Below, piece after piece: positions 1 through 64,000 of a stretch of DNA of 64,000 bases (its first letter is position 1; every line of letters begins with the position of its first letter). Source of the stretch: Ignavibacteriales bacterium (GTDB lineage Bacteria > Bacteroidota > Ignavibacteria > UBA10030). Both the position numbers and the translations under genes were made by a program. Under the pieces are notes generated by a model. That model was not told the DNA's origin and searched no databases. It saw only the letters and a list, made by a program, of their open reading frames with translations. The stretch lies in contig JAPLFQ010000005.1 in NCBI GenBank assembly GCA_026390595.1, positions 1-64,000 on the forward strand, read 5' to 3'.

Positions 1-124
1 CTTCACCGCTCAGACCGGCAATGTATACATTGTGAAAGGCTTGATCTAGACCGATCAGTCCTGCTTCAAAATCCGCCACCCTAATGATTTTCGCGACCGG
101 CTTTCCACAGCATGACCCTGGCAT
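1..124 (-). CDS. Partial CDS, unknown small protein with CC motif
   Basis: Reading leftwards from an ATG at 124, a frame stays open for 41 codons to the window edge, so only the N-terminus is present. It begins MPGSCCGKPVAKIIRVADFE. A Shine-Dalgarno-like AGAGGTG lies six bases upstream of the ATG, which supports translation. It is on the same strand as the metal/redox operon to its right and about 120 bases beyond the ccdA-like stop, so it may be the last gene of that operon. The vicinal cysteine pair near the N-terminus suggests metal or thiol chemistry, but I do not recognise the family and cannot assign a function. Confidence 0.5.
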   Translation of the reverse strand, partial: MPGSCCGKPVAKIIRVADFEAGLIGLDQAFHNVYIAGLSGE

Positions 125-214
125 GAGACACCTCTGTTCTCTGCAATACGATCAACATGAACATTCGAGATAAAGCTGTTGTAACAAGCAACCCCATCGC
201 AATATTTCCCTCAC

Positions 215-234
215 CTTGAATCGATAGATTCAAG
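215..234 (-). other. Hairpin after the ccdA-like gene
   Basis: A perfect 8-bp inverted repeat (CTTGAATC and GATTCAAG) around a GATA loop lies 10 bases past the stop of the leftward ccdA-like gene. No T-run follows on that strand, so it is more likely an mRNA 3' structure or processing site than a full intrinsic terminator. Confidence 0.4.
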
Positions 235-244
235 TGGGCTGATC

Positions 245-946
245 TCAAAATGCGGTGTAAAGATAGTACACTCCAGCCAAGACTACGAGCGCGCCCGCAC
301 CCCGCTTAAGGTACGTCGCGCCTCTTGACTGTTCTGTCCAATTGAGATACTTCTGGACTGTTCCCGCTGCGCCTCCGGCAATGGCAATGACGGCACAGTG
401 CCCTGCCCCGAACGCCGCGATCAACGAGAAAGCACGCATCGGATCCGTGGATGCAATGCTGAACACAACGCCAAGCACCGGCGCCATATAGGCGAAGGTG
501 CAAGGGCCGAGCCCAATGCCGAAGATCAGGCCCAGAAGCAACGCGCCTTTCCATCCTTGAGCATAGGATGTTTGCGGGACAAACCTGCCCCATGAGAGAG
601 TGATGACGTCCATGAGATAGAGACCAACAACGAAAAACACTCCTGCCACGATGATATTGCCCCACACGCCGACATCTCCCATCATCCGACCTGCTGATGC
701 TGTGACCGCACCGATGAGCCCGATCGTGATGAGAATACCGAGGGCAAAGACGAGGGAGAGCGAGTACGAGCGCCTCACCCCTTGCTGTCCCTGGCTGCTG
801 ATATATCCGATGACAAGGGGAATGCTGGAGAGGTGACATGGACTGAGCAGAATGCTTACAACACCCCATCCCAACGCGGCTACGAGCGCAATTCCGAACG
901 GCTCACTCAGGGCTGTTGTCAACCATGTGAAGAGGCTGTCAAGCAT
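245..946 (-). CDS. ccdA: CcdA-type cytochrome c biogenesis/thiol-disulfide transporter
   Basis: A 233-residue polytopic membrane protein with about six hydrophobic segments. CcdA/DsbD-beta proteins carry electrons from cytoplasmic thioredoxin across the inner membrane to periplasmic thiol proteins. The two hallmark cysteines are visible: C37 in LSPCHLSSIP and C149 in GLGPCTFAYMAP, each followed by proline-containing stretches typical of the family. Length matches stand-alone CcdA. It starts four bases after the stop of the exported thioredoxin-like gene upstream, so the two are probably co-translated and CcdA likely reduces that protein. It is a late gene of the ArsR-headed operon, which suggests a redox role in metal or metalloid stress rather than only cytochrome maturation. 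Confidence 0.88.
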   Translation of the reverse strand: MLDSLFTWLTTALSEPFGIALVAALGWGVVSILLSPCHLSSIPLVIGYISSQGQQGVRRSYSLSLVFALGILITIGLIGAVTASAGRMMGDVGVWGNIIVAGVFFVVGLYLMDVITLSWGRFVPQTSYAQGWKGALLLGLIFGIGLGPCTFAYMAPVLGVVFSIASTDPMRAFSLIAAFGAGHCAVIAIAGGAAGTVQKYLNWTEQSRGATYLKRGAGALVVLAGVYYLYTAF

Positions 947-949
947 TTC

Positions 950-1342
950 TCACCTCCCCGTTTGGATCTTCAGTCCCTGCTTCTGAAGGAGCTTGTCGAT
1001 CTCGGATTCGGGATAAAATCCCTCGTGACGAAAGAACTCCTTGCCCGCGGCATCCAGGAAGACCTGTGTCGGAATAAGCTTGATACCGTATTGTTCCGCA
1101 TATTTTCGCTGCTCGGACTTCCAAACGTCATAGAACACTACTTTGATTTGTTCGCCGAATTTTTTCTCGATGGCCTTCATCACGGGCTGCATTTGACGAC
1201 ATGGAATGCAGTTGACCGAGCCAAGCTCCACAAATGTGACAGGACTTTTCTTGTCAACTGCTGCAGAGGGTTTTTTCTGGGATAAGGTAGTCTGTGCTGT
1301 AATGACGAGTGCAATTGTTGCTATGACATAATGGATTCTCAT
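950..1342 (-). CDS. Exported thioredoxin-like protein (CIPC)
   Basis: A 130-residue thioredoxin-fold protein. The start is placed at the ATG at 1342 (MRIHYVIATIAL), because a hydrophobic signal segment begins there and GAAAGAG lies just upstream; a longer frame to 1363 would overlap the previous gene. Residues 1-21 form a likely signal peptide or anchor. The redox motif CIPC is at C45-C48 in the sequence SVNCIPCRQM, and a cis-proline appears in LIPTQVF. It should act in the periplasm, recycled by the adjacent CcdA-like protein. It starts two bases after the stop of the upstream small redox protein. Its natural substrate is unknown. Confidence 0.85.
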   Translation of the reverse strand: MRIHYVIATIALVITAQTTLSQKKPSAAVDKKSPVTFVELGSVNCIPCRQMQPVMKAIEKKFGEQIKVVFYDVWKSEQRKYAEQYGIKLIPTQVFLDAAGKEFFRHEGFYPESEIDKLLQKQGLKIQTGR

Positions 1343-1344
1343 AT

Positions 1345-1581
1345 TCACTCTTTCTTCAACCATTGTAGAAGTTGTTCATCCTTGGGTACACTGCCGAAAC
1401 TTTTGAGGACGCCGTTGATAACCAATCCTGGCGTCATCATAACTCCATATTGCATAATTTCTTTCAGGTCGGTGACCTTTTCGATTTCCAGGTGCAGTTG
1501 ATTTGCTTCATCCAGCTGACGCACTTTTTGCTCGAGCGCCTTGCACTTGCTGCATCCGGATCCGAGAACCTTGACATTCAT
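1345..1581 (-). CDS. Small redox-active disulfide (thioredoxin-fold) protein
   Basis: A 78-residue mini-thioredoxin of the redox-active disulfide protein 2 type. The start is the ATG at 1581 (MNVKVLGSGCSKCK), five bases after a strong GGAGGA ribosome binding site; the frame extends further upstream but without coding character. C10 and C13 form CSKC at the start of helix 1, and TPGLVING carries the cis-proline. These proteins are commonly found beside ArsP_1 (DUF318) permeases and ArsR regulators, as here. It is paralogous to the protein at 2636-2884. A role as thiol or metal chaperone or reductant for the permease is inferred. Confidence 0.83.
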   Translation of the reverse strand: MNVKVLGSGCSKCKALEQKVRQLDEANQLHLEIEKVTDLKEIMQYGVMMTPGLVINGVLKSFGSVPKDEQLLQWLKKE

Positions 1582-1616
1582 ATATCCTCCTCGATGATTC
1601 GACTGCCGTCCGATCG

Positions 1617-2639
1617 TCAATAGACGATGTTAAAAAGATAGCCAACGATGATGATGCCGAACGCAACTACGCCGACGAAGATAAAAATCAGTGGTAGCTT
1701 GAGGACTTTGCGTAGTATGATGGTTTCCGGAAGCGAAAGGCCGATCACAGACATCATAAAAGCCAGGGCGGTACCGAGCGACGCCCCCTTTGCCAGCAGC
1801 GCCTGCACAATCGGGATGATTCCTGCTGCGTTCGAATACAGCGGCACACCGATCAGCACGGCCACGGGAACGGACCACCAGGCGGATTTTCCCATCAATC
1901 CTGCCATGAAGTTTTCCGGCACGTAGCCATGGATGCCCGCTCCTACTCCAATACCTACAAGCAGGTAGGGCCATACCTTTCCCACGATATCGCTGACCGC
2001 GGAATATCCCGACTGAATCCGGTCACGGAAGTCAGGCGCGGCTTCCTCCATTCCAGGATTGGTTGAGTGGATCTGATAGACCCAGTCCTCCACAAACCTT
2101 TCCACTTTGAGTTTTCCAATCACGAACCCGGCTGAGATTGCGATGACGAGACCTGTGCCGACATACAGCAGCGCAGTTTGCCATCCAAACAGTCCCCACA
2201 GCAGAACAACCGCTATCTCATTGATCATCGGCGCAGCAATAAGGAATGAAAACGTGACGCCCAGCGGAATGCCTGCCTCAACAAATCCTATAAAGAGTGG
2301 AACCGCTGAACAGGAACAGAAGGGCGTAACGATTCCAAGCAAGCTTGCGAGCATGTTCCCTGCGAACAAAGACTTGCCGCCGAGCATGGCACGTGTACTT
2401 TCAGGTGAGAAATACGAGCGCACGATACCTACGACGAACACAACCAGCGTCAGCAGGAGCAACACTTTGGGGACTTCGTAAACGAAAAAGCGCACGGCCT
2501 CGGTCAGTCGTTCCCCCTGCGGCAGTCCTGTCACGAGCACGAGTGCATCTGCCGCTTGTTGCAGGACGGCATACAGCGCGATCCAGAGTGGAAGAAGTAC
2601 TACAACTGAGCCAAGAAGATGTTTTTCAACAAGTTTCAT
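1617..2639 (-). CDS. ArsP_1 (DUF318) family permease, metal/organoarsenical efflux
   Basis: A 340-residue inner-membrane permease with roughly eight to ten hydrophobic segments. The family signature is seen at TPFCSCSAVPLFIGF (C108, C110), followed by a glycine- and proline-rich helix GIPLGVTFSFLIAAPMINE. Known members export trivalent organoarsenicals or, in other lineages, copper/zinc; the substrate here cannot be read from sequence. Its ATG overlaps the stop of the upstream small redox gene by four bases (ATGA), and a related small redox gene follows it, so permease and thiol proteins are translationally linked. The ArsR-type repressor at the head of the operon supports metal/metalloid-inducible expression. 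Confidence 0.85.
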   Translation of the reverse strand: MKLVEKHLLGSVVVLLPLWIALYAVLQQAADALVLVTGLPQGERLTEAVRFFVYEVPKVLLLLTLVVFVVGIVRSYFSPESTRAMLGGKSLFAGNMLASLLGIVTPFCSCSAVPLFIGFVEAGIPLGVTFSFLIAAPMINEIAVVLLWGLFGWQTALLYVGTGLVIAISAGFVIGKLKVERFVEDWVYQIHSTNPGMEEAAPDFRDRIQSGYSAVSDIVGKVWPYLLVGIGVGAGIHGYVPENFMAGLMGKSAWWSVPVAVLIGVPLYSNAAGIIPIVQALLAKGASLGTALAFMMSVIGLSLPETIILRKVLKLPLIFIFVGVVAFGIIIVGYLFNIVY

Positions 2640-2884
2640 TGCGGGCTCTGGTGGGCGAGGAGAATTTCTTTCAGCTTTTCCACAGGCGGCACAAAACCCG
2701 CCAGGACTACCTTCTCGTCAATGACCAGACCGGGCGTCTTCAGAATGCCATACGCGGCGATATCCTGATAGGCCTCCACTTTTTCGATTGTCGCTTGAAG
2801 ATGAAGTTCGCTCAACGCTTCCTCTGTGCGACGGTGGAGTGTCTTGCAGTTCATGCAGCCTGATCCAAGAACCTTGATATTCAT
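2636..2884 (-). CDS. Small redox-active disulfide (thioredoxin-fold) protein, paralogue
   Basis: An 82-residue mini-thioredoxin starting at the ATG at 2884 (MNIKVLGSGCMNCK), with AGGAGAA about ten bases upstream. C10-C13 give the CMNC redox motif and KTPGLVIDEK contains the cis-proline. It closely resembles the protein at 1345-1581, so the permease gene is flanked by two related thiol proteins, probably from duplication. Its stop overlaps the permease start by four bases. It follows the ArsR-type regulator within 30 bases and is thus the first structural gene of the operon. Confidence 0.83.
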   Translation of the reverse strand: MNIKVLGSGCMNCKTLHRRTEEALSELHLQATIEKVEAYQDIAAYGILKTPGLVIDEKVVLAGFVPPVEKLKEILLAHQSPQ

Positions 2885-2912
2885 TATCTGTTGTTCTCCT
2901 ATGGACACGTCG

Positions 2913-3224
2913 TTATGCTTTGAGGGCTTCTGCCTTTTTTTCTGATTCAAGCCTGGCAATGGCAGCGGCAACGTCAAGTATCTTGAAGATGCGGTCGTCA
3001 GTTACCTTGAAGTTTACCCGCAATCCGTCTTTCCACGACGTGAGAATGCCTGCATGGACAAGGATTTTTAGATGGCGGGAGAGGTTCGACTGTTCAAGCT
3101 CCAGCGCGGGAGCGAGCTCGCAATTGCAGAGAACGTCCTTCCGGAGGAGCTCAACGATGCGAATGCGATTTGGATGTGCGAGTGCGACCAGGATTTCTGC
3201 CTTTAAGTCTGCCGATTTCTTCAT
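2913..3224 (-). CDS. ArsR/SmtB-family metal-sensing repressor
   Basis: A 103-residue winged-helix regulator. The start is the ATG at 3224 (MKKSADLKAEILVALAHPNR) with GGAGAA a few bases upstream; an in-frame extension to 3356 has no coding support. The HTH is at about residues 35-65 (SNLSRHLKILVHAGIL). C33 and C35 in DVLCNCEL sit where As(III)/Sb(III)-sensing ArsR proteins hold their alpha-3 cysteines, so a thiophilic metalloid or metal is the likely inducer. It heads the leftward operon with the permease and thiol proteins. A perfect palindrome overlapping its promoter at 3247-3268 is the likely operator, giving autoregulation. Confidence 0.87.
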   Translation of the reverse strand: MKKSADLKAEILVALAHPNRIRIVELLRKDVLCNCELAPALELEQSNLSRHLKILVHAGILTSWKDGLRVNFKVTDDRIFKILDVAAAIARLESEKKAEALKA

Positions 3225-3246
3225 CGTTTCTCCGTGAGTAGTAGAG

Positions 3247-3268
3247 TATATGAGTATATGCTCATATA
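3247..3268 (-). promoter_or_regulatory. ArsR-type operator palindrome
   Basis: A perfect inverted repeat TATATGAG-N6-CTCATATA lies 22 bases upstream of the arsR-like start and overlaps its probable promoter. On the minus strand its core reads TATGAGCATATACTCATA. The same 18-base core, with one change, recurs at 31473-31490 in front of the DUF134/ArsP_2 operon. Repressor identity is inferred from position. Confidence 0.72.
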
Positions 3269-3463
3269 GTATGCCAGACGGAATGCCCACGAATTTGGGC
3301 CACGGAACGTCGAAACACTCCGCCAGCTTCCCGCGTGTGAGAATCACTTCCAGCAATTAGGACGAAGCGAACGACGCTGCATGATGGTTCGACATACAAC
3401 AGAAAAGGAAGGCAGTCAATGTGAGGTGAGGTGAGGTTCATCCATCGTTTTCGACAAGACAAC

Positions 3464-3489
3464 AAGGGAGACCCCGGGAGGTCCCCCTT
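3464..3489 (-). terminator. Probable intrinsic terminator of the haem/T9SS gene
   Basis: A GC-rich hairpin with 10-base arms (minus strand AAGGGGGACC and GGTCTCCCTT, one G-U pair) and a six-base loop sits 23 bases past the stop of the leftward gene ending at 3513. The following minus-strand sequence GTTGTCTTGTCG is moderately T-rich, so termination is likely but not textbook. Confidence 0.55.
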
Positions 3490-3512
3490 GATGCCAAAAC
3501 GACGTGCAGGTA

Positions 3513-4616
3513 TTACTTGAGAAGTGTGAGTTTCTTTGTTGCGGAGAAACGTCCCGCCTGCATGCGACAGAAATACGGTCCGCTGGCCACTCGTCCTCCA
3601 GCATTGTCTTTTCCATCCCATTCAACTGCGTATCGGCCCGACTCGTGATGTTCCGACGCAACCACATTGCGCACCAGACGCCCGTGGATATCGTAAATCG
3701 CGATATCTACGGTTGCTGCAGCCGGAATTGCGAACTGAATCCGCGTTTGCGGATTGAACGGGTTTGGATAGTTGTTCTCGAGCTCGTAGCCTGCCGGGAC
3801 GCCTTCAAGCTCCGCAACATGCGTCGTGCCTGTCCTGTGGTCGCCGTGGCACTGCGTGCACTCCATTTTTGCAGTGATGGTGCCGCTGTGGCAGCCTTTG
3901 CACTCGGCAATGATCGCCGGCGAAGCAAAGAGCGGAGTGAACTTCGAAGCCAATTTGTCGTTCAGGATCTTTGCGGCGTATGCGGCAACGTCGCCCGTGA
4001 GGCGGGCACAGCGTTCTTTGCGCTCTGTTGAGCTCTCAGTGAACTTGGCGCTCTTGCACCATTCTGCGATCGAGGCGTGGCAGAGAATGGAGCCGGAGGT
4101 ATTCTGGGCGAGAGTCTGTGTGTATTTGTTCTGCGTGTATTTCGATTGAACACCGTACTGGTTGCTGATGTCTGTGGGGAATTTTGTCTGCGTGTACCAT
4201 CCGAATACCTCGCTCTCCAATGCAGAGCCATCAGCTTTCACGGAGACAAGTGCGATGAACGCCGCTGCACCAGCCACCGCGCCGCACGTCCCACCCCAGC
4301 TCGCTCCACCACCGCCACCCCATAACATAAGTCCGGTTGGGAATGATGTGTAGGGTTCTCCCGCGACATCCGCGCTTGCTTTCACAAGCGCTGCGAATGC
4401 GCCGAAGCAGCATCCGCCGTATGTGGCGTCGTAGTACAGATCGTGTCCCAGAATCCGGACTTTCTCGACGTCAAGTGCCTGATACGGATATGGCCAGGCA
4501 GCATTGGTGCCTGCCATCGCTTTGTTCATGAGGGAATCAGCAGCCACCACGCCAACGACGGCTCCTGCCGCGTATTTTGACCCTGATGATAGAAAATCTT
4601 TTCGTGAAATCTTCAT
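3513..4616 (-). CDS. Secreted C_GCAxxG_C_C-type haem protein with T9SS sorting domain
   Basis: A 367-residue protein. The start is the ATG at 4616, five bases after GGAGG. Residues 1-35 are an export signal with a Tat-like SRKDFL motif, although RK replaces the usual RR. A C_GCAxxG_C_C-like region follows (ATYGGCCFGAFAALVKA, C69-C70; GGTCGAVAGA, C111; further cysteines at about 179, 187 and 203). Two haem c sites come next, CKGCH at 239-243 and CTQCH at 253-257. Residues about 276-367 form a type IX secretion sorting domain (ENNYPNPFNPQTRIQF). This implies a cell-surface or released haem protein with redox chemistry. It follows the MarR gene by 11 bases and is probably co-transcribed with it. 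The substrate is unknown. Confidence 0.78.
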   Translation of the reverse strand: MKISRKDFLSSGSKYAAGAVVGVVAADSLMNKAMAGTNAAWPYPYQALDVEKVRILGHDLYYDATYGGCCFGAFAALVKASADVAGEPYTSFPTGLMLWGGGGGASWGGTCGAVAGAAAFIALVSVKADGSALESEVFGWYTQTKFPTDISNQYGVQSKYTQNKYTQTLAQNTSGSILCHASIAEWCKSAKFTESSTERKERCARLTGDVAAYAAKILNDKLASKFTPLFASPAIIAECKGCHSGTITAKMECTQCHGDHRTGTTHVAELEGVPAGYELENNYPNPFNPQTRIQFAIPAAATVDIAIYDIHGRLVRNVVASEHHESGRYAVEWDGKDNAGGRVASGPYFCRMQAGRFSATKKLTLLK

Positions 4617-4627
4617 GAGAACCTCCT

Positions 4628-5107
4628 TCAAGTATTAGTTTGTACGTGAGACGATTCTGTGGTACTGCGTGCAGTTTCGGTATGGACAGGAACCTCGTTC
4701 GAGGTGATCGTGCGGACACAACCCATAAACTGAGATCGTCGTTCTTCAGGGAGGAGCTGCAGAAGAGCTATAGCAATTTCTTCGGCCCTTGATTGGACGC
4801 TTTCGACTAACTTGAGACCGGCGTCAGTAAGCGTCAATCGTTCCGTTCGACGATCCGGATCACCAAGCGCCCTTTCAATGAGGCCCCGCTCCTGGAGTGC
4901 GGACAACAGTTTTGAGAGAGTACTCTTGTGAACATCGAGTTTCTCGGCGAGACTGCCGGCCGATTCCGGATGATCGAGGTACAGAAACAGCAAGCACTCC
5001 AACTGATAGACCGGGAGAGCCGCTGTCTTTGCCAATGTGTTCTGAACGCGATGATTCCAGAGACCAAGCCTTATGATCTCAACCGCCGCTCTTTTGTATT
5101 CTTCCAT
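4628..5107 (-). CDS. MarR-family transcriptional regulator
   Basis: A 159-residue winged-helix regulator. The HTH is at about residues 48-75 (SAGSLAEKLDVHKSTLSKLLSALQERGLI), followed by the wing with the DPDRRTERLTLTDAG signature typical of MarR. The long C-terminal helix is present. It lies directly upstream of the haem/T9SS gene on the same strand and is divergent from the methyltransferase/radical SAM cluster starting at 5365. The 257-base spacer could therefore hold promoters for both directions. The inducer is unknown; the gene context suggests redox or thiol-reactive compounds. Confidence 0.85.
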   Translation of the reverse strand: MEEYKRAAVEIIRLGLWNHRVQNTLAKTAALPVYQLECLLFLYLDHPESAGSLAEKLDVHKSTLSKLLSALQERGLIERALGDPDRRTERLTLTDAGLKLVESVQSRAEEIAIALLQLLPEERRSQFMGCVRTITSNEVPVHTETARSTTESSHVQTNT

Positions 5108-5364
5108 GATTCTGTCCTAAGATGAATTGTTATATAAATGCAACTTTTGTTCCATACTTACAGTTGGCGTTTTCTCAGCGTAATGGGCGTTTTTTTCAAA
5201 ATTCGCATGTTTGATGCGTTGAGTATTTCAACGACTGTAGATTTACTCTGCATTTGTGAATCTTCTTCAGTTTTTGCGCATCTCAACTGAGCGAGAGTTC
5301 ACTCCTATGCACCGGCGGATCGAATGATCTGATATCCTGAATAAGACAACCGACAAAGGGAAAC

Positions 5365-6009
5365 ATGGACACAATCGAAATAGACAAGAGATACACACAA
5401 TTGGCGGAGCAGGAATGCTGTCTTTCCTGCGGCGGGGCATTGGACCTGAGCCAACCGAAGGTTGGGGAAGTTTGTGTTGATCTGGGATGTGGCAAGGGGA
5501 CCGATCTGATACGATTGCGTGAGGCGGTTGGAGACGGCGGCTCTGTCTATGGTGTCGACATTTCTGACGGAATGCTCGCGAAGGCGAGAAAGAACATCGA
5601 GAAATTCGGGTACACGAACGTTTCACTTGTCCGATCGGAGCTCGAGAGTATACAACTGCAGGGGGAGCTCGCAGATCTTATCATCTCCAATTGCACTATT
5701 AACCACGCCAAAGATAAGCGTGCGGTGTGGTCAGAAATTCATCGGATCCTGAAAAAGGGGGGGCGATTCGTCGTGAGCGACATCTACTCCAGCGATCCGG
5801 TCCCCGCGGAATATGCAAACGATCCGGTTGCTGTCGCCGAATGCTGGGCCGGAGCGATTACAAAGGGAGAATACATGAAGATTCTGACTGAGGCAGGATT
5901 CAAAGACATCAGCATAGTTGAAGAGAGCAAGCCATACGCGAAGGGAAAAGTCACCGTGGTAAGCTTCACGGTACAAGCGAAGAAGTCATCGTGCAATTGC
6001 GGATCCTGA
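5365..6009 (+). CDS. ArsM-like SAM-dependent methyltransferase
   Basis: A 214-residue class I methyltransferase. The start follows AAAGGGAAAC directly. SAM-binding motif I is VDLGCGKGTD (G41-G45), with VYGVDISDGM as motif II. ISNCTINHAKDKRA (C110) and AECWAGA (C160) match the SNC and C-x-AGA segments that hold the two As(III)-binding cysteines in arsenite methyltransferases, but the protein is much shorter than typical ArsM. Extra cysteines are at C18/C19/C22 and at the C-terminus (SSCNCGS, C210/C212). It is the first gene of a cluster with a short Cys peptide, a radical SAM maturase and a thioredoxin reductase fusion. Either a metalloid or the peptide thiols could be the substrate; this is not decided by sequence. 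Confidence 0.8.
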   Translation: MDTIEIDKRYTQLAEQECCLSCGGALDLSQPKVGEVCVDLGCGKGTDLIRLREAVGDGGSVYGVDISDGMLAKARKNIEKFGYTNVSLVRSELESIQLQGELADLIISNCTINHAKDKRAVWSEIHRILKKGGRFVVSDIYSSDPVPAEYANDPVAVAECWAGAITKGEYMKILTEAGFKDISIVEESKPYAKGKVTVVSFTVQAKKSSCNCGS

Positions 6010-6040
6010 TCGGGTCCGTGCATTCAGAAAGGAGGTCTCT

Positions 6041-6136
6041 ATGAAATCTCTGATCACAACAAACACGACCACTGCAACGAGCACAGCGCAGTGCTGTGCA
6101 AAAACGTCAAAAAACGCGGCAGGTTGTCACGACTAA
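6041..6136 (+). CDS. Candidate RiPP precursor: 31-residue Cys-containing peptide
   Basis: A short frame of 31 codons preceded by an ideal Shine-Dalgarno (AAAGGAGGT, 6028-6036, four bases before the ATG), the best ribosome binding site in this cluster. It starts MKSLITTNTTTATSTA and ends AQCCAKTSKNAAGCHD. The Thr/Ser/Ala-rich N-terminal part could be a leader and the CC...C tail a core. It lies 31 bases after the methyltransferase stop and 48 bases before a radical SAM/SPASM gene, the usual placement of a precursor peptide. It is too short for standard gene callers. Translation is supported by the ribosome binding site and position only; no known precursor family is recognised. Confidence 0.6.
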   Translation: MKSLITTNTTTATSTAQCCAKTSKNAAGCHD

Positions 6137-6184
6137 TTCACGAGCGACAATTCTCATCAGTATGGCTTAGCTTTCTCTCCTCCC

Positions 6185-7504
6185 ATGAAATTCTCACAAC
6201 ACAACATCTTCTCAAAGATTGCGGATTCCGATGAATACTTCATCGTGAACCTGCTTTCCGGCAACGCAGACATCCTCTCAGCGGACAAAGCGCTGGAGAT
6301 TCTCGATCAGCGGTACACAGATGTCGACGAGTATGTCGCCAAGGGATACTTGAGCGACGAGGCAGAGGAAACCACGTTGTTTCGGAAGAGATACGCGGAC
6401 TTTCTTGATGAGCGTGACAACGATGAAGTACAGCTCTTTTTCGTCCCCTGGTATTCATGCAATTTCGCTTGCGGGTACTGTTACCAGGAAGGGTATGAAA
6501 ACGAGCACGGCGAGCCTGGCGCTGAGATCGTCGATTCTTTCTTCCAGTATGTGCAGAAGGAGTTCGCCGGCAGAAAGAAGTACATCACGGTGTTCGGCGG
6601 GGAGCCGCTGCTTTCAGGCACAAAATACAGGAACACAATCAGGCGCTTGCTCGACAGAGCACAAGAGGCCGGCCTGGAGACCGCCTTTGTGACCAACGGC
6701 TATAACCTTCAGGAATATGTCGACACTCTGAAGGAATACCGTATTCGTGAAATTCAGGTGACGCTCGATGGGCCGGAACAGCTCCACAACATCCGTCGTC
6801 CGTTGAAAGGGGGCGGCTCGACGTTCGAACACATCGCCGCCGGTATCGACAAAGCCCTTGAACACAATCTCACGATCAACCTGCGCGTCGTTGTCGACCG
6901 GCAGAACATCACAGCTCTTCCTGCTCTTGCACAATTTGCGATCGATAAGGGGTGGACACAACACCCGCAATTTAAGACGCAGCTCGGGCGGAACTATGAG
7001 CTTCATTACTGCCAGACCGATCGGTCCAAATTGCTGACCCGCGTGGAAATGTTCCAGGAGCTCTACACGCTCATCCAAGCACACCCGGAGGTTCTTCAAT
7101 TTCACAAACCAGCATTTTCAATTGCCAAATTTCTCTTCGAGAATGGAGAACTCCCCAGCCCGCTGTACGACTCGTGTCCCGGCACGAAGACGGAATGGGC
7201 ATTTGACTACACCGGTACTATCTACTCGTGTACAGCAACCGTAGGGAAGAAAGAAGAGGCCCTTGGCACGTTCTATCCCACGGTGTCGAAACGGGAAGAA
7301 CTGATTGAGCGATGGCAAGAACGTGACGTTACGTCAATCAAGAAATGTGAATCTTGCAACGTGCGTCTCGCTTGCGGCGGGGGCTGTGCGTCGGTCGCTT
7401 TCAACGGAACGGGGAACATCCTTTCACCCGATTGCCGTCCCATCAAGGAACTGCTGGAAATGGGGATGTCCACATACTTTAAAAGGGAGTTCGTTCAGCC
7501 ATGA
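6185..7504 (+). CDS. Radical SAM/SPASM peptide maturase-like protein
   Basis: A 439-residue protein. Residues 1-80 form an N-terminal domain (MKFSQHNIFSKIADSDEYFI) like the peptide-recognition regions of maturases. The radical SAM cluster motif is C92-x3-C96-x2-C99 (CNFACGYCYQ), followed by VFGGEPLL. The C-terminal SPASM region has C at about 330 (DSCPG), about 348 (YSCTATVG), then CESC (about 389-392), LACGGGC (about 398-402) and SPDC (about 416), enough for two auxiliary Fe-S clusters. Such enzymes mostly make C-C or C-S bonds on ribosomal peptides. No strong Shine-Dalgarno precedes the ATG. Its end overlaps the next gene by four bases (ATGA). The adjacent short peptide is the obvious candidate substrate. 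Confidence 0.85.
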   Translation: MKFSQHNIFSKIADSDEYFIVNLLSGNADILSADKALEILDQRYTDVDEYVAKGYLSDEAEETTLFRKRYADFLDERDNDEVQLFFVPWYSCNFACGYCYQEGYENEHGEPGAEIVDSFFQYVQKEFAGRKKYITVFGGEPLLSGTKYRNTIRRLLDRAQEAGLETAFVTNGYNLQEYVDTLKEYRIREIQVTLDGPEQLHNIRRPLKGGGSTFEHIAAGIDKALEHNLTINLRVVVDRQNITALPALAQFAIDKGWTQHPQFKTQLGRNYELHYCQTDRSKLLTRVEMFQELYTLIQAHPEVLQFHKPAFSIAKFLFENGELPSPLYDSCPGTKTEWAFDYTGTIYSCTATVGKKEEALGTFYPTVSKREELIERWQERDVTSIKKCESCNVRLACGGGCASVAFNGTGNILSPDCRPIKELLEMGMSTYFKREFVQP

Positions 7505-8790
7505 GTGATCTGATTCGATACATCAAGACAGAAGACTTCGAGAACACTGTGCTCAACGGGGGTGACGTGGTGCTCGATTTCTATTCATCCGAATGCCCGC
7601 CGTGTGAGGCGCTGGCAGCAAAGTTTGAACCGCTCAGCGAGATCTACGGCCGCGACATCACGTTTCTCAAGATCTTCCGTCAGGAAAACAGAGAATTGGC
7701 AACAAAACTCGGAGTCTCCTCTTCGCCGACACTCCTGTTTTTCCGAAACGGTGAGCGCATTGGTGAACAACTGACCGGAGGTATCAAGAGATCCGATATT
7801 GTCAGAAATCTGGGGTTGTTCCTGACACAGGAACGGTCGGAGGAGCTTCGTCGGAGCATTCGGCCGGTGAAGACGGAGTGCGATGTGATTATTCTGGGGG
7901 CGGGTCCGGCTGGACTGGCGACAGCCATTTACACCGCACAGGCAAAGTTAAAGACGATCGTAGTGGACCGGGAACTGCCTGGCGGACAGGTGAAGGTGAC
8001 ACACCTCGTGAGCAACTATCCCGGATTTTCGGAGCCAATTTCCGGTTACGAATTGATGCACCATATGTCTGAGCAAGCCAAAGGCGCGGGGGCGGATTTT
8101 CGCACTGCAGTTGAAATTACATCAATCGACCTTGTCCACAAGAACATTGTCGTGGATGGCTTTGAGACGATCAAAGCGAAGAAGATTATTATTGCGACCG
8201 GCTCTTCCCCGCGGATTCTTGGTGTGAAGGGGGAGAGAGAATACCGCGGGCAGGGAATTTCCTATTGCGCCACCTGCGACGCAAAGTACTATGAGGGGAA
8301 GGATGTCGTTGTCATCGGTGGGGGCAATTCTGCAATTGAAGAGTCGCTGTTCATTGCAAAATTCGCGCGGAGCGTGACCATCGTACACCAGTTTGATACG
8401 CTGCAGGCGAACAAAACCGCTCAGGAAAAAGCGTTTGCCAACCCGAAAATCAAGTTTGTCTTCGAGCACGAACCGAGAGAGTTCATTAAAGAGGGAACAA
8501 GTGTCCGGAAGGTTGTGATCGAAGATTTGAAAACGAAACATCTGAAGACGATTGAGTGTGATGGAGTATTTATATTCGCGGGAATGAAACCCAACCTCGA
8601 TGAATTCAGCCGTTACTTTGAGTTGGACCAGTGGGGATATATCAAGACCGATTCGAACACGCGAACCAACATCCCGGACGTGTACGCGGTTGGTGATGTC
8701 GCGAGCAAATCATTCCGGCAGATAACTACTGCAGTATCGGATGGAACGGTCGCAGCAATAGCTGTTTCGAAAGAGCTGGAAGCCGCCTGA
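7501..8790 (+). CDS. Thioredoxin-thioredoxin reductase fusion
   Basis: A 429-residue fusion. Residues 1-105 are a thioredoxin domain with the motif ECPPCEAL (C32, C35) and cis-proline SSPTLLFF. From about residue 125 a low-molecular-weight thioredoxin reductase follows, with FAD motif ILGAGPAGLATAIYTA, redox CATC at about C256-C259, NAD(P)H motif VIGGGNSAIEES and C-terminal QITTAVSDGTVAA. Trx usually precedes or follows TrxR; here Trx is N-terminal. It overlaps the radical SAM gene by four bases, so it is translationally coupled and probably supplies thiol electrons to the maturation pathway or reduces the peptide. A second, non-fused TrxR is at 25029-26009. Confidence 0.88.
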   Translation: MSDLIRYIKTEDFENTVLNGGDVVLDFYSSECPPCEALAAKFEPLSEIYGRDITFLKIFRQENRELATKLGVSSSPTLLFFRNGERIGEQLTGGIKRSDIVRNLGLFLTQERSEELRRSIRPVKTECDVIILGAGPAGLATAIYTAQAKLKTIVVDRELPGGQVKVTHLVSNYPGFSEPISGYELMHHMSEQAKGAGADFRTAVEITSIDLVHKNIVVDGFETIKAKKIIIATGSSPRILGVKGEREYRGQGISYCATCDAKYYEGKDVVVIGGGNSAIEESLFIAKFARSVTIVHQFDTLQANKTAQEKAFANPKIKFVFEHEPREFIKEGTSVRKVVIEDLKTKHLKTIECDGVFIFAGMKPNLDEFSRYFELDQWGYIKTDSNTRTNIPDVYAVGDVASKSFRQITTAVSDGTVAAIAVSKELEAA

Positions 8791-8856
8791 TGGCGGGATT
8801 ATAAACCATCAACCGGAGTGCGGCATGGAGTACGACTTTCAAGAGAGGATGTGTGG

Positions 8857-9132
8857 ATGCAAAGCAGATCCGTGGTCAGATATGTGCTTAACGGCGTTGG
8901 TGTAATCCTGGCGCTGATGTTTCTCGTTGGAGTAAGGGGAAGCGGATGGTTCCTGACGTTCGGCCTCTTGGCCCTGTTCATGGGAGTGACAGACTTTGGT
9001 CGACAGTGTCCCTTGATTCTTTCTGTGCGCCATCTGGCTTATCGAATAAGCTCCAAAGCGAAGCCCTCCATTCTGTCAGTGCAGACCGTCAAAGAGACCA
9101 GCGAAGGCGATCGCAAGAACATACCCTCTTGA
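8857..9132 (+). CDS. Small membrane protein, DUF2892/YgaP-TM-like
   Basis: A 91-residue protein from the ATG at 8857, which is preceded by GAGAGGA; an upstream GTG at 8818 in the same frame is less likely. Two hydrophobic segments (about residues 8-26 and 29-44) are followed by GRQCPLI, resembling the GW-CP motif of DUF2892 domains that are often linked to rhodanese or thiol proteins. The C-terminal half is polar and unremarkable. It follows the thioredoxin reductase fusion by 66 bases and may belong to its transcript. The function is unknown; family assignment is tentative. Confidence 0.55.
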   Translation: MQSRSVVRYVLNGVGVILALMFLVGVRGSGWFLTFGLLALFMGVTDFGRQCPLILSVRHLAYRISSKAKPSILSVQTVKETSEGDRKNIPS

Positions 9133-9188
9133 GTGCGCAGAACATCGTTGATCTGGTGTGAGGAGCACGGCCGCTTTTCCATCGATTC

Positions 9189-9216
9189 AGCCCCTCCTGT
9201 AGGGGCTTCTTTGTTT
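9189..9216 (+). terminator. Intrinsic terminator
   Basis: A perfect 7-bp stem AGCCCCT/AGGGGCT with loop CCTGT is followed by TCTTTGTTT. It lies 56 bases after the 8857-9132 gene and probably ends the 5.3-9.1 kb transcript. Confidence 0.85.
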
Positions 9217-9384
9217 GCTTGAGACGAATGCGTACTTTGCAGCGATTCCGTCGCGTGGGAAATCGAGGGATGGCCTTGATTGAATTTGATGAACTGCGCC
9301 TGAATTGCCCGCCTGATCTCATTGGCGAGTCGTTCTGTGCTTGGCAATTTTCGATTGATCGTGAACAATTCAAAGGAAGAAATC

Positions 9385-9747
9385 ATGGGTGACATGGCCG
9401 GGTTTGTCATTCTGGGTTTACTTGCTGGCGTTCTGAGCGGACTCGTGGGTCTGGGTGGTGGATTCGTGATCGTGCCTGCGCTCGTCTTCATTTTCGGGTT
9501 TTCACAACATCAGGCGCAAGGAACGACACTAGCTTTGCTGGTACCACCAATAGGGCTCCTTGCAGCATGGACATACTATAGACAAGGGTTTGTTGATATC
9601 AGGGTCGCCGCGTTGATTGCAGTTGGGTTTGTAGTCGGGAGTCTTCTTGGTGCCCGGTATGCGATGACCGTATCGAACGAAACGCTTGAGAAAGTTTTTG
9701 GGGTTGCACTCGTGCTCATCGGTCTTAAGATGATTATTGGGAAATGA
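9385..9747 (+). CDS. Half-length TSUP (TauE/SafE-like) transporter
   Basis: A 120-residue membrane protein starting at the ATG at 9385 (MGDMAGFVILGLLAG) after AAGGAAG. It has four hydrophobic helices and the TauE/SafE repeat signature GLVGLGGGFVIVPALVF. Normal TSUP proteins contain two such repeats in about 250 residues; this is one repeat, and such half-size members presumably work as dimers. TSUP proteins move sulfur-containing or other organic anions. Its stop overlaps the start of the response regulator (ATGA), so the two are translationally coupled. Confidence 0.8.
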   Translation: MGDMAGFVILGLLAGVLSGLVGLGGGFVIVPALVFIFGFSQHQAQGTTLALLVPPIGLLAAWTYYRQGFVDIRVAALIAVGFVVGSLLGARYAMTVSNETLEKVFGVALVLIGLKMIIGK

Positions 9748-11123
9748 AGAATGAACAGGCAAAGTGCATGAATATTCTCGTTGTCGATGATGAAGCTTCC
9801 CAACGCAGCATTTTGTCGGGCTATCTGAAGAAGAAGCGTCACGTTGTCTACGAAGCCGACAGTGTCGCCCGTGCGATCGAGCGTTTCGCAGCAAGCTCTG
9901 TCGACGCGATTCTGACGGATTTTCAAATGCCGCACGGGACAGGTGTTGATCTGCTCAAGGCTGCGAAAAATGTTCACTCGCAAGCTGCCGTGATCATCAT
10001 GACGGCATTCGGAACCATCGAAGGTGCGGTGACTGCGATGCGGGAAGGGGCATTCGACTATCTTACGAAGCCCATCAACCTCGATGAACTCGATGTGTTG
10101 TTGCGTCGGATTGAAGAACTTCACCAGCTGAAGTCGGAAAACCAGCTATTGCGGGAGCAGCTGGCTGAGAGACATTCCTTTGCCGGGATCATTTCGCAGT
10201 CAGCGGCCATGGAGGGGATTCTCAGTTCGGCAGCTCGGGTTGCCCAGAGTTCCGCCGCAGTGTTAATCCGTGGTGAGAGCGGTGTGGGGAAAGAACTCAT
10301 CGCAAAAGCAGTTCATTTCGCCAGCGACCGCAAGGATAAACCATTCGTTGCGGTGAACTGCGCAGCGCTGAACGAAAACCTGTTGGAAAGCGAGCTATTC
10401 GGGCATGAAAAGGGGGCGTTCACCGGTGCAGACAGACAGCGTCGCGGCAGGTTCGAGATGGCAAATGGGGGGACGCTGTTCCTCGATGAGATTGGAGATA
10501 TTCCACCCGCGACTCAGGTGAGACTCCTGCGCGTGCTGCAGGAACATCAATTTGAACGCGTGGGCGGATCGGACACCATTCAAGTCGATGTTCGAGTCAT
10601 CGCTGCAACGAACAAGGATCTTGAAGATGCGATCGGACACGGGACGTTTCGTGAAGACCTGTTCTACCGTCTGAACGTGATTGCGATCGAGATCCCACCA
10701 CTGCGAAAACGACGTCAAGATATTGCGCCTCTCCTGGAGCTATACCTGATTCGATTTGGCAAGGAGAACAAAAGAAAAAGACTCAGCTTCACGAAAGAAG
10801 CATGGGACATGCTCTTGCGCTATGATTATCCGGGCAATGTGCGCGAGCTCGAGAACATTGTTCAGCGGGCCGTCATCATGTCACGCGGTGAGCATGTCTC
10901 GACCGACGATTTGCCGCAGGTGGTTCGTTCACTCAAGACAGAATCCATGATTCCTGAGACGAACTCTCCCCTCTCATTTGCAGATCAAGTAGAAAAGCTC
11001 GAAAAAGATCTCATCTTCGATGCTCTTCGCACGAATGGCGGCAATCAATCGAAGGCCGCGAAGAAACTCGGACTTTCCGAACGTAACCTACGTTATCGTC
11101 TCGGGAAGTGGGGTGTGAAGTAG
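9744..11123 (+). CDS. NtrC-family sigma-54-dependent response regulator
   Basis: A 459-residue three-domain activator. Receiver domain: acidic pair D15/D16, phospho-acceptor D59 in LTDFQMP, and the conserved lysine in [11 protein letters not shown]+ domain: Walker A GESGVGKE at about residues 176-183, the sigma-54 contact loop GAFTGA at about 223-228, Walker [12 protein letters not shown] and the arginine-finger region [12 protein letters not shown]-terminal Fis-type [27 protein letters not shown]. It overlaps the TSUP gene by four bases. The histidine kinase at 13379-15394 is the likely partner. Tandem palindromes at 11160-11196 and 16529-16567, each ahead of a sigma-54 promoter, are the likely binding sites. 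Confidence 0.92.
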
Positions 11124-11159
11124 CACCCGATTTCGATCCTGCCAAACCTACTGCTTACT

Positions 11160-11196
11160 TCGACAATTTCGTCGAGCAAACCCGACAAATTCGTCG
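11160..11196 (+). promoter_or_regulatory. Tandem enhancer sites for the NtrC-type activator
   Basis: Two palindromes with the pattern CGAC-N6-GTCG (CGACAATTTCGTCG at 11161-11174 and CGACAAATTCGTCG at 11183-11196), centres exactly 22 bp apart, lie about 80-120 bp upstream of the sigma-54 promoter at 11276. The same arrangement with the same spacing occurs at 16529-16567. Confidence 0.75.
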
Positions 11197-11275
11197 AACT
11201 TCTGCCTCATCGTTCACAGGCCTCCATCAGAGTGCGTTTTAGTGTAGAATTCAGGCCTTCATCAAAGCCGTTTCC

Positions 11276-11290
11276 TGGCACGCTGATTGC
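11276..11290 (+). promoter_or_regulatory. Sigma-54 promoter
   Basis: TGGCAC-GCTGA-TTGC matches the -24/-12 consensus with the required five-base gap and invariant GG and GC. The expected start is near 11302, giving an untranslated leader of about 58 bases before the gene at 11360. Confidence 0.82.
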
Positions 11291-11359
11291 GATGATCAGG
11301 TCAGAGCTTTGACACGCACAGGTCAAAGACATTAATCACAAATCATAATGGAGGTCGCA

Positions 11360-11713
11360 ATGAAACGCATCATCAATGCAGCTCTGGCTCTTGCACTTAT
11401 GGGCGCGCTGGGTGTGATGTTCACCCACGACGCAGTTGCGCAGCAGAAGGGAACGGGCACTCGCAAACGCGGCGCACTCTTCATCGATCAAAACGGCGAT
11501 GGCGTGTGCGACAACTTCGGCACAAAGGCCGGACAGAAGATGGGCAACGGCCAACAGGGGAAGGGCTATGGCCCGGGAAATGGCACCGGCAACATGGGTC
11601 AAGGACCAAAAGACGGGACTGGCTATGGAGCGAAGACGGGAACCTGCACCGGCACGGGTGTATGTGACGGAACAGGACCGAAAGCCGGACAGATGCGACG
11701 TGGTAATAAGTAA
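11360..11713 (+). CDS. Secreted Gly/Thr-rich protein with calcium-loop-like motif
   Basis: A 117-residue exported protein starting at the ATG at 11360, five bases after GGAGG. Residues 1-27 are a signal peptide ending DAVAQQ. A single EF-hand/dockerin-like loop is visible as IDQNGDGVCDNFG. The rest is low-complexity and rich in Gly, Thr, Lys and Asn, with repeated GTG, GNG and GYG units and a few cysteines (GTCTGTGVCDGTG). It is expressed from a sigma-54 promoter and followed by its own terminator, so it is probably monocistronic. No enzymatic domain is visible; metal binding is a guess from the loop. The downstream gene encodes a related loop-bearing protein. Confidence 0.75.
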   Translation: MKRIINAALALALMGALGVMFTHDAVAQQKGTGTRKRGALFIDQNGDGVCDNFGTKAGQKMGNGQQGKGYGPGNGTGNMGQGPKDGTGYGAKTGTCTGTGVCDGTGPKAGQMRRGNK

Positions 11714-11722
11714 GCTGACTCT

Positions 11723-11759
11723 GAGAGCTGAGGTCCTTCGATCTCAGCTCTCTTCTTTC
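11723..11759 (+). terminator. Intrinsic terminator
   Basis: A perfect 10-bp stem GAGAGCTGAG/CTCAGCTCTC with a 10-base loop, followed by TTCTTTC. It lies ten bases after the sigma-54-driven gene. Confidence 0.85.
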
Positions 11760-11835
11760 AATTATTGTACGCCGGCGGACTCGAAACGATCAACAGCCGG
11801 GCTTTCTGAACGCACTTGATGTTTCGGATTCGACT

Positions 11836-12147
11836 ATGAAGACAATGATAACACTTCTCGGGTTGATTCTGCTGCCAGCCATTTCGTTGAGCCAGACGGT
11901 GGGAGACAGCACGAGGACTCGCGATCGTCAACGGTCACGTCAGGCGATGGACGAGAATGGTGACGGCATCAACGACAGGACCGTCAGGCGGCAGCAGCGG
12001 CTGGGCCCAGGCATGGACCGCTTCATCGATATAAATGGAGACGGGATCAGTGACAGTCGCGAATGTGGCTTGGGATTTCGCCGTGGAAGAATGCAGCAGA
12101 CAGAACTTGGAAAACAAGCAATGGGGAAGGGGCAAAGGGGAAAATGA
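11836..12147 (+). CDS. Small secreted protein with two EF-hand/dockerin-like loops
   Basis: A 103-residue exported protein. Residues 1-19 are a signal peptide (MKTMITLLGLILLPAISLS). Two loops, MDENGDGINDR and IDINGDGISDSREC, have the D-x-[ND]-G-D-G pattern of calcium-binding loops. The remainder is basic and Gln/Gly-rich. It resembles the protein at 11360-11713 in carrying the NGDG loop. Its stop overlaps the start of the outer-membrane protein gene (ATGATG junction), so the two are probably made together. Whether it shares the sigma-54 promoter by read-through of the terminator or has its own promoter is unclear. Confidence 0.72.
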   Translation: MKTMITLLGLILLPAISLSQTVGDSTRTRDRQRSRQAMDENGDGINDRTVRRQQRLGPGMDRFIDINGDGISDSRECGLGFRRGRMQQTELGKQAMGKGQRGK

Positions 12148-13271
12148 TGAAACTCAGAAAAGCATTCGGAGCGGCCTGGTTTATCGTCACGACTGTGGTG
12201 ACAAGCAACGCCTACGGTCAGGTGGGGTTTGAATCACACATCTCGACCATGTATGACGACAACATTCTCAATAATTATCAGCAGATTTCAGACAAAGTCT
12301 CAACGCTTACGCTCAATACGGGATACGGCTTCGGTGGAATCCATTGGGACGCAAGAGTATTCTACGATGGCACACTCAACTATTATCAAAGCGTCACAGA
12401 CAGGACAAATCAATTTCACTCTTTGCAGACGTCGTTCGCACTCTACTCGGGAGAAGACCAGGAGAATGTCCTCAATGTTGGAGTCTCCTACGGCCAGGGC
12501 TTCTATCGGGGGAGTTCCGCATTCTACAATCACGATCAGGTGACGGCAATTGTTCAATACAAACAATTCCTCAGCGACCTCATCATCAACAATCTTGGAT
12601 ATGCATTCCGCTCGATACGCTTTTCTGATATGAGTGATTTCAGCTATTCCGAGCACGCACTTTCGGGCGGCTTCAGCTTTGCGCTGCCAACGCAGACCAC
12701 GCTGATCGTCCAGGCAGATCTGGGGGCGAAGTTTTACTCGACACCAAGCTCAACAGGTGAGGCCGAAGGAATGCGCAAGGGGGGGATGTCCTTTGCTCCG
12801 GGTGTGATTCAATTCGGCCCGCTTATTCGAATCGGCCAAAGCATCTTCGAGGGGACAGGGCTGAGCCTTACGACGAAATACCAATGGAATATCCAGAAGC
12901 AGGCGCGTTATATCAGTACAAGTTACGGCTCAGTTTCCGACGACGAGCTGTTCGACGACCACTATGGTCATGAGGGATTGCACACAAGTTTGATGCTCAC
13001 ACAGCTTCTGCCAGAGTCGATGGTCATGAAAGTCACTGGTGGTGTACAGAACAGGCTCTACTCGTCCCTCGCAGCATATGATCTCGATGGGAATGTGCTC
13101 TCAAGCCAACGCACCGACCTGCGCACCTCGTTGAGCGTCTTGCTTCAGAAAGATTTTCAAATGGGATTCACGCTCAAGGCCGCCGTTGACTTCATACGGA
13201 ACTATTCAAACGATCCATACTACAATTATCGGAATAGTGCCCTAGCGCTTGAACTAAGCCTTCCTTTCTAA
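12144..13271 (+). CDS. Outer-membrane beta-barrel protein, unknown function
   Basis: About 375 residues from the ATG at 12144 (a second ATG follows at 12147), which overlaps the preceding stop; AAAGGGG lies just upstream. Residues 1-25 form a signal peptide ending NAYGQ. The mature part is a series of alternating hydrophobic/polar strands rich in Tyr, Ser, Gly and Thr, and the last residues LALELSLPF end in phenylalanine, as outer-membrane barrels do. It is in an operon with the small calcium-loop protein and upstream of the histidine kinase. I do not recognise a specific family. Confidence 0.7.
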   Translation: MMKLRKAFGAAWFIVTTVVTSNAYGQVGFESHISTMYDDNILNNYQQISDKVSTLTLNTGYGFGGIHWDARVFYDGTLNYYQSVTDRTNQFHSLQTSFALYSGEDQENVLNVGVSYGQGFYRGSSAFYNHDQVTAIVQYKQFLSDLIINNLGYAFRSIRFSDMSDFSYSEHALSGGFSFALPTQTTLIVQADLGAKFYSTPSSTGEAEGMRKGGMSFAPGVIQFGPLIRIGQSIFEGTGLSLTTKYQWNIQKQARYISTSYGSVSDDELFDDHYGHEGLHTSLMLTQLLPESMVMKVTGGVQNRLYSSLAAYDLDGNVLSSQRTDLRTSLSVLLQKDFQMGFTLKAAVDFIRNYSNDPYYNYRNSALALELSLPF

Positions 13272-13378
13272 GCCAAATCGGAGAGTGTATCGCGCGCTTG
13301 CCTGATGGCCGGACCCTCCTTCCTGCATCTTTCGCAAGGATCCGGCATCTTATACATGATGATGAGAAGTGACCTCCT

Positions 13379-15394
13379 TTGAGATTCCTTACCAATATTC
13401 AGCCCCGATATATCATAGCAAGCACGCTCGCTGTTGCTCTGCTGATGTTCGGCTCGGCATATCTTGAGTTGAGCCAAAGTCGCAGCGAACTGCTTCACGT
13501 TCTCCAGGAACACTCACTCTCTCTCGCGGAAACCATCGAGCGAGGCAGCGCCAATGTCGTTTTGTCGACAGAACAAATCGAACATCAGCTGGGCGCTCGC
13601 TTGCTCAACAACGCGTACTATATTGCGCGCCTGGACAGCCTCAATCTTCTCACCCGCCGGGATCTCCAGACGTTTGCCGCGGCGAACGATATCTATCGTA
13701 TCAACATTTTCAACGGGCGCGGGGAGAGGCTTCTCGGTAGTCACGATTCGATACCGCATGTGACAGCGCCGGGAGAGAAGTTTTCACCGAGAGAAATATT
13801 GAAGCCAATTCTCGGAGGAAGGCAAAAAACTCTCATCATCGGCTTGAGACAGGCACGGTTTGAAGAAGGGCAGCGCTACGCGGTGGCAATCCGGCGGACA
13901 AAGCCTGGTGGCGGCGCGATTGTGCTCAACCTCGACGCTGCCGAGCTCGTTGAATTCCGGAAGCGCATCGGCATTGGAAAACTGGTAAAGGACCTTGGCG
14001 ACAATAATGGAATTGACTACGTCGTGTTGCAGGATCGCGAAGGAATCCTCGCTGCAACAAGCCAGGTTCAAGAGATGTCGAGTGTTGACCGCGATAGTGT
14101 GTTGACACTGGCTGCTGAACGCGATACGGTATTCACGCGACAAGTTGACTTCCAGGGACATCAGACTTTTGAAGTGGTGAAACGACTCACCATCGAAGGG
14201 TCGACTGCAGGCGTGCTGAGGATTGGACTTTCAATGGACGAGCTCCGATCATCAGAGGATCGAATGAAGCGCCGTCTGTTGATCATCTCCATCGTGCTTA
14301 TAGCGATCGGGGCGCTCGTATTCACTGCGATTGTTGTAAGTCAGAACTACAAGCTCGTGTCCCATCAATATGCGCTCATTCAATCGTTTACGGGTAATAT
14401 CCTGGAGAACATGAGGGATGCAGTGGTGACAGTTGACGGTGAGAACCGGATCACCATTTTCAACCGGGAGGCAGAGGAGCTATTTGCCGTTGATGCAAAG
14501 AGCGTGACGGGGAAGCGATTAGAGGGATTGGCGGAAATTGGAGCCCGGTGCCTACAACCCATTTTTGAAGCAGCAGATCAAGAACTCGTCCTGGAATGTT
14601 CACCCGGTCAAACCCGCGTTGTCTATCTGACTCACTCACACACGCGGAAACCCGATGGATCTTTGGAAAGTCATACTGTGGTAATCAAAGACCTCACCGA
14701 GGCGCGGCGGTTGGAGCGGGAGATACAGCGAAAAGACAAACTGACCGCGATGGGAGGACTTGCTTCCGGGGTAGCGCACGAAGTTCGAAACCCATTGAAT
14801 GCCATTTCGATGATCGCGCAGAGATTCGAACGCGAATTTGTGCCGCGCAGCGATGTGAAGGAATATAGGGCGTTGACAAACGTTCTGAAGAAAGAATCTG
14901 CCAGGGTAAACGGTATCGTTCAACAGTTTCTTCAGTTTGCTCGCCCTCCGAAGGTGGAATTGAAGGAGACTCCTGCAGGGGAATTCATTGCTCATGTCTC
15001 CACACTTTTTGGAGCTCAAGCCAAGGAAAAGGGTGTCCGGTTCAGCTCGCATGCGCACCTCGATGGGGTCATACGCGTGGACGCGGCTCAAATGACGCAG
15101 GCTATGCTCAATCTTCTGCAGAACGCTCTCGATGCGACCCCGAAGGGTGGAGCGATATCTCTTGAAGTGAACCGAAACGGGGGATACATTGTTTTTGAGG
15201 TCACAGATGATGGCGTCGGTATCCCGGCGGACAGAATCGAACGGGTTTTCGATCTCTATTTCACGACAAAACCCAATGGTACAGGAATGGGCCTGGCGAT
15301 CACACAACAGATTGTTACGCAGCATCACGGGACGATGGATGTGGAGAGCGGACCGACGCAGGGAACGACGTTCTCTATCAGCATTCCAATCTGA
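13379..15394 (+). CDS. Membrane sensor histidine kinase (NtrB-like output)
   Basis: A 671-residue kinase, probably starting at the TTG at 13379: an in-frame stop lies just upstream and the first helix begins at residue 12. Layout: helix 12-28, periplasmic sensor region about 30-295, second helix about 298-322, PAS domain about 340-430, HisKA with H467 in SGVAHEVRNPLNA, then HATPase_c with N box QNALDA (about 581), G1 DDGVGIP and G2 GTGMGLA. The GVAHEVRNPL type H-box is usual for kinases that partner NtrC regulators, so the activator at 9744-11123 is the likely partner although four genes away. The ligand is unknown. Confidence 0.87.
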   Translation: MRFLTNIQPRYIIASTLAVALLMFGSAYLELSQSRSELLHVLQEHSLSLAETIERGSANVVLSTEQIEHQLGARLLNNAYYIARLDSLNLLTRRDLQTFAAANDIYRINIFNGRGERLLGSHDSIPHVTAPGEKFSPREILKPILGGRQKTLIIGLRQARFEEGQRYAVAIRRTKPGGGAIVLNLDAAELVEFRKRIGIGKLVKDLGDNNGIDYVVLQDREGILAATSQVQEMSSVDRDSVLTLAAERDTVFTRQVDFQGHQTFEVVKRLTIEGSTAGVLRIGLSMDELRSSEDRMKRRLLIISIVLIAIGALVFTAIVVSQNYKLVSHQYALIQSFTGNILENMRDAVVTVDGENRITIFNREAEELFAVDAKSVTGKRLEGLAEIGARCLQPIFEAADQELVLECSPGQTRVVYLTHSHTRKPDGSLESHTVVIKDLTEARRLEREIQRKDKLTAMGGLASGVAHEVRNPLNAISMIAQRFEREFVPRSDVKEYRALTNVLKKESARVNGIVQQFLQFARPPKVELKETPAGEFIAHVSTLFGAQAKEKGVRFSSHAHLDGVIRVDAAQMTQAMLNLLQNALDATPKGGAISLEVNRNGGYIVFEVTDDGVGIPADRIERVFDLYFTTKPNGTGMGLAITQQIVTQHHGTMDVESGPTQGTTFSISIPI

Positions 15395-15420
15395 ACACAC
15401 TTTGTAGCCGAGGAACACAG

Positions 15421-15678
15421 ATGACGATGATGAACGAAGAACTTCTGAATGAGGGTCGTTTTCTCCAGCTCAATCAGAGCCAGCAATTGGAGTTGATCGC
15501 GAGACATTGTGCCGGAATCGAGAAGCGCATTCGGGATGCACAATCAAGGGAAGTAGCTGAGACTATTGCTGAAGAATCTTGCGGCAAATTTGAAACTGAT
15601 TGTCCGAGCGACATGATCCGAAGAGGGCTCGTCCTACGTGTTCGGGACATGGTGGAACAACGTTGGGGAACAAAATAA
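15421..15678 (+). CDS. Small conserved-looking protein, unknown
   Basis: An 85-residue acidic, mostly helical protein (MTMMNEELLNEGRFLQLNQS) without signal peptide or membrane segment. It has three cysteines (RHCAGI, EESCGKF, DCPSD). It lies 26 bases after the histidine kinase on the same strand and 83 bases before a methyltransferase gene, so it is likely part of that transcript. The codon use and spacing look like a real gene, but I recognise no family. Confidence 0.5.
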   Translation: MTMMNEELLNEGRFLQLNQSQQLELIARHCAGIEKRIRDAQSREVAETIAEESCGKFETDCPSDMIRRGLVLRVRDMVEQRWGTK

Positions 15679-15761
15679 TTTACTGTGCTCATCCGGATGA
15701 GCCTGCGGTGATGCTTCTATCGATGTACTGTTCAGTCAAGCAAGTAACGCAAAGGGGAAAT

Positions 15762-16304
15762 ATGCACGAACGGAGATATCAAGCGGAGATCGATCGCCTG
15801 CGATCACCCGAGAGAATTGAACGCCTCGAGGTTCAGCGCGTCATCGGTCTATCGCTGGAGGGGGGACTGGTGCGATCGGTTCTCGATGTGGGGACAGGAA
15901 GCGGGATATTCGCGGAAGCGTTCGCAAAGAAAATTGCGACCGTTGTTGGTATCGATGCTAATCCGGAGATGATAGAAGTGTCGAAGGGACTTGTCCCCGG
16001 AGCGAGTTTCCAGAAGGCGACGGCTGAGTCGATCCCTTATGCGGACAAGACGTTCGACCTTGTCTTCCTGGGACTCGTGTTACACGAAGCCGATGATGCT
16101 CAGAAGGCCCTGTCAGAGTCCAGGAGATGCGCAAAGCGAAGCGTGGCCGTGCTCGAATGGCCCTACAAAGAGGAAGAGATGGGCCCGCCGTTGGAACATC
16201 GACTGAAATCTGAGGACATCGCTGCCATGGCAAAGGAAGTTGGATTCAAGGCGCTTACGATTACCCCGCTCAAGGTTCTGGTGCTACACCAATTCCTCGT
16301 GTGA
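15762..16304 (+). CDS. Class I SAM-dependent methyltransferase
   Basis: A 180-residue methyltransferase. The start is the ATG at 15762 (MHERRYQAEIDRL), preceded by AAAGGGGAAAT; the longer frame upstream overlaps the preceding gene and lacks coding character. Motif I is VLDVGTGSGIFAEAF, motif II VVGIDANPEMI, and motif IV DLVFLGLVLHEADD. The family is the ubiE/Coq5-like methyltransferase 11 type. The substrate is unknown; it is one of three unrelated-context class I methyltransferases in the window (5365, 15762 and 30749). Confidence 0.8.
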   Translation: MHERRYQAEIDRLRSPERIERLEVQRVIGLSLEGGLVRSVLDVGTGSGIFAEAFAKKIATVVGIDANPEMIEVSKGLVPGASFQKATAESIPYADKTFDLVFLGLVLHEADDAQKALSESRRCAKRSVAVLEWPYKEEEMGPPLEHRLKSEDIAAMAKEVGFKALTITPLKVLVLHQFLV

Positions 16305-16327
16305 GTCAAGAGAAACGTCGAAACGAT

Positions 16328-16436
16328 CTAAAAGAGCATTTTGATCTGACTCTCGAATGTCTCCTTCGATCTACAGCCTTCGTACCTGGCTACAATCTTG
16401 CCTGCCCTGTCGATAATGAAGCTTGTGGCGGCATTG
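16328..16436 (-). pseudogene. Truncated copy of the TlpA-like thioredoxin C-terminus
   Basis: The minus strand here encodes SFIIDRAGKIVARYEG and then CRSKETFESQIKMLF before a stop. This is nearly the last 31 residues of the thioredoxin gene at 23868-24428 (TFIIDKAGRIAAKYEG, then FRSKETFESQIKQLL). DNA similarity extends about 15 bases past both stops. Upstream of residue S the match is lost, no CxxC domain and no start are present, so this is a gene remnant left by duplication or rearrangement. It lies next to the tandem enhancer sites. Confidence 0.8.
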
Positions 16437-16528
16437 AGCTGTAAGAAACAGTTGGTCAAATGCAGGTGACTCCGCTTAATCGGGATTTGCCATGCCTGAC
16501 CTAACCGCGCATCCGACCCCGGTGCCTG

Positions 16529-16567
16529 CTCGACAATCTCGTCGAGCCGTTTCGACAAGATTGTCGA
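16529..16567 (+). promoter_or_regulatory. Tandem enhancer sites, second copy
   Basis: Two palindromes, CGACAATCTCGTCG (16531-16544, extended to CTCGAC/GTCGAG arms) and TCGACAAGATTGTCGA (16552-16567, perfect 7-2-7), have centres 22 bp apart, as at 11160-11196. They lie about 60-95 bp upstream of the sigma-54 promoter at 16627. Confidence 0.75.
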
Positions 16568-16626
16568 GCGCTTTCACACCCTCAAGCTGATCCTATCATT
16601 CTGAGCCCAAAAGACAAGGTCCATCC

Positions 16627-16641
16627 TGGCACGACTTTCGC
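16627..16641 (+). promoter_or_regulatory. Sigma-54 promoter
   Basis: TGGCAC-GACTT-TCGC matches the -24/-12 consensus with one change (TCGC for TTGC) and keeps GG and GC. The expected transcription start is near 16653, about 35 bases before the DUF2202 gene. Confidence 0.75.
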
Positions 16642-16687
16642 AAGTGCAGAGGGGAACGTAATCCCGATTCTCATACATTCACTATTT

Positions 16688-17314
16688 ATGAAAGATACAA
16701 TTATGTCAAGCATGAATATTCTTCGTGGACTCTTGCCCGTGCTTCTGTGCGGCTCATTGTTCATCGGCTGCAGCGAATCGAATCCAACAACTCCTTCATT
16801 CGGTGATAACAGCGATCAAATGATGACGGGAGCCGGAGTAATCACTGATGGGCTTGCTGCAATCCAGCTGGCAGAAATCAGTCCCGAGGAGCGGGCAAGT
16901 CTCGTTTTAATGCGTGAAGAAGAAAAACTTGCAAGAGATGTGTATGCCACCATGTATCAACGATGGGGACACAGGACGTTCAACAACATTTCCCGCAGCG
17001 AAGATGTACACATGCGTGCTCTCCTGATCTTGCTCGATCGTTATAGCATTCCTGACCCGGTTGGTAAAAACGGCGTGGGCGCGTTCACCGATCCGGCTCT
17101 GCAAGATTTGTACAGTCAACTCATCGCCCGGGGCAATAGTTCACTTGTGGAAGCTCTGAGGGTCGGTGTTCTGATAGAAGAGACCGACATTCGTGACTTG
17201 AAAGCAGGACTTCTCGCGAATGATAACCAGGACGTCACCCTAGTCTACAATAATCTCCTCAAGGGATCCCAGAACCATTTGCGGGCCTTCACCCAGAGCG
17301 TCGGGATGAACTGA
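16688..17314 (+). CDS. DUF2202 ferritin-like lipoprotein
   Basis: A 208-residue protein. The first 28 residues form a lipoprotein signal with lipobox SLFIGCSES, so the mature protein is likely lipid-anchored. The DUF2202 domain follows with LMREEEKLARDVYATMYQRWG, FNNISRSEDVHMRALLILLDRY and VGVLIEETDIRDL; the Glu/His pattern is ferritin-like and could bind two metal ions. The start could instead be the ATG at 16703. A sigma-54 promoter with tandem enhancer sites precedes it and a hairpin terminator follows, so it is a single-gene unit in the NtrC-type regulon. The exact function is unknown. Confidence 0.83.
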   Translation: MKDTIMSSMNILRGLLPVLLCGSLFIGCSESNPTTPSFGDNSDQMMTGAGVITDGLAAIQLAEISPEERASLVLMREEEKLARDVYATMYQRWGHRTFNNISRSEDVHMRALLILLDRYSIPDPVGKNGVGAFTDPALQDLYSQLIARGNSSLVEALRVGVLIEETDIRDLKAGLLANDNQDVTLVYNNLLKGSQNHLRAFTQSVGMN

Positions 17315-17347
17315 AATAGCGACCCGATCAGGTTGATATCAAACGAG

Positions 17348-17374
17348 GGGGCGACGAGGAGATAACGTCGCCCC
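17348..17374 (+). terminator. Intrinsic terminator of the DUF2202 gene
   Basis: A perfect 9-bp GC-rich stem GGGGCGACG/CGTCGCCCC with a nine-base loop, followed by TTGCGTTTCC, 34 bases past the stop. Confidence 0.8.
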
Positions 17375-17450
17375 TTGCGTTTCCGAACCGTTCCATAGTA
17401 TCGAGCATCGTATTTGAGAATCCGCTTCACCATCCATAAAGGGTCGATAA

Positions 17451-19730
17451 ATGAAAATTCAGTATCCATGCTTCACATTCATCGGCCGAGCTCGCGCAGC
17501 GTGGTTGATTGTTCTGATGGCAACCACTCTGGCCGCACAAGAAAAAGCCGGTATTATCTCCGGCGAAGTCCGCGATGCAGTGACAAAACAGGCTCTCCCA
17601 GGCGCAAACGTGGTTGTGGTTGGCATCCAACGTGGCGCGGCTACAGACGAAAAGGGCTACTTCGTCATCAAGAGTCTTCCCCCGGGGACCTATCAACTGA
17701 AGGTGTCATACATTGGCTATCAGGCTACGGCACAAGAAGATATCTCCGTGGTCCGTGCTCGCAACACTACAGTGCATCTTGAACTCGCACCGGTTCAGAT
17801 TGAACTAGAAGGAGCAACAGTGACGGGTGGCTATTTCCGGAAACCGACCGAACACACGGTCAGTTACCGTACGCTTTCACCTCAGGAAATTCGACGTTCG
17901 CCGGGCTCGGCGGAAGACATTTTCCGAGTGATGCAATCACTCCCCGGCGTCGCGACCGCAGGCGGCAAGAGCGCACAGCTCATTGTGCGAGGTGGAAGTC
18001 CGGACGAGAATCTCACGCTCCTTGATAATATCGAAATCTATAACCCTATCCATTTCGCCCGAACGGGTGAATCGATGGGGATTATCAGCATCATCAATCC
18101 GTCCTTGTTGAGGGAAGTCAACTTCCTGACCGGTGGCTTCCCGGCGAAGTACGGGGATAAGATGTCGTCGGTGTTCGATATGACGATGGTTGATGGCAAC
18201 AAGGAATTGCACAACACAGACATCAATGCGAATGTAGCAGGTTTGGGGGCGATGGTAGATGGTCCGGTTTTGGATAACGGCACAATGGTGTTTTCCGCCC
18301 GGCGTGGTTTTTTCGACTTGCTTACATCTCTGCTGAGTCGACCCGCTGCTCCAAGTTATTATGATGCAGTTGGAAAACTCACGTATGATCTGGATCCCAA
18401 GAACCGATTGAGCTTTGTCGGGTTCTACTATCTTGACCAGATAAAGCGTGAGGGGGGTGTCAGTATGAAGAGTTCCACCGATATCGGCAGGTATAATTAC
18501 TTGATGCGTGACGATTATGGAACCGCGTTTGGCGTCAACTGGCGCTATCTCATATCTCCGAACGCGTACAGTCTGACTACTCTTTCATATTCCGACAATG
18601 GCTGGAACACACTACGGGGGACGGAAGCAGAAAGAGATTTGATCGGAGAAGACATTCTTGAGAAGAGCTATACTTTGAAAAGCGAACTAACGTATCAAGT
18701 CAGCCCCTCTGCTGAAATAAGGGGGGGTGCCCAGATGCGTTACATAGAGTCGAAGCAGGAAAGCTGGAAACCCGCTGACACAACGCGGAGCGGGCAAATT
18801 GTTCCAGCATCCTCAATTGCCTATCTGCCCAAGGTGGTCAACAAACCATCGGCATTCCTGCAAAGCACATGGAAACCGTGGGTTCAGATGTCGGTCACCG
18901 CTGGTGTGCGATACGACTACTTTTCATTTACAAGAGAGGCTACCATAAGTCCACGTCTGTCTGCTTCGTATCAAGTGACAAGCCGGACGGCATTCAACGC
19001 GGCATATGGCAGGTTCTATCAGACGCCGGCTTCGTATCAAATCGCGCTCGACCCGCTTAACCAGCAGCTTCGCAGCAGCAGCGCAACACATTACATCTTC
19101 GGCGTTGAGCACCTGCTACGCGATGATCTCCGCGGAACACTCGAAGTATATTACAAAGATCTGTCGAATGTCATTGTCGCCAGTGATACAAACAGCATTC
19201 TGTACAATACCGGAAGCGGGTTTGCACGAGGGATCGAATTTTCGCTCCAGAAGAAATTTACTGATGGTTTTGTAGGCACGGCTTCCTACACATATTCGGA
19301 ATCGAGGCGACGCGATGCACAGGGGAGTGCTGAGTATTATTTCGAGTTCGACAGGCCGCATATTTTGAACCTGATTGCGGGTCTGGAACTCGGTGACAAC
19401 TGGCAGTTGGGGGCGAAGTTCCAGTACGCATCCGGAAACCCGTTTACCCCGGTGGTCGCTGTCGTGCAGAAGAATAACACGTATTACGCTGTTGACGGTG
19501 GATACAATTCAGCCCGGTTTCCCGCCTACCACAAACTCGATGTCCGAATCGACAAAAAGGTAGTGTTTGGTTCGTGGACCTTAACTGCATACCTTGATCT
19601 TTGGAATGTGTATAATCGGCAGAACGTCCTCGATTATTCTTACAAGGTAGATGCCCGCGGTATCATCACGGAAACACCAAGATACGATTTTGGAATACTG
19701 CCAATCGTCGGCTTGTCGGTACAATTTTGA
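17451..19730 (+). CDS. TonB-dependent receptor with carboxypeptidase-like N-terminal domain
   Basis: A 759-residue outer-membrane receptor. It has a signal peptide (about 1-30, ending TLAAQ), then a CarboxypepD_reg-like domain (about 32-115, GEVRDAVTKQALPGANVVV), then a plug domain (about 135-250, with SPGSAEDIFRVMQSLPGV and LIVRGGSPDENLTLLDNIE) and a 22-strand-type barrel ending in GLSVQF. No TonB box could be assigned with confidence. It is followed 50 bases later by ABC transporter genes, a LolA-like gene and an outer-membrane protein, all on the same strand, suggesting one envelope-export or uptake unit. The ligand is unknown. Confidence 0.9.
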   Translation: MKIQYPCFTFIGRARAAWLIVLMATTLAAQEKAGIISGEVRDAVTKQALPGANVVVVGIQRGAATDEKGYFVIKSLPPGTYQLKVSYIGYQATAQEDISVVRARNTTVHLELAPVQIELEGATVTGGYFRKPTEHTVSYRTLSPQEIRRSPGSAEDIFRVMQSLPGVATAGGKSAQLIVRGGSPDENLTLLDNIEIYNPIHFARTGESMGIISIINPSLLREVNFLTGGFPAKYGDKMSSVFDMTMVDGNKELHNTDINANVAGLGAMVDGPVLDNGTMVFSARRGFFDLLTSLLSRPAAPSYYDAVGKLTYDLDPKNRLSFVGFYYLDQIKREGGVSMKSSTDIGRYNYLMRDDYGTAFGVNWRYLISPNAYSLTTLSYSDNGWNTLRGTEAERDLIGEDILEKSYTLKSELTYQVSPSAEIRGGAQMRYIESKQESWKPADTTRSGQIVPASSIAYLPKVVNKPSAFLQSTWKPWVQMSVTAGVRYDYFSFTREATISPRLSASYQVTSRTAFNAAYGRFYQTPASYQIALDPLNQQLRSSSATHYIFGVEHLLRDDLRGTLEVYYKDLSNVIVASDTNSILYNTGSGFARGIEFSLQKKFTDGFVGTASYTYSESRRRDAQGSAEYYFEFDRPHILNLIAGLELGDNWQLGAKFQYASGNPFTPVVAVVQKNNTYYAVDGGYNSARFPAYHKLDVRIDKKVVFGSWTLTAYLDLWNVYNRQNVLDYSYKVDARGIITETPRYDFGILPIVGLSVQF

Positions 19731-19780
19731 GAGTGAGTTACACCTAACGGGAAACGTCTGCATTCACTGAAATCGGGGAG

Positions 19781-20485
19781 ATGATGAGCTTAATTGAATT
19801 AGAGAATGTCACGAAAGTGTATCAGACCGGCGAAGTGGAGGTGAAAGCGCTGAAAGGAATTTCTCTTCAGCTCGACAAGAAGTCTTTTATCTCCTTCATC
19901 GGTCCATCGGGAAGCGGAAAATCGACACTCCTGAACCTCATCGGTGCACTCGACAAACCGACGCAAGGGACAATTATCGTCAATGGTACTGACGTGAAGA
20001 CCTTAGACAGAGCCGGCGCCGCCGCATTTCGTGGAAAGACGATCGGCTTCGTGTTCCAGAATTTCAATCTTATTCCCGTCTTAACGGTATATGAGAACGT
20101 CGAGTACCCCCTTCTTATGCTCGAACGGCTCCCGTCAAAAGAGCGTCGTGACCGTGTGCTGCGATTGTTGGACAAGGTCGGCATGACGGACCAAAAGGAG
20201 AAATTCCCGAACCATATTTCCGGTGGGCAGAAGCAACGCGTCGCCGTTGCCCGCGCCCTGGTGACCAATCCGCAGATTGTTCTCGCAGATGAGCCAACTG
20301 CCAATCTCGACCATGCCACTGCGTTCAAAGTCATCAACATTATGCACGAGATGACAACCGAATTTGGGACAACGTTCATTTTCTCGACGCACGATCCCAA
20401 GATTGTTGGAGAAGCAGAAGTAATATACACGCTGGAAGACGGTACCATCGTCGGAACGGAACAGAGAAAGGTCAACAGGCAATGA
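19781..20485 (+). CDS. LolD/MacB-type ABC transporter ATPase
   Basis: A 234-residue ATPase. Walker A is GPSGSGKST (about 41-49), the Q-loop lies in FVFQNFNLIP, the signature is ISGGQKQR, Walker B is IVLADEPTANLD and the H-switch is STHD. This MacB/LolD/FtsE subfamily powers FtsX-type permeases that do mechanical work on lipoproteins or efflux pumps rather than classical transport. GGGGAG touches the first ATG, so the second ATG at 19784 may be the true start. It overlaps the permease gene by four bases. Confidence 0.9.
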   Translation: MMSLIELENVTKVYQTGEVEVKALKGISLQLDKKSFISFIGPSGSGKSTLLNLIGALDKPTQGTIIVNGTDVKTLDRAGAAAFRGKTIGFVFQNFNLIPVLTVYENVEYPLLMLERLPSKERRDRVLRLLDKVGMTDQKEKFPNHISGGQKQRVAVARALVTNPQIVLADEPTANLDHATAFKVINIMHEMTTEFGTTFIFSTHDPKIVGEAEVIYTLEDGTIVGTEQRKVNRQ

Positions 20486-21714
20486 GAAACGTGATCGTGA
20501 TTGCACTTCGCAATCTATTTAGGAACAAGCGGCGAACGCTTCTTACTTCATCACTCATCGCTTTTGGCGTAGTCCTCGTTGTGGTCTTTGGGGGATTGGC
20601 AATTTCGTTTAAATCACAAATGGTGGGAGTTCTGACGAACACAGCGATGGGCGATCTGCAAATCCACAGAAAGGGATACGTCGAATCTATCGATAATCTG
20701 CCGCTGAACCTCACTCTTTCGGGGGCGGAGCTGGCAAAGGTCGAGAAGATGCTGAAAGACATGCCTGAAATTGCCGCGTACAGTCCGAGGATCAAGTTTG
20801 GGGCGATGATCAGCAACTACGCGCAAACTTCGAACATCCGGTTGAGCGCTGTGGACCCGGAAATGGAGAATCGCACGGTGACGGGATTTGTCAAACGGAT
20901 CAAAGGGCATGTTCCTGACCCGGATAAATTTCTCGCCCCTGGAGAAATCCTGGTTCCGGAGAACCTCATGAAGGGACTTTCGTTGAAAACCGGTGATGAG
21001 ATAGTCCTGGTCGCAACGAACAAAGAAGGATCGGTCAATGCTGTAACATTGCGTATTGCCGCGGTGACGGAGAATGTGTTTGGTCCGTCCGGCAAGGATG
21101 GCTATATCCACATACGGGATGCGCAGGCACTCCTGCGTATGGATCAGCCGGAGATTGTGGAGATCGCGATTCACCTGAAACGATTCGATGAGCTCAGCAA
21201 AGCGTCTATCCAATTGAAGAACGCTACCGCCGGGTCGGGGGCATCCCTTGAAGTCCACACGTGGGAACAGCTTTCACCGTTCGCGAGCATCACGAGGATC
21301 GTGGATTTGCTCATCATTGTCGTAAAAGTCATCTTGATCTCCATCGTGCTGGTCAGCATCCTCAATATCATGACGATGTCTGTGTACGAGCGGATCAGTG
21401 AAATCGGAACGATCGCGGCAATCGGAACGCCGCCCCGGCGAATTCTCTCCCTCTTTCTGGTCGAGGGTTTCGCGATGGGTTTGCTGAGCACGGTTGCGGG
21501 CATGGTCGTCGGACTCGGCACCCTGTGGATCATGAACATGACGAAGATCGAGTTCACCTTCGGTCAGATGAACGTATCGCTCGCGCCGAGTATCCCGGCC
21601 GGAGAGGTCGTTTGGGTGACAGTTATCGTCATGCTTGTGTCGCTGTTTGCAGGATTCCAGCCAGCGTACAAGGCATCGAAAATGGAGCCGGTGGATGCGC
21701 TGGGGCATGTCTAA
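20482..21714 (+). CDS. FtsX/LolC-like ABC transporter permease
   Basis: A 410-residue permease with the MacB/LolCE plan. It has an N-terminal helix (about 18-42), a large periplasmic domain (about 45-270), then three helices (about 275-300, 325-350 and 370-395) with the FtsX-domain hallmark YERISEIGTIAAIGTPPRRI. It is translationally coupled to the ATPase by an ATGA overlap. The next genes encode a LolA-like periplasmic protein and an outer-membrane protein, so movement of a lipoprotein or envelope component to the outer membrane is the simplest reading. Confidence 0.88.
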   Translation: MRNVIVIALRNLFRNKRRTLLTSSLIAFGVVLVVVFGGLAISFKSQMVGVLTNTAMGDLQIHRKGYVESIDNLPLNLTLSGAELAKVEKMLKDMPEIAAYSPRIKFGAMISNYAQTSNIRLSAVDPEMENRTVTGFVKRIKGHVPDPDKFLAPGEILVPENLMKGLSLKTGDEIVLVATNKEGSVNAVTLRIAAVTENVFGPSGKDGYIHIRDAQALLRMDQPEIVEIAIHLKRFDELSKASIQLKNATAGSGASLEVHTWEQLSPFASITRIVDLLIIVVKVILISIVLVSILNIMTMSVYERISEIGTIAAIGTPPRRILSLFLVEGFAMGLLSTVAGMVVGLGTLWIMNMTKIEFTFGQMNVSLAPSIPAGEVVWVTVIVMLVSLFAGFQPAYKASKMEPVDALGHV

Positions 21715-21760
21715 AGCAATCGATGCACAAACGGTTGTACATACAGACGAAGGTACGCGA

Positions 21761-22489
21761 ATGAAAACCCTCTCTGCGTTTCTGATCTTTGTTCTCTTTG
21801 CTTCTTCCACGGTTGCACAGGATGCTAACAAGCTTCTGAAGCAAGTTGACGAGAATCTTCTGCCCGAATCATACGAGGCGAACCGCAAACTCATCAATGA
21901 AGAACCCAATGGCTCCAAGAAGGAGTTCACATTCTACACCGTGAAGAAAGGCAAAGACAAGATTGCAATGCTGTACCTTCTCCCGGCCAGCGAAAAAGGC
22001 CGCTCTACGCTGCGCCTCGGGGAGAATATGTGGCTGTATATCCCGAGCGCGAACAAACCGATACGCATCACGAGCCTGCAATCCGTCGTCGGGGGCGTTT
22101 TCAATAACGCGGACATCATGCAGTTGGAGTATGCGGTGGAGTACGACGCCACGTATGCTGAAGGGACAGACAAAGAGTATCTCCTCGAATTGAAAGCCAA
22201 GAACAAAACAGTCGCGTACGACAAGCTGAAGATGTGGATCACGAAAGACAGGAGGATACTCCGAAAGGTTGAGGCGTACTCGTCATCGAACATGCTGATC
22301 AAGACGCTCGAGTTCAAAGACGACAAGGACTTTGGCGGCGGCCTCAGTCGTCCTTCGGTCATTGAAACGTACAGTCCGCTATACAAGGGTTACCGTTCGC
22401 TGATGATATATCAAACAATCAAGAAGCGGCAATTCCCTGACGAAGTGTTTACGCTGAACTACATGAGCCGATTGGGAGATTTGAGATAA
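21761..22489 (+). CDS. Outer-membrane lipoprotein-sorting (LolA-like) protein
   Basis: A 242-residue periplasmic protein. The start is placed at the ATG at 21761 (MKTLSAFLIFVLFASSTVAQ), where a signal peptide begins; the longer frame overlaps the permease. The mature part matches the LolA-like outer membrane lipoprotein-sorting family (LLKQVDENLLPESYEANRKL, LGENMWLYIPSANKPIRITSLQS, FNNADIMQ). Proteins of this family are often encoded beside MacB/LolC-type exporters. It ends one base into the start of the next gene, indicating an operon. Confidence 0.83.
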   Translation: MKTLSAFLIFVLFASSTVAQDANKLLKQVDENLLPESYEANRKLINEEPNGSKKEFTFYTVKKGKDKIAMLYLLPASEKGRSTLRLGENMWLYIPSANKPIRITSLQSVVGGVFNNADIMQLEYAVEYDATYAEGTDKEYLLELKAKNKTVAYDKLKMWITKDRRILRKVEAYSSSNMLIKTLEFKDDKDFGGGLSRPSVIETYSPLYKGYRSLMIYQTIKKRQFPDEVFTLNYMSRLGDLR

Positions 22490-23766
22490 TGGGGCGCCCC
22501 CGATGGTTGATACTCATTCTGTTAGTCGCATCATCTGGTGTCCTGGTTGGACAGGAAGAAGGCCCCGATGTTCTTTCGGGGAAAGAAAGAAAGCTCGAAT
22601 GGAGTGGCAATTTCGACGCAAAGTATGCGTTGTTTCACATGGATGCGTTCTCCCCTTTCTACACGCTTCAGTTTCTTGCAGAGCGACCCTCAAGTTCGTT
22701 CCTGACGCAGTACCGGCTTGAACCTTATCTTAATGCAGAGTACCGCACCAGCGACCTCAGCTTCGTCCTGAAAACTCACGCCACGTACTACAACGATGCT
22801 GATGCCCGGGTTGATCTTTTCGAGGCGTATGGGTCATTCAGCCCTTCGTTCAACACCACGCTGCAGGCGGGCAAGAGAGTCTACAACTGGGGAAAGGGGT
22901 ACGCATTCAATCCCGTTGGTTTTGTGAATTCCATCAAGGATCCCGAAAATCCCGAACTTGCTCAGGCAGGCCTTCTCTCTGCAAACATTGAATACATCAA
23001 GAGCCTTCAATCCAGGGCGCTGCAGAGTGTTGCTCTGACGGCGGTTCTCCTTCCCTCGCCGACAGCTCTCAACAGCCGGTATGGAGAGGTGGCATCCATG
23101 GACCTGGCGCTGAAGACGTACTTTCTAATTTGGGATATGGATATCGATCTGATGACGTATCAGAGCAAAGACAAGCCGAGGAGTTACGGGGTGGACTTTG
23201 CTCGCAACCTTCGGGAGAACGTTGAGATTCACGGAGAATTCAGCTACGCGCAGAATGTTCAACGGCACATCATCCGCGACGGCCTGCTCGCCAATGAACA
23301 AACAGAAGCCCTCTCGTATCTCCTCGGTTTGCGATTCCTGAGCGCATCAAACACCACCATTATTGCCGAGTACTTCCACAATGGCGTCGGCCTGGGCAGG
23401 AGGGAATACGAGCAGTATTATGGCTTCGTGATGAATGGTTCAAAGAGTTCGAATCCAGCGGTCATGCAGCAAACGCTTGGGACGATGCAGACGTATTTCA
23501 GGGGGAGTAACACGATGAAGGACTATCTCTATGTGAAACTCATACATCCAGAGCCCTTCGACTGGTTGTATTTTACTCCTTCCATGTACTCAATCTGTAA
23601 CCTTACCGATAAGAGTTTCTTGCTCTCGGTGTCACTTAGCTATAAGCCCATTACGAACATGGAGTTCATAGTCTGGCCGACGATTCTTGTGGGTGGTACA
23701 ACAACGGAGTACGGGGGAAAGCAGATACAGGAACGAGTGGAACTCTGGATGAGAGTGTATTACTGA
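22489..23766 (+). CDS. Outer-membrane protein, unknown function
   Basis: A 425-residue protein with a signal peptide (MGRPRWLILILLVASSGVLV). The mature sequence is rich in aromatic and alternating residues typical of beta-barrel strands (LEWSGNFDAKYALFHMDAF, LQAGKRVYNWGKGYAFNPVGF) and ends ELWMRVYY. The motif KRVYNWGKGYAFNP is similar to those seen in porin-like proteins encoded near LolA-like/MacB-like modules. Its start overlaps the stop of the LolA-like gene. It may be the outer-membrane target or partner of the exporter. Confidence 0.72.
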   Translation: MGRPRWLILILLVASSGVLVGQEEGPDVLSGKERKLEWSGNFDAKYALFHMDAFSPFYTLQFLAERPSSSFLTQYRLEPYLNAEYRTSDLSFVLKTHATYYNDADARVDLFEAYGSFSPSFNTTLQAGKRVYNWGKGYAFNPVGFVNSIKDPENPELAQAGLLSANIEYIKSLQSRALQSVALTAVLLPSPTALNSRYGEVASMDLALKTYFLIWDMDIDLMTYQSKDKPRSYGVDFARNLRENVEIHGEFSYAQNVQRHIIRDGLLANEQTEALSYLLGLRFLSASNTTIIAEYFHNGVGLGRREYEQYYGFVMNGSKSSNPAVMQQTLGTMQTYFRGSNTMKDYLYVKLIHPEPFDWLYFTPSMYSICNLTDKSFLLSVSLSYKPITNMEFIVWPTILVGGTTTEYGGKQIQERVELWMRVYY

Positions 23767-23867
23767 ACATCAGTCCGAGCGGCGACTCCATGTAAGTACG
23801 ATCATTGAGCTCATGGATCTGCTCTCAGTCGATTGCCCGTGAAGGCTCTGCGAAACGTCGAAACACC

Positions 23868-24428
23868 CTACAGAAGTTGTTTGATTTGACTCTCGAATGT
23901 TTCCTTCGATCTAAAACCTTCGTACTTCGCTGCAATCCTGCCGGCCTTGTCGATTATGAAAGTTGTGGGGATAGATTCGACCCCGCCGTAGCGGGAGGAG
24001 ACCTCGTCAGTTCCCAGTAGAACCGGGTAGTTCATCCCATTGTCTTGCACAAAAGCTCTTACCTTTTCCGGTTGATCGAGTGCGATGCCCACGATCTGAA
24101 CACCTTTTGAACCGTACTCCGATTGCAGTTTGATGAAGTCCGGAATTTCTCGCCTGCAGGGAGGGCACCACGTCGCCCAGAAATCAAGAATAACAACTTT
24201 ACCTCTGAAGTCAGAAAGTGAAACCTGGCGTCCGTTCATGTCGGCCAACGAGAATCCCGGTGCTACACCGGATACTTCAGCTGGTGGCAACGCGTAACGT
24301 GTTGCCGTCGGTGTCGCTTGGGTCTCATTCTTCCCGAATATGAAGTATGTGGCCGCGAGCAAGACGATTCCAGCAGCAGCCCACAAATACACACTTGATA
24401 GCTTCTTTGCTTGCGCTCTTTTCTTCAT
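23868..24428 (-). CDS. Membrane-anchored TlpA/ResA-like thioredoxin
   Basis: A 186-residue protein with an N-terminal anchor (about 13-31, YLWAAAGIVLLAATYFIFG) and a periplasmic AhpC-TSA/Redoxin domain. The motif is FWATWCPPCRREIP (C88, C91 approximately), with the TlpA insert and a cis-proline in SIPTTFIID. It probably reduces periplasmic disulfides, for example during cytochrome maturation, and suits the multihaem genes at 26-29 kb. The last 31 residues and about 15 flanking bases are duplicated as a remnant at 16328-16436. It is transcribed away from the thioredoxin/TrxR pair starting at 24670. Confidence 0.88.
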   Translation of the reverse strand: MKKRAQAKKLSSVYLWAAAGIVLLAATYFIFGKNETQATPTATRYALPPAEVSGVAPGFSLADMNGRQVSLSDFRGKVVILDFWATWCPPCRREIPDFIKLQSEYGSKGVQIVGIALDQPEKVRAFVQDNGMNYPVLLGTDEVSSRYGGVESIPTTFIIDKAGRIAAKYEGFRSKETFESQIKQLL

Positions 24429-24669
24429 TGGTTTCCCTCAACGATTTGTGTCCATCCGAAGGCTCTTTGAACTGATCGCGAGATCACGAACGGTGAACGT
24501 ATTCATCGACAGGATGGGATGTTGTCATTCCAGAACTTTCTACTATGATGCTGCAACTTGCAGGAAGGTTCAGGAAAACAGGACGTGCTGGTCTCTCCTA
24601 TCCGGAATCCTTCTCTGTCCCGGTGCATCTCACTTCATGAGATCCGAAACCCAACCAAAGGAGAATTCT

Positions 24670-25026
24670 ATGCTACAAACGAATTTGAAGCACATACTCA
24701 CTGAACAGGAATTTCAGGACACCCTCAAGACCGACGAAAACGTTATGATTTGCTGCGGTCGGATGGGACCGATGTGCATTCCAGTTTATGACGCCATGGA
24801 TGAACTGCAGGGAGAACATAAACATGTCGCATTTCGCGATATGGAGTTTGATGGACCGATCGGTCACTTGATCCGCAACCTTCCCGAATGCAGCAGTTTT
24901 CGAGGGTTACCGTTCACGGTGTATTTCAACAAAGGAAAGGTCGTTCGCGCGACGACGAGCATCCAGTCGAAAAGCCAAATCACCGAAATCCTTGATGCCG
25001 AATTTGCGACAAAGGCGGCGAAGTGA
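24670..25026 (+). CDS. Atypical thioredoxin-like protein (CCGRMGPMC motif)
   Basis: A 118-residue protein starting at the ATG at 24670, seven bases after AAAGGAGAA. The fold looks thioredoxin-like: helix, strand ENVMICCGRMGPMCIPVYDAM, FRDMEFDGP, then cis-proline RGLPFTVYF and a final helix. Instead of CxxC it has C33-C34 followed by C41 with GRMGPM between. It overlaps the TrxR gene region immediately downstream, so it is probably that reductase's partner. Thioredoxins with this glycine/methionine-rich active site next to TrxR are known to me only as uncharacterised; redox activity is inferred. Confidence 0.72.
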   Translation: MLQTNLKHILTEQEFQDTLKTDENVMICCGRMGPMCIPVYDAMDELQGEHKHVAFRDMEFDGPIGHLIRNLPECSSFRGLPFTVYFNKGKVVRATTSIQSKSQITEILDAEFATKAAK

Positions 25027-25028
25027 CA

Positions 25029-26009
25029 ATGGAAGACAATGCATATTCATTCGACGTGATTGTTCTTGGTGCAGGTCCGGCCGGCTTGACCGCGGGAATG
25101 TATCTTGCGCGGGCTAAAAAACGAACGCTGATCCTCAACGAGGGAACGGTCGGAGGACAGATGGTTCTGACCCATGAGATTGCGAACTATCCTGGCGTGG
25201 AGAGTATCAGCGGTTATCAACTTGCAGCGGCGATGAAGAGGCAGGCGGCCAAATTCGGATGCACAATCCGTTCCAACGTAGCGGTCACGAGCGTGGAATT
25301 TGGTGGAACGATTAAAAACGTCGAAATCAACGGTAAGGAAACGTTCTCTGCTCCTGCGGTCATTCTGGCAATGGGGGGGAGATCGCGAATGCTCGGTGTT
25401 GCGGGGGAAGAGAAGTTCAAGGGAAAAGGGATTTCCTATTGTGCCACGTGCGACGGCGACTTCTTTCAGGACAAAGATATCATCGTTGTTGGTGGTGGGA
25501 ATTCAGCGCTCGAAGAAGCGGTGTCTTTGACAAAGTATGCACGGTCCGTCACAATCATTCATCAGTTCGACCACTTTCAAGCATTTCCTCACGCCATCGA
25601 AGAGGCCAGGCAGAATCCGAAAATAAGTTTCATCATGGAGTCGACCGTTGCTGAATTTATGGGCAATGAATCACTCCAGAGAGCAAGGATCCAGAACCTC
25701 GTCACAGGCGAAATCACCGAAAGGGAGATTGATGGTGCGTTCATCTTCATCGGGTATGTGCCGAACACCGAAGGATTTGGAGGCAAGATCCGGTTGAATT
25801 CGGCGGGCGAGGTGGTCGTCAACTCGTCGCTGGAGACAAATGTTCCAGGAGTGTTTGCGGCCGGCGATTCGATACAGAAGAAGTATCGCCAGGTTACAAC
25901 AGCGGTTGCTGATGGAACTGTCGCTGCGCTCACCGCGATCGAGTATCTGCACAAATTAGGTCTCCAGGATCAATCTGTTCATGGGGAGTCAGTACAAAGC
26001 GCCGGCTAA
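25029..26009 (+). CDS. trxB: Thioredoxin reductase
   Basis: A 326-residue flavoprotein. FAD motif: VIVLGAGPAGLTAGMYLARA. Redox centre: ISYCATCDGDFF, giving the CATC disulfide at about C137-C140. NADPH motif: VVGGGNSALEEAV. C-terminal FAD contact: QVTTAVADGTVAA. The start is either the ATG at 25029 or a GTG at 25023 that overlaps the preceding stop. It reduces thioredoxin-like partners using NADPH in the cytoplasm; the adjacent atypical thioredoxin is the likely partner. It is closely similar to the TrxR half of the fusion at 7501-8790. Confidence 0.92.
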   Translation: MEDNAYSFDVIVLGAGPAGLTAGMYLARAKKRTLILNEGTVGGQMVLTHEIANYPGVESISGYQLAAAMKRQAAKFGCTIRSNVAVTSVEFGGTIKNVEINGKETFSAPAVILAMGGRSRMLGVAGEEKFKGKGISYCATCDGDFFQDKDIIVVGGGNSALEEAVSLTKYARSVTIIHQFDHFQAFPHAIEEARQNPKISFIMESTVAEFMGNESLQRARIQNLVTGEITEREIDGAFIFIGYVPNTEGFGGKIRLNSAGEVVVNSSLETNVPGVFAAGDSIQKKYRQVTTAVADGTVAALTAIEYLHKLGLQDQSVHGESVQSAG

Positions 26010-26249
26010 TACCCCGCGTTCGTTGAAGCTGAATGAGGTTGCTCAGATAATCGACCATGAAAGCCACTGACTTCATTTCGGAGGCTTCCTGCCGAACTCT
26101 GCCAATTCCCAAATCCAGCATTCTGCCAACTGTGACGAATGCTCGGGTCCGATTTCCCAAGAGCGAGATATCGAATCTGATCTTCCGTCGAAAGTCCCTA
26201 AAATGTGGGATTTATGGATGGCACTATACTTGTATTTATAAATATAGGT

Positions 26250-26729
26250 ATGAATGACACTGACAACAAAGAAACGCCCCTGTATTCGATAGGCACGGTT
26301 GCGCGGATGCTTGAGATTTCAGTACAGACGCTCAGGCTTTACGAGCGCCGGGGCCTCATCCTGGCGCATAAAAGCAGCGGGAATCAACGCATTTACTCAC
26401 AATCGGACATTGAGAGGTTGAAGTGTATTCGCACTTCAATTAGTAAGCACAAGATCTCCATCGAGGGTATTCGCCGGATACAATCCATGGTCCCCTGTTG
26501 GGAGAACGTGCAGTGTCCCATGGAACAGAGATCAATGTGTCCCGCATTCACCGCGTCCGATTCGGGCTGCTGGACATACAAGCACAAAACAAATGTTTGC
26601 GCGGGTCGCGATTGCCTGCACTGCAAAGTGTATTTGCTCGCTGGGGACTGCGAACGAATAAAGTCATTGGTCCATCATCAGCCCAGCCGCCTGACTGACA
26701 CGACAGATGTTCTGCAAGAAGGAAAATGA
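26250..26729 (+). CDS. MerR-family regulator with Cys-rich C-terminal domain
   Basis: A 159-residue regulator starting at the ATG at 26250. The N-terminal MerR HTH and wing (YSIGTVARMLEISVQTLRLYERRGLILAHKSSGNQRIYS) is followed by a dimerisation helix and then a C-terminal half with nine cysteines between about residues 85 and 136 (CWENVQCPME, SMCPAF, SGCWTY, VCAGRDCLHCKVY, GDC). This density suggests an Fe-S cluster or bound metal as sensor. It is three bases before the octahaem cytochrome gene and probably controls that operon. No classical 19-bp MerR spacer promoter could be identified with confidence. Confidence 0.82.
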   Translation: MNDTDNKETPLYSIGTVARMLEISVQTLRLYERRGLILAHKSSGNQRIYSQSDIERLKCIRTSISKHKISIEGIRRIQSMVPCWENVQCPMEQRSMCPAFTASDSGCWTYKHKTNVCAGRDCLHCKVYLLAGDCERIKSLVHHQPSRLTDTTDVLQEGK

Positions 26730-26732
26730 AGA

Positions 26733-28301
26733 ATGAAACGTCTATTCTTTGGGCTCTTGGTCTTTGGTCTCGTTCTCGGTATGATCATCCTGGCCCTCAA
26801 TGGAAAAGGGACAGAGAGCACACCGCTTGCCAAGCTGAACGAACAGTATGCCAAGAAGACCAAGGCATCGGTTGACCACTCGATGTTTTCGCAACTGAAG
26901 AAGCGATTCGCGAAGCCGCAGGATGTGACTGATGCGTGCATCTCATGCCACAATAGCCGACATACCGAAGTGATGCAATCGACTCATTGGAATTGGGAAC
27001 GAACCGAATACATCGCCGGGAAGGGCATCCGCACCCTCGGGAAACGAAATATCCTGAACAACTTCTGCATCGGCATCTCCGGTAACGAGCAGAGCTGCAA
27101 CAGGTGCCATGTTGGTTATGGTTATTCTGACCCCAAGTTCAATTTCCAGGATCCGTTGAACGTCGATTGTCTTGCGTGTCACGACAACAGCTCAACATAT
27201 CTAAAGAAGACGGATGGCGCCGGGATGCCGGATCCATCCGTCGATCTCAACTATGTTGCACAGCATGTCGGTAAGCCTGACCGCACGAATTGCGGCACTT
27301 GTCACTTCTTTGGCGGCGGTGGCAATAATGTGAAGCACGGCGATTTAGAGCAATCTCTCTTTGATCCGACGCGGGACATCGATGTTCACATGGCCACTGG
27401 TGGACCTGATATGCAGTGTGTCGATTGCCACACCGCGCAAAAACATCAGATGCTGGGGAAGGCATATTCAGTCTCCTCGATGAACCGCAACCGGGTTGAA
27501 TGCGAACGCTGCCATTCGGCAATGCCTCACGCAGATGATGTTCTCAATGAGCATACATACAAGGTCGCCTGCCAAACCTGCCACATCCCGATCTATGCCA
27601 AAGTGAACCCAACAAAACTGTATTGGGACTGGTCCACTGCAGGCAAATTGAAGGATGGACAACCGTATGAAGAAAAAGACTCGGCTGGGACGGATGTCTA
27701 CATGTCGATCAAGGGATCGTTCAGATGGGGGAAGCAGTTGAAGCCGGATTACGTTTGGTTCAACGGGACCGCGTCACATTATCTGATCGGCGATACACTC
27801 GACCCATCGAAACCCTTAAAAATCAATGAGTTGTTTGGAAGTTACGAGGATCTGGACGCGAAAATCTACCCCGTGAAAATTCATCGCGCACGACAAATTT
27901 ATGACACGGAAAACCATTACCTGATTCAACCGAAGACCGTGTCGAACACGCAGGGGGATGGCGGCTTCTGGAAAGAATTCAGTTGGCAGCGCGCTGCTGA
28001 AGAGGGGATGAAGCAAATCAACCTTCCCTATAGCGGTAAATACGGTTTTGTCGAGACGGAGATGTACTGGCCCATCAATCACATGGTCTCACCCAAGGAG
28101 CATACTGTGAAGTGCACCGAGTGCCATTCACGCGAGAACGGGCGGCTGGCCGGACTTGGGGGGTTCTACCTGCCTGGCAGAGACCATAATCCGTGGGTGG
28201 AGTATCTTGGTGGGGGGATGCTGGCGCTTACACTTGCAGGCGTTGTTCTCCACGGAGGTGCGCGATTGGTAATGAGCCGGAGACGAAAGGAAATGAAATA
28301 A
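26733..28301 (+). CDS. Octahaem c-type cytochrome, tetrathionate reductase family
   Basis: A 522-residue periplasmic cytochrome, membrane-anchored at both ends (signal anchor 1-21; helix about 490-512 before RRRKEMK). Eight haem c sites are visible: CISCH, CNRCH, CLACH, CGTCH, CVDCH, CERCH, CQTCH and CTECH. The HWNWERTEYIAGKGIRTLGKRNILNNFC stretch (positions 26976-27070) matches the family's substrate-haem region. Known Otr proteins reduce tetrathionate, nitrite or hydroxylamine in vitro. It is followed by a cytochrome b and two YeeE/YedE transporters, which points to sulfur-compound respiration, but the substrate here is not proven. Confidence 0.87.
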   Translation: MKRLFFGLLVFGLVLGMIILALNGKGTESTPLAKLNEQYAKKTKASVDHSMFSQLKKRFAKPQDVTDACISCHNSRHTEVMQSTHWNWERTEYIAGKGIRTLGKRNILNNFCIGISGNEQSCNRCHVGYGYSDPKFNFQDPLNVDCLACHDNSSTYLKKTDGAGMPDPSVDLNYVAQHVGKPDRTNCGTCHFFGGGGNNVKHGDLEQSLFDPTRDIDVHMATGGPDMQCVDCHTAQKHQMLGKAYSVSSMNRNRVECERCHSAMPHADDVLNEHTYKVACQTCHIPIYAKVNPTKLYWDWSTAGKLKDGQPYEEKDSAGTDVYMSIKGSFRWGKQLKPDYVWFNGTASHYLIGDTLDPSKPLKINELFGSYEDLDAKIYPVKIHRARQIYDTENHYLIQPKTVSNTQGDGGFWKEFSWQRAAEEGMKQINLPYSGKYGFVETEMYWPINHMVSPKEHTVKCTECHSRENGRLAGLGGFYLPGRDHNPWVEYLGGGMLALTLAGVVLHGGARLVMSRRRKEMK

Positions 28302-28302
28302 C

Positions 28303-28962
28303 ATGAAAAGAGAATATGTCTACAGGGGATTCGAGAGATTCTGGCACTGGATGCAGGCGGCTCTCATTGTCTTTCTTGGTGTAACGGGTTTTGAGATACA
28401 CGGCTCGATCCGATTTTTTGGATACGACCAGGCGGTCAAGTACCATAACCTTGCCGCCGTTAGTTTCCTGGTGCTCATCGCTTTCTCGATTTTCTGGCAT
28501 TTCACGACGGGCGAATGGAGACAGTATCTGCCAACGTGGAAGAACCTGCGAGCTCAAGCCGAGTATTATATCTTCGGCATATTCCGCAATGCACCACATC
28601 CTACGAAGAAGACAGTCCTGAGCAAACTGAATCCGCTTCAAAAGCTCGTGTATGCGGGGCTCAAAGCCTTTGTAATCCCCGTAATGGTCGTCTCCGGGCT
28701 GCTCTATATGTTCTATCGCTACCCACATAGGTACGAGGTGCTCGGGTTGAACGTCGCAGGCCTGGAGATAATCGCCGTCGCTCACACGATCGGGGCGTTT
28801 TTCCTGATCTCGTTCTTTGTCGCCCACCTGTATCTTATCACGACCGGCCATACCGTTACCTCAAATCTGAAAGCGATGATTACCGGATACGAGGAACTGC
28901 CCAAAGAGCCGGATGAAAAGAAAGCAAGCGTTGAAGTCAATGAACCTGTTCTCTCAAAGTGA
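28303..28962 (+). CDS. Di-haem cytochrome b (b561/thiosulfate reductase gamma type)
   Basis: A 219-residue membrane protein with four helices: about 14-34, 47-67, 120-142 and 156-176. Haem-ligand histidines are present in FWHWMQAALIVFLG, YHNLAAVSF, FWHFTTGEW and AHTIGAFFLISFFVAHLYLI. Such cytochromes pass quinol electrons to periplasmic multihaem enzymes. It begins two bases after the octahaem cytochrome stop, so the two form a quinol-dependent reductase module. Confidence 0.85.
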   Translation: MKREYVYRGFERFWHWMQAALIVFLGVTGFEIHGSIRFFGYDQAVKYHNLAAVSFLVLIAFSIFWHFTTGEWRQYLPTWKNLRAQAEYYIFGIFRNAPHPTKKTVLSKLNPLQKLVYAGLKAFVIPVMVVSGLLYMFYRYPHRYEVLGLNVAGLEIIAVAHTIGAFFLISFFVAHLYLITTGHTVTSNLKAMITGYEELPKEPDEKKASVEVNEPVLSK

Positions 28963-28971
28963 GCAATGATC

Positions 28972-29484
28972 ATGAATACAAAATACATGAATCCTTACCT
29001 CGCCGGCTTTCTCCTCGGCCTTGTACTGTTAGCGACAATCTTTATCACCGGAAGAGGGTTGGGGGCAAGCGGCGCAATTAAAAGCATCGTCGTCGCGACA
29101 GTCGACGCTGTCGCATCGAAACACACTGAAGGATCGCACTTCTATGGTACGTATGTCGGGCCTGGTAAAGACAACCCCATGAAATCATGGCTGGTCTTTG
29201 AAGTCTTCGGAGTTCTTATTGGTGGGTTTGTTTCCGGGTTGGCTTCCGACCGGGTGAAGTTTGTAACTGAATCGGGACCGAGAATTCGACCAAAGCTCCG
29301 CTGGTTGTTTGCCGCCATTGGTGGAGCACTCTTCGGGATTGGTGCACAATTTGCGCGTGGGTGCACCAGTGGCGCTGCGTTGAGCGGTATGGCAGTGCTC
29401 TCGACCGCTGGATTCATTACAATGCTCGCCATTTTTGGTTCGGGGTATGCGGTTGCATATTTTGCCCGAAAGTTGTGGATATAA
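28972..29484 (+). CDS. YeeE/YedE-family transporter, first half
   Basis: A membrane protein of 170 residues from the ATG at 28972; the ATG at 28966 is an alternative. It has about four helices and the family motif AQFARGCTSGAALSGMAVL with its conserved cysteine. YeeE proteins take up thiosulfate through conserved cysteines, and YedE relatives are linked to selenium metabolism. Here the usual single protein seems split over two genes, this one and the next (29507-30703). It follows the cytochrome b gene by a few bases. Confidence 0.82.
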   Translation: MNTKYMNPYLAGFLLGLVLLATIFITGRGLGASGAIKSIVVATVDAVASKHTEGSHFYGTYVGPGKDNPMKSWLVFEVFGVLIGGFVSGLASDRVKFVTESGPRIRPKLRWLFAAIGGALFGIGAQFARGCTSGAALSGMAVLSTAGFITMLAIFGSGYAVAYFARKLWI

Positions 29485-29506
29485 GAGAAAGCAAGAAGGT
29501 GATTTC

Positions 29507-30703
29507 ATGGGACCATTCGTACCTGAACTAATATCAGATCAACTGAATCTGGTCGTTGCGCTTCTGCTGGGGATTGCCTTCGGCGCCGTCCTCGAACAGG
29601 CGGGGTTTTCCTCGTCCCGGCGACTCGCCGGCGTTTTTTATGGCTATGACTTCACGGTTCTCCGGGTGTTCTTCACAGCGACGGTGACAGCGATGAGTGG
29701 CGTTCTACTGTTGGGTTATTGGGGACTGCTGGACACTGAAGCAATTTTTGTCAACCCGACATGGCTCGTTCCGGCGATCGTTGGCGGAATTGTCATGGGC
29801 ATAGGCTTCGTTCTTGGCGGCTATTGTCCGGGGACAAGCATCTGTGCCGCTGCCATCGGCAAAATCGATGCGATGTTCTTTGTCGGCGGGGGCCTTGTCG
29901 GAGTGTTTGCATTTGGAGAGCTCTTCTCACTGTATGGCAGCTTCTACGACTCGACATCTCTCGGCTCCATCAAGGTGTTCGATTCACTTGGATTATCTCA
30001 GGGGTTGTTCGCCTTCCTGCTCATTGCCATCGCTGTAGGAGCGTTTGCAGTAACGACGCTCATCGAAAAACGGGTCAACAGGACTTCTGCGCCTTCCTTC
30101 GAATTCAAATCGTGGAAGCATGTCGCCGCAGGATCCGGCATTTTCGCCCTGGGCTTACTCTTTATTGTGCTACCGGATAGAAAGACCCATCTCGTCAACA
30201 AAGTCTCCGATCCCAAGTATGCCGCCTCACATCCTGTAACAGTGATGGATGTCGACGAGCTTGCGTTCCGGATCGTCGATCGTGAGCCGAACATTCGGAT
30301 CATCGACCTCCGCTCCCCCGGCGCATTTGCGAGCCATTCATTGCCAGGTGCGGACAACATTGCGCTCCGCGACCTGTTCGGCAAGGATTTGATTCCGACT
30401 CTGTCTCGGCGGCACATCAAGAAGGTCCTGATTGGCGATGACGAGGGACAAGAGCGCACTGCCTATCTGCTACTGCGGGAACTTGGCTACGAGAATCTCG
30501 CCGTGCTACAGGGAGGGTTTGGTGCATTTGACAGGACCATCCTCTCACCCGGATCTTTCATTATGACTGGAAGCAGATGGGATGGAGATGTCAAGGCTTT
30601 CCGTGAAAAGGCGCGAGAAGATATTCTCAAGCTGATCGCGGAGAACAAGAAGAAAGGGGCGAAGGAACCGAAGAAAGCGAAGAAGGCCCAGGGAGGATGC
30701 TGA
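29507..30703 (+). CDS. YeeE/YedE transporter fused to a rhodanese-like domain
   Basis: A 398-residue protein starting at the ATG at 29507 after AAGGTGA. The N-terminal 230 residues are a polytopic YeeE/YedE part (GFVLGGYCPGTSICAAAIGK, conserved cysteines in GYCPGTSIC). The C-terminal part (about 245-365) is rhodanese-like (RIIDLRSPGAFASHSLPGADNIAL, LGYENLAVLQGGFGAF). At the active-site loop the catalytic cysteine is missing: VLIGDDEGQER replaces the usual C-x-x-G-x-R. The tail is Lys-rich. This suggests a binding or regulatory rhodanese attached to a sulfur (or selenium) anion transporter that feeds the reductase. Confidence 0.85.
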   Translation: MGPFVPELISDQLNLVVALLLGIAFGAVLEQAGFSSSRRLAGVFYGYDFTVLRVFFTATVTAMSGVLLLGYWGLLDTEAIFVNPTWLVPAIVGGIVMGIGFVLGGYCPGTSICAAAIGKIDAMFFVGGGLVGVFAFGELFSLYGSFYDSTSLGSIKVFDSLGLSQGLFAFLLIAIAVGAFAVTTLIEKRVNRTSAPSFEFKSWKHVAAGSGIFALGLLFIVLPDRKTHLVNKVSDPKYAASHPVTVMDVDELAFRIVDREPNIRIIDLRSPGAFASHSLPGADNIALRDLFGKDLIPTLSRRHIKKVLIGDDEGQERTAYLLLRELGYENLAVLQGGFGAFDRTILSPGSFIMTGSRWDGDVKAFREKAREDILKLIAENKKKGAKEPKKAKKAQGGC

Positions 30704-30748
30704 TGCTCAGAGGGATCTCAAAGTGTCAGTCGCATCAGGGACTTCACT

Positions 30749-31396
30749 ATGACTGAAAACAAAGATCATTGGTACGACGGGTGTTTCTACGACCTTGTCA
30801 TCGCCCCACACCAGGACGATTTGTTCGCAAGGGTGAGAGATATCGTTCGACCTCAGTCGACGGTATTAGATGTTGGGTGCGGGACGGGGCGCATGGCATT
30901 CCAGCTTGCGGACAAATGCAAGCGAATCGATGGCGTCGATCTTTCGAAGAGGAATATTGACAGAGCAAACAGCAAAATCGCAGGACACCCGGCGGAAAAC
31001 GTATCGTTTCATCACTGCGATATCTTCCGGTTCCTTGAGCAGAAGACAAACCGCTTTGATTACGCGGTGCTCACGTATGTAGTACACGAAATGGACAAGA
31101 GCCTGCGGCAGGCCATCCTGGTAGAGCTTGCGAAAGCAGTTCATGAGATCATCATTGTTGACTATCTGGCCCCGCAGCCGAGGACTGTTGCCGGCTTTGT
31201 GAATGAATTGATCGAGTATGTCGCCGGGCCCGAACATTACAGGAATTTCACATCGTTCCTCCGTGCACAAGGCTTGACAGGATTAGCCTATTCGTCGGGG
31301 CTCAGCATCATCAAAGAGGAAAAGAACAATCCTCCTGCAACCCACGCGGTCGTTCTGGCCGGGACGCTGATCAGCCCTGCCGATGTGTGTTGGTAA
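30749..31396 (+). CDS. Class I SAM-dependent methyltransferase
   Basis: A 215-residue methyltransferase with motif I VLDVGCGTGRMAFQL, motif II RIDGVDLSKRNI and motif IV DYAVLTYVVHEMD. It lies 45 bases after the transporter-rhodanese gene and may be in that operon. Methyltransferases of this type next to arsenic, selenium or sulfur genes sometimes methylate the inorganic ion, but no diagnostic cysteine pair is seen here, so the substrate is open. Confidence 0.8.
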   Translation: MTENKDHWYDGCFYDLVIAPHQDDLFARVRDIVRPQSTVLDVGCGTGRMAFQLADKCKRIDGVDLSKRNIDRANSKIAGHPAENVSFHHCDIFRFLEQKTNRFDYAVLTYVVHEMDKSLRQAILVELAKAVHEIIIVDYLAPQPRTVAGFVNELIEYVAGPEHYRNFTSFLRAQGLTGLAYSSGLSIIKEEKNNPPATHAVVLAGTLISPADVCW

Positions 31397-31440
31397 ACGG
31401 GGATCGATGCGGTGTTCCACAAGCAGTGTGTTGTCTTGAG

Positions 31441-31469
31441 TTGACACCAAGGGAGAAATCGCTTACATT
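31441..31469 (+). promoter_or_regulatory. Sigma-70-type promoter of the DUF134/ArsP_2 operon
   Basis: TTGACA (31441-31446), a 17-base spacer, then TACATT (31464-31469, four of six to TATAAT). The operator palindrome starts four bases downstream, which suits repression at the transcription start. Confidence 0.6.
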
Positions 31470-31472
31470 GGT

Positions 31473-31490
31473 TATGAGCATATACCCATA
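31473..31490 (+). promoter_or_regulatory. Operator-like palindrome shared with the ArsR operon
   Basis: TATGAGCATATACCCATA differs at one base from the core of the arsR operator at 3247-3268 (minus strand TATGAGCATATACTCATA). It lies 36 bases before the DUF134 start and just downstream of a promoter. Either the ArsR-type protein or the DUF134 protein could bind both; this is inference from sequence identity. Confidence 0.68.
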
Positions 31491-31525
31491 ATCACCTCTT
31501 CTCAGAATATTCTCGTGATCATAAG

Positions 31526-31927
31526 ATGGCCCGGCCCCCGAAATTCCGGCGTGTGACACATACTCCAGGGTTCACATACTTCAAACCTCAGGGCATACCA
31601 ATGTCCTTGCTCGATGAAGTTGTCCTCACGATTGATGAGTTTGAAGCGCTCCGCCTGGCCGATCTGAAGGCGCATTCGCATGAAGAAGCCGCGGCGAAAA
31701 TGAAAATCTCGCGCGCGACATTTGGAAGAATTATTGAAAAGGCGCGCCAAACGTTGGTGGGGGCAATTGTGAACGGCAAAGCGATCCGCATTGAGGGGGG
31801 CAACTTCCGGACGGATCAGCTGTCCGAATTCCAATGCAGAAACTGTAACCGGAGCTGGCAGTTCTCAAGATCTTCGGTTGAACAGAAAGACTGCCCCAAA
31901 TGCAAACGGAGGGGGTGGTCGCAGTGA
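31526..31927 (+). CDS. DUF134-family helix-turn-helix protein
   Basis: A 133-residue protein of the DUF134 family: N-terminal RPPKFRRV, then a sigma-like HTH (DEFEALRLADLKAHSHEEAAAKMKISRATFGRII, split over about residues 37-72), and a C-terminal zinc-ribbon-like CRNC...CPKC. DUF134 proteins are putative DNA-binding regulators often encoded beside metal exporters and NifX-like proteins, as here. It is the first gene of a run extending to about 36 kb and overlaps the next gene by four bases. Confidence 0.85.
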   Translation: MARPPKFRRVTHTPGFTYFKPQGIPMSLLDEVVLTIDEFEALRLADLKAHSHEEAAAKMKISRATFGRIIEKARQTLVGAIVNGKAIRIEGGNFRTDQLSEFQCRNCNRSWQFSRSSVEQKDCPKCKRRGWSQ

Positions 31928-32766
31928 GTGATCTGGTTGTGAGGGTGGCGCTCGAATCTGTGCAGGTTTCGGTCCTTGTGCTCGTCATGATGGTGGGGGT
32001 GGATCTTGTCAATCTCTGGACCAGGGGACGGGTTGGGCCGTTCTTGATGAGGGGAAAGCACTGGAGGCAGTATGTCCTTGCTTCGGCGGTCGGAGCAATC
32101 CCTGGCTGTGCCGGGGCGTTCACAAACGTCTCGCTGTACATGCATGGCATGATCAGTTTCGGCGCCCTTGCCGGGGCAATGGCGGCAGTCTCGGGCGATG
32201 AGGCCTTTGTCATGCTTGCAATGTTCCCGAGGACTGCAGTGATTCTCATTGGAATTCTGCTGGTGCTGGGGATCTTGATTGGATGGATGACGGATCAGCT
32301 TGTCCGGCGGTGGCATATCCGCACATGCCATGACTGCGGAACGGAATTGATCCATAGAAACGCCGAGGGGGCTGCCCACTATCTCAAAGAGCACGTCTGG
32401 CGGCATATTATCAAACGACATCTCTGGAAAACAGTTCTCTGGACGTTTTTCGCTCTGATGGCAATCGAGTTCGGGATGCAGTACTGGGATCTCCAGGTGT
32501 TCGTCTCCGAGCACACGCTCACAATGTTGTTTCTCGTAGCGCTCGTGGGCCTGATACCGGAATCCGGTCCTCACCTCATCGTCGTGACCATGTATGCAAG
32601 CGGGCTCATCCCCTTTTCGATTCTGTTGACGAGTTCAATTGTGCAGGATGGTCATGGCATGCTGCCCATGCTGGCGTATTCTGTCAAAGACTCGCTGAAA
32701 ATAAAAGGCTTCAACCTGGGGTTCGGATTGATGATCGGACTTGTGGTTAATCTGTTGGGATGGTGA
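31924..32766 (+). CDS. ArsP_2 family (putative 10-TM) heavy-metal exporter
   Basis: A 280-residue membrane protein starting at a GTG (31924) that overlaps the preceding stop (GTGA), after GGAGGGGG. About eight to ten helices are split by a central loop with CHDCGTELIHRN and several histidines (HYLKEHVWRHIIKRHLW). Hallmarks of the family are GAIPGCAGAFTNVSLYMHG, MAAVSGDEAFVMLAMFP and GLIPESGPH. The family is annotated as putative arsenic or manganese exporter; the true ion is unknown. The probable shared operator with the ArsR operon supports metal/metalloid control. Confidence 0.83.
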   Translation: MSDLVVRVALESVQVSVLVLVMMVGVDLVNLWTRGRVGPFLMRGKHWRQYVLASAVGAIPGCAGAFTNVSLYMHGMISFGALAGAMAAVSGDEAFVMLAMFPRTAVILIGILLVLGILIGWMTDQLVRRWHIRTCHDCGTELIHRNAEGAAHYLKEHVWRHIIKRHLWKTVLWTFFALMAIEFGMQYWDLQVFVSEHTLTMLFLVALVGLIPESGPHLIVVTMYASGLIPFSILLTSSIVQDGHGMLPMLAYSVKDSLKIKGFNLGFGLMIGLVVNLLGW

Positions 32767-33239
32767 AAATGAAAGACCTCGCACACAGTACCGCCTCGAC
32801 AACAAAGCGCGGCTCGCAAGACTTCCACGCCGAATGTTTTGCATGTGCTCCGGCTCATGAACAGGGTTTGAGACTCCATTTCGATTCGAACGGGATCAAT
32901 ACGACCTGCCGGGCTGAGATCGGGAGTGTGCATCAAAGCTACGATGGGATCGTGCATGGGGGTATCATTGCGACGCTTCTTGACGCGACGATGATCCGAT
33001 GCCTGCACAGCGCGTTCGGAGGCAATCCGCTGACGTGCAGAATGGATATTCGGTACCGCGAAGTGGTTCCCATCTATACTGGGATAACCATCAGCGCATG
33101 TGTTACCTCCCGGCGTGGAACTCATTGTTGGGTGCATGCGACGATCACGCAAAATGACCGCCTCTGCGTCACCGCACGTGGTACCTTCAAGCTGGTCGGG
33201 TCAATGCCGGCGCGGGCAACACGGCTGAACGAACCATGA
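32760..33239 (+). CDS. PaaI-type hot-dog thioesterase
   Basis: A 159-residue hot-dog fold protein of the PaaI type. Residues about 20-37 (CFACAPAHEQGLRLHFDS) and the active-site helix SYDGIVHGGIIATLLDATM are diagnostic. It likely hydrolyses an acyl-CoA thioester in the cytoplasm. Start alternatives are ATG 32760 (overlapping the exporter stop) and ATG 32769. Its place in a metal-related operon is odd, and a detoxification role for a CoA adduct is only speculation. Confidence 0.82.
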   Translation: MVKMKDLAHSTASTTKRGSQDFHAECFACAPAHEQGLRLHFDSNGINTTCRAEIGSVHQSYDGIVHGGIIATLLDATMIRCLHSAFGGNPLTCRMDIRYREVVPIYTGITISACVTSRRGTHCWVHATITQNDRLCVTARGTFKLVGSMPARATRLNEP

Positions 33240-33413
33240 GCAAGCGCGAGTCGTACCCACATCCCCGCCAGAATTAGCAAGCGAAGCTGAGCGATTCGAG
33301 GGAGAGGGCACCCGCTGGGGGATCCAGGAGTCTCTAAATCCAGGGCAACTGTGTAACGCCACCATTTGCCTAATATACATCCGATGGCGCATATCATTGA
33401 GGAGGATAAATTC

Positions 33414-34130
33414 ATGGAAACGAACACCGAAGGAAAGCCAGCAACGATGCCTCGCATAGGGGAAAAAGCCCCTGCATTCAAAGCTGTCACTACCCAGGGG
33501 GAAATCAATTTTCCGGAACAGTATTCAGGGAGTTGGGTCATTCTGTTCAGTCACCCTGCCGACTTCACGCCTGTTTGCACCTCTGAGTTCATGACATTCG
33601 CGTCGATGGAGGCTCAGTTTGCGAAAGCGAACTGTAAGTTGGTGGGGCTTTCAGTCGACGGCCTGTACAGCCACATCGCCTGGCTGCGCACGATCAAGGA
33701 AAAGATTGAGTATAAGGGCATGAAGAACGTGGAGGTCAATTTCCCGCTGATCGAAGATATCACGATGGAGGTCGCGAAGAAGTATGGTATGATCCAGCCG
33801 GGTGAGAGTTCCACCAAGGCGGTTCGCGCAGTGTTTGTCGTCGACCCGAAGGGAATGATCCGCGCCGTCATATACTACCCCTTGAGTCTGGGAAGAAACT
33901 TTGATGAACTATATCGCGTGATTATCGCCCTACAGACAGCCGACGCGTTTGGCGTTGCGACGCCTGCCGACTGGCGTCCCGGCGACGATGTCATCGTCCC
34001 GACCGCTGGATCGTGCGGGGTGGCGAAAGAGCGAATGGAAAACAAGCAGGACATGACGTGTTACGATTGGTTCTTCTGTACGAAAAAGATAGACAAAGAG
34101 AAGGTGTTGGCGACCGTGTTGAAGAAGTAA
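33414..34130 (+). CDS. Peroxiredoxin (Prx6/AhpC-like)
   Basis: A 238-residue peroxiredoxin starting at the ATG at 33414 (METNTEGKPATMPRIG) after GAGGAGG. The peroxidatic motif is HPADFTPVCTSEF with the cysteine at about residue 56. The arginine partner lies in KAVRAVFVVDPKG. The Prx6-type C-terminal domain is present, ending CYDWFFC, which may hold the resolving cysteines as in archaeal-type enzymes. It detoxifies peroxides with thiol electrons and may be served by the TrxR at 25 kb. Confidence 0.9.
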   Translation: METNTEGKPATMPRIGEKAPAFKAVTTQGEINFPEQYSGSWVILFSHPADFTPVCTSEFMTFASMEAQFAKANCKLVGLSVDGLYSHIAWLRTIKEKIEYKGMKNVEVNFPLIEDITMEVAKKYGMIQPGESSTKAVRAVFVVDPKGMIRAVIYYPLSLGRNFDELYRVIIALQTADAFGVATPADWRPGDDVIVPTAGSCGVAKERMENKQDMTCYDWFFCTKKIDKEKVLATVLKK

Positions 34131-34280
34131 GGCCCAGGGCAGTTCTCTCAGGCGACAATTGAGCTGATAGAATTCTGGACATTGCGAGAAAAGGGCTTCA
34201 ATGATTCCTGGTGGGACGGCTGTGCCCGCTTTCTTTTCAAGAAAACAAACAATGAAGGATAATCAGAAGGGGTAAGTGCG

Positions 34281-34694
34281 ATGGACACGAAAAATATGAA
34301 AGTTGCATTCGTTACTGACGACGGGACCACCATAAGTCAGCATTTCGGGCGGGCCCGCTACTACGAAGTTCTCACGGTTGCCAATGGGGCCGTGACGAAT
34401 CGCGAACGCCGGGAGAAGGCGGGGCATCACACGTTTGCCGGGGGAGATCAACAGCACGAGCATCATGGACCCGGGCATGGCCTTGACGAACATTCACAAG
34501 GGAAACACCGCACGATGACGGCGAATGTGGTGGACTGCCAGATTTTGGTCGCCCGCGGGATGGGATTCGGCGCGTACCAGCATATCACAGACGAAAAGAT
34601 CAAGCCGATCATTACCCACACCCAGAATATTGATGATGCGGTCCGCGAAATCATCAGTGGCACGATCGTCAATCACGAAGAGCGGTTGCACTGA
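34281..34694 (+). CDS. NifX/NifB C-terminal-like cofactor-binding protein with His-rich insert
   Basis: A 137-residue dinitrogenase iron-molybdenum cofactor biosynthesis family protein (MKVAFVTDDGTTISQHFGRARYYEVL, ILVARGMGFGAYQHI). Start at ATG 34281 after AAGGGG. Between residues about 48 and 75 there is an insertion with eight histidines (HHTF, HEHHGPGH, EHSQGKH), suggesting metal binding. No nitrogenase genes are nearby; stand-alone members are common beside DUF134 genes and are thought to bind metal clusters. The role is inferred. Confidence 0.83.
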   Translation: MDTKNMKVAFVTDDGTTISQHFGRARYYEVLTVANGAVTNRERREKAGHHTFAGGDQQHEHHGPGHGLDEHSQGKHRTMTANVVDCQILVARGMGFGAYQHITDEKIKPIITHTQNIDDAVREIISGTIVNHEERLH

Positions 34695-34827
34695 CGTCCC
34701 ACGGTAAGATCGATGCCGGGTTTTGGCTGAACAGGTCGTCAAGGCATGTTTATCCTGACAGATACAAATCTTCGTGTGTCACATGCATTCCGAGATGGTA
34801 AGCAAGTCACAATCAAAGGAAAACACC

Positions 34828-35274
34828 ATGGTCGGCAAGACGAAAATAGGGATCATCATTTGTCATCGCTATCATACGTGCGCCGGCGGGAAGTGCTTCC
34901 GCGCCCTGTCCCACAGGGAAGGGGCATTCAGTGTGTACGAAAACAAAGAAGTCGAGCTCGTTGGATTCACCACGTGCGATGGCTGCCCTGGTGGCAACAT
35001 AGAATCTGCTCCTGAAGAGATGAAGAAAAATGGAGCGCAGGTCATCCACTTTGCAACGGGTATGATCGTAGGCTATCCCCCCTGCCCCCACGTTGCTCAC
35101 TTTCGTGACTTCATTCCTGCGAAGTACGGCCTGAAGGTGGTGGTTGGCACGCATCCCATCCCCGAAAAATACTACAAGGTTCATACGGTGTTAGGAACCT
35201 GGGATACACCCGAATGGCGAGAGTTGATTCAGCCGACGTTGACGGATGAAAAGACACGGCTGGCGTACGATTGA
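34828..35274 (+). CDS. CGGC domain-containing protein
   Basis: A 148-residue cytoplasmic protein. The start is the ATG at 34828 (MVGKTKIGIIICHRYHTCAG), six bases after AAAGGAAAA. It contains several cysteine motifs: CHRYHTCAGGKC near the N-terminus, TTCDGCPGGN (the CGGC-type core) and YPPCPH. The family is of unknown function and probably binds a metal or metal cluster. It lies between the NifX-like gene and a racemase-like gene on the same strand. Confidence 0.83.
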   Translation: MVGKTKIGIIICHRYHTCAGGKCFRALSHREGAFSVYENKEVELVGFTTCDGCPGGNIESAPEEMKKNGAQVIHFATGMIVGYPPCPHVAHFRDFIPAKYGLKVVVGTHPIPEKYYKVHTVLGTWDTPEWRELIQPTLTDEKTRLAYD

Positions 35275-35287
35275 CAAAGGAAATACC

Positions 35288-35986
35288 ATGATGAAAACAA
35301 TAGGCCTGATCGGTGGCATGAGCTGGGAGTCGTCGCTCGAATACTACAGAATCATCAATGAGACGACGAAACAAAAACTCGGGGGGTTCCATTCTTCACA
35401 AAGCATCCTCTACTCTGTGGACTTCGAGGAGGTTGAACGACTTCAACATCAGGCCAAGTGGGATGAATTGACAGAGCTCATGGTGAGCGCCGCACAAAGC
35501 CTCGAGAAAGCCGGAGCAGAGTTGCTTGTTATCTGCACAAACACGATGCACAAAATGGCCGATGATGTACAGGCGAGCATCAGCATTCCGCTCCTCCATA
35601 TCGTGGACGCAACGGCAAAGCAAATCCAACTGCAAAACCTGCACACCGTTGGTCTGTTGGGCACGAAATTCACCATGGAGCAGGATTTTTACAGAGGGCG
35701 ATTGTCAGAGAAGTTCGGACTGAAGGTCTTGACTCCAGGGGACGATGAAAGGGAAATTGTCCACAGCGTCATTTACAATGAACTGTGCCAGGGAGAAGTC
35801 AAGGAACCGTCAAGGGCCGCATACGTCCGCATCATTAGTAACCTCGTGAAGCGAGGGGCGCAAGGAATTGTATTGGGATGCACTGAAATCCCGCTGCTGG
35901 TGAAACAAAAAGATGTCGCCGTGCCGATGTTTGACACGACGAGTATTCATGCGAAGCATGCTGTGGAAGTGGCATTGGCAGGATAG
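35288..35986 (+). CDS. Aspartate/glutamate racemase-family protein
   Basis: A 232-residue protein starting at the ATG at 35288 (MMKTIGLIGGMSWESSLEYY) after AAAGGAAA. Both catalytic cysteines are present in LLVICTNTMHK (about C83) and GIVLGCTEIPL (about C191). It matches amino-acid racemases of the YgeA/aspartate racemase group, which interconvert L and D amino acids without cofactor. It follows the CGGC gene by 13 bases. A functional link to the metal genes is not obvious. Confidence 0.88.
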   Translation: MMKTIGLIGGMSWESSLEYYRIINETTKQKLGGFHSSQSILYSVDFEEVERLQHQAKWDELTELMVSAAQSLEKAGAELLVICTNTMHKMADDVQASISIPLLHIVDATAKQIQLQNLHTVGLLGTKFTMEQDFYRGRLSEKFGLKVLTPGDDEREIVHSVIYNELCQGEVKEPSRAAYVRIISNLVKRGAQGIVLGCTEIPLLVKQKDVAVPMFDTTSIHAKHAVEVALAG

Positions 35987-36257
35987 GGATTTCTTCCGCA
36001 AGAAGGTCCCCTTACTAGAGAGAGTGCAATCTTCATGGCTGTCGGTACTTGCGTACATGCCATCCGAACAACCCGGATGACGTTTTGCATGCCACAGCCT
36101 GAAGCGAAATTTCATTGTCGAAATACCTCCCTTCTGCTTGCATCCCACCCACAGTATTTTCAACATCGTCGAAATGAATTTCGGGCTACTCTGCTTGCAT
36201 CTCTCACCTAAGAAAATGTAAATTCGAGACAGTATAAACGTCCCGAGGCAATCTCTC

Positions 36258-38525
36258 ATGACCACCTTCAAGTACCTGACAAACACAGCCATTCTGTGCC
36301 TCATGTTCAGTCTTCAAGCCGTCGGCCAGGCACAACCGCGGGTCTTCTACGTTGCCCCCACCGGAGATGACTCCTGGTCCGGATTATTGGCCACCTCAAA
36401 CAGAAATCTCACGGACGGGCCATTTGCAACATTCACCCGCGTACGCGACGCGATCAGAGAACTCAAACAACGCGAAGGCTTGCCGGCGGGCGGCGTCACC
36501 GTACGGGTGCGGGGAGGTCTGTATCGCCTCTCACGCTCACTTTCCCTTTCCACTGAAGATTCAGGAACAAAGAACGCTCCCCTCGTGTGGGAAGCTTATA
36601 CCGGCGAAGAGGTTGTCTTGACCGGAGGAAAAGACATCGGCGGCTTTCATCCCGTCACCGACCCATCCGTTCTCAATCGAATCGATCCAAACTACCGAAA
36701 GAAGATTGTTGTCACCGACCTGAAAGCGCAGGGAATCGATCAGTACGGTGAGATCTCCCAACGCGGCAGCGCGGGCATGGAGCTGTTTTTCAAGGGGGCC
36801 CGCATGGCCCTCGCGCGATGGCCGAACAAGGAATGGCTTCTCATTGCGGATGTTCCGCAGACGGGGACAAAGCGATTCAACGAAGGGCTTGAACGGGAAA
36901 AGAGATTCAACAACGTTCCGGTCGGCAGACACTACGGCAGGATCACCTACGACGGCGACCGGCCCAAGCGATGGTCATCGGAGAATGAGATTTATCTTCA
37001 TGGGTACTGGACGTGGGACTGGAGCGACGCGTTCCAGAAAGTGAAATCCATCGATACCATCTCCAGCGAAATCACCCTGCAGGAACCCCACCATCACTAC
37101 GGGTACACCAAGAATCAGCGGTACTATTTTCTGAATATACTCGAGGAACTCGATTCGCCGGGTGAATGGTACATCGACCGGAAGCACGGACTTTTGTACT
37201 TCTGGCCTCCCGACGCGATGACGGAAGGATCTTCGTCTGTCTCCATGCTCGAAGAGCCGATCGTGTCGTTGGACAGCACCTCCTTCATTACGCTTGCCCG
37301 ATTCACTTTCGAACAGGGAAGATCAAGCGGTGTCGTTGTTAAGGGGGGCAGCCACAATCTTATTGCGGGTTGCACACTTCGTTTCCTTGGCAACGAGGCC
37401 GTGACCATCGATGGCGGGACGGAGAACGGAGTGCAGAGCTGTGATCTTTACAATCTCTCACTCGCAGCTATCCGCCTCAAAGGGGGCGATCGCAGGACGC
37501 TCGTCCCCGGAAACAATTTTGCGGTAAATAATCACATTCACCATTACAGCTCGTGGGTTCGAACAGGACAGTACGCTGTCTTTGTGGACGGCGTGGGAGC
37601 GAAAGTCCAGCACAACGTCATTCACGACGCTCCGTTTGAAGCCATCTATCTGAGAGGCAACGATCACCTGATTGAATTCAATGAAGTGTATCGTGTGTGT
37701 CAGGAATCTGGAGATGCGGGCGCGCTGCACACCGGGCGGGACTGGACCTGGCGCGGCAACGTTATCCGGTACAACTATTTTCATCACCTGCTGGGGCCGG
37801 GACTGCACGGTGTGATGGCTGTGTACCTTGATGATTGGGCAAGCGGGTTCACCGTCTACGGCAATGTATTTTACAAATCCGGTCGATCGGCGATGATCGG
37901 CGGCGGGCGCGACAACACCGTGGAGAACAACATCTTTATCGAGTGTGCGCCGTCCGTACACCTCGATGCCCGCGGGCTCAGCTGGGCAGGCTACTTTTTC
38001 AACGGAACGCAGCCACTCCTGTTCGAAGAGTTGAGGAGTATGAAGTATCAGGAGCCTCCCTACAGCACACGCTATCCTGAGCTCTTGACGCTCGACAAGG
38101 GAAACCCCGCTTTTCCCCTGAACAACAAAGTAATCCGCAACATTTCGTATGGCGGGCGCTGGATCGACTTTTATGATTCCAACGCGTTTGATTTTTCTGT
38201 CGTGACCATGCGAGACAACCTCATCGCAGATACCGCCATTTGCCGCCGTCAGCAAAAGGATCAAAAGGGATGGGACACATACTATCTGGACATTGACAGA
38301 AAAGATGGCTATGTACTCTATACCAGTGCAGATCAAGGCATTAAAGAGGAGTTCAGGCAGAACACCTTCATCACCGGGGATCCCGGCTTCGAAAACCTGG
38401 CAAGGAACGATTTCCGCCTGAAGAGCAGCTCCAGAGCCTTTGCCCTTGGATTCAAGCCTCTTCCCATCGACAAAATCGGATTGTATAAGGATTCGTTCCG
38501 GCGGATCGTGCCGGATCGGCCGTAG
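36258..38525 (+). CDS. Secreted right-handed beta-helix protein, possible glycoside hydrolase
   Basis: A 755-residue exported protein. Residues 1-24 are a signal peptide (ending AVGQAQP). FYVAPTGDDSWSGLLATS followed by GPFATFTRVRDAIRELK is the common start of pectate-lyase-like DUF1565 beta-helix proteins. The central part (about 330-560) shows beta-helix coils with Asn/Gly ladders (HNLIAGCTLRFLGNEAVTID, NVIHDAPFEAIYLRGNDH, NTVENNIFIE). The whole layout resembles GH141-type proteins, but I cannot name catalytic residues with confidence. The spacer 35987-36257 holds direct copies of CTGCTTGCATC and a partly complementary pair, otherwise nothing clear. Confidence 0.8.
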   Translation: MTTFKYLTNTAILCLMFSLQAVGQAQPRVFYVAPTGDDSWSGLLATSNRNLTDGPFATFTRVRDAIRELKQREGLPAGGVTVRVRGGLYRLSRSLSLSTEDSGTKNAPLVWEAYTGEEVVLTGGKDIGGFHPVTDPSVLNRIDPNYRKKIVVTDLKAQGIDQYGEISQRGSAGMELFFKGARMALARWPNKEWLLIADVPQTGTKRFNEGLEREKRFNNVPVGRHYGRITYDGDRPKRWSSENEIYLHGYWTWDWSDAFQKVKSIDTISSEITLQEPHHHYGYTKNQRYYFLNILEELDSPGEWYIDRKHGLLYFWPPDAMTEGSSSVSMLEEPIVSLDSTSFITLARFTFEQGRSSGVVVKGGSHNLIAGCTLRFLGNEAVTIDGGTENGVQSCDLYNLSLAAIRLKGGDRRTLVPGNNFAVNNHIHHYSSWVRTGQYAVFVDGVGAKVQHNVIHDAPFEAIYLRGNDHLIEFNEVYRVCQESGDAGALHTGRDWTWRGNVIRYNYFHHLLGPGLHGVMAVYLDDWASGFTVYGNVFYKSGRSAMIGGGRDNTVENNIFIECAPSVHLDARGLSWAGYFFNGTQPLLFEELRSMKYQEPPYSTRYPELLTLDKGNPAFPLNNKVIRNISYGGRWIDFYDSNAFDFSVVTMRDNLIADTAICRRQQKDQKGWDTYYLDIDRKDGYVLYTSADQGIKEEFRQNTFITGDPGFENLARNDFRLKSSSRAFALGFKPLPIDKIGLYKDSFRRIVPDRP

Positions 38526-38579
38526 GAAAATTTGAAAACAACGACATATCATTAACGAACAAGAAGAAAGGCCCCGTGT

Positions 38580-39080
38580 ATGGGAGCTCAACAACCGGAC
38601 AAGCTGCTCGCAGTCGCACGTGAGATCATGAAAGAAGCCGACTACTGCTTCTTCATGAGCCATGGGGAATCGGGTGAAATCAACGCGCGCTTGATGCATC
38701 CGTTCCCGCCCGATGCGGATTTCAATCTGTGGCTCGGTGCAAGCCCGTATTCGCGCAAAGTCCGCGAGATCCTGAAGCAAGACAAAGTGACGCTCACGTT
38801 TCTCAACCCGCGCAGCACTGCCTATGTCTCGATCGTCGGCAAGGCCGTACTCGACAGCGATACCGAGTTGAAGCGAAAGTACTGGAGGTCGTACTGGAGC
38901 GATATGTATCCCGGCGGACCGGAAAACGCGGAGTACATTCTCATCAAGATCATCCCGTACCGCATCGAGTTCATGGATTTCTCGAACGCGGCGCTCCCCC
39001 AGCCGTACGGCTTGAAACCCAACGGACTGGAGAAGAAAGACGGGGCGTGGGTGGAGGTCGCCGCACGAGATCAACTATGA
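38580..39080 (+). CDS. Pyridoxamine 5'-phosphate oxidase-like flavin-binding protein
   Basis: A 166-residue split-barrel protein of the general stress/PNPOx-like family (IMKEADYCFFMSHGESGEINARLMHP, DADFNLWLGASPYSRKVREI, VSIVGKAVLDSD). It probably binds FMN or F420 and reduces a small substrate. AAAGG lies eight bases upstream of the ATG. It is 54 bases downstream of the beta-helix gene and 90 bases upstream of the sugar-importer genes, with no clear functional link. Confidence 0.82.
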   Translation: MGAQQPDKLLAVAREIMKEADYCFFMSHGESGEINARLMHPFPPDADFNLWLGASPYSRKVREILKQDKVTLTFLNPRSTAYVSIVGKAVLDSDTELKRKYWRSYWSDMYPGGPENAEYILIKIIPYRIEFMDFSNAALPQPYGLKPNGLEKKDGAWVEVAARDQL

Positions 39081-39122
39081 GGCGTCACGTGAGGAGACAT
39101 AATTGTCAATGGCGAACGGTCA

Positions 39123-39138
39123 ATTGACAATTGTCAAT
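39123..39138. repeat. Perfect 16-bp palindrome
   Basis: ATTGACAATTGTCAAT is a perfect palindrome, and part of it (AATTGTCAATG) also occurs 30 bases upstream at about 39101. It sits upstream of the first binding-protein gene and could be an operator for the importer operon. Confidence 0.4.
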
Positions 39139-39169
39139 GCGTCGAGCAAAAGACCACGGAACAATCCTC

Positions 39170-40162
39170 ATGAGTAATGGCTGGCATATGAGACAAACAT
39201 GTATTGTCTGCACTTTTGTCATTGTTGCGATCCTGGCAGTTGCGGGGTGCAGCACGACACAGAAGGAACAACCGAAAAAACGGATCGCCGGGATTGTTTT
39301 TCAGGAAGACCAGTTTTTCCGTCTCGTGTTGTTCGGGATGCGCGACGCTGCGAAGAAGAGCGGCGTTGAGCTTCTTGAGGCGAACAGCGCCGGCAAACCA
39401 GACAAGGAAGTTGAGCTCATCAACACCTACATCGCGAATGCGGTGGATGCCATTGTCATCTCGCCCCTCAGCGCAAGAGCCTCGGTTGCAGCGCTGACAC
39501 GCGCTCATGAAAAAGGCATCACCATCATCACCTACAACACGCCCGTCGAGGGAGACCTTGCTGCGTCATTTGTCGAGAGCGACCAGGTTGATCTGGGGGC
39601 ATCGACAGGGCGCGCCGCTCGCGCCTACATTGAACATACTCTCAAGGGGAAGGCAAAAATCGCGATCATCTCGGGCAAATCGCAGGTTCCGGAGCAGGCG
39701 ATCATGAGGATCAATGGCTTCAGGGACGAAGTCCTCAAGCTTCCCGGCGTTTCGATCGTCTCCGAACAGGATGCCTGGCTTGCCGAGCAGGCAACGAAAA
39801 AGGTCGGGGACATCCTGACCGCAAATCCGGATATTGACATCGTGTGGTCCGCGAACGAAGGGGGAACGGTTGGAGCCGTGATGGCTGTGCGGAATGCCGG
39901 CAAAGCGGGAAAGGTCTGTGTGTTCGGCACCGATATCAGTGATCAACTTTCGAATTTCCTGCTCGACGACGATGGTGTGCTCCGGGCGATCACCGGCCAG
40001 CAGCCGTTCGAAATCGGTTCCATGGCCGCAGACGCGGCCGTGAAGGCTCTGAAAGGACAACCTGTCGAAAAGAAGACATCGCTTCCCGGGATCCTTCTCA
40101 CCAGAGAGAAACCGGATGATATCAGGAAATTCAAGCAGCGCCTCAAAGAGTTGACCCAATAG
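39170..40162 (+). CDS. Ribose-type ABC substrate-binding lipoprotein (copy 1)
   Basis: About 330 residues from the ATG at 39170; the ATG at 39188 is an alternative. The lipobox LAVAGCS places the mature protein on the membrane facing the periplasm. The periplasmic-binding-protein-1 fold is clear (RIAGIVFQEDQFFRLVLFGMRDAAKKSGVEL split over the first strand-helix, NTYIANAVDAIVISPL, GFRDEVLKLPGV, IVWSANEGGTVGAV). It is about 75% similar to the next gene. It probably binds a sugar or polyol for the importer encoded downstream. Confidence 0.88.
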   Translation: MSNGWHMRQTCIVCTFVIVAILAVAGCSTTQKEQPKKRIAGIVFQEDQFFRLVLFGMRDAAKKSGVELLEANSAGKPDKEVELINTYIANAVDAIVISPLSARASVAALTRAHEKGITIITYNTPVEGDLAASFVESDQVDLGASTGRAARAYIEHTLKGKAKIAIISGKSQVPEQAIMRINGFRDEVLKLPGVSIVSEQDAWLAEQATKKVGDILTANPDIDIVWSANEGGTVGAVMAVRNAGKAGKVCVFGTDISDQLSNFLLDDDGVLRAITGQQPFEIGSMAADAAVKALKGQPVEKKTSLPGILLTREKPDDIRKFKQRLKELTQ

Positions 40163-40193
40163 CAGAGAGATCAATACAGAAAGCGCCTCTCCC

Positions 40194-41159
40194 ATGCACC
40201 GAAATGTCATTCTCCCTGTACTCCTCCTTGCCGCCGGCCTGGTGCTCTTCAGTTGCAGCAGGCAGCCATCCCAAAAACGAATTGCGGGAATCGTTTTTCA
40301 GGAAGATCAATTCTTTCGCCTTGTTGTCTTCGGCATGCGTGATGCGGCAAAGAAGAACGGGGTCGAGTTGCTCGAAGCAAACAGCGACAACAAACCGGAC
40401 AAGGAAGTCCAGCTGATCAACACCTACATCGCCAACAAAGTCGATGCGATCGCAATCGCCCCCCTGAGCTCAAAATCGTCTGTGAGCGCTCTCGAACGGG
40501 CTCGCGACAAGGGGATCGCGGTGATTGCACATAATATGATACTCGAGAGTGATGTCGCCGTCGCTTCCATCCAAAGTGATCACTTCGATATCGGGGTATC
40601 AACAGGAAGGGCCGCTCGGGCGTACATCGAAAGTAAATTTGGGGGCAAGGCGAAGGTCGCTATCCTGGCATTTCAGTCGCAACTCCCCGAACAGAGCTCA
40701 TTGCGTTCGAACGGGTTCAAGAGCGAGATCACAAAGCTCCCCGGCGTCACGATTGTGTCCGAACAAGACGCGTGGCTTCCTGAGCAAGCGGTCAAGAAGG
40801 TGGGAGATATCCTCACCGCCAATCCTGATGTTCACGTCATCTGGGCTGCGAACGAGGGGGGCACCGTGGGGGCAGTGATGGCCGTGAAAAACGCCGGAAA
40901 GGCTGGAAAAGTAGCCGTATTCGGCACAGATACGAGCGAACAGCTCGCGGAATTTCTGCTCGATGACGTCAACATTCTCCAGGCAACCACCGGCCAGCGT
41001 CCGTTTGAAATCGGATCGATGACAATCGAGTTCGCTGTAAAAGTCCTCAAGGGAGAGAAGGTCGAAAAAAAGGTATCTCTTCCCGGTTTCTTGCTGACGC
41101 GCGAAAAACCTGATGAGGTGAAACAATTTAAAGAACGTCTGAAGGAGCTGAGCAAATAG
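40194..41159 (+). CDS. Ribose-type ABC substrate-binding lipoprotein (copy 2)
   Basis: A 321-residue lipoprotein (lipobox LVLFSCSR) that is a tandem paralogue of the preceding protein, sharing long blocks such as KRIAGIVFQEDQFFRL, VVFGMRDAAKKNGVELLEAN, ANEGGTVGAVMAV and the C-terminal KEKPDEVKQFKERLKEL-like end. Differences cluster in loops that line the ligand cleft, so the two may serve one importer with different or graded ligand affinity. It ends 16 bases before the ATPase gene. Confidence 0.88.
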   Translation: MHRNVILPVLLLAAGLVLFSCSRQPSQKRIAGIVFQEDQFFRLVVFGMRDAAKKNGVELLEANSDNKPDKEVQLINTYIANKVDAIAIAPLSSKSSVSALERARDKGIAVIAHNMILESDVAVASIQSDHFDIGVSTGRAARAYIESKFGGKAKVAILAFQSQLPEQSSLRSNGFKSEITKLPGVTIVSEQDAWLPEQAVKKVGDILTANPDVHVIWAANEGGTVGAVMAVKNAGKAGKVAVFGTDTSEQLAEFLLDDVNILQATTGQRPFEIGSMTIEFAVKVLKGEKVEKKVSLPGFLLTREKPDEVKQFKERLKELSK

Positions 41160-41175
41160 CGGCGCATCCTCCGGC

Positions 41176-42684
41176 ATGAGTACTCAGATCCACACTCTCC
41201 AGACGCTTTCCCTTCGCAAGGAATACCCGGGAACTGTCGCTCTGAACGACGTAACTGTTTCGTTTGCCGGCGGGCAGATTCATGCCCTCATCGGAAAGAA
41301 CGGCGCGGGAAAAAGCACGCTCGTCAAGCTCATTGCCGGCGCAACGCGACCTACCCGGGGCTCCATTCTTGTTGACGGCAAGGAAGTGTCGCTTCAATCA
41401 CCCCGGGACGCCCTGCAGCGCGGCATCGTCGCCGTGCACCAGGAGCTCAGTCTTGTCCCGGAGCTCAGTGTCGGGGAAAATATCCTCCTCGGTCGCCTCC
41501 CGAAGAAATCAGGTTTTGGCGCTTCAATGGTCGATTGGAAGCGCGTACAATCGCGCGCGGAAGAAATTCTTGTCGGTCTTGGAGTCGCTCTCGACGTCAA
41601 CGCGCACGCAGGCACGCTCGGCGTTGCACAGCAGCAATCCGTTGAGATCGCGAAAGCGATGTCGTACGAACCGTCGATTCTGATACTCGACGAACCCACC
41701 TCCGCCCTTGCCCAGCAAGAAACCGAGCGCCTCTTTGAACTGCTGCGATCACTGAAGAAACGCGGCGTTGTCTTGCTCTATATTACACACCGGCTGCAGG
41801 AACTCCGGGAAATCGCAGATACCATCACGGCCCTTCGTAACGGCTCACTCGTCGGTACCATTGGCATCGCGGAAGCAACGCCTTCAACGATTGTCCATAT
41901 GATGTTCGGAGAGGTTGTTCAGCGAGTCAAGCCCGCGGATCTCGTTCCCCGTACCGAGCCGTTTGTCCAAGTGCGTTCGCTTTCACGGCGAGGCGCCTTC
42001 GAGAATATCAATTTCACCCTCCACAAGGGGGAAATACTTGGTATTGCCGGGCTTCTCGGCTCGGGAAGAACAGAGCTCCTCAGGGCGCTCTTTGGAGCGG
42101 ATCCGGCTGATGCGGGCGATCTGCTCATCGACGGACGCAGCATCCGCCCTTCGAACCCCCGCCAGATGAAAGACCTTGGTGTCGTTCTGACTCCAGAAAA
42201 CAGAAAAGACCAGGGCCTCGTGCAGATACTGAATACCCGGATCAACGCATGTCTTGCGAGCCTGAACCGAATTTCTTCACACGGCTTCCTGACGCGCGCA
42301 CGCGAACAGGTCTCTGTCGAGCGCAATATCCGCGAGCTCGACATTGCCGTTGCAGACCCTGAAGCCCCTATCGCGTTCCTCAGCGGCGGGAACCAGCAGA
42401 AGGTGGTCATCGGAAAATGGCTCAACACACAGCCTCGTCTTGTTCTTCTCGATGAGCCGACGCGCGGCATCGATGTCCAAGCGAAGCAGCAGATGTTTCA
42501 GATCATCTGGGACATGAGCAAACGGGGAATCAGCTGTATCGTCGTGTCCAGCGAGCTCGAGGAGCTGCTCGATATCTGTCACCGTATTCTGATCATGCGG
42601 CAAGGGGAGATCGTCTCCAGCGTTCGGCCCGATGAAATATCCCTTGAGAATTTGTTTGCCGCCTGTATGAAAGAGGAAGCATGA
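41176..42684 (+). CDS. Sugar ABC transporter ATPase (RbsA/MglA-like, double domain)
   Basis: A 502-residue protein with two ABC domains. First: Walker A GKNGAGKSTL (about 38-47), signature LGVAQQQSVEIAKAM and Walker B LILDEPTSAL. Second: degenerate P-loop GLLGSGRTELLR and signature LSGGNQQKVVIGKWL with LVLLDEPTRGIDV, the usual RbsA/MglA asymmetry. It energises import of the ligand delivered by the two lipoproteins. It overlaps the permease gene by four bases. Confidence 0.92.
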   Translation: MSTQIHTLQTLSLRKEYPGTVALNDVTVSFAGGQIHALIGKNGAGKSTLVKLIAGATRPTRGSILVDGKEVSLQSPRDALQRGIVAVHQELSLVPELSVGENILLGRLPKKSGFGASMVDWKRVQSRAEEILVGLGVALDVNAHAGTLGVAQQQSVEIAKAMSYEPSILILDEPTSALAQQETERLFELLRSLKKRGVVLLYITHRLQELREIADTITALRNGSLVGTIGIAEATPSTIVHMMFGEVVQRVKPADLVPRTEPFVQVRSLSRRGAFENINFTLHKGEILGIAGLLGSGRTELLRALFGADPADAGDLLIDGRSIRPSNPRQMKDLGVVLTPENRKDQGLVQILNTRINACLASLNRISSHGFLTRAREQVSVERNIRELDIAVADPEAPIAFLSGGNQQKVVIGKWLNTQPRLVLLDEPTRGIDVQAKQQMFQIIWDMSKRGISCIVVSSELEELLDICHRILIMRQGEIVSSVRPDEISLENLFAACMKEEA

Positions 42685-43661
42685 TCATCTCTCCACGACT
42701 CCGGTTATTCATCAGTTCAAGCATTCTCGAGGTCATTCTCGTCCTGCTCTGCATCATACTTGCCTTCACGGCTTCCGGGTTCCTGACAGCAGACAACCTT
42801 CTTAACATTCTGCGGAATATATCGATGCAGGGGGTCATTGCGTTCGGCATGACCATGGTGATCATTTCCGGAGAAATCGACCTGAGTGTCGGCTCTGCGG
42901 TGGCATTCGCTGCCTGCCTTACAGCATTTCTCACGCAGAAGCTGGGGGGTGAATGGGCATCACTTCCGATCTCTTTTGCGATCACCGTTTCAATTGTTGT
43001 GACCCTCGGTATTGGTTTTCTCTTCGGGGCGTTTACCGGGTTCATGCGCAACCGCTATCAGGTGCCTAGTTTTATCACCACCCTCGCTCTCATGACGGGG
43101 CTTTCCGGTGCGGCAGAGCTGATCACAAACGGTTTTCCGCTGACACCGTTTCCCGCCTGGTACAATTTCATCGGCGGGGGCTACGTGCTCGGCATTCCTT
43201 TCCCCGCGATTCTCTTTCTTCTCACGTTTGCAGTCCTGCAATTCCTGATGAACTACACCTCGTTTGGCCGTTCCGTTTATGCGGTCGGGGGAAACGCTGA
43301 GGCAGCACGGCTCAGCGGCATCAACGTACGGCGTGTGAAGACAATGGTGTTCGGGATTACGGCTTTTCTTGCGGCTCTCAGCGGCGTCATGGTCTCGTCG
43401 GAAATTATGTCGGGGACCGCCACGACCGCCAAGGGTTGGGAATTGGATGTGATTGCCGCTGTTATCATCGGGGGCACGAGCTTTCTGGGCGGGGTTGGAA
43501 GAATCTGGGGGACGCTGATCGGCGTCGTGTTCCTCGGCGTCATGATGAACGGCATGACCCTTCTGAATGTCAGTGAATACTGGCAGCACGTTGCGCGAGG
43601 AACAATCATCCTTGTCGCCGTTCTCCTGAACCTCCTTCAAAAAGAAAAGGGTGCACGATGA
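42681..43661 (+). CDS. Sugar ABC transporter permease (RbsC-like)
   Basis: A 326-residue permease with about eight to ten helices and the BPD_transp_2 motifs (IAFGMTMVIISGEIDLSVGS, AVGGNAEAARLSGINV, IIGGTSFLGGVGRIWGTLIG). It forms the channel with the ATPase upstream. Both of its ends overlap neighbours by four bases, so importer and first URO-D-like gene are translationally coupled. Confidence 0.92.
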   Translation: MIISPRLRLFISSSILEVILVLLCIILAFTASGFLTADNLLNILRNISMQGVIAFGMTMVIISGEIDLSVGSAVAFAACLTAFLTQKLGGEWASLPISFAITVSIVVTLGIGFLFGAFTGFMRNRYQVPSFITTLALMTGLSGAAELITNGFPLTPFPAWYNFIGGGYVLGIPFPAILFLLTFAVLQFLMNYTSFGRSVYAVGGNAEAARLSGINVRRVKTMVFGITAFLAALSGVMVSSEIMSGTATTAKGWELDVIAAVIIGGTSFLGGVGRIWGTLIGVVFLGVMMNGMTLLNVSEYWQHVARGTIILVAVLLNLLQKEKGAR

Positions 43662-44680
43662 ACGGATACCAGCGGATGATGGCGGCGCTTCAGGGGAAGC
43701 AAGCGGACACGACCCCGGTGATGCTTCATAGTTTCATGATGGCGGCACGCGAGGCGGGCCTGACGATGGAGCAGTTCCGGAGCGATCCGAACACAATGGC
43801 CCGCGCATTTATCGAGTCGGTCGAGAAATATGAATACGACGGCATCATTGTCGATGTCGATACCGTGACGCTTGCCGGGGCTGCGGGTGTACCGATAGAC
43901 TTTCCGGTTGATCAGCCCTCGCAGGCAGCCGGTGTCCGCATCCACACGCTCGAAGAGGTCAACGATCTCCCGCCTGTCGATATTCGAAACTACCGCAGCG
44001 TGCAGGTCTGGCTTGAAGCGGTGACTATTCTCCGCAACTATTTCGGCGACGAGATTTTTGTGCGGGGCAATTGCGACCAGTCTCCCTTCACGCTCGCCAG
44101 CCTGATCCGGGGACTCGAGCCGTGGATGCTCGATCTGGCAAACGAGAGTTGCCATGAACTTATCCATAAGCTCCTCGAGTACTCCACCGCCATCACGCTT
44201 CAATTCGTTCAGTTGATGTCTGAAACCGGCGCTCATATGACGTCGAACGGAGACAGTGTCGCGGGTCCTGAGTTGATTTCACCCGCGATGTTCAGGACGT
44301 TCGCGCTCCCGTATGAAAAAACTATTGTCGACAAGTCCCACTCGGTCGGGCTTCCCTATTTCCTTCATATCTGCGGCAACACGAGCCGGATCATCGATGC
44401 GATGCTCGAGACAGGCTCAGACGGCCTGGAACTCGACTACAAGACGGACGCACTTCTGGCACATGCGAAGATGAAGGATCGGACAGTGTTTATCGGGAAC
44501 ATCGATCCCAGCGGCGTTCTGGCACTTGGGACTCCTCAGCTTGTGGAAGAAAAAACGCGGGAGCTGTTGACCATCTTTGCTGATACCCCCCGTTTCATTC
44601 TCAACGCCGGCTGTGCAATTCCACCCATCACACCACCCGAGAATTTGAAGGCGATGATCGGCGCGGCGAGGAGTTTCTAG
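43658..44680 (+). CDS. Uroporphyrinogen decarboxylase-family methyltransferase-like protein (1)
   Basis: A 340-residue TIM-barrel protein of the URO-D/MtbA superfamily. It has the zinc-site pattern of corrinoid methyltransferases: FLHICGNTS (H-x-C) and a later cysteine in ILNAGCAIPPITPPENL. No haem genes are near, so a C1-transfer role is more likely than porphyrin synthesis. Its coupling to a sugar-type importer suggests that it acts on the imported compound, perhaps a methylated or methoxylated molecule. Substrate and any corrinoid partner are not visible. Confidence 0.83.
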   Translation: MNGYQRMMAALQGKQADTTPVMLHSFMMAAREAGLTMEQFRSDPNTMARAFIESVEKYEYDGIIVDVDTVTLAGAAGVPIDFPVDQPSQAAGVRIHTLEEVNDLPPVDIRNYRSVQVWLEAVTILRNYFGDEIFVRGNCDQSPFTLASLIRGLEPWMLDLANESCHELIHKLLEYSTAITLQFVQLMSETGAHMTSNGDSVAGPELISPAMFRTFALPYEKTIVDKSHSVGLPYFLHICGNTSRIIDAMLETGSDGLELDYKTDALLAHAKMKDRTVFIGNIDPSGVLALGTPQLVEEKTRELLTIFADTPRFILNAGCAIPPITPPENLKAMIGAARSF

Positions 44681-44693
44681 TTTCCGGTGGTGG

Positions 44694-44743
44694 GTCACGC
44701 TCCGTCGTGACTAAACTCACCAGGACGTAACGGAGCCCGTCCT
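44694..44743. repeat. Structured intergenic element with three interlocking stems
   Basis: Between the two URO-D-like genes, GTCACG/CGTGAC (44694-44711) and AGGACG/CGTCCT (44722-44743) form two hairpins. Their loops carry GCTCCGT and ACGGAGC, which are perfectly complementary to each other. No T-run follows. It may be a dispersed palindromic repeat or an RNA kissing-loop element. Confidence 0.5.
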
Positions 44744-44760
44744 ACCAAAAATCGACACAC

Positions 44761-45843
44761 ATGACCTCAAAAGAACGCGTACATGCAGCCTTGGAGCGCA
44801 AACCCGTCGATCGCGTTCCCATCTTTATGTGGTTTCACCCCGAGACAACGAGGCATCTCTCCATGCTCCTTGAGATCCCTTCTTCCTATGTCGGTGAGGC
44901 GATGGGAAACGATGTCCGCCAGACATGGGTGAACAACAATTACGCTATGGAGGGGGTCGTCCATGAGCGCGAGGGGGAGGGGCACACAGACGTTTGGGGA
45001 ATCCGGTGGAAGAAGAGCGGGTATTTCAATCAGATCGCCGAATTTCCGCTCGAAAACGCATCACGCGAGAAGATCCTCTCCTATCAATTTCCATCGCGCC
45101 ATCAGGAAGAACTACTAAGCCAGATGTTTCCTCTGCTCGAGAATTCTTCGAACTGGTTCATTGGCTGTGACGTCTCCCCATGCGTATTCGAGATGTACTT
45201 CAGGTTACGCGGGATGAGGAATGCACTGATGGACATGGTCATCGACAAAGAGCTTGCATGCGAGATGTTCAAACGCAGCGTGGATTTCTCAGTCGCACTA
45301 GCCGAGCAAGCCTGCAAGCGTTTTCCGCTCGATTGGCTCTGGTCGGGGGATGATGTCGCTGCTCAAAATGCATTGATGATGAGCCCGGAGATGTGGCGCG
45401 AGCAGATCAGGCCCGAGCTGCAACGTGTCTTCGATGTTGGGAAAGCAGCGAATCTGTGGGTTGCCCACCATTGCTGCGGTTCTCTGCGCCCCATTATTCC
45501 CGATCTTATCGAGATGGGAGTCGACGTTCTGAACCCGATTCAATGCAATTGTCCCGGAATGGACCCGCTCGGATTAAAGAAGGAATTCGGACGCGAGCTG
45601 GCTTTCATGGGAGGGGTGGATACCGTGGACCTTCTCCCCATGGGGACCGTCGAACAAGTCCGGCGCTCAACTGCACGGCTTCTGGAGGGAATGACCGCCG
45701 ACGGAGGCGGATATATTCTCGCGGCTTCACACACCATTCCGCCGGAAACTCCGGATGAAAATATTTTTGCGCTCTATGCTGAGGCGGGAGTGAGCAAAGA
45801 AGAAATCTTCGACCGGGCAGCGAAGATTCGCCAGACTATGTAG
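44761..45843 (+). CDS. Uroporphyrinogen decarboxylase-family methyltransferase-like protein (2)
   Basis: A 360-residue URO-D superfamily protein (MTSKERVHAALERKPVDRVP is the common family start). It carries VAHHCCGSLRPIIPDLIEMG, giving a possible H-x-C metal site, but the distal cysteine seen in copy 1 is replaced here by ILAASHTIPPETPDENI. The metal site may therefore use histidine or be incomplete. It is separated from copy 1 by an 80-base spacer with a structured element. Together the pair probably processes what the ABC importer brings in. Confidence 0.82.
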   Translation: MTSKERVHAALERKPVDRVPIFMWFHPETTRHLSMLLEIPSSYVGEAMGNDVRQTWVNNNYAMEGVVHEREGEGHTDVWGIRWKKSGYFNQIAEFPLENASREKILSYQFPSRHQEELLSQMFPLLENSSNWFIGCDVSPCVFEMYFRLRGMRNALMDMVIDKELACEMFKRSVDFSVALAEQACKRFPLDWLWSGDDVAAQNALMMSPEMWREQIRPELQRVFDVGKAANLWVAHHCCGSLRPIIPDLIEMGVDVLNPIQCNCPGMDPLGLKKEFGRELAFMGGVDTVDLLPMGTVEQVRRSTARLLEGMTADGGGYILAASHTIPPETPDENIFALYAEAGVSKEEIFDRAAKIRQTM

Positions 45844-45887
45844 AAGGCAACCTTCTTCCACGCGCGAGCATTGTGAAGGTTGCCTTC
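45843..45887. terminator. Bidirectional hairpin between converging genes
   Basis: A perfect 13-bp inverted repeat (GAAGGCAACCTTC and GAAGGTTGCCTTC) with a 19-base loop begins at the last base of the URO-D-like stop codon and ends 12 bases before the leftward SPFH gene stop. It likely terminates both transcripts, though no clear T-run is present. Confidence 0.65.
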
Positions 45888-45898
45888 CACTGTGGATC

Positions 45899-46807
45899 CT
45901 ATTTTGTGTTCTTCACTACAGACATTGCGGTAGCGATCAGAGACGAAATGTCGCCAAAGTTCGCCGGTAGTATCAATGTCGTGCTCTGCTTCGCCAGATT
46001 ACCGAATTGTTCCACCAGTTTTTCTGCAACGCGCAATTGCACTGCCACCATTCCGCCGTTGGACTGAACAGCAGCCGCTACCGCTTTGACGCCATCTGCC
46101 GTCGCATTTGCCACCGCACGGATTGCTTCAGCCTGACCACCTGCTTCATTGATTTGTTTCTGACGAACTGCTTCGGATTCAAGAACGACCTTCTGTTTCT
46201 GCCCTTCGGCAACGTTGATGGCCGACTGTTTTTCTCCTTCTGACTGCAAGATGATCGCCCGTTTCTCGCGTTCCGCCTGCATTTGTTTTTCCATTGCTAT
46301 AAGTACGGTTTTCGGAGGGACGATATTCTTGATTTCATACCGAAGGATCTTCACGCCCCATGTACGGGAGGCCTCATTGATCGCACTGACGATTGCCGAA
46401 TTGATCAAGGTCCGTTCTTCAAATGTCTTATCAAGATCGATCTTACCGACTTCGCTTCGCATCGTCGTCTGTGACAACTGCACGATCGAAAACATGTAAT
46501 TGCTGATACCGTACGATGCCATCTGCGGGTCAAACACCTGCACGAAAATCACACCGTCGACCCCCACCTGCACGTTGTCTCTGGTGATGCAGACCTGCTC
46601 AGGTATATCAATTGTCTGTTCTTTCAGCGTATGCTTATAGGCAACTTTGTCCATGAATGGAATGATGTAGCTGATTCCCGCCTGCAGAGCGACGTGAAAT
46701 TTGCCGAGACGCTCAATGACGTATGCGCTCTGCTGTGGAACGACACGGACGCCTGTGATGACCATGAGGACCACGAGCGCAGCAAGGACAAGAAAGAATA
46801 TATCCAT
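45899..46807 (-). CDS. SPFH/band 7 (stomatin/QmcA-like) protein
   Basis: A 302-residue membrane-anchored protein. N-terminal helix (about 2-22), then the SPFH domain (VVPQQSAYVIERLGKFHVAL, EQTIDIPEQVCITRDNVQVGVDG), then a long coiled region (EKQMQAEREKRAIILQSEGEKQS) and a C-terminal segment. Such proteins oligomerise at membrane microdomains. AAAGGAG lies six bases upstream of the ATG. It follows the NfeD-like gene by 15 bases; NfeD and SPFH proteins are classic operon partners. Confidence 0.92.
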   Translation of the reverse strand: MDIFFLVLAALVVLMVITGVRVVPQQSAYVIERLGKFHVALQAGISYIIPFMDKVAYKHTLKEQTIDIPEQVCITRDNVQVGVDGVIFVQVFDPQMASYGISNYMFSIVQLSQTTMRSEVGKIDLDKTFEERTLINSAIVSAINEASRTWGVKILRYEIKNIVPPKTVLIAMEKQMQAEREKRAIILQSEGEKQSAINVAEGQKQKVVLESEAVRQKQINEAGGQAEAIRAVANATADGVKAVAAAVQSNGGMVAVQLRVAEKLVEQFGNLAKQSTTLILPANFGDISSLIATAMSVVKNTK

Positions 46808-46822
46808 AAGAACTCCTTTCTG

Positions 46823-47275
46823 TTAGATAGCCTGTTCGATGTATTTGACTTTCGCCCGGATACCGTCTAGTGAAACAATTTCGACCATGCTCCCTTCGCC
46901 AATCGTTTCGGCAGAGTCGCTGAAGGCGATCCATTCGGATCCCCTGTATGAAATGGCCCCTTCGTGACCGACGGGGATTGCTTTAACAACCTTGACCTTT
47001 TCCCCTTTGTAGTCCGGTGGCACGTCGTGACTGCCGAAGAACCGTTTCTTCGCAGTTTTTCTGAACACGAACGTCAAGAGCAGGGAAGAAACGGCGAAGA
47101 CCGCAAGCTGGCTATTGATTCCAGGTGTGATGCCGGCCCACGTGGTGAGCGAGACGATCAAGGCACCCACTCCGAAGAACGCGAAGACGAATGTGAGGCT
47201 CATCAGTTCGACGATGAAGAGGATGATTCCGATTATCGCCCAGACAAACACTGGAGACACAAATGTTTCATACAT
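46823..47275 (-). CDS. NfeD-family membrane protein
   Basis: A 150-residue short NfeD. Three helices in residues about 8-75 precede a C-terminal OB-fold domain (YKGEKVKVVKAIPVGHEGAISYRGSEW split in two strands, then IGEGSMVEIVSLDGIRAKV). The short form lacks the ClpP-like protease domain. AAGGAACC precedes the ATG at 47275. It is the partner of the SPFH protein downstream. Confidence 0.88.
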   Translation of the reverse strand: MYETFVSPVFVWAIIGIILFIVELMSLTFVFAFFGVGALIVSLTTWAGITPGINSQLAVFAVSSLLLTFVFRKTAKKRFFGSHDVPPDYKGEKVKVVKAIPVGHEGAISYRGSEWIAFSDSAETIGEGSMVEIVSLDGIRAKVKYIEQAI

Positions 47276-47335
47276 GGCGTTGGTTCCTTTCCCTGATATG
47301 AATGCCTCTGAACAATCTTACCTAAACCAGTATTT

Positions 47336-47404
47336 TCATTTCGACCAACGGGAGAGTTTCTTTTCGAGGGGTTCTTCTATTTCGATTTTCTTGATTTTTG
47401 CCAT
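47336..47404 (-). CDS. Possible 22-residue peptide, doubtful
   Basis: A 22-codon frame (MAKIKKIEIEEPLEKKLSRW and two more residues) follows AAAGGATGCA. It is highly charged. The start resembles the first residues of some type I restriction M subunits, so it could be a gene remnant, but the evidence is thin. Confidence 0.2.
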   Translation of the reverse strand: MAKIKKIEIEEPLEKKLSRWSK

Positions 47405-47911
47405 TGCATCCTTTCGAACACAAATACCGTCACCACAGCATTCATCTTGGAGTCAAATTCGGATAGTATTCATGGTTTCTCAGGTAGGCTCACCGCTAAT
47501 CTACACGAATAACGAGCAGCATTCAACCGAAATGCCTCGCATGGAGACTTGAGTGAGTATCCGGTGTGGGATTCCAAAGAACTGACGGCCTGAATCCTGC
47601 TGTTTGTTGCCAGAACCCTCGTCAAAATGCCCTCAGAATGATTCTTGATGACAGTCAACTCGGTAATTCTTAAGGGCTTGATGTCTCCACATGTTTATCA
47701 TGCTTTCGCCATCGTTGTTGACAGGCTGCCAACGCGGAAGCGACTGATCTTCACGGTTACCTCGGAAATTCTGATAAATCAATTATTCTTGAAACTCAAC
47801 GTGGTCGAAATGACATTCCCGCCTGACCACATCGAACAGATTGGGCGGGCAGGTCGACCTACATTTTGGACAGCCTCATTTTCAAAGACGTCGACTTCAA
47901 TCCCAGACTAC
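47405..47911. other. Gene-poor spacer
   Basis: About 500 bases between the NfeD operon and the trp leader promoter. It is somewhat more AT-rich than its surroundings. Frames of 60-90 codons exist on both strands but none has a ribosome binding site, family resemblance or convincing codon pattern. I see no RNA gene or repeat in it. Confidence 0.4.
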
Positions 47912-47940
47912 TTGACAAACTCATAAATGATTCCTATAGT
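47912..47940 (+). promoter_or_regulatory. Strong promoter of the trp leader
   Basis: TTGACA (47912-47917), a 17-base spacer and TATAGT (47935-47940, five of six). The expected start, about 47946-47949, falls on or just before the ATG of the leader peptide, so the transcript would be nearly or fully leaderless. Confidence 0.8.
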
Positions 47941-47948
47941 TTAGTAAC

Positions 47949-48008
47949 ATGAAACACGAACAGGCATATCAATTGTCAGCAGGTTATTGGTGGTGGCGCC
48001 GGCACTAG
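47949..48008 (+). CDS. trpL: trp leader peptide with three consecutive Trp codons
   Basis: A 19-codon frame encoding MKHEQAYQLSAGYWWWRRH. Three adjacent TGG codons (48 bases upstream of nothing else coding) stand 179 bases before trpB2, the arrangement of ribosome-stalling leaders. The -10 box ends eight bases before the ATG, so translation probably starts on a near-leaderless mRNA without a Shine-Dalgarno. Right after the stop codon comes CCCGCGCTTT, complementary (one bulge) to AAACGCGG in the downstream terminator stem, giving a candidate antiterminator. When charged tRNA-Trp is scarce, ribosomes stalled at WWW should favour read-through into trpB2. Confidence 0.8.
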   Translation: MKHEQAYQLSAGYWWWRRH

Positions 48009-48060
48009 CCCGCGCTTTACTGCTTGTCGTGCATTCATAAGAATTTGAATTCAACACAAC

Positions 48061-48100
48061 GGTGGAAACGCGGAATGGAGCGTTCCCACCATTTTCGTTT
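48061..48100 (+). terminator. Attenuator terminator before trpB2
   Basis: GGTGGAAACGC (48061-48071) pairs with GCGTTCCCACC (48080-48090) at ten of eleven positions around an eight-base loop, followed by ATTTTCGTTT. The left arm (AAACGCGG, 48066-48073) can instead pair with CCGCG-C-TTT just after the leader stop codon, which would break the terminator. Confidence 0.78.
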
Positions 48101-48186
48101 ATGGCTACCCTGAACACTGCGAGAACCTCCACCCACGCTTTTCCTTTTTCCACCCTTTCATTCATTGCACACCACATGGAGGTTTC

Positions 48187-49494
48187 ATGCAACGCTCATT
48201 CACACTTGAAGAACGGGAAATTCCAACTCATTACTACAACATCCTCCCGGACCTTCCGACACCTCTGGCCCCCCCCCTGCATCCAGCCACGAATCAGCCG
48301 ATAGGACCCCAGGATCTCGCGCCAATCTTTCCGATGACACTTATCGCACAGGAGATGAGCGCAGAGCGGTTCGTCGAGATTCCCGATGAAGTCCGCTCGG
48401 CATACGCTGCTTTCCGGCCGACACCCTTGTATCGCGCCCTTGCGCTGGAAAAAGCCCTGGACACGCCCGCCCAAATCTACTACAAGTACGAGGGGGTGAG
48501 TCCTGCGGGGAGTCACAAACTGAATACCGCTCTCGCACAAGCGTATTACAACAAGATGGCAGGGATTAAACGACTGGCAACAGAGACAGGGGCGGGCCAG
48601 TGGGGAAGCGCGTTGAGTCTCGCATGCAACATGTTTGGTCTTAAACTCAAAGTGTATATGGTCCGCATAAGCTACGAGCAAAAGCCCTATCGCCGGTCGA
48701 TGATCCAGACATGGGGAAGCGAAGTGGTGCCAAGCCCCAGCCGCGATACGAATGCGGGTCGCGCAATCCTGGAAAGAGATCCTTCGTCACGCGGAAGCCT
48801 CGGCATAGCAATCAGTGAAGCGGTCGAAGACGCTGCAACGCATGACGACACTAATTATTCCCTCGGCAGCGTGCTCAACCATGTTCTGCTTCACCAGACG
48901 GTGATCGGTCTTGAATCCATAAAACAAATGGAGCTGGCCGGTGCTTTTCCGGATGTGGTGATCGCATGCGTGGGCGGGGGATCAAACTTCGGCGGACTTG
49001 CGCTGCCGTTTGTCAAAGAGAAGATCGGTGGCAAGCAGATTCGCGTCATTGCCGTCGAACCGGCATCCTGTCCGTCGTTGACAAAAGGCGAATTTCGGTA
49101 TGATTTTGGAGATACAGCGGGCTTGACGCCGCTCCTTCAAATGTATACTCTCGGACACGAATTCATGCCGCCGTCGCTTCACGCGGGCGGTCTCCGCTAT
49201 CACGGTATGTCGCCGATTGTCAGCTGGCTCTACAAAGACAAACTCATCGAAGCCCAGGCCTATGAACAAAACGACGTGTTTTCCGCTGCGGTGACATTTG
49301 CGCGCACCGAAGGGATCATACCTGCCCCGGAGTCTTCACATGCAATCAAGTCTTCGATTGTCGAAGCTCTGAGGGCAAAGGAAGAAGGATCCAAAAAGAC
49401 GATTCTCTTCAATCTCAGCGGGCATGGTCATTTTGACATGGCCGCCTATGACGCGTACTTTTCCGGGCACCTGGACTCAAATGGGAAGGGGTGA
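48187..49494 (+). CDS. trpB2: TrpB2-type tryptophan synthase beta chain
   Basis: A 435-residue PLP enzyme. It has the TrpB2-specific N-terminal extension (about 1-80, [20 protein letters not shown]), the PLP lysine in [27 protein letters not shown], the phosphate-binding GGGSNFGG and a C-terminal NLSGHGHFD. TrpB2 makes tryptophan from indole and serine, or acts on phosphoserine in some lineages, often without TrpA. No trpA is adjacent here. The upstream Trp leader peptide and attenuator indicate regulation by tryptophan supply, which supports a real tryptophan biosynthetic role. Confidence 0.93.
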
Positions 49495-49559
49495 GGGAAA
49501 AAGCAGGGATGTATCGGAGTAGTGGAGATATGGAGTAATGGACTGGTGAGCGGCATACT

Positions 49560-49589
49560 GGTGATTAGTTAATTGGTGATTGGTTAACC
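49560..49589 (-). repeat. 30-bp dispersed repeat, copy 1
   Basis: The minus strand of this intergenic stretch matches the plus strand of 61202-61231 at 29 of 30 positions. It consists of two imperfect TTAACYAATCACC units. It lies between converging trpB2 and the TMEM175-like gene. Confidence 0.6.
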
Positions 49590-49619
49590 GGGTTATTTCC
49601 AAACCAATTAACTTCTCAT

Positions 49620-50276
49620 TTACCGTTTCTCTTTCCTCTTCCCCCGATTCACCAGCCGGAGAACAAAAGGAATCAGGATGGGCACGTACCTGGCCGCCCA
49701 GGGATTTATGAAAGCGACGGGGATCGTCAACGCGAAAACACTGGAGATGACGACCGCGCGTGTTTTGGCGGCTCGTGTGATTTCAGGCGTGAGGGAATCA
49801 TCGCTGACTCTGTTTGCGGGATTCCCCACGTACCGCCAGAGTAAAAAGAGCGTGAATCCCGAATAGCAGAAATTCAGAACGTAGACTGCAAGAGGAGTGA
49901 TGTAGTGAATTGTTTTGGGTGTGGAATACTCGCCGAAAATGCCTGTGCTGAATGGCATCAGCACTATGGAGAGCAGGAAAAGAAGGTTGAGCCAGAGTAG
50001 TTTGGATGTGTAGTCGATCACATACCCAAACAGCACGTGATGCCTCGTCCAGTACATGCCGACCAGCAAAAAGCTGATAAGGAAACCGAGAAACTTCGGG
50101 GCCAGACGTGCGACGGCCCAGAGAAGATCGGTTTCGTTCGTTATGCCATCGTGCATGGACGGCACTTTGATTTCAATGATCAGCAGTGTGATTGCGATAG
50201 CAAAAACCGCGTCGCTGAAAAGGATTACGCGCTCGAGCTGGAGCGCCCTGCGTGAATCGTGGTGGGCTGATTTCAT
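49620..50276 (-). CDS. TMEM175/DUF1211-family channel-like protein
   Basis: A 218-residue membrane protein with six helices. The family signature FSDAVFAIAITLLIIEIKVP in helix 1 is clear; in characterised bacterial and eukaryotic TMEM175 proteins this FSD region lines a potassium-conducting pore. The C-terminal RGKRKEKR tail is basic. It stands alone, transcribed leftwards, opposite trpB2. Ion selectivity cannot be told from sequence. Confidence 0.88.
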   Translation of the reverse strand: MKSAHHDSRRALQLERVILFSDAVFAIAITLLIIEIKVPSMHDGITNETDLLWAVARLAPKFLGFLISFLLVGMYWTRHHVLFGYVIDYTSKLLWLNLLFLLSIVLMPFSTGIFGEYSTPKTIHYITPLAVYVLNFCYSGFTLFLLWRYVGNPANRVSDDSLTPEITRAAKTRAVVISSVFALTIPVAFINPWAARYVPILIPFVLRLVNRGKRKEKR

Positions 50277-50556
50277 TTAACGTTCGTTCTCCTTTCGCGA
50301 TTCGTTCTGCCTCCGTGCCAATATATGCACTGGAACGGTTGACCGATGAACATCGAGCCGGTAAAATAGCACAATCGCCTTCGATACACAATGAACTTCC
50401 CACGATCGCCGACACTCCGCATGACCATCACTACCGGTTGAATTCTGTAGCGCTTTTCCCTACTTTTCGCTGGAGTCTTGTGGCCAACAAAGCGCCGTCA
50501 TCTTTTCCCCACAGTTCTCATCGCCCCCTCAGGGCAGACCTCGTCCCAGAGTACGA

Positions 50557-51792
50557 ATGAACCTCATCCTTCAGTCGAGAGATGTTGCTGCACAGAAACG
50601 AAGAAACAAAACCCAGACGCTTCTCGTCATGGGCGGATTCTCCCTTTCCTTTGCTTTGCTTGGCTGCCTCTTCGACTACATGATGACGACCTTCAACAAT
50701 TATCAATTGTTGACGGTTCCGATCGCCGCAGTGATTATCATCTCCCTGATTTTCAATTGGCTTGACGGTCTCAACGAGCGTTTCTCGGATCATGATGATC
50801 CTAAAGACGCCGTGGAGTACTATTCGAACAAAGTCACCATTTGGATGGCTTCAACATCATGTATCATAATGTTCTGGATGGTCCTCCTGGAATTGGCCTA
50901 CATCGATCCTCGTAATTTCGCAAAACCAACGGCACTGTTGGTCATCGGAGAGACTTCACCGTACGGCCTTATCGTCGGAGCATGTCTCGGTGTCGGTGCC
51001 GCATTTTCGGCTCTTCAGTGGGGGGCTTATTCCATTCTCAGATCTGTCGGGGCTTCTCCAGCCGATCGCTCATTTGAAGGCGATCGCCGTGTAATTGACA
51101 TTGTCGAAGATGTCAGCAAAGCAGCAGGAATTTCAGCACCGGGGGTTTTTGTCGTGCAAGACGATGCCCCAAATCTGTTTTCCATTGGCCGGAGCCCGAA
51201 ACATGCCTCACTTGTCGTATCCCAGGGACTAATCGAGAACCTGAGCCCCGAGGAAATCAAAGGTGCGATCGCACACGAAATAAGCCACATAAGATCCTAT
51301 GACATTCGCCTCCGGACTGCAGCCACGGCACTTTTTGGATCTGTCGTGTTGTTGACCCGTTGGTCCAGGCCGACCACAATCAAAGGTGGCACATCCAGCA
51401 TCGTGCTTTCGAGAATCAGAGCCGTGCGGAAGTTCCTTGTGTTTGTTTTTTGGCTTCTCTCCATGTTGGTGGTTCCGGTCGTGACATATGTTCTGGTTGT
51501 CCTCACCTTTCGACATCGCGAGTTTCTGGCAGACGCATCAGCCGCAGAACTGACGCATGATCCAGGCGCTCTGGCCCGCGCGCTCAACACAATCGAACAC
51601 GCCGCCGGCGATGCGACGGTATTGAGGGGCAACATCGCGCATCTTTGTATTATCGATCCGCTCAACCGGGACCTCACTTCAAAAGAGGGGTGGCTTGCGG
51701 ACCTGCTGGCAACACATCCTCCTACGGCAAAGCGCCTTCTTGTTCTCCGCTCGATGGGCGCTCGTTTCACATCCTCGCCGTCCGTCAGCTAA
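50557..51792 (+). CDS. M48-family membrane metalloprotease
   Basis: A 411-residue protease. Four or so helices (about 22-40, 48-64, 100-118 and 128-145) anchor it. The catalytic zinc motif is IAHEISHIRSYD (HExxH at about 239-243) with the third ligand in FRHREFLADASAAELT. This is the HtpX/Ste24-like group that degrades misfolded or signal-peptide membrane proteins. An unusually long N-terminal membrane part distinguishes it from HtpX (about 290 residues). The 280-base spacer upstream shows no clear feature. Confidence 0.87.
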   Translation: MNLILQSRDVAAQKRRNKTQTLLVMGGFSLSFALLGCLFDYMMTTFNNYQLLTVPIAAVIIISLIFNWLDGLNERFSDHDDPKDAVEYYSNKVTIWMASTSCIIMFWMVLLELAYIDPRNFAKPTALLVIGETSPYGLIVGACLGVGAAFSALQWGAYSILRSVGASPADRSFEGDRRVIDIVEDVSKAAGISAPGVFVVQDDAPNLFSIGRSPKHASLVVSQGLIENLSPEEIKGAIAHEISHIRSYDIRLRTAATALFGSVVLLTRWSRPTTIKGGTSSIVLSRIRAVRKFLVFVFWLLSMLVVPVVTYVLVVLTFRHREFLADASAAELTHDPGALARALNTIEHAAGDATVLRGNIAHLCIIDPLNRDLTSKEGWLADLLATHPPTAKRLLVLRSMGARFTSSPSVS

Positions 51793-51881
51793 GTCCATCT
51801 ATCGTGCGTTGAATTCCACTCTGCTTTTCTTTACTTTGACACGACGGATCCATTCTTTTATCTACTTGTGGAGTTATGTCT

Positions 51882-54350
51882 ATGCGATTTATTCGTTTCT
51901 CCCTGTTCGTGTCGGTCATGTTACTCGTCGCGCTCGCGAGTTCCTCTGCACAACAACGCGGCACACCCGTAAACCCAACACGCGGCTGGCTCACCGTTGA
52001 GACAATCATGCGGGACCCTGAGTGGATGGGGACTTCCCCCGGCCGTCCTTTCTGGTCGGAAGACGGAGAATTCCTTTACTTCGACTGGCGGCAGAAGGGG
52101 GATGCGGGAGATTCGCTCTACGTCGTCAGCGCAAAGGGCGGGACGCCAACGCGCGTCTCTCTGGAGAAACGCAAAGCACTCCCCGGCCGGTCCGGGTCAT
52201 ACAACAAGGAGCGGACAAAAAAGGCCTACAGCAAGAGCGGCGACATATTCGTTCTTGAGATCCCTTCGGGTAAAGAATTTCAGCTGACAAGCACCTCGAC
52301 GCCCGAGACGGGACCACGCTTCACATTCGACGAACAGAAGATCGTCTTTGAGCGCACCGGGAACCTGTTTACGCATGATTTAAAAACCGGCGCGGAAATT
52401 CAGCTTACGAATTTTCAATCCGGCGGAAGTTCGCGTGAAGAGCAGACGATAACGTCTCAGTTCGGGGGCAGATCACGCGAAGGACAATCCACGGGGATGC
52501 AGTCCGGAGCCGGCGCACGAGACGGACAACGATCTACTGCACAGAAAACTCTCGAACGCGACCAGCTCGCACTGTTCGATGTTCTGCGGGAACGCAAGGA
52601 GGAACGCGAGGCCGGCAAACGACTCCAGGACGCACTTGAACTGAAACGGCCAAAGCCATATTCTCTCGGACAGAAAACCGCGGGATCCTTCGTTCTCTCA
52701 CCTGACCAACGAACGATCACCTTCACGCTCACTCAGATGCCGACGGACGCCAAACGCACGATCGTCCCAAACTACGTTACCGAAAGTGGCTACACGGAAG
52801 ACATCCCCGGCCGGACAAAGGTCGGCGAACCCCTTTCGACAAGCGAGTTCTACGTCTACAATATTGCACTCGATTCGGTTGTGCAGGTTAAGATAGACGA
52901 GGTTCCCGGCGTCATGAGTAAGAAAGCGCCGGGTGACACAAGCCGGGTGAGACCAAGACCGCGTCCGGTCTCCTTCAGCACCCCCTTCTGGTCCGAGGAT
53001 GGTAAGCTCGCGTTTGTCCAGTTGTTCTCGCAAGACAACAAAGACCGGTGGATTGTCATGCTCGATGTCGAGAGAGCGAAATTCACAACGGTCGTGGAGC
53101 GCCAGCACGATGATGCGTGGCTCGGCGGCCCCGGTATCCGCGGCTTTGGCTTTTCCCAGACCGTCGGGTGGCTTCCCGATTCCCGGCGCATCTATTTCCA
53201 ATCCGAAGAAGATGGCTGGTCTCACCTCTATACAGTCACATTCGACGGAAAGATCAAGACACAGCTGACAAAAGGAAAGTTCGAAATCTATTCGCCGCGG
53301 ATCTCGAAGGACAAAAAGCGCTGGTATTTCACTTCCAACGAAGTACATTTCGGCGAGCACCATTTCTATTCCATGCCGTTGGAGGGGGGACCACCAACGC
53401 GCATCACCTCCATGGAGGGGGGTAACGAAGTCACACTTTCACCCGCCGAAGACCGCATCGCGCTGCTCTTTTCATTCAGCAACACCATGCCCGAGTTGTT
53501 TCTGATGGATAACAAGCCAAGCGTTAAGGCCGTCCAGGTTACGGCTTCTCCTTCTGAACAATTTCGATCGTATGCGTGGCGGGCTCCGCAAGTGCTCACC
53601 TTCACGGCGCGTGACAGCGCAGAGGTGCCGGCGCGTCTCTATAAACCGGATCATCCGAACGGTGCCGCTGTCATCTTTGTCCACGGAGCCGGTTACCTGC
53701 AGAACGCACACAAGTGGTGGAGCGATTACTTCCATGAGTACATGTTCAACAATTTGTTGACAGACAAGGGATATACTGTGCTCGACATGGATTACCGCGC
53801 CAGCGCGGGTCTCGGGCGGGATTGGCGAACAGCAATTTACCGTTTCATGGGAGGGAAGGATCTTGACGACGAGGTCGATGGAGCCAAGTGGCTCGTGCAA
53901 AACCACGGGGTGGATGCCAGACGCATTGGTCTTTACGGCGGTTCGTACGGCGGCTTCATGACGCTCATGGCCATGTTCACAACGCCTGATGTTTTCGCCG
54001 CAGGAGCCGCCCTTCGTCCCGTCACAGACTGGGCACACTACAACCACGGCTACACGTCGGGAATCCTCAATGTTCCCCAGGACGACACGCTTGCGTATCG
54101 CCGCAGTTCGCCGATCTACGTTGCCTCCGGCCTCAAGGGGGCTCTCCTCATCTGTCATGGCATGGTGGATGAAAATGTACATTTCCAGGACGCCGTGAGG
54201 CTCGTGCAGCGTTTGATAGAACTGAAAAAGGAAAACTGGGAGCTCGCTGTGTTCCCCGTGGAAGATCACGGCTTCAAGGAACCGACAAGCTGGACTGATG
54301 AATACCGGCGAATTCTGAAACTCTTTGATACAAACCTTGCAAAACACTAG
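51882..54350 (+). CDS. S9-family (prolyl oligopeptidase-like) secreted peptidase
   Basis: An 822-residue exported peptidase. The start at ATG 51882 has GTGGAG at good distance; the ATG at 51876 is closer to it. Signal peptide about 1-23. An N-terminal beta-propeller (DPP-IV/TolB-like, about 40-590) is followed by an alpha/beta hydrolase domain: nucleophile GLYGGSYGGFM (serine about 688), aspartate in CHGMVDENVHF and histidine in VEDHGFKEP. Residues about 180-222 hold a Ser/Gly/Arg/Gln-rich degenerate repeat inserted in the propeller. It likely cleaves dipeptides or short peptides in the periplasm. Confidence 0.9.
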   Translation: MRFIRFSLFVSVMLLVALASSSAQQRGTPVNPTRGWLTVETIMRDPEWMGTSPGRPFWSEDGEFLYFDWRQKGDAGDSLYVVSAKGGTPTRVSLEKRKALPGRSGSYNKERTKKAYSKSGDIFVLEIPSGKEFQLTSTSTPETGPRFTFDEQKIVFERTGNLFTHDLKTGAEIQLTNFQSGGSSREEQTITSQFGGRSREGQSTGMQSGAGARDGQRSTAQKTLERDQLALFDVLRERKEEREAGKRLQDALELKRPKPYSLGQKTAGSFVLSPDQRTITFTLTQMPTDAKRTIVPNYVTESGYTEDIPGRTKVGEPLSTSEFYVYNIALDSVVQVKIDEVPGVMSKKAPGDTSRVRPRPRPVSFSTPFWSEDGKLAFVQLFSQDNKDRWIVMLDVERAKFTTVVERQHDDAWLGGPGIRGFGFSQTVGWLPDSRRIYFQSEEDGWSHLYTVTFDGKIKTQLTKGKFEIYSPRISKDKKRWYFTSNEVHFGEHHFYSMPLEGGPPTRITSMEGGNEVTLSPAEDRIALLFSFSNTMPELFLMDNKPSVKAVQVTASPSEQFRSYAWRAPQVLTFTARDSAEVPARLYKPDHPNGAAVIFVHGAGYLQNAHKWWSDYFHEYMFNNLLTDKGYTVLDMDYRASAGLGRDWRTAIYRFMGGKDLDDEVDGAKWLVQNHGVDARRIGLYGGSYGGFMTLMAMFTTPDVFAAGAALRPVTDWAHYNHGYTSGILNVPQDDTLAYRRSSPIYVASGLKGALLICHGMVDENVHFQDAVRLVQRLIELKKENWELAVFPVEDHGFKEPTSWTDEYRRILKLFDTNLAKH

Positions 54351-54434
54351 CCGTTGTTGAAAGCCTGGTTTGTAAGACTACGATGAACCGCCAAGGGGTT
54401 GAATTATTTGACGAAAGAGAACATCTGGGCCACC

Positions 54435-54455
54435 TTCGACAGTTGAACTGTCGAA
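54435..54455. promoter_or_regulatory. Perfect 21-bp palindrome before the PLP sulfur enzyme gene
   Basis: TTCGACAGTT-G-AACTGTCGAA is a perfect inverted repeat 54 bases upstream of the gene at 54509. No T-run follows on either strand, so a protein-binding operator fits better than a terminator. Its TCGACA half resembles the enhancer half-sites at 11.2 and 16.5 kb, but the spacing differs. Confidence 0.5.
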
Positions 54456-54508
54456 AAACTGCTGGCTGTTTGTTCTTCAACATCCCGCTACGATAGGAAG
54501 GCACTTCT

Positions 54509-55735
54509 ATGAAAAAGAAACAACCGATGAAAGCACCTCTTTCGCTCGCGACTCGAGCAATCCATGGAAACAAACTGTATGCGTACAAAGGCCCCGTGTC
54601 CACACCCATTTATCAGACCTCGACATATCGGTTTGAGACGTCGGAAGATGCGATCCGCTTTGCGAAGGGGGATCCATCGGTATATGTGTACACGCGCTAT
54701 CACAACCCAACTGTGCATGACGTCGAAGAGAAACTCGCGTTGATGGAGGGGGGCGAGTCTGCCGCCCTTTTCTCTTCAGGAATGGCTGCAATCACAACAG
54801 CTATTCTCGCAGTGACAAAGCCGGGAGACGAAATCATCAGCACACCCGCACTGTATGGGGGAACCTACCGGTGGTTTCGCGACGAGCTCCCCAAAAACGG
54901 CATTACAGTCAAGTATGTGCACCCCGACCGCCTGGATCAGATCGGGAAGCTGGCGTCACCGAAGACGACGATCGTCTATTTTGAGACGCCGACCAATCCA
55001 ACTTTGGATCTTGTCGACATCGCAGAAGTCGTGAGGCAAACGCGAAGTGCTGAACGAAAAACCGGCCGCAAGATTCTGATCATGATCGACAATACATTTG
55101 CTTCGATTCTGAATCAGGACCCTTTCAAGTACGGCGTTGACGTGATTCTCGAGAGCGCGACGAAATACCTTGGAGGTCACAGCGATATCATTGCGGGAGC
55201 TGTCATAGGAACGTCGGACTTCCTGAAACAGGTCCGTGGACTGGCAAAGTATCATGGGGGGTGTGCTGACCCCTTTGCGGCGTACTTGCTGTCCCGGAGC
55301 TTGAAGACATATGAGCTCCGCGTCCGGAAACAGAATGAGAACGCACTCGCGTTGGCGGCAGCCCTGGAACAACACAGGAAGGTGAAACGCGTCTTGTATC
55401 CCGGGCTTCCTTCATTCCCGAAGCATCAGCTTGCCAGGAAGCAAATGTCCGGCTTCGGCGGTATGGTGACAATTGAAGTAAAGCCCTCCAAGGGACGCTC
55501 GCCCGTCGAAGCGGCTGCCCGCGTATGCGACAATCTCAAGATAGCCGTCAATGCAATGTCTCTCGGCGGGGTTGAAACGCTTGTGAGTATTCCGGTCTAT
55601 TCATCGCATGTCTTCATGTCTGATGACGAACTCAAGCAGCATGGTGTAACGTCAGGAATGATCCGGATTTCAGTCGGTGTGGAGGGAATCGAGGATCTGA
55701 TCGGTGATTTCGAGCAAGCGCTGGCACTGGCGTAG
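54509..55735 (+). CDS. Cystathionine gamma-synthase/lyase-family PLP enzyme
   Basis: A 408-residue Cys/Met-metabolism PLP enzyme. The PLP lysine is K219 in SATKYLGGHSDIIAG; YSRYxNPT-like YTRYHNPTVHDVEEKLALME, SSGMAAITTAILA and YFETPTNPTLDLVDI are family blocks. ISVGVEGIEDLIGDFEQAL closes the protein. Members include cystathionine gamma-synthase, gamma/beta-lyase, methionine gamma-lyase and O-acetylhomoserine sulfhydrylase, and the sequence alone does not decide. AGGAAGG precedes the ATG. A strong terminator follows. Confidence 0.88.
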   Translation: MKKKQPMKAPLSLATRAIHGNKLYAYKGPVSTPIYQTSTYRFETSEDAIRFAKGDPSVYVYTRYHNPTVHDVEEKLALMEGGESAALFSSGMAAITTAILAVTKPGDEIISTPALYGGTYRWFRDELPKNGITVKYVHPDRLDQIGKLASPKTTIVYFETPTNPTLDLVDIAEVVRQTRSAERKTGRKILIMIDNTFASILNQDPFKYGVDVILESATKYLGGHSDIIAGAVIGTSDFLKQVRGLAKYHGGCADPFAAYLLSRSLKTYELRVRKQNENALALAAALEQHRKVKRVLYPGLPSFPKHQLARKQMSGFGGMVTIEVKPSKGRSPVEAAARVCDNLKIAVNAMSLGGVETLVSIPVYSSHVFMSDDELKQHGVTSGMIRISVGVEGIEDLIGDFEQALALA

Positions 55736-55770
55736 CGGACCGGGGATTTTTTGAGGGGGCTATAGAACAC

Positions 55771-55798
55771 AAAAGGGAGAGCATCGCTCTCCCTTTTT
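55771..55798. terminator. Bidirectional intrinsic terminator
   Basis: AAAAGGGAGAGC/GCTCTCCCTTTTT with a three-base loop forms a long stem. T-runs are present on both strands, so it serves the rightward PLP enzyme gene and the leftward anti-sigma gene. Confidence 0.92.
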
Positions 55799-55849
55799 CA
55801 TTCCATGTAAATCACATCGATGTCTTCTGTTTCGCGCGGCGATGTTTGC

Positions 55850-56818
55850 TTACTTCGCAGATACGCGCAACTGCATTGCCCCTGTTGGCTGCGGACTTCC
55901 GCCTTTAGGCTCCAATGTCACAGAGAAGCCTTCGATTTCCTTTGTATCACTGACCGGAAGGGACATGGTGTGTAACGTGCTTGACTTCTCGGAGGTTACG
56001 TCGAAGAGACCGACACTGTAAAATTTCTTGTCTTTCAGGATCCAGAACTGGTACTGTTTTCCCTCCGGCTGCATGGGCAGGTTTGACGTCTGGAGCACCG
56101 CGTTGCGTTTCGCAGGATCCCAGAGGACTTTCCCGTACATCGCGGCTCCGGGAACAATGCCGGCTAGCTCCAGGATTTCGACATGTTCGGCCTGCAAGAT
56201 GCCGATCGCACTCTGCAATTCCGAGATTCTCTTCTCTTGTGCACCGGCAGTGCCGATAAGCTGGTACAGGAAAACGAACAAGGCTGCGATAAGGAGAACG
56301 CCGGTTACGATGGACGCGTACAGGTACCATGGCCGCTCCGGACGAAGCGAGGGAGTCGCAGGTTTTTCTCGTTGTTGCTGGGGTCGTTCACCGCGTTGCT
56401 GCTGGGAGCGTTCGCCGCGCTGTTGCTGGGGTCGTTCACCGCGTTGTTGCTGGGAGCGTTCGCCGCGCTGTTGCTGAGGTCGTTCGCCGCGTTGTTGCTG
56501 GGAGCGCTCGCCACGTTGCGGCTGAGGGCGTTCGCTGCGTTGCTGCTGGGGAACGTCGACCGCTTGCTGATCGGGTTTAATCGAGGCGATTCGATCGAGG
56601 AGAGTCTGGCGTACCCCCGAGGAGGGGGCTTCCTGCTTCAGGGTGAGCGGCAACAAGGCTGTCGCTTCGTACAAACCAGAGAGCTCCACCCGGCATTGTT
56701 CGCAGCCGGCGGCGAGGTGAGCTTCGAACTGTTTTCGATTTCCCGGGTTCAGTCGTCCGAACACGTACGGGGTGCACAACTCGAGTTGCGCGTGCCGTTC
56801 TTCTGCCTTCGTGGTCAT
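55850..56818 (-). CDS. Anti-sigma factor (RskA-like) with tandem Gln/Arg repeat linker
   Basis: A 322-residue membrane anti-sigma factor. The N-terminal zinc-finger-like segment FEAHLAAGCEQCRVEL (H34, C39, C42) should bind the sigma factor in the cytoplasm. Residues 91-150 are about seven copies of an eight-residue unit RGER[PS]QQQ. A single helix follows (about 165-190) and then the periplasmic RskA-type domain (IVPGAAMYGKVLWDPAKRNAV, LEPKGGSPQPTGAMQLRVS). Its start overlaps the sigma gene by four bases. Signal-dependent release of the sigma factor is the expected mechanism. Confidence 0.88.
   Translation of the reverse strand: MTTKAEERHAQLELCTPYVFGRLNPGNRKQFEAHLAAGCEQCRVELSGLYEATALLPLTLKQEAPSSGVRQTLLDRIASIKPDQQAVDVPQQQRSERPQPQRGERSQQQRGERPQQQRGERSQQQRGERPQQQRGERSQQQRGERPQQQREKPATPSLRPERPWYLYASIVTGVLLIAALFVFLYQLIGTAGAQEKRISELQSAIGILQAEHVEILELAGIVPGAAMYGKVLWDPAKRNAVLQTSNLPMQPEGKQYQFWILKDKKFYSVGLFDVTSEKSSTLHTMSLPVSDTKEIEGFSVTLEPKGGSPQPTGAMQLRVSAK
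56369..56548 (-). repeat. Coding minisatellite, 24-bp units in 48-bp pairs
   Basis: About 7.5 tandem copies of a 24-base unit encode RGERSQQQ and RGERPQQQ alternately within the anti-sigma gene. Neighbouring units alternate Ser and Pro, so the true repeat period is 48 bases. Copy number is expected to vary between strains. Confidence 0.85.
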
Positions 56819-57414
56819 TTCGCCTCCGGCGCGGCAACCTGGCGCAACTTCTGAATTCCACGGCGCATCTTTGCCTTGATGGTGCCGACCGGAATTCTCA
56901 GCATGCGAGCGAGATCCGATTGGCTTTGTCCTTCGAAGTAACTGAGTTCGAGCAAGCGCAGTTCAAGTTTGGAGAGCGATCGCAGAGAGTTTCGCGTTTC
57001 TTCAGTAATTCCTTTGAGGGTCACGATCGATTCCTCTTCGGGCGTATGTTGTTCTCCCTCGGACGAACCGCGCGGAGGCGTATTCTCGTTCTCATTCCCT
57101 TTTCGTTTTTGGGCCGCTGGCCGGATCTTTTCCATCGCTTTGGCCCTGGATAGAGCCATCAGCCATGCATAAACCGATCCATGATACTGGGCATAGCTGC
57201 CTGCCTTCTCCCAGACCTGAACGAACACGTCCTGGAGGAGGACTTCGGCGAGTTCGTGCGAACCGGTCATCCGCACACCAAAAGGATACAACACCGGGGC
57301 ATAACGATCATACAGCGATGCGAGAGCACGTTGATCGGCCCGCTGGATTTTCTTCAGAAGATCTGCGTCCTCGCGGTCATGCTGCTGTCGTTGGTTGATT
57401 ACGCTTTGCTCCAC
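56815..57414 (-). CDS. ECF RNA polymerase sigma factor
   Basis: A 199-residue ECF sigma factor. The start is placed at the GTG at 57414, six bases after AAGGGG; a longer frame to 57465 is less likely. Region 2: ASLYDRYAPVLYPFGVRMTGSHELAEVLLQDVFVQVW (in two parts). Region 4: LRLLELSYFEGQSQSDLARMLRIPVGTIKAKMRRGIQKLR. A Pro/Glu-rich linker lies between them. It is paired with the anti-sigma factor (ATGA overlap) as in SigK/RskA modules. No target promoters were identified. Confidence 0.9.
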   Translation of the reverse strand: MEQSVINQRQQHDREDADLLKKIQRADQRALASLYDRYAPVLYPFGVRMTGSHELAEVLLQDVFVQVWEKAGSYAQYHGSVYAWLMALSRAKAMEKIRPAAQKRKGNENENTPPRGSSEGEQHTPEEESIVTLKGITEETRNSLRSLSKLELRLLELSYFEGQSQSDLARMLRIPVGTIKAKMRRGIQKLRQVAAPEAK

Positions 57415-57536
57415 AACAATCCCCTTCTTCAATAAATACGGAGAGGCCTGTCCGGCCTCGTACACTTGATGAATCTAAGGAGAACCGTCAGGAAAAGCAA
57501 CCGCAGCGTGCATTGACGCGGGTTTCCTTCCTCACC

Positions 57537-58244
57537 TCATTGTACAGACTTCGGGACTTCTTCTTTTCGGGTAATGGAATGTTGATGCAGCACATTTTCC
57601 ACAGCCCCTGTCAGTTCCAATTTCACCGAAAGAGCCGTGAAGTGCAGCACCGGTATCTTGGTGCGTTTGTGCAACACCAGCATTGATGATGTGGCAGATT
57701 CCTTTTCCCAGCCAAAGCTCTGGATACACTTCCACGGACAGAACCCTGTTCCAAAGGAAACTCCATGCTCTGTCAGTCCGCGTTTGCTGAGCCCCTGGAT
57801 CAGGACTGCATAGGCAATCGATAAGCCAAGAACCTGCAGGGAAAGGTCCCGAAATGCCCACTGTGGTTTCTGAACAATTTCCACAATGTCCATCGCAGCG
57901 ATCCACGCGAGCCCCGCTCCAGCGAAAAGGTTGATGATCATGTCCTGCAAAGGAACTCTTCCCAGGTCGAGAAGGAGCGCACCGCCACGACTGCGCGCTT
58001 GAACGAGTCGAACAGTGCGCTCGAGGACGATCAGGATGCCGACGACGCCCAACAATTCCCTCGGAAAATTGCTCCACCAGTTGAAAAGATCATCCAGCGT
58101 GATCGCAATCGTCAAGAGCAGGACAAAGGCTCCCACAACAGTTGACAACTGCTTTGACGATGATCGGAGTTTGGTGTGCTTCGAGAGTCCACCCCATAGA
58201 AGGCCTGCAGCGAGCACATAACCGATTATCCAGGTCAATGCCAT
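57537..58244 (-). CDS. Membrane protein of unknown function
   Basis: A 235-residue protein with about five hydrophobic helices in its first 150 residues (VLAAGLLWGG, VVGAFVLLLTIAITL, LLGVVGILIVLE, MIINLFAGAGLAWIAAM and LGLSIAYAVLIQG) and a soluble C-terminal domain (about 155-235). The segment LTEHGVSFGTGFCPWKCIQSFGWEKES resembles DUF5673/PH-like domains, tentatively. It stands between the ECF operon and the NFACT gene on the minus strand. No confident function. Confidence 0.6.
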   Translation of the reverse strand: MALTWIIGYVLAAGLLWGGLSKHTKLRSSSKQLSTVVGAFVLLLTIAITLDDLFNWWSNFPRELLGVVGILIVLERTVRLVQARSRGGALLLDLGRVPLQDMIINLFAGAGLAWIAAMDIVEIVQKPQWAFRDLSLQVLGLSIAYAVLIQGLSKRGLTEHGVSFGTGFCPWKCIQSFGWEKESATSSMLVLHKRTKIPVLHFTALSVKLELTGAVENVLHQHSITRKEEVPKSVQ

Positions 58245-58334
58245 GAAATATGCTCCTTGTATGAATGAGTTCGTCGCTCGACGCTCATCACAGCGTCTTC
58301 GCGTGTATGTGCCTTGCCCGCTCAGGGCCCCGCA

Positions 58335-60038
58335 TCACCGTACAGAGTCCTGCTCAGCCTCACTGGGCAATTTCGGATTGACGAAGAACAATTTCTCACG
58401 TTCGATCGTCACGGTACCTGCTGGCGCACCGCGCGGTTTGCGGACGTATTTCCGCTCTGTCATGGCGACGGGAACGTTTCTCGCGTTCTTCATTTTACTA
58501 TAGAAGGCAGCGATGCTTGCGGTTTCTTCCAACGCTCGTCTGCCTGGCTCACCCTTCCCGGTACCGGTGCGCAGAACAACATGTGATCCGCTCGATCCAC
58601 GCGCATGGAACCAGAGGTCGTTGGGGCGCGCGAACTTAAGCGTCAACAGATCGTTGTTCTCGCTGTTTTTTCCAACCCAGACCTGGAATCCTCCGGTGAC
58701 TGTGAAGATTCGGAATGGAGCTTCTTCTCGTTTTTCGGCTGCCGCGCCGGGAAGTCCCTTGTAGCCAAGCTGCTTCAACTCTTTGCTGGAATTCGTCATG
58801 AATTCCGCGAATTGATCGTAGGTCTGCAGGTCGGACACGCGGTCATGGAATTCCCGGAGCATTTCCCATCGCACACGCACCCCGTCATGGTGCTCAAGCT
58901 TTTCTTCCGCACCTGCCCGCGCTTTTTTTGCCTTGTCGAAATAGTATTCCGCATTCCGGGCAGGCGTCAATTTCTGATCGAGCTTGATGACGACCGTCGG
59001 ACGTTCGGGGCTGTAGATATCTTCCACCTCCACGTCCTTCATACCCTTTTGGAGCAAAGGAAGCTGGGCCATCAGCAGTTTCCCGAGGTGCTCGTACCGC
59101 ATTGCGCGCTGCAGCGCCTCGGTTTCCTGTTCCATTTTCTGAAGTGTTCGTTCCGCTTTTTCGATTCCCTGCAGCAGAAAGTGCACCAATGATTCCTTCT
59201 CCTGGAGCAGCGATTTCTGCTTTCTGTTCTTCCCCACGAACACCCTGATTGCGTCATGAACGGAATCGAAGTATTCCGCTTCTACACCGGCTAGATGTTC
59301 GAGTGGAATAATGGAAAATACCGCGGGGAGATTGTTCTGGCTATAAATGCGCGCCCGGGGAGAAGTCTGGATTTCTTTCTGGATCGCTCCACACGAAACG
59401 AAGAGCCGCCCGAGATCGATGTCGTTGAGCTCTGCCACAACCTTGCCCTCGCTGATGTGTGACCGGTAGCAGGCTTCGCGCGTCAGCGGTGTGGTGAAGA
59501 AGGGAAGGAGTTGTTTGATGGCCGCCGGAAGGAGAATTGTACCGATCGACCGCAGCCGGGTCTGAAAATCTTCCAGGGTCAGTTCTGATTGCTGTTCGGG
59601 TTCGCTTCGTTTCGGGAGGACTGATCCCCGAAGTTCTTTTGCGTGGAGAAAGGAATCCACAACCGTCCGCTCTTTGTTGAGGAGCAGGACATTCGCTTTC
59701 GAGCCGAACATGCGGACCGACACCAACAGATCGCCGCTGCAGTGAAGTACGAGTTCGCGGTCGGCCGGCTGCATGCTCACGTCGCTGATGAGCCTCCCGG
59801 AGAGAATCTGAAACACATCAACCGAATTTTTCTTCGCCCGATTGAACTGGCTACGAAGAAAGAGATAGTTCATCGATGGTTCGCATGAAACCGTGAGGCA
59901 TCGCTCTCCGGATTCCGTCTTCAGTGAGATCAGAAGTTCGTTTTTCGACTGGCAGAAGATTTCTTTGACTTCACTGCCGCGCAGCGACGCATCGAGATCG
60001 GCAGCAAGATATCGCAATGTGTAGTAGTTACTGATCAT
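58335..60038 (-). CDS. NFACT-family (RqcH/fibronectin-binding-like) protein
   Basis: A 567-residue NFACT protein. N-terminal NFACT-N domain (MISNYYTLRYLAADLDASLRG split over the first strands, LLISLKTESGERCLTVSCEP), long coiled-coil middle (about 280-400, KAERTLQKMEQETEALQRAM) and C-terminal NFACT-R (RIFTVTGGFQVWVGKNSENNDLL, DLWFHARGSSGSHVVLR). Bacterial RqcH binds stalled 50S subunits and adds alanine tails. Whether this protein keeps RqcH activity would depend on residues in the NFACT-N domain that I cannot score by eye. It is divergent from yicC. Confidence 0.88.
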   Translation of the reverse strand: MISNYYTLRYLAADLDASLRGSEVKEIFCQSKNELLISLKTESGERCLTVSCEPSMNYLFLRSQFNRAKKNSVDVFQILSGRLISDVSMQPADRELVLHCSGDLLVSVRMFGSKANVLLLNKERTVVDSFLHAKELRGSVLPKRSEPEQQSELTLEDFQTRLRSIGTILLPAAIKQLLPFFTTPLTREACYRSHISEGKVVAELNDIDLGRLFVSCGAIQKEIQTSPRARIYSQNNLPAVFSIIPLEHLAGVEAEYFDSVHDAIRVFVGKNRKQKSLLQEKESLVHFLLQGIEKAERTLQKMEQETEALQRAMRYEHLGKLLMAQLPLLQKGMKDVEVEDIYSPERPTVVIKLDQKLTPARNAEYYFDKAKKARAGAEEKLEHHDGVRVRWEMLREFHDRVSDLQTYDQFAEFMTNSSKELKQLGYKGLPGAAAEKREEAPFRIFTVTGGFQVWVGKNSENNDLLTLKFARPNDLWFHARGSSGSHVVLRTGTGKGEPGRRALEETASIAAFYSKMKNARNVPVAMTERKYVRKPRGAPAGTVTIEREKLFFVNPKLPSEAEQDSVR

Positions 60039-60104
60039 AGGTTGTCAACACTTCAAGAAAAGGTTGAGAAATTTCGTTCCAAAATCAATTTTGAGCCAAC
60101 GGGG

Positions 60105-60125
60105 TGTGGATAACTCTGTGGATAG
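60105..60125. promoter_or_regulatory. Pair of DnaA-box-like sites
   Basis: TGTGGATAA (60105-60113) is a perfect reverse-complement DnaA box and TGTGGATAG (60117-60125) differs by one base. They are in the same orientation, 12 bases apart, in the divergent promoter region of the NFACT and yicC genes. DnaA binding is possible but unproven. Confidence 0.4.
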
Positions 60126-60264
60126 CATGTTCTGAACTTTGTCTTGCCCGCCCTTCAAAATTTCCGTAAATTTGATTGAATTGGACTGAACCTTTAGAGG
60201 AAAACGCAGGCAAAGGCAGCGTGCCCCTGCGCATTGGACTTTTCTTTATACTCGGGATGGACCA

Positions 60265-61146
60265 TTGATTGCCAGCATGACAGGATTTGGCCGAGCAGAA
60301 GTTGCCCGGCAGGGAATTACTGCAACAGTTGAAGTACGCGCTGTCAACAGCCGCTACCTGGACGTGACAACCCGCCTTCCCCGCCTGCTATCTCAACGGG
60401 AGAAGGACGTCAAGGAAATCGTCCGCTCATGCGTCAATCGCGGAAGCCTGGTGATTTCCGTTTCGGTTGAGCAGGATTCAGGCGGTACTGCGCCGATCTC
60501 CGTAAACAAAGTGGCTGCGAAGGCGTATATCAAGCTTCTTAACGACCTTCGCAAAGCTGCGAAGATCAAGGAAAAAGTCCGGTTGGAGCATTTGTTGAAA
60601 TTCTCCGAGGTTTTTGAGGCTCCTAAGGATGAGCAAACGGACGAACAGGAATGGAAGCTGGTGGAAGAAGCTCTTCGAAGCGCCCTCGATGGGTTCAACA
60701 CGATGCGCCGCAACGAAGGGGGCGAGCTGGCCAAGGATCTTCAACGCCGGACTCATTGGTTAAGCGACACAGTCGAAAAAGTCGAGCAGTTGTCACGCCT
60801 GAGGATACCGGAAGAGCGCAAGCGCCTCCATGAGCGCATCGCTCAATTGGTCGATGACAAATCCATTGTTGACCAGAATCGCCTCGAACTCGAGATCACC
60901 CTCCTGGCAGACAAGCTTGATGTTACAGAAGAATGCGTTCGCTTCCGGAGTCATACGAAATTCTTCCTCGACACGATCGCAAACAGCGACTCCGCCGGTC
61001 GAAAGCTGAATTTCCTCGTACAGGAAATCAACCGCGAGACGAACACCATCGGCTCAAAGACAAACGACTCCGAGATCGCGCATCTGGTCGTCCAGATGAA
61101 GGAAGAGTTGGAAAAGATCCGTGAGCAGCTGCAGAATATTGAGTGA
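60265..61146 (+). CDS. yicC: YicC-family endoribonuclease
   Basis: A 293-residue protein. The TTG at 60265 gives MIASMTGFGRAEV, which agrees with the usual family start; the ATG at 60277 is the alternative. N-terminal YicC domain (VRAVNSRYLDVTTRLPRLL) and the C-terminal DUF1732 domain (LEITLLADKLDVTEECVRFRSHTKFF, GRKLNFLVQEINRETNTIGSK) are complete. YicC proteins cleave RNA and are usually encoded next to gmk and rpoZ, as here. Confidence 0.9.
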   Translation: MIASMTGFGRAEVARQGITATVEVRAVNSRYLDVTTRLPRLLSQREKDVKEIVRSCVNRGSLVISVSVEQDSGGTAPISVNKVAAKAYIKLLNDLRKAAKIKEKVRLEHLLKFSEVFEAPKDEQTDEQEWKLVEEALRSALDGFNTMRRNEGGELAKDLQRRTHWLSDTVEKVEQLSRLRIPEERKRLHERIAQLVDDKSIVDQNRLELEITLLADKLDVTEECVRFRSHTKFFLDTIANSDSAGRKLNFLVQEINRETNTIGSKTNDSEIAHLVVQMKEELEKIREQLQNIE

Positions 61147-61201
61147 AGACGCGAACAAGAAACTCTGGCTCATTGGCTCCATGGTTCGCAAACCACTTGC
61201 C

Positions 61202-61231
61202 GGTTAACCAATCACCAATTAACCAATCACC
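61202..61231 (+). repeat. 30-bp dispersed repeat, copy 2
   Basis: This stretch between yicC and gmk holds two TTAACCAATCACC units and matches the reverse complement of 49560-49589 at 29 of 30 positions. It is just upstream of the gmk start and may affect its translation. Confidence 0.6.
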
Positions 61232-61238
61232 GTTCTTG

Positions 61239-61817
61239 ATGTCCAGAGGTAAACTTATCGTTGTCTCTGCTCCAAGCGGCGCAGGGAAAACGACCATCGT
61301 AAGAGCCCTTCTGGCGAAGTATCCTTCGATGTTGTTCTCCGTTTCCGCCACCACGCGGCCAAAGCGGGAGATCGAAGTCGACGGACGGGATTATTTTTTC
61401 TTGCCGCGCCAGGATTTTGAGCGACGCATCGCGGCGGGCGAGCTTGTGGAGTTCGAAGAAATCTACGGAAACTTGTACGGAACGCTGAAGGCCGAGGTCG
61501 ATAAGGCTCTGACCAGCGGCAGGACGATGCTGTTCGACATCGATGTAAAAGGCGGGTTGTCGATCAAGCGGATGTACCCTCACGATGCGGTCATTATTTT
61601 CATTCGCCCCCCCAGCATTGAGGTACTGCGGGACCGCTTGCTTAACCGAAAGACCGAAGACGAGGCGACATTCAAACGGCGTATGGACCGGGTCGCCATG
61701 GAACTCGGTATGGCTTCACAATTTGATTTTCAGGTTGTGAACGATAACCTGGAGCGAGCCATCGCCGACGTCGATTCGCTCGTCGTCGAACATACCACGG
61801 AAGCGCAACGAGTATAA
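61239..61817 (+). CDS. gmk: Guanylate kinase
   Basis: A 192-residue kinase. The start is the ATG at 61239 (MSRGKLIVVSAPSGAGKTT), since the longer frame back to 61143 runs through the repeat. P-loop SAPSGAGKTT, GMP-binding SVSATTRPKREIEVDGRDYFF (as two parts), EFEEIYGNLYGT and the lid region RLLNRKTEDEATFKRRM are all present. It phosphorylates GMP/dGMP in the cytoplasm. No clear Shine-Dalgarno is visible. Confidence 0.94.
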   Translation: MSRGKLIVVSAPSGAGKTTIVRALLAKYPSMLFSVSATTRPKREIEVDGRDYFFLPRQDFERRIAAGELVEFEEIYGNLYGTLKAEVDKALTSGRTMLFDIDVKGGLSIKRMYPHDAVIIFIRPPSIEVLRDRLLNRKTEDEATFKRRMDRVAMELGMASQFDFQVVNDNLERAIADVDSLVVEHTTEAQRV

Positions 61818-61856
61818 CAATCATGTTCCATCAACACCTATAAGGAGTACCGCACT

Positions 61857-62204
61857 GTGCCTGTTAAACCAGTAGAGATAGAAGATTTTTCCCTGGCTGC
61901 AACGGACGTGTACGAAGCGATTGTCATCGCATCGAAGCGTGCGCGCCAGATTCACCAGGACATCAAGATCGAGCTCAATCAGCGGATTGAAACCCTGAAT
62001 CAGCTCACGAATACACCTGAGACTGAGGAAGAGACCGATATTACGGCGAATCCGGATCAGTTGAGGATCAGCCTGGAGTTTGAAAAACGCGCGAAGCCAA
62101 CCGACACGGCAACGCAGGAAGTCATCGCCAGGAAGGTCAAGTATCGTTACAAGGTAACGGAAGTACCCGAAGTGAAACCGGAAGAACCAGAACCTGAGGC
62201 CTGA
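61857..62204 (+). CDS. rpoZ: DNA-directed RNA polymerase omega subunit
   Basis: A 115-residue protein starting at a GTG (61857) after AAGGAG. The omega core is visible: DVYEAIVIASKRARQIHQD in the first half. The C-terminus is extended and acidic (VKPEEPEPEA). It supports RNA polymerase assembly. The order gmk-rpoZ-coaBC is conserved in many bacteria. Confidence 0.9.
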   Translation: MPVKPVEIEDFSLAATDVYEAIVIASKRARQIHQDIKIELNQRIETLNQLTNTPETEEETDITANPDQLRISLEFEKRAKPTDTATQEVIARKVKYRYKVTEVPEVKPEEPEPEA

Positions 62205-62212
62205 GGTACTGC

Positions 62213-63427
62213 GTGCTTCGCGGTAAACACATATTGGTCGGCGTCACGGGAGGTATTGCGGCATACAAGATCTGCTACCTCGTGCGCGATCTCCGCAAGG
62301 CCGGGGCCGATGTGCAGGTGGTCATGACCGAGGCCGCGGCCAAATTCGTGACCCCCCTGACCTTTTCTGCCCTGTCTGGGCACGATGTCGTCAGTGATCT
62401 CTGGACTCATCACCAGTCGACGGGTTCGGACATCGGAACACAGCATATCGCCCTTGCCAACTGGGCGGACGCGTTTGTGATTGCCCCCGCGTCGGCAAAC
62501 ACCATTGCCAAGCTAACCTACGGTCTTTCGGACAATCTCCTGACAATTGTTGCACTCGCCAGCCGCTGCCCTATTGTTCTTGCACCGACGATGGATGCCG
62601 ACATGTACCTCAACCCCGTAACTCAGCAGAATGTCTCCAAGCTGCAGGAGAGAGGGTACATTGTTGTACCACCCGATGAAGGAGAGCTTGCCAGCGGACT
62701 GAAAGGCCCCGGCCGGCTCCCCGAAATCCAGATCATCATTGAAACGATCGAGCGTATGGTGGGCTCGTCGACCCAGGATCTCAAAGGAAAGAACATCCTC
62801 GTTACTGCCGGCCCCACGTATGAAGCCATTGACCCGGTTCGTTTCATCGGCAACCGGTCGTCCGGCAAGATGGGATTCGCCCTTGCGAACGCTGCCGCGA
62901 TGCGCGGAGCACATGTCACACTTGTCTCGGGACCCGTAAAGCTCGAGACGCCCCGCAACGTGACACGCGTCGATGTCGAATCCGCCGCGCAGATGCACGA
63001 AGCCGTCACCACGCACGCCCAGGACGTTGACGCGGTGATCATGGCCGCGGCAGTTGCGGACTTCACACCCCAGGCGGCCTCCAAGAACAAGATCAAGAAG
63101 GGCGCGGCGAAGAAAGAATTTTCCATGGATCTCACCGGCACTCCCGACATTCTCCTCTCCCTCGGTCAGAAAAAGAAGAAGGGGACTCTCCTCGTAGGGT
63201 TTGCGCTTGAAACGCAGGACGAACTCCGCAACGCACAGGAGAAACTACGAAGGAAGAATCTCGACTTCATCGTCCTGAATTCCTTGAAGGACAAAGGAGC
63301 GGGGTTTTCGGGCGACACCAACGTTGTGACGATTGTGGATAGGAAGGGTAGGGTAGAGAAGCTGCCGCTGATGTCGAAGTTCGATGTCGCAAACCAGATT
63401 TTGAACCGCGTACGAACATTACTGTAG
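62213..63427 (+). CDS. coaBC: Phosphopantothenoylcysteine decarboxylase/synthetase
   Basis: A 404-residue bifunctional enzyme of coenzyme A synthesis, starting at a GTG after TGAGGT. CoaC domain (1-185): LVGVTGGIAAYK, ASANTIAKLTYGLSDNLL, APTMDADMY and GELASGLKGPGRL. In the last motif a serine stands where the E. coli enzyme has its catalytic cysteine (ACG); similar ASG forms occur in related phyla. CoaB domain (about 195-404): GPTYEAIDPVRFIGNRSSGKM and AAVADFTP. It ligates cysteine to phosphopantothenate and decarboxylates the product. Confidence 0.94.
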   Translation: MLRGKHILVGVTGGIAAYKICYLVRDLRKAGADVQVVMTEAAAKFVTPLTFSALSGHDVVSDLWTHHQSTGSDIGTQHIALANWADAFVIAPASANTIAKLTYGLSDNLLTIVALASRCPIVLAPTMDADMYLNPVTQQNVSKLQERGYIVVPPDEGELASGLKGPGRLPEIQIIIETIERMVGSSTQDLKGKNILVTAGPTYEAIDPVRFIGNRSSGKMGFALANAAAMRGAHVTLVSGPVKLETPRNVTRVDVESAAQMHEAVTTHAQDVDAVIMAAAVADFTPQAASKNKIKKGAAKKEFSMDLTGTPDILLSLGQKKKKGTLLVGFALETQDELRNAQEKLRRKNLDFIVLNSLKDKGAGFSGDTNVVTIVDRKGRVEKLPLMSKFDVANQILNRVRTLL

Positions 63428-63521
63428 TCCGCAACGGGATGTCGACCCACACCGCTCGTTGTCCGGAAGCGGAAGAAGGCCTCATCCATTTTTTTTGCCT
63501 TACCTTCAGACCGTCCGCCCT

Positions 63522-64000
63522 ATGTCACACGCCAACACCGAACTGACCAAACTGTTGAGCGATATTCAGAAAGCGCTTGTCCAGGAACAGGAATTGTTCG
63601 GCAACACCCTGTACACGAATCCGGAACCCCCACCCCTAACACAGGCAGGAGATGGTATGCCATCACGCAAGAAGGTTGTCCACGTCGCAAATGGTTTCGA
63701 CCTGTTTGGCGGTGCACCTGCTCCGCAAGCCATGGAGGAGAAGCTCCCGGATTTTCCGGCTGAACCGTGGATCGCCGCGCAAGACGTGAGCAGCCTCAAC
63801 GCCCAGATATGCACGTGCATGAAATGCGCCTTGGGGAGCACACGGATCAAGTTCGTGTTCGGCGTGGGAAATCCAAATGCAGATATCGTGTTCGTTGGCG
63901 AGGCGCCAGGTGCTGATGAAGACGCGCAGGGAGAGCCGTTCGTCGGCCGTGCGGGACAACTTCTTAACAAGATTCTGGAGGCTATCCATTTCAAACGGGA
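63522..64000 (+). CDS. Family 4 uracil-DNA glycosylase, partial (3' end cut by window)
   Basis: The frame from the ATG at 63522 stays open for 159 codons to the window edge. After a variable N-terminal 90 residues it shows the Fe-S-type uracil-DNA glycosylase features: [12 protein letters not shown] (first cluster cysteines), [23 protein letters not shown] and [16 protein letters not shown]. Family 4 enzymes remove uracil from DNA and carry a 4Fe-4S cluster. The remaining cysteines and HPS motif lie outside the window. Confidence 0.9.

Follow-up and report, generated by a model that had tools for sequence, protein, structure and literature searches.

The question raised by this locus is what four neighbouring genes on one strand, encoding a methyltransferase, a short peptide, a radical SAM/SPASM enzyme and a thioredoxin-thioredoxin reductase (Trx-TrxR) fusion, may produce together, and whether the short gene truly belongs to the set. 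The cassette lies in a stretch of 64,000 nucleotides from an Ignavibacteriales bacterium, referred to here as the window, and its best reading is that of a new class of radical SAM RiPP (ribosomal, post-translationally modified peptide). An earlier note had described four consecutive same-strand genes including a short cysteine-containing ORF, and both the coordinates (Table 1) and the domain matches agree with it: a methyltransferase domain, a radical SAM domain and, in the fusion, thioredoxin and pyridine-nucleotide-disulfide oxidoreductase domains were found. The last 4 bases of the radical SAM gene, ATGA, are also the first 4 of the fusion gene. The same note had credited the peptide ORF with the best ribosome binding site of the cluster and indeed, judged by eye, none of the four genes has a stronger Shine-Dalgarno-like stretch than AGAAAGGAGGTCTCT.

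Table 1. Position of the cassette features in the window and the basis of each assignment.
Feature	Position	Strand	Basis
Divergent MarR-type regulator, candidate regulator of the cassette	4628..5107	-	domain and NCBIfam matches
Compact ArsM-like SAM methyltransferase, 214 aa	5365..6009	+	domain matches, NCBIfam, PDB sequence and fold matches
Shine-Dalgarno-like stretch AGAAAGGAGGTCTCT ahead of the peptide gene	6026..6040	+	sequence
Precursor peptide gene, 31 aa, MKSLITTNTTTATSTAQCCAKTSKNAAGCHD	6041..6136	+	homologues adjoin the radical SAM gene
Peptide core AQCCAKxSxxxxGCHD, residues 16-31	6086..6133	+	11/16 positions invariant in 78/78
Radical SAM/SPASM peptide maturase, 439 aa	6185..7504	+	NCBIfam, domains, fold
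Maturase N-terminal unit, residues 1-77, RRE-like, proposed leader-binding	6185..6415	+	secondary structure, fold alignments
CX3CX2C motif (Cys92, Cys96, Cys99), radical SAM cluster	6458..6481	+	79/79 maturases
SPASM cysteines Cys331, 349, 388, 391, 397, 401, 417	7175..7435	+	78/79 each
Thioredoxin-thioredoxin reductase fusion, 429 aa	7501..8790	+	domains, Cys conservation, TIGR01292

The comparison was based on 81 loci, that is, the window and 80 relatives. Judged by their titles, all but one of these 80 relatives come from metagenome-assembled or uncultured records; the cassette is also carried by a named strain, Carboxylicivirga linearis FB218 (L101). All four parts (methyltransferase, peptide, radical SAM enzyme and Trx-TrxR match) occur together in 74 of the 81 loci; of the 60 loci with enough sequence on either flank, 57 have the full set. 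The Trx-TrxR match is present in 78/81. The records are labelled Bacteroidota, Ignavibacteriota, Spirochaetota and Elusimicrobiota, together with one Acidobacteria bin. Moreover, in a phylum sample of 395 genomes the radical SAM enzyme and the peptide were found in exactly the same six, every enzyme-bearing genome also having the peptide (6/6).

The peptide begins with MKSL, ends with AQCCAKTSKNAAGCHD and has three cysteines in its core. In 78 of the 81 loci it is a direct neighbour of the radical SAM gene and shows the recurring core, and the three remaining loci, missed by the selection rule, were found once traced to hold the same peptide elsewhere in the genome, next to a methyltransferase gene; the absence or disruption of the ORF in related loci, which the earlier note had named as evidence against its proposal, was therefore not what was found. 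While the codons vary, 11 of the 16 core residues never do, although the invariance of the last four is partly a matter of choice, since the peptides were selected by script through the ending GCHD. Across 77 distinct DNA cores, all 17031 pairwise codon differences at the 11 codons are synonymous (0 non-synonymous), and 13 peptide positions are invariant in a 32-row alignment (A1). The peptide gene is real and under strong protein-level selection, and it occurred wherever the radical SAM enzyme did; it is near certain that it belongs with the cassette enzymes.

As regards the radical SAM enzyme, whose SPASM cysteines are invariant in a 38-row alignment (A2), the eight best NCBIfam models of the window protein are all peptide maturases, each matched far below its cut-off (CefB 151.7/600 bits, TIGR04463 125.9/525, Clo7bot 125.5/600, PapB 113.5/340). 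The leading models of seven further enzymes are likewise peptide maturases, with 0/7 above any cut-off shown and a highest score among the eight members scanned of 162.4 of 600 bits. The proteins behind these four named models, also SPASM enzymes acting on a peptide, are thus the nearest by sequence, but the cassette differs in its precursor, with three cysteines in a fixed core, and in its partners, a methyltransferase and a Trx-TrxR fusion; membership in their equivalog families was rejected, no member exceeding a curated cut-off (window and seven others). The best whole-chain fold match is CteB (PDB 5wgg; Z 26.4, 17% identity, model residues 5-435), the thioether-forming maturase of the SCIFF (thermocellin) ranthipeptides (PDB 5wgg, 5why). 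Membership of that family was in turn ruled out by a score of 72.1 bits against a cut-off of 425 (TIGR03974) and by the precursor, which is not of the six-cysteine kind (three cysteines in 75/78). Hence, placement in a subfamily known to act on a non-peptide substrate, the other outcome that had been named as contrary, did not result.

Ahead of the radical SAM domain, the maturase shows strands at residues 7-11, 18-22 and 27-31 and helices at 33-40, 47-52 and 59-77; by the order of these elements, the N-terminal unit is proposed to be RRE-like, with a putative role in leader binding. TigE (8vpo) aligns with residues 1-433, the well-tested part of the fold comparison being 74-433. The peptide is very probably the substrate of this enzyme. 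Its chemistry is conjectured from remote relatives, with no model above its cut-off in the eight members scanned. The remark in the earlier note that the combination matched no known family is borne out by NCBIfam release 20 as regards the radical SAM enzyme (window and seven further members), the methyltransferase and the peptide, the last of which gave 0 families at E <= 0.01 with a 31-aa query of little search power.

The methyltransferase has conserved cysteines at positions 18, 19, 22, 37, 110 and 160, and a Cys-rich tail (CNCGS) in most members. ArsM/AS3MT structures are its closest PDB matches both by sequence and by fold, taking all of the first thirteen places in the fold comparison, and it resembles these enzymes (PRK11873/NF008823; PDB 4fr0, 4kw7; human AS3MT 8xt7) in fold, in an upstream CC pair and in three cysteine positions. 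Thus, Cys22, Cys110 and Cys160 align with Cys72, Cys174 and Cys224 of 4kw7/4fr0, which we take to be the As(III)-binding cysteines of ArsM; the ArsM-type cysteines recognised previously are kept in 67/67 aligned methyltransferases, and the same columns hold cysteine in 10, 11 and 11 of 11 ArsM proteins from relatives. The cassette enzyme is nevertheless shorter than ArsM, is accompanied by a peptide and a maturase, and was rejected as a member of NF008823 by score (181.5 bits in the window, and 185.7, 193.3 and 191.3 in three relatives, against 263). Furthermore, Cys37 is invariant in the cassette enzyme and is replaced by Val in 11/11 ArsM compared.

In the fusion, the cysteines of both the Trx CPPC (Cys32, Cys35) and the TrxR CATC (Cys256, Cys259) motifs are present in 68/68 proteins, as is His296-Gln297-Phe298, in which Gln-Phe takes the place of the two arginines of the classical NADPH motif. 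The window protein scores 334.1 bits with TIGR01292, against a cut-off of 343.45. Reductase and thioredoxin are reportedly joined in one chain in Mycobacterium leprae too, but in the reverse order, the cassette protein having Trx first and sitting among biosynthetic genes. Thioredoxin is also the electron supplier of arsenite methyltransferases.

The survey of neighbouring genes yielded 45 clusters, about half of them annotated. A FAD oxidoreductase most similar to type III sulfide:quinone reductase (SQR) was found in 18/81 loci, a YgaP-type membrane domain in 10/81, OsmC in 5/81, and separate short thioredoxins in 27/81 gene runs; no single accessory neighbour is present at as many as half of the 81 loci. 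DUF302 (26 loci) and DUF1847 (23 loci), neither of which is present in the window, have no known function.

On slightly favourable odds, the product of the cassette would be a RiPP of an undescribed class with an intracellular thiol or soft-element role. The RRE-like N-terminus of the maturase would bind the leader, with its MKSL-type start, and the clusters would build a ring or link into the core. The most likely modification would be a thioether formed by one cysteine, for instance from Cys19 to Ser23 (Cys-X3 spacing, as in PapB substrates), the alternative being a thiooxazole at Gly28-Cys29; a crosslink or ring of these kinds is rather probable. The ArsM-like enzyme would hold a soft atom or thiol in its conserved cysteine pocket and methylate that atom or the peptide, and the fusion would pass electrons to disulfides on the peptide or the methyltransferase. 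The finished, conserved peptide would stay intracellular and act there as a thiol or as a binder of soft elements, helping to keep sulfur, thiol or metalloid redox chemistry in balance; we assign this role an even chance, counting in its favour the thiol and sulfur redox neighbours, the ArsM cysteines and the Trx-TrxR fusion. The ArsM cysteines also occur in ordinary arsenite methyltransferases, and what they indicate may be free arsenite instead of the peptide. More tentatively still, the product could be a thiol cofactor built by the radical SAM enzyme and carrying a soft element (sulfane sulfur, arsenic, selenium), with three cysteine ligands, ArsM-type methylation and Trx-TrxR recycling.

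The cores of antibiotic RiPPs are usually variable, whereas the precursors of PQQ and mycofactocin serve a fixed cellular job. A core fixed at 11/16 positions across several phyla points to such a job here and, as no exporter, peptidase/protease or immunity gene recurs beyond a few loci among the annotated neighbours, a cofactor-like role fits better than an antibiotic one; the peptide looks like a conserved, undescribed component of the cell. We know of no RiPP that serves the cell as a thiol or metalloid cofactor and has a dedicated reductase, and no pathway matching the combination of methyltransferase, peptide and dithiol reductase was found in the literature and database searches made.

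The three strongest rivals are narrower versions of this thiol or soft-element role, so that their odds overlap. The first is a ribosomal low-molecular-weight thiol acting as redox cofactor, with the Trx-TrxR fusion as its dedicated disulfide reductase, and accepting sulfane sulfur from SQR-like enzymes; mycothiol and bacillithiol are the redox cofactor thiols of other organisms. The invariant core and the reductase with both CxxC pairs intact agree with this possibility, as do the genes of SQR-III-like, YeeE/rhodanese, OsmC and thioredoxin type that adjoin some of the loci; however, no one consumer enzyme recurs at as many as half of the loci, the methyltransferase would have no obvious role, and the cassette is confined to 6/395 genomes of the phylum sample. 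It is an unlikely explanation, albeit the best of the rivals.

Somewhat less likely is an arsenic or organoarsenic RiPP, in which the three cysteines would hold As(III), the ArsM-like enzyme methylate it, the radical SAM enzyme modify the carrier or form a C-As bond, and the fusion regenerate the thiols. The cysteine triad and fold of the methyltransferase speak for it, as do the arsinothricin (arsQML) and arsenosugar (ArsM-ArsS) pathways, which in the available part of PMC8552651 also pair an ArsM-type methyltransferase with a radical SAM enzyme; these pathways, however, have no precursor peptide, the radical SAM enzyme acting on the arsenical, and ArsL is there believed to carry only one iron-sulfur cluster, unlike the cassette SPASM enzyme. 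ArsR- and ArsP-type genes do lie upstream of the cassette in the window, but an ArsP-type permease is near only 3/81 loci, the window included, an ArsR-type HTH was found in 3/106 neighbour proteins and, for a further 135, is absent from the 25 families listed, and the genome of the window has a separate ArsM above the cut-off. The case made earlier for a thiophilic element on the strength of the metalloid operons in the window is therefore weak; judging by the alignment, the conserved metalloid-binding cysteines would be the better one. A related comparison is offered by the selenocysteine (Sec) families 'UXX-star' and ArsM-like/UXPK-star fusions tabulated in the available part of PMC13188914, which also combine an ArsM-like enzyme with a thiol or selenol close to the C-terminal end. 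The cassette peptide ends Gly-Cys-x-x-stop, resembling the name 'GUXX-star' as we read it, but it has Cys, in a separate 31-aa peptide next to a radical SAM enzyme.

A chaperone or metallophore RiPP for copper or another metal, resembling the thiooxazole bufferins, is less likely again. The invariant Gly28-Cys29 would suit a thiooxazole such as SbtM, a SPASM enzyme, makes from Cys (available part of PMC11002830), and a thiooxazole RiPP whose conservation is obligate within one genus binds Cu(I), according to the accessible part of PMC12538549; against it, no copper family appears in the annotated clusters or among the families listed, 25 per scan, for 241 further neighbour proteins, and no NCBIfam precursor model picks up the peptide. 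The selenobacteriocin/SbtM thio(seleno)oxazole RiPPs share with the cassette a SPASM enzyme and a short Cys or Sec peptide; a selenobacteriocin precursor (TIGR04081) was rejected, with no match at E <= 0.01, a search of little power for 31 aa, and TGC or TGT at the three core cysteine positions in all 78 peptides.

An antimicrobial or signalling RiPP is improbable: sactipeptides and ranthipeptides do arise from radical SAM/SPASM enzymes next to short Cys peptides (PMC11002830, in the part available), and transporter genes lie close to a few loci (an ABC-ATPase-like cluster, named by eye, near 6; ABC_tran 4 and HlyD_3 2 among the 241 proteins), but the identity of 11/16 core residues in 78/78 peptides and the rarity of exporter, protease and immunity genes among the annotated neighbours oppose it. 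It is equally improbable that the short ORF encodes an unmodified small protein, or acts as a regulatory leader, and just rides with the enzymes; against this stand the selection on encoded residues down to the last codon, the attachment of the peptide to the methyltransferase where the cassette is split, and the grouping of the adjoining enzyme with peptide maturases.

As to the regulation of the proposed RiPP cassette, MarR-type genes of cluster 24, to which that of the window does not belong, are near 4/80 relatives, and in two of these (L084 and L097) they lie directly 5' of the methyltransferase gene.

The earlier note had described four consecutive genes on one strand, and a re-reading of the gene coordinates bears this out, all being on the plus strand (see the table), with the start of the Trx-TrxR gene overlapping the radical SAM gene by four bases. 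The good ribosome binding site ascribed to the peptide is also present, as a strong Shine-Dalgarno-like stretch upstream of its ORF. No NCBIfam model matched the peptide at E <= 0.01, and its sole Pfam match, spanning 13 residues, was the BTK motif (18.1 bits, under the gathering score of 24). An Rfam search of the window gave no matches.

Cassette genes, recurring neighbours and other features of the window and its relatives
Feature	Position	Strand	Loci	Remarks
Methyltransferase	5365-6009	+		methyltransferase domain (Pfam); nearest NCBIfam model PRK11873
Peptide ORF, 31 codons	6041-6136	+		MKSLITTNTTTATSTAQCCAKTSKNAAGCHD
Radical SAM gene	6185-7504	+		radical SAM domain
Trx-TrxR	7501-8790	+		thioredoxin domain fused to thioredoxin reductase
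Short TauE/SafE-family protein	9322-9747	+		Pfam; downstream of window cassette
DsbD-type membrane protein, thioredoxins, ArsP-type permease, two small Thioredoxin_3 proteins, ArsR-type regulator	245-3356	-		
Split-Soret cytochrome c-like / C_GCAxxG_C_C protein	3513-4631	-		C-terminal type IX secretion sorting domain
In-frame TAG	L032:6775-6777			otherwise well-kept radical SAM gene; Bacteroidales MAG
Small hydrophobic Cys-bearing protein, 79 aa	L059:4728-4967		38 (L059 + 37 further)	most frequent accessory gene; GCNSGACGITGNP...CKTC in L059
DUF302 cluster			26/81	
DUF1847 cluster			23/81	
FAD oxidoreductase cluster			18/81	nearest type III sulfide:quinone reductase, 83.9 bits (cut-off 525)
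Crp-type regulator cluster			17/81	
IS1595 zinc-ribbon protein, 146 aa	e.g. L035:3464-3904	opposite in all 15	15	median about -1.9 kb; too short for full transposase
Ferredoxin-type membrane protein cluster			11/81	
YgaP-type membrane domain cluster			10/81	
TauE/SafE-like cluster			7 relatives	named by eye
ABC-ATPase-like cluster			6	named by eye
OsmC cluster			5/81	
YeeE/rhodanese cluster			3/81	
ArsP-type permease cluster			3/81	window + 2/80 relatives

The species-genome collection was scanned once with the radical SAM protein, yielding 180 relatives; the loci of the best 80, which share 55-75% identity with it, were read, making 81 with the window's copy. Upstream of the radical SAM gene a methyltransferase homologue is found in 77 and the peptide in 78 of the 81 loci, and a Trx-TrxR match, in some cases partial or frame-broken, lies downstream in 78. 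All four parts occur together in 74/81; where both flanks have room, which is so for 60 loci, 57 have the full set. Thus, the peptide is neither absent nor disrupted among the relatives, since it stands beside the maturase in 78 loci and elsewhere in the other three genomes. In these three (L031, which starts at a contig end, L040 and L044), loss of the peptide was rejected on its recovery from each genome; as it adjoins a methyltransferase there, these are read as split or contig-broken cassettes. As for the other parts, the methyltransferase side of L094 falls beyond the contig. Trx-TrxR is lacking in L038 and L100, which stop shortly after the radical SAM gene, and none was seen within 6 kb in L077.

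The distribution of the cassette is rare and patchy. When 395 genomes of the phylum were searched for the radical SAM protein (E <= 1e-60) and with a peptide profile (E < 1e-12), the protein was found in six and the peptide in exactly those six, close by on one contig, a coincidence with a chance of 2e-13 if independent; the genomes, however, are related. The profile rows included the window's peptide and, by coordinates, the peptides of two or more others among the six (genomes G049 and G209); the informative part of the test is the absence of any convincing peptide from the 389 genomes without the maturase, which gave two partial hits (E 0.006 and 0.0096). In the close-relative set, a radical SAM match of at least 72% identity occurs in 3 of 61 genomes and a distant one (E <= 0.001) in 32. 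In the radical SAM tree, members sharing a phylum label mostly group together (the labels need 6 changes, against a minimum of 4), and horizontal transfer of the cassette is possible. A mobile element was rejected as an explanation, with no relatives found in viral contigs and two plasmid records, whose matches are 26-28% identical.

The peptide itself is under strong constraint at the protein level. The 78 peptides, 30-39 residues long, comprise 77 distinct core DNA sequences and 39 distinct core peptides. Within the core (AQCCAKxSxxxxGCHD, residues 16-31), 11 of 16 residues are invariant, the GCHD ending being the selection rule of the script and the other seven positions not all having been required. 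Codons at the invariant positions vary freely, with 17031 synonymous and 0 non-synonymous pairwise differences. Met1 and Leu4 are also invariant in a 32-row alignment; L069, a locus outside it, has Val at position 4. Three cysteines are present in 75/78 peptides, four in two and five in one; extra leader cysteines occur singly in L041 and L063 and as two in L097.

Length filtering of the 81 loci left 67 methyltransferase, 79 radical SAM and 68 Trx-TrxR sequences, on which conservation in the enzymes was counted. The radical SAM cysteines are kept in 79/79 and the SPASM cysteines in 78/79. The eight best NCBIfam models of the maturase, led by CefB, TIGR04463, Clo7bot and PapB, are all peptide maturases, each far below cut-off, so that the enzyme does not fall in a subfamily with a non-peptide substrate. 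In its AlphaFold model (mean pLDDT 86.4), the N-terminal unit has three strands and three helices, an RRE-like order of elements. The best solved fold match is CteB (5wgg), which aligns 394 residues between positions 5 and 435 of the model at Z 26.4 and rmsd 3.6, and TigE matches residues 1 to 433 (Z 20.5). Sequence alone could hardly make the predicted link between the peptide and the maturase any firmer.

Related enzymes indicate what chemistry might be expected. CteB forms a Cys-Thr thioether (PMC11002830). PapB joins Cys to Asp by a thioether within Cys-X3-Asp motifs and also accepts other spacings (PMC9413430). The invariant Cys19-Ala-Lys-x-Ser23 shares the Cys-X3 spacing of PapB substrates, but its acceptor would be Ser, which is not a proven PapB acceptor, and Cys19/Ser23 is therefore only a candidate thioether site. 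SbtM, also a SPASM enzyme, forms a thiooxazole (PMC11002830), which the invariant Gly28-Cys29 might permit.

The window's methyltransferase scores 181.5 bits against the PRK11873 arsenite methyltransferase model (cut-off 263), and the thirteen best fold matches of its predicted structure (pLDDT 89.3, the prediction being poor at residues 15-21 and in the tail) are all ArsM and AS3MT structures. Cys22, Cys110 and Cys160, which are Cys in 67/67 members, align with Cys72, Cys174 and Cys224 of 4kw7/4fr0, and Cys18 (65/67) and Cys19 (66/67) coincide with the CC pair of ArsM. The enzyme differs from ArsM in its shorter N-terminus, in Cys37, which is Val in all 11 ArsM sequences compared (from 20 ArsM loci, nine being dropped), and in a Cys-rich tail, with Cys in 59/67 and 50/67 at two positions. 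A separate ArsM of 356.1 bits, with a single stop reported in the frame of the match, is carried on another contig of the source genome.

The Trx-TrxR fusion scores 334.1 bits against the TrxR model (cut-off 343.45). All 68 members have cysteines in both CxxC pairs; the nucleotide motif GGGN(S/T) is likewise retained. The Arg pair of E. coli TrxR holds the NADPH phosphate; since Gln-Phe replaces this pair in 68/68 members, the electron donor may differ from that of normal TrxR and is likely to be NADH or another.

Neighbouring genes, taken from flanks of up to 6 kb (shorter at contig ends) of the 81 loci, fell into 45 clusters, about half of them annotated. The 79-aa protein, through its representative, had no Pfam or NCBIfam match. 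A further tally took in ORFs of >=90 aa that flank the radical SAM gene, at most five per side and none from the clusters examined before. It covered 241 of 251 ORFs; one each was omitted from L032, L033, L037, L039, L047, L054, L072, L074, L093 and L099, several, not all, overlapping others, with no rule fixed in advance. Among the 25 families listed for each of its two parts none was dominant (the largest, Nitro_FeMo-Co, had 5 and 2 members) and arsenic families were uncommon. The recurring annotated neighbours lean toward the redox chemistry of thiols and sulfur; there is little sign of arsenic and no universal partner, a reading limited by DUF302 and DUF1847, which are families without known function.

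The thiophilic element that the earlier note had argued from the window's metalloid operons is thus weakly founded, and arsenic operon context was rejected as the key to function, an ArsP-type permease standing near three loci. Arsenic may nonetheless be involved, because a radical SAM enzyme paired with ArsM is the known combination for organoarsenicals (PMC8552651). As the product we favour a conserved peptide that would serve inside the cell as a thiol or bind a soft element, given the near-fixed core, the dedicated dithiol reductase, the soft-element pocket of the methyltransferase and the lack, among annotated neighbours, of an exporter or immunity gene recurring beyond a few loci. The methyl group could be destined for either the peptide or a bound atom, and the element carried could be one of several.

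The claim that the combination matches no family holds against NCBIfam release 20, in which no model exceeded its cut-off for the maturase, methyltransferase or peptide, nor for the other members scanned, 7 radical SAM proteins and 3 methyltransferases (comparing the best 25 models for the window enzymes, and models at E <= 1e-20 for other members). No description of the peptide motif or enzyme combination was found in the open-licence literature searched, where QCCAK turned up solely in a snake-venom paper. We infer that the cassette is a new class of radical SAM RiPP; as a thiol or metalloid cofactor, its peptide product would be new altogether.

A selenocysteine version of the peptide was rejected, every one of the 81 loci or genomes being accounted for by a Cys version, in a search that required Cys, so that a TGA version could not be listed, and that read the best 80 of 180 relatives; all 78 peptides use TGC or TGT for their core cysteines. 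The stop in the radical SAM gene of L032 is TAG, not TGA, and does not lie at a conserved Cys; this row, excluded from the 38-row radical SAM alignment, is either a broken copy or a sequencing error.
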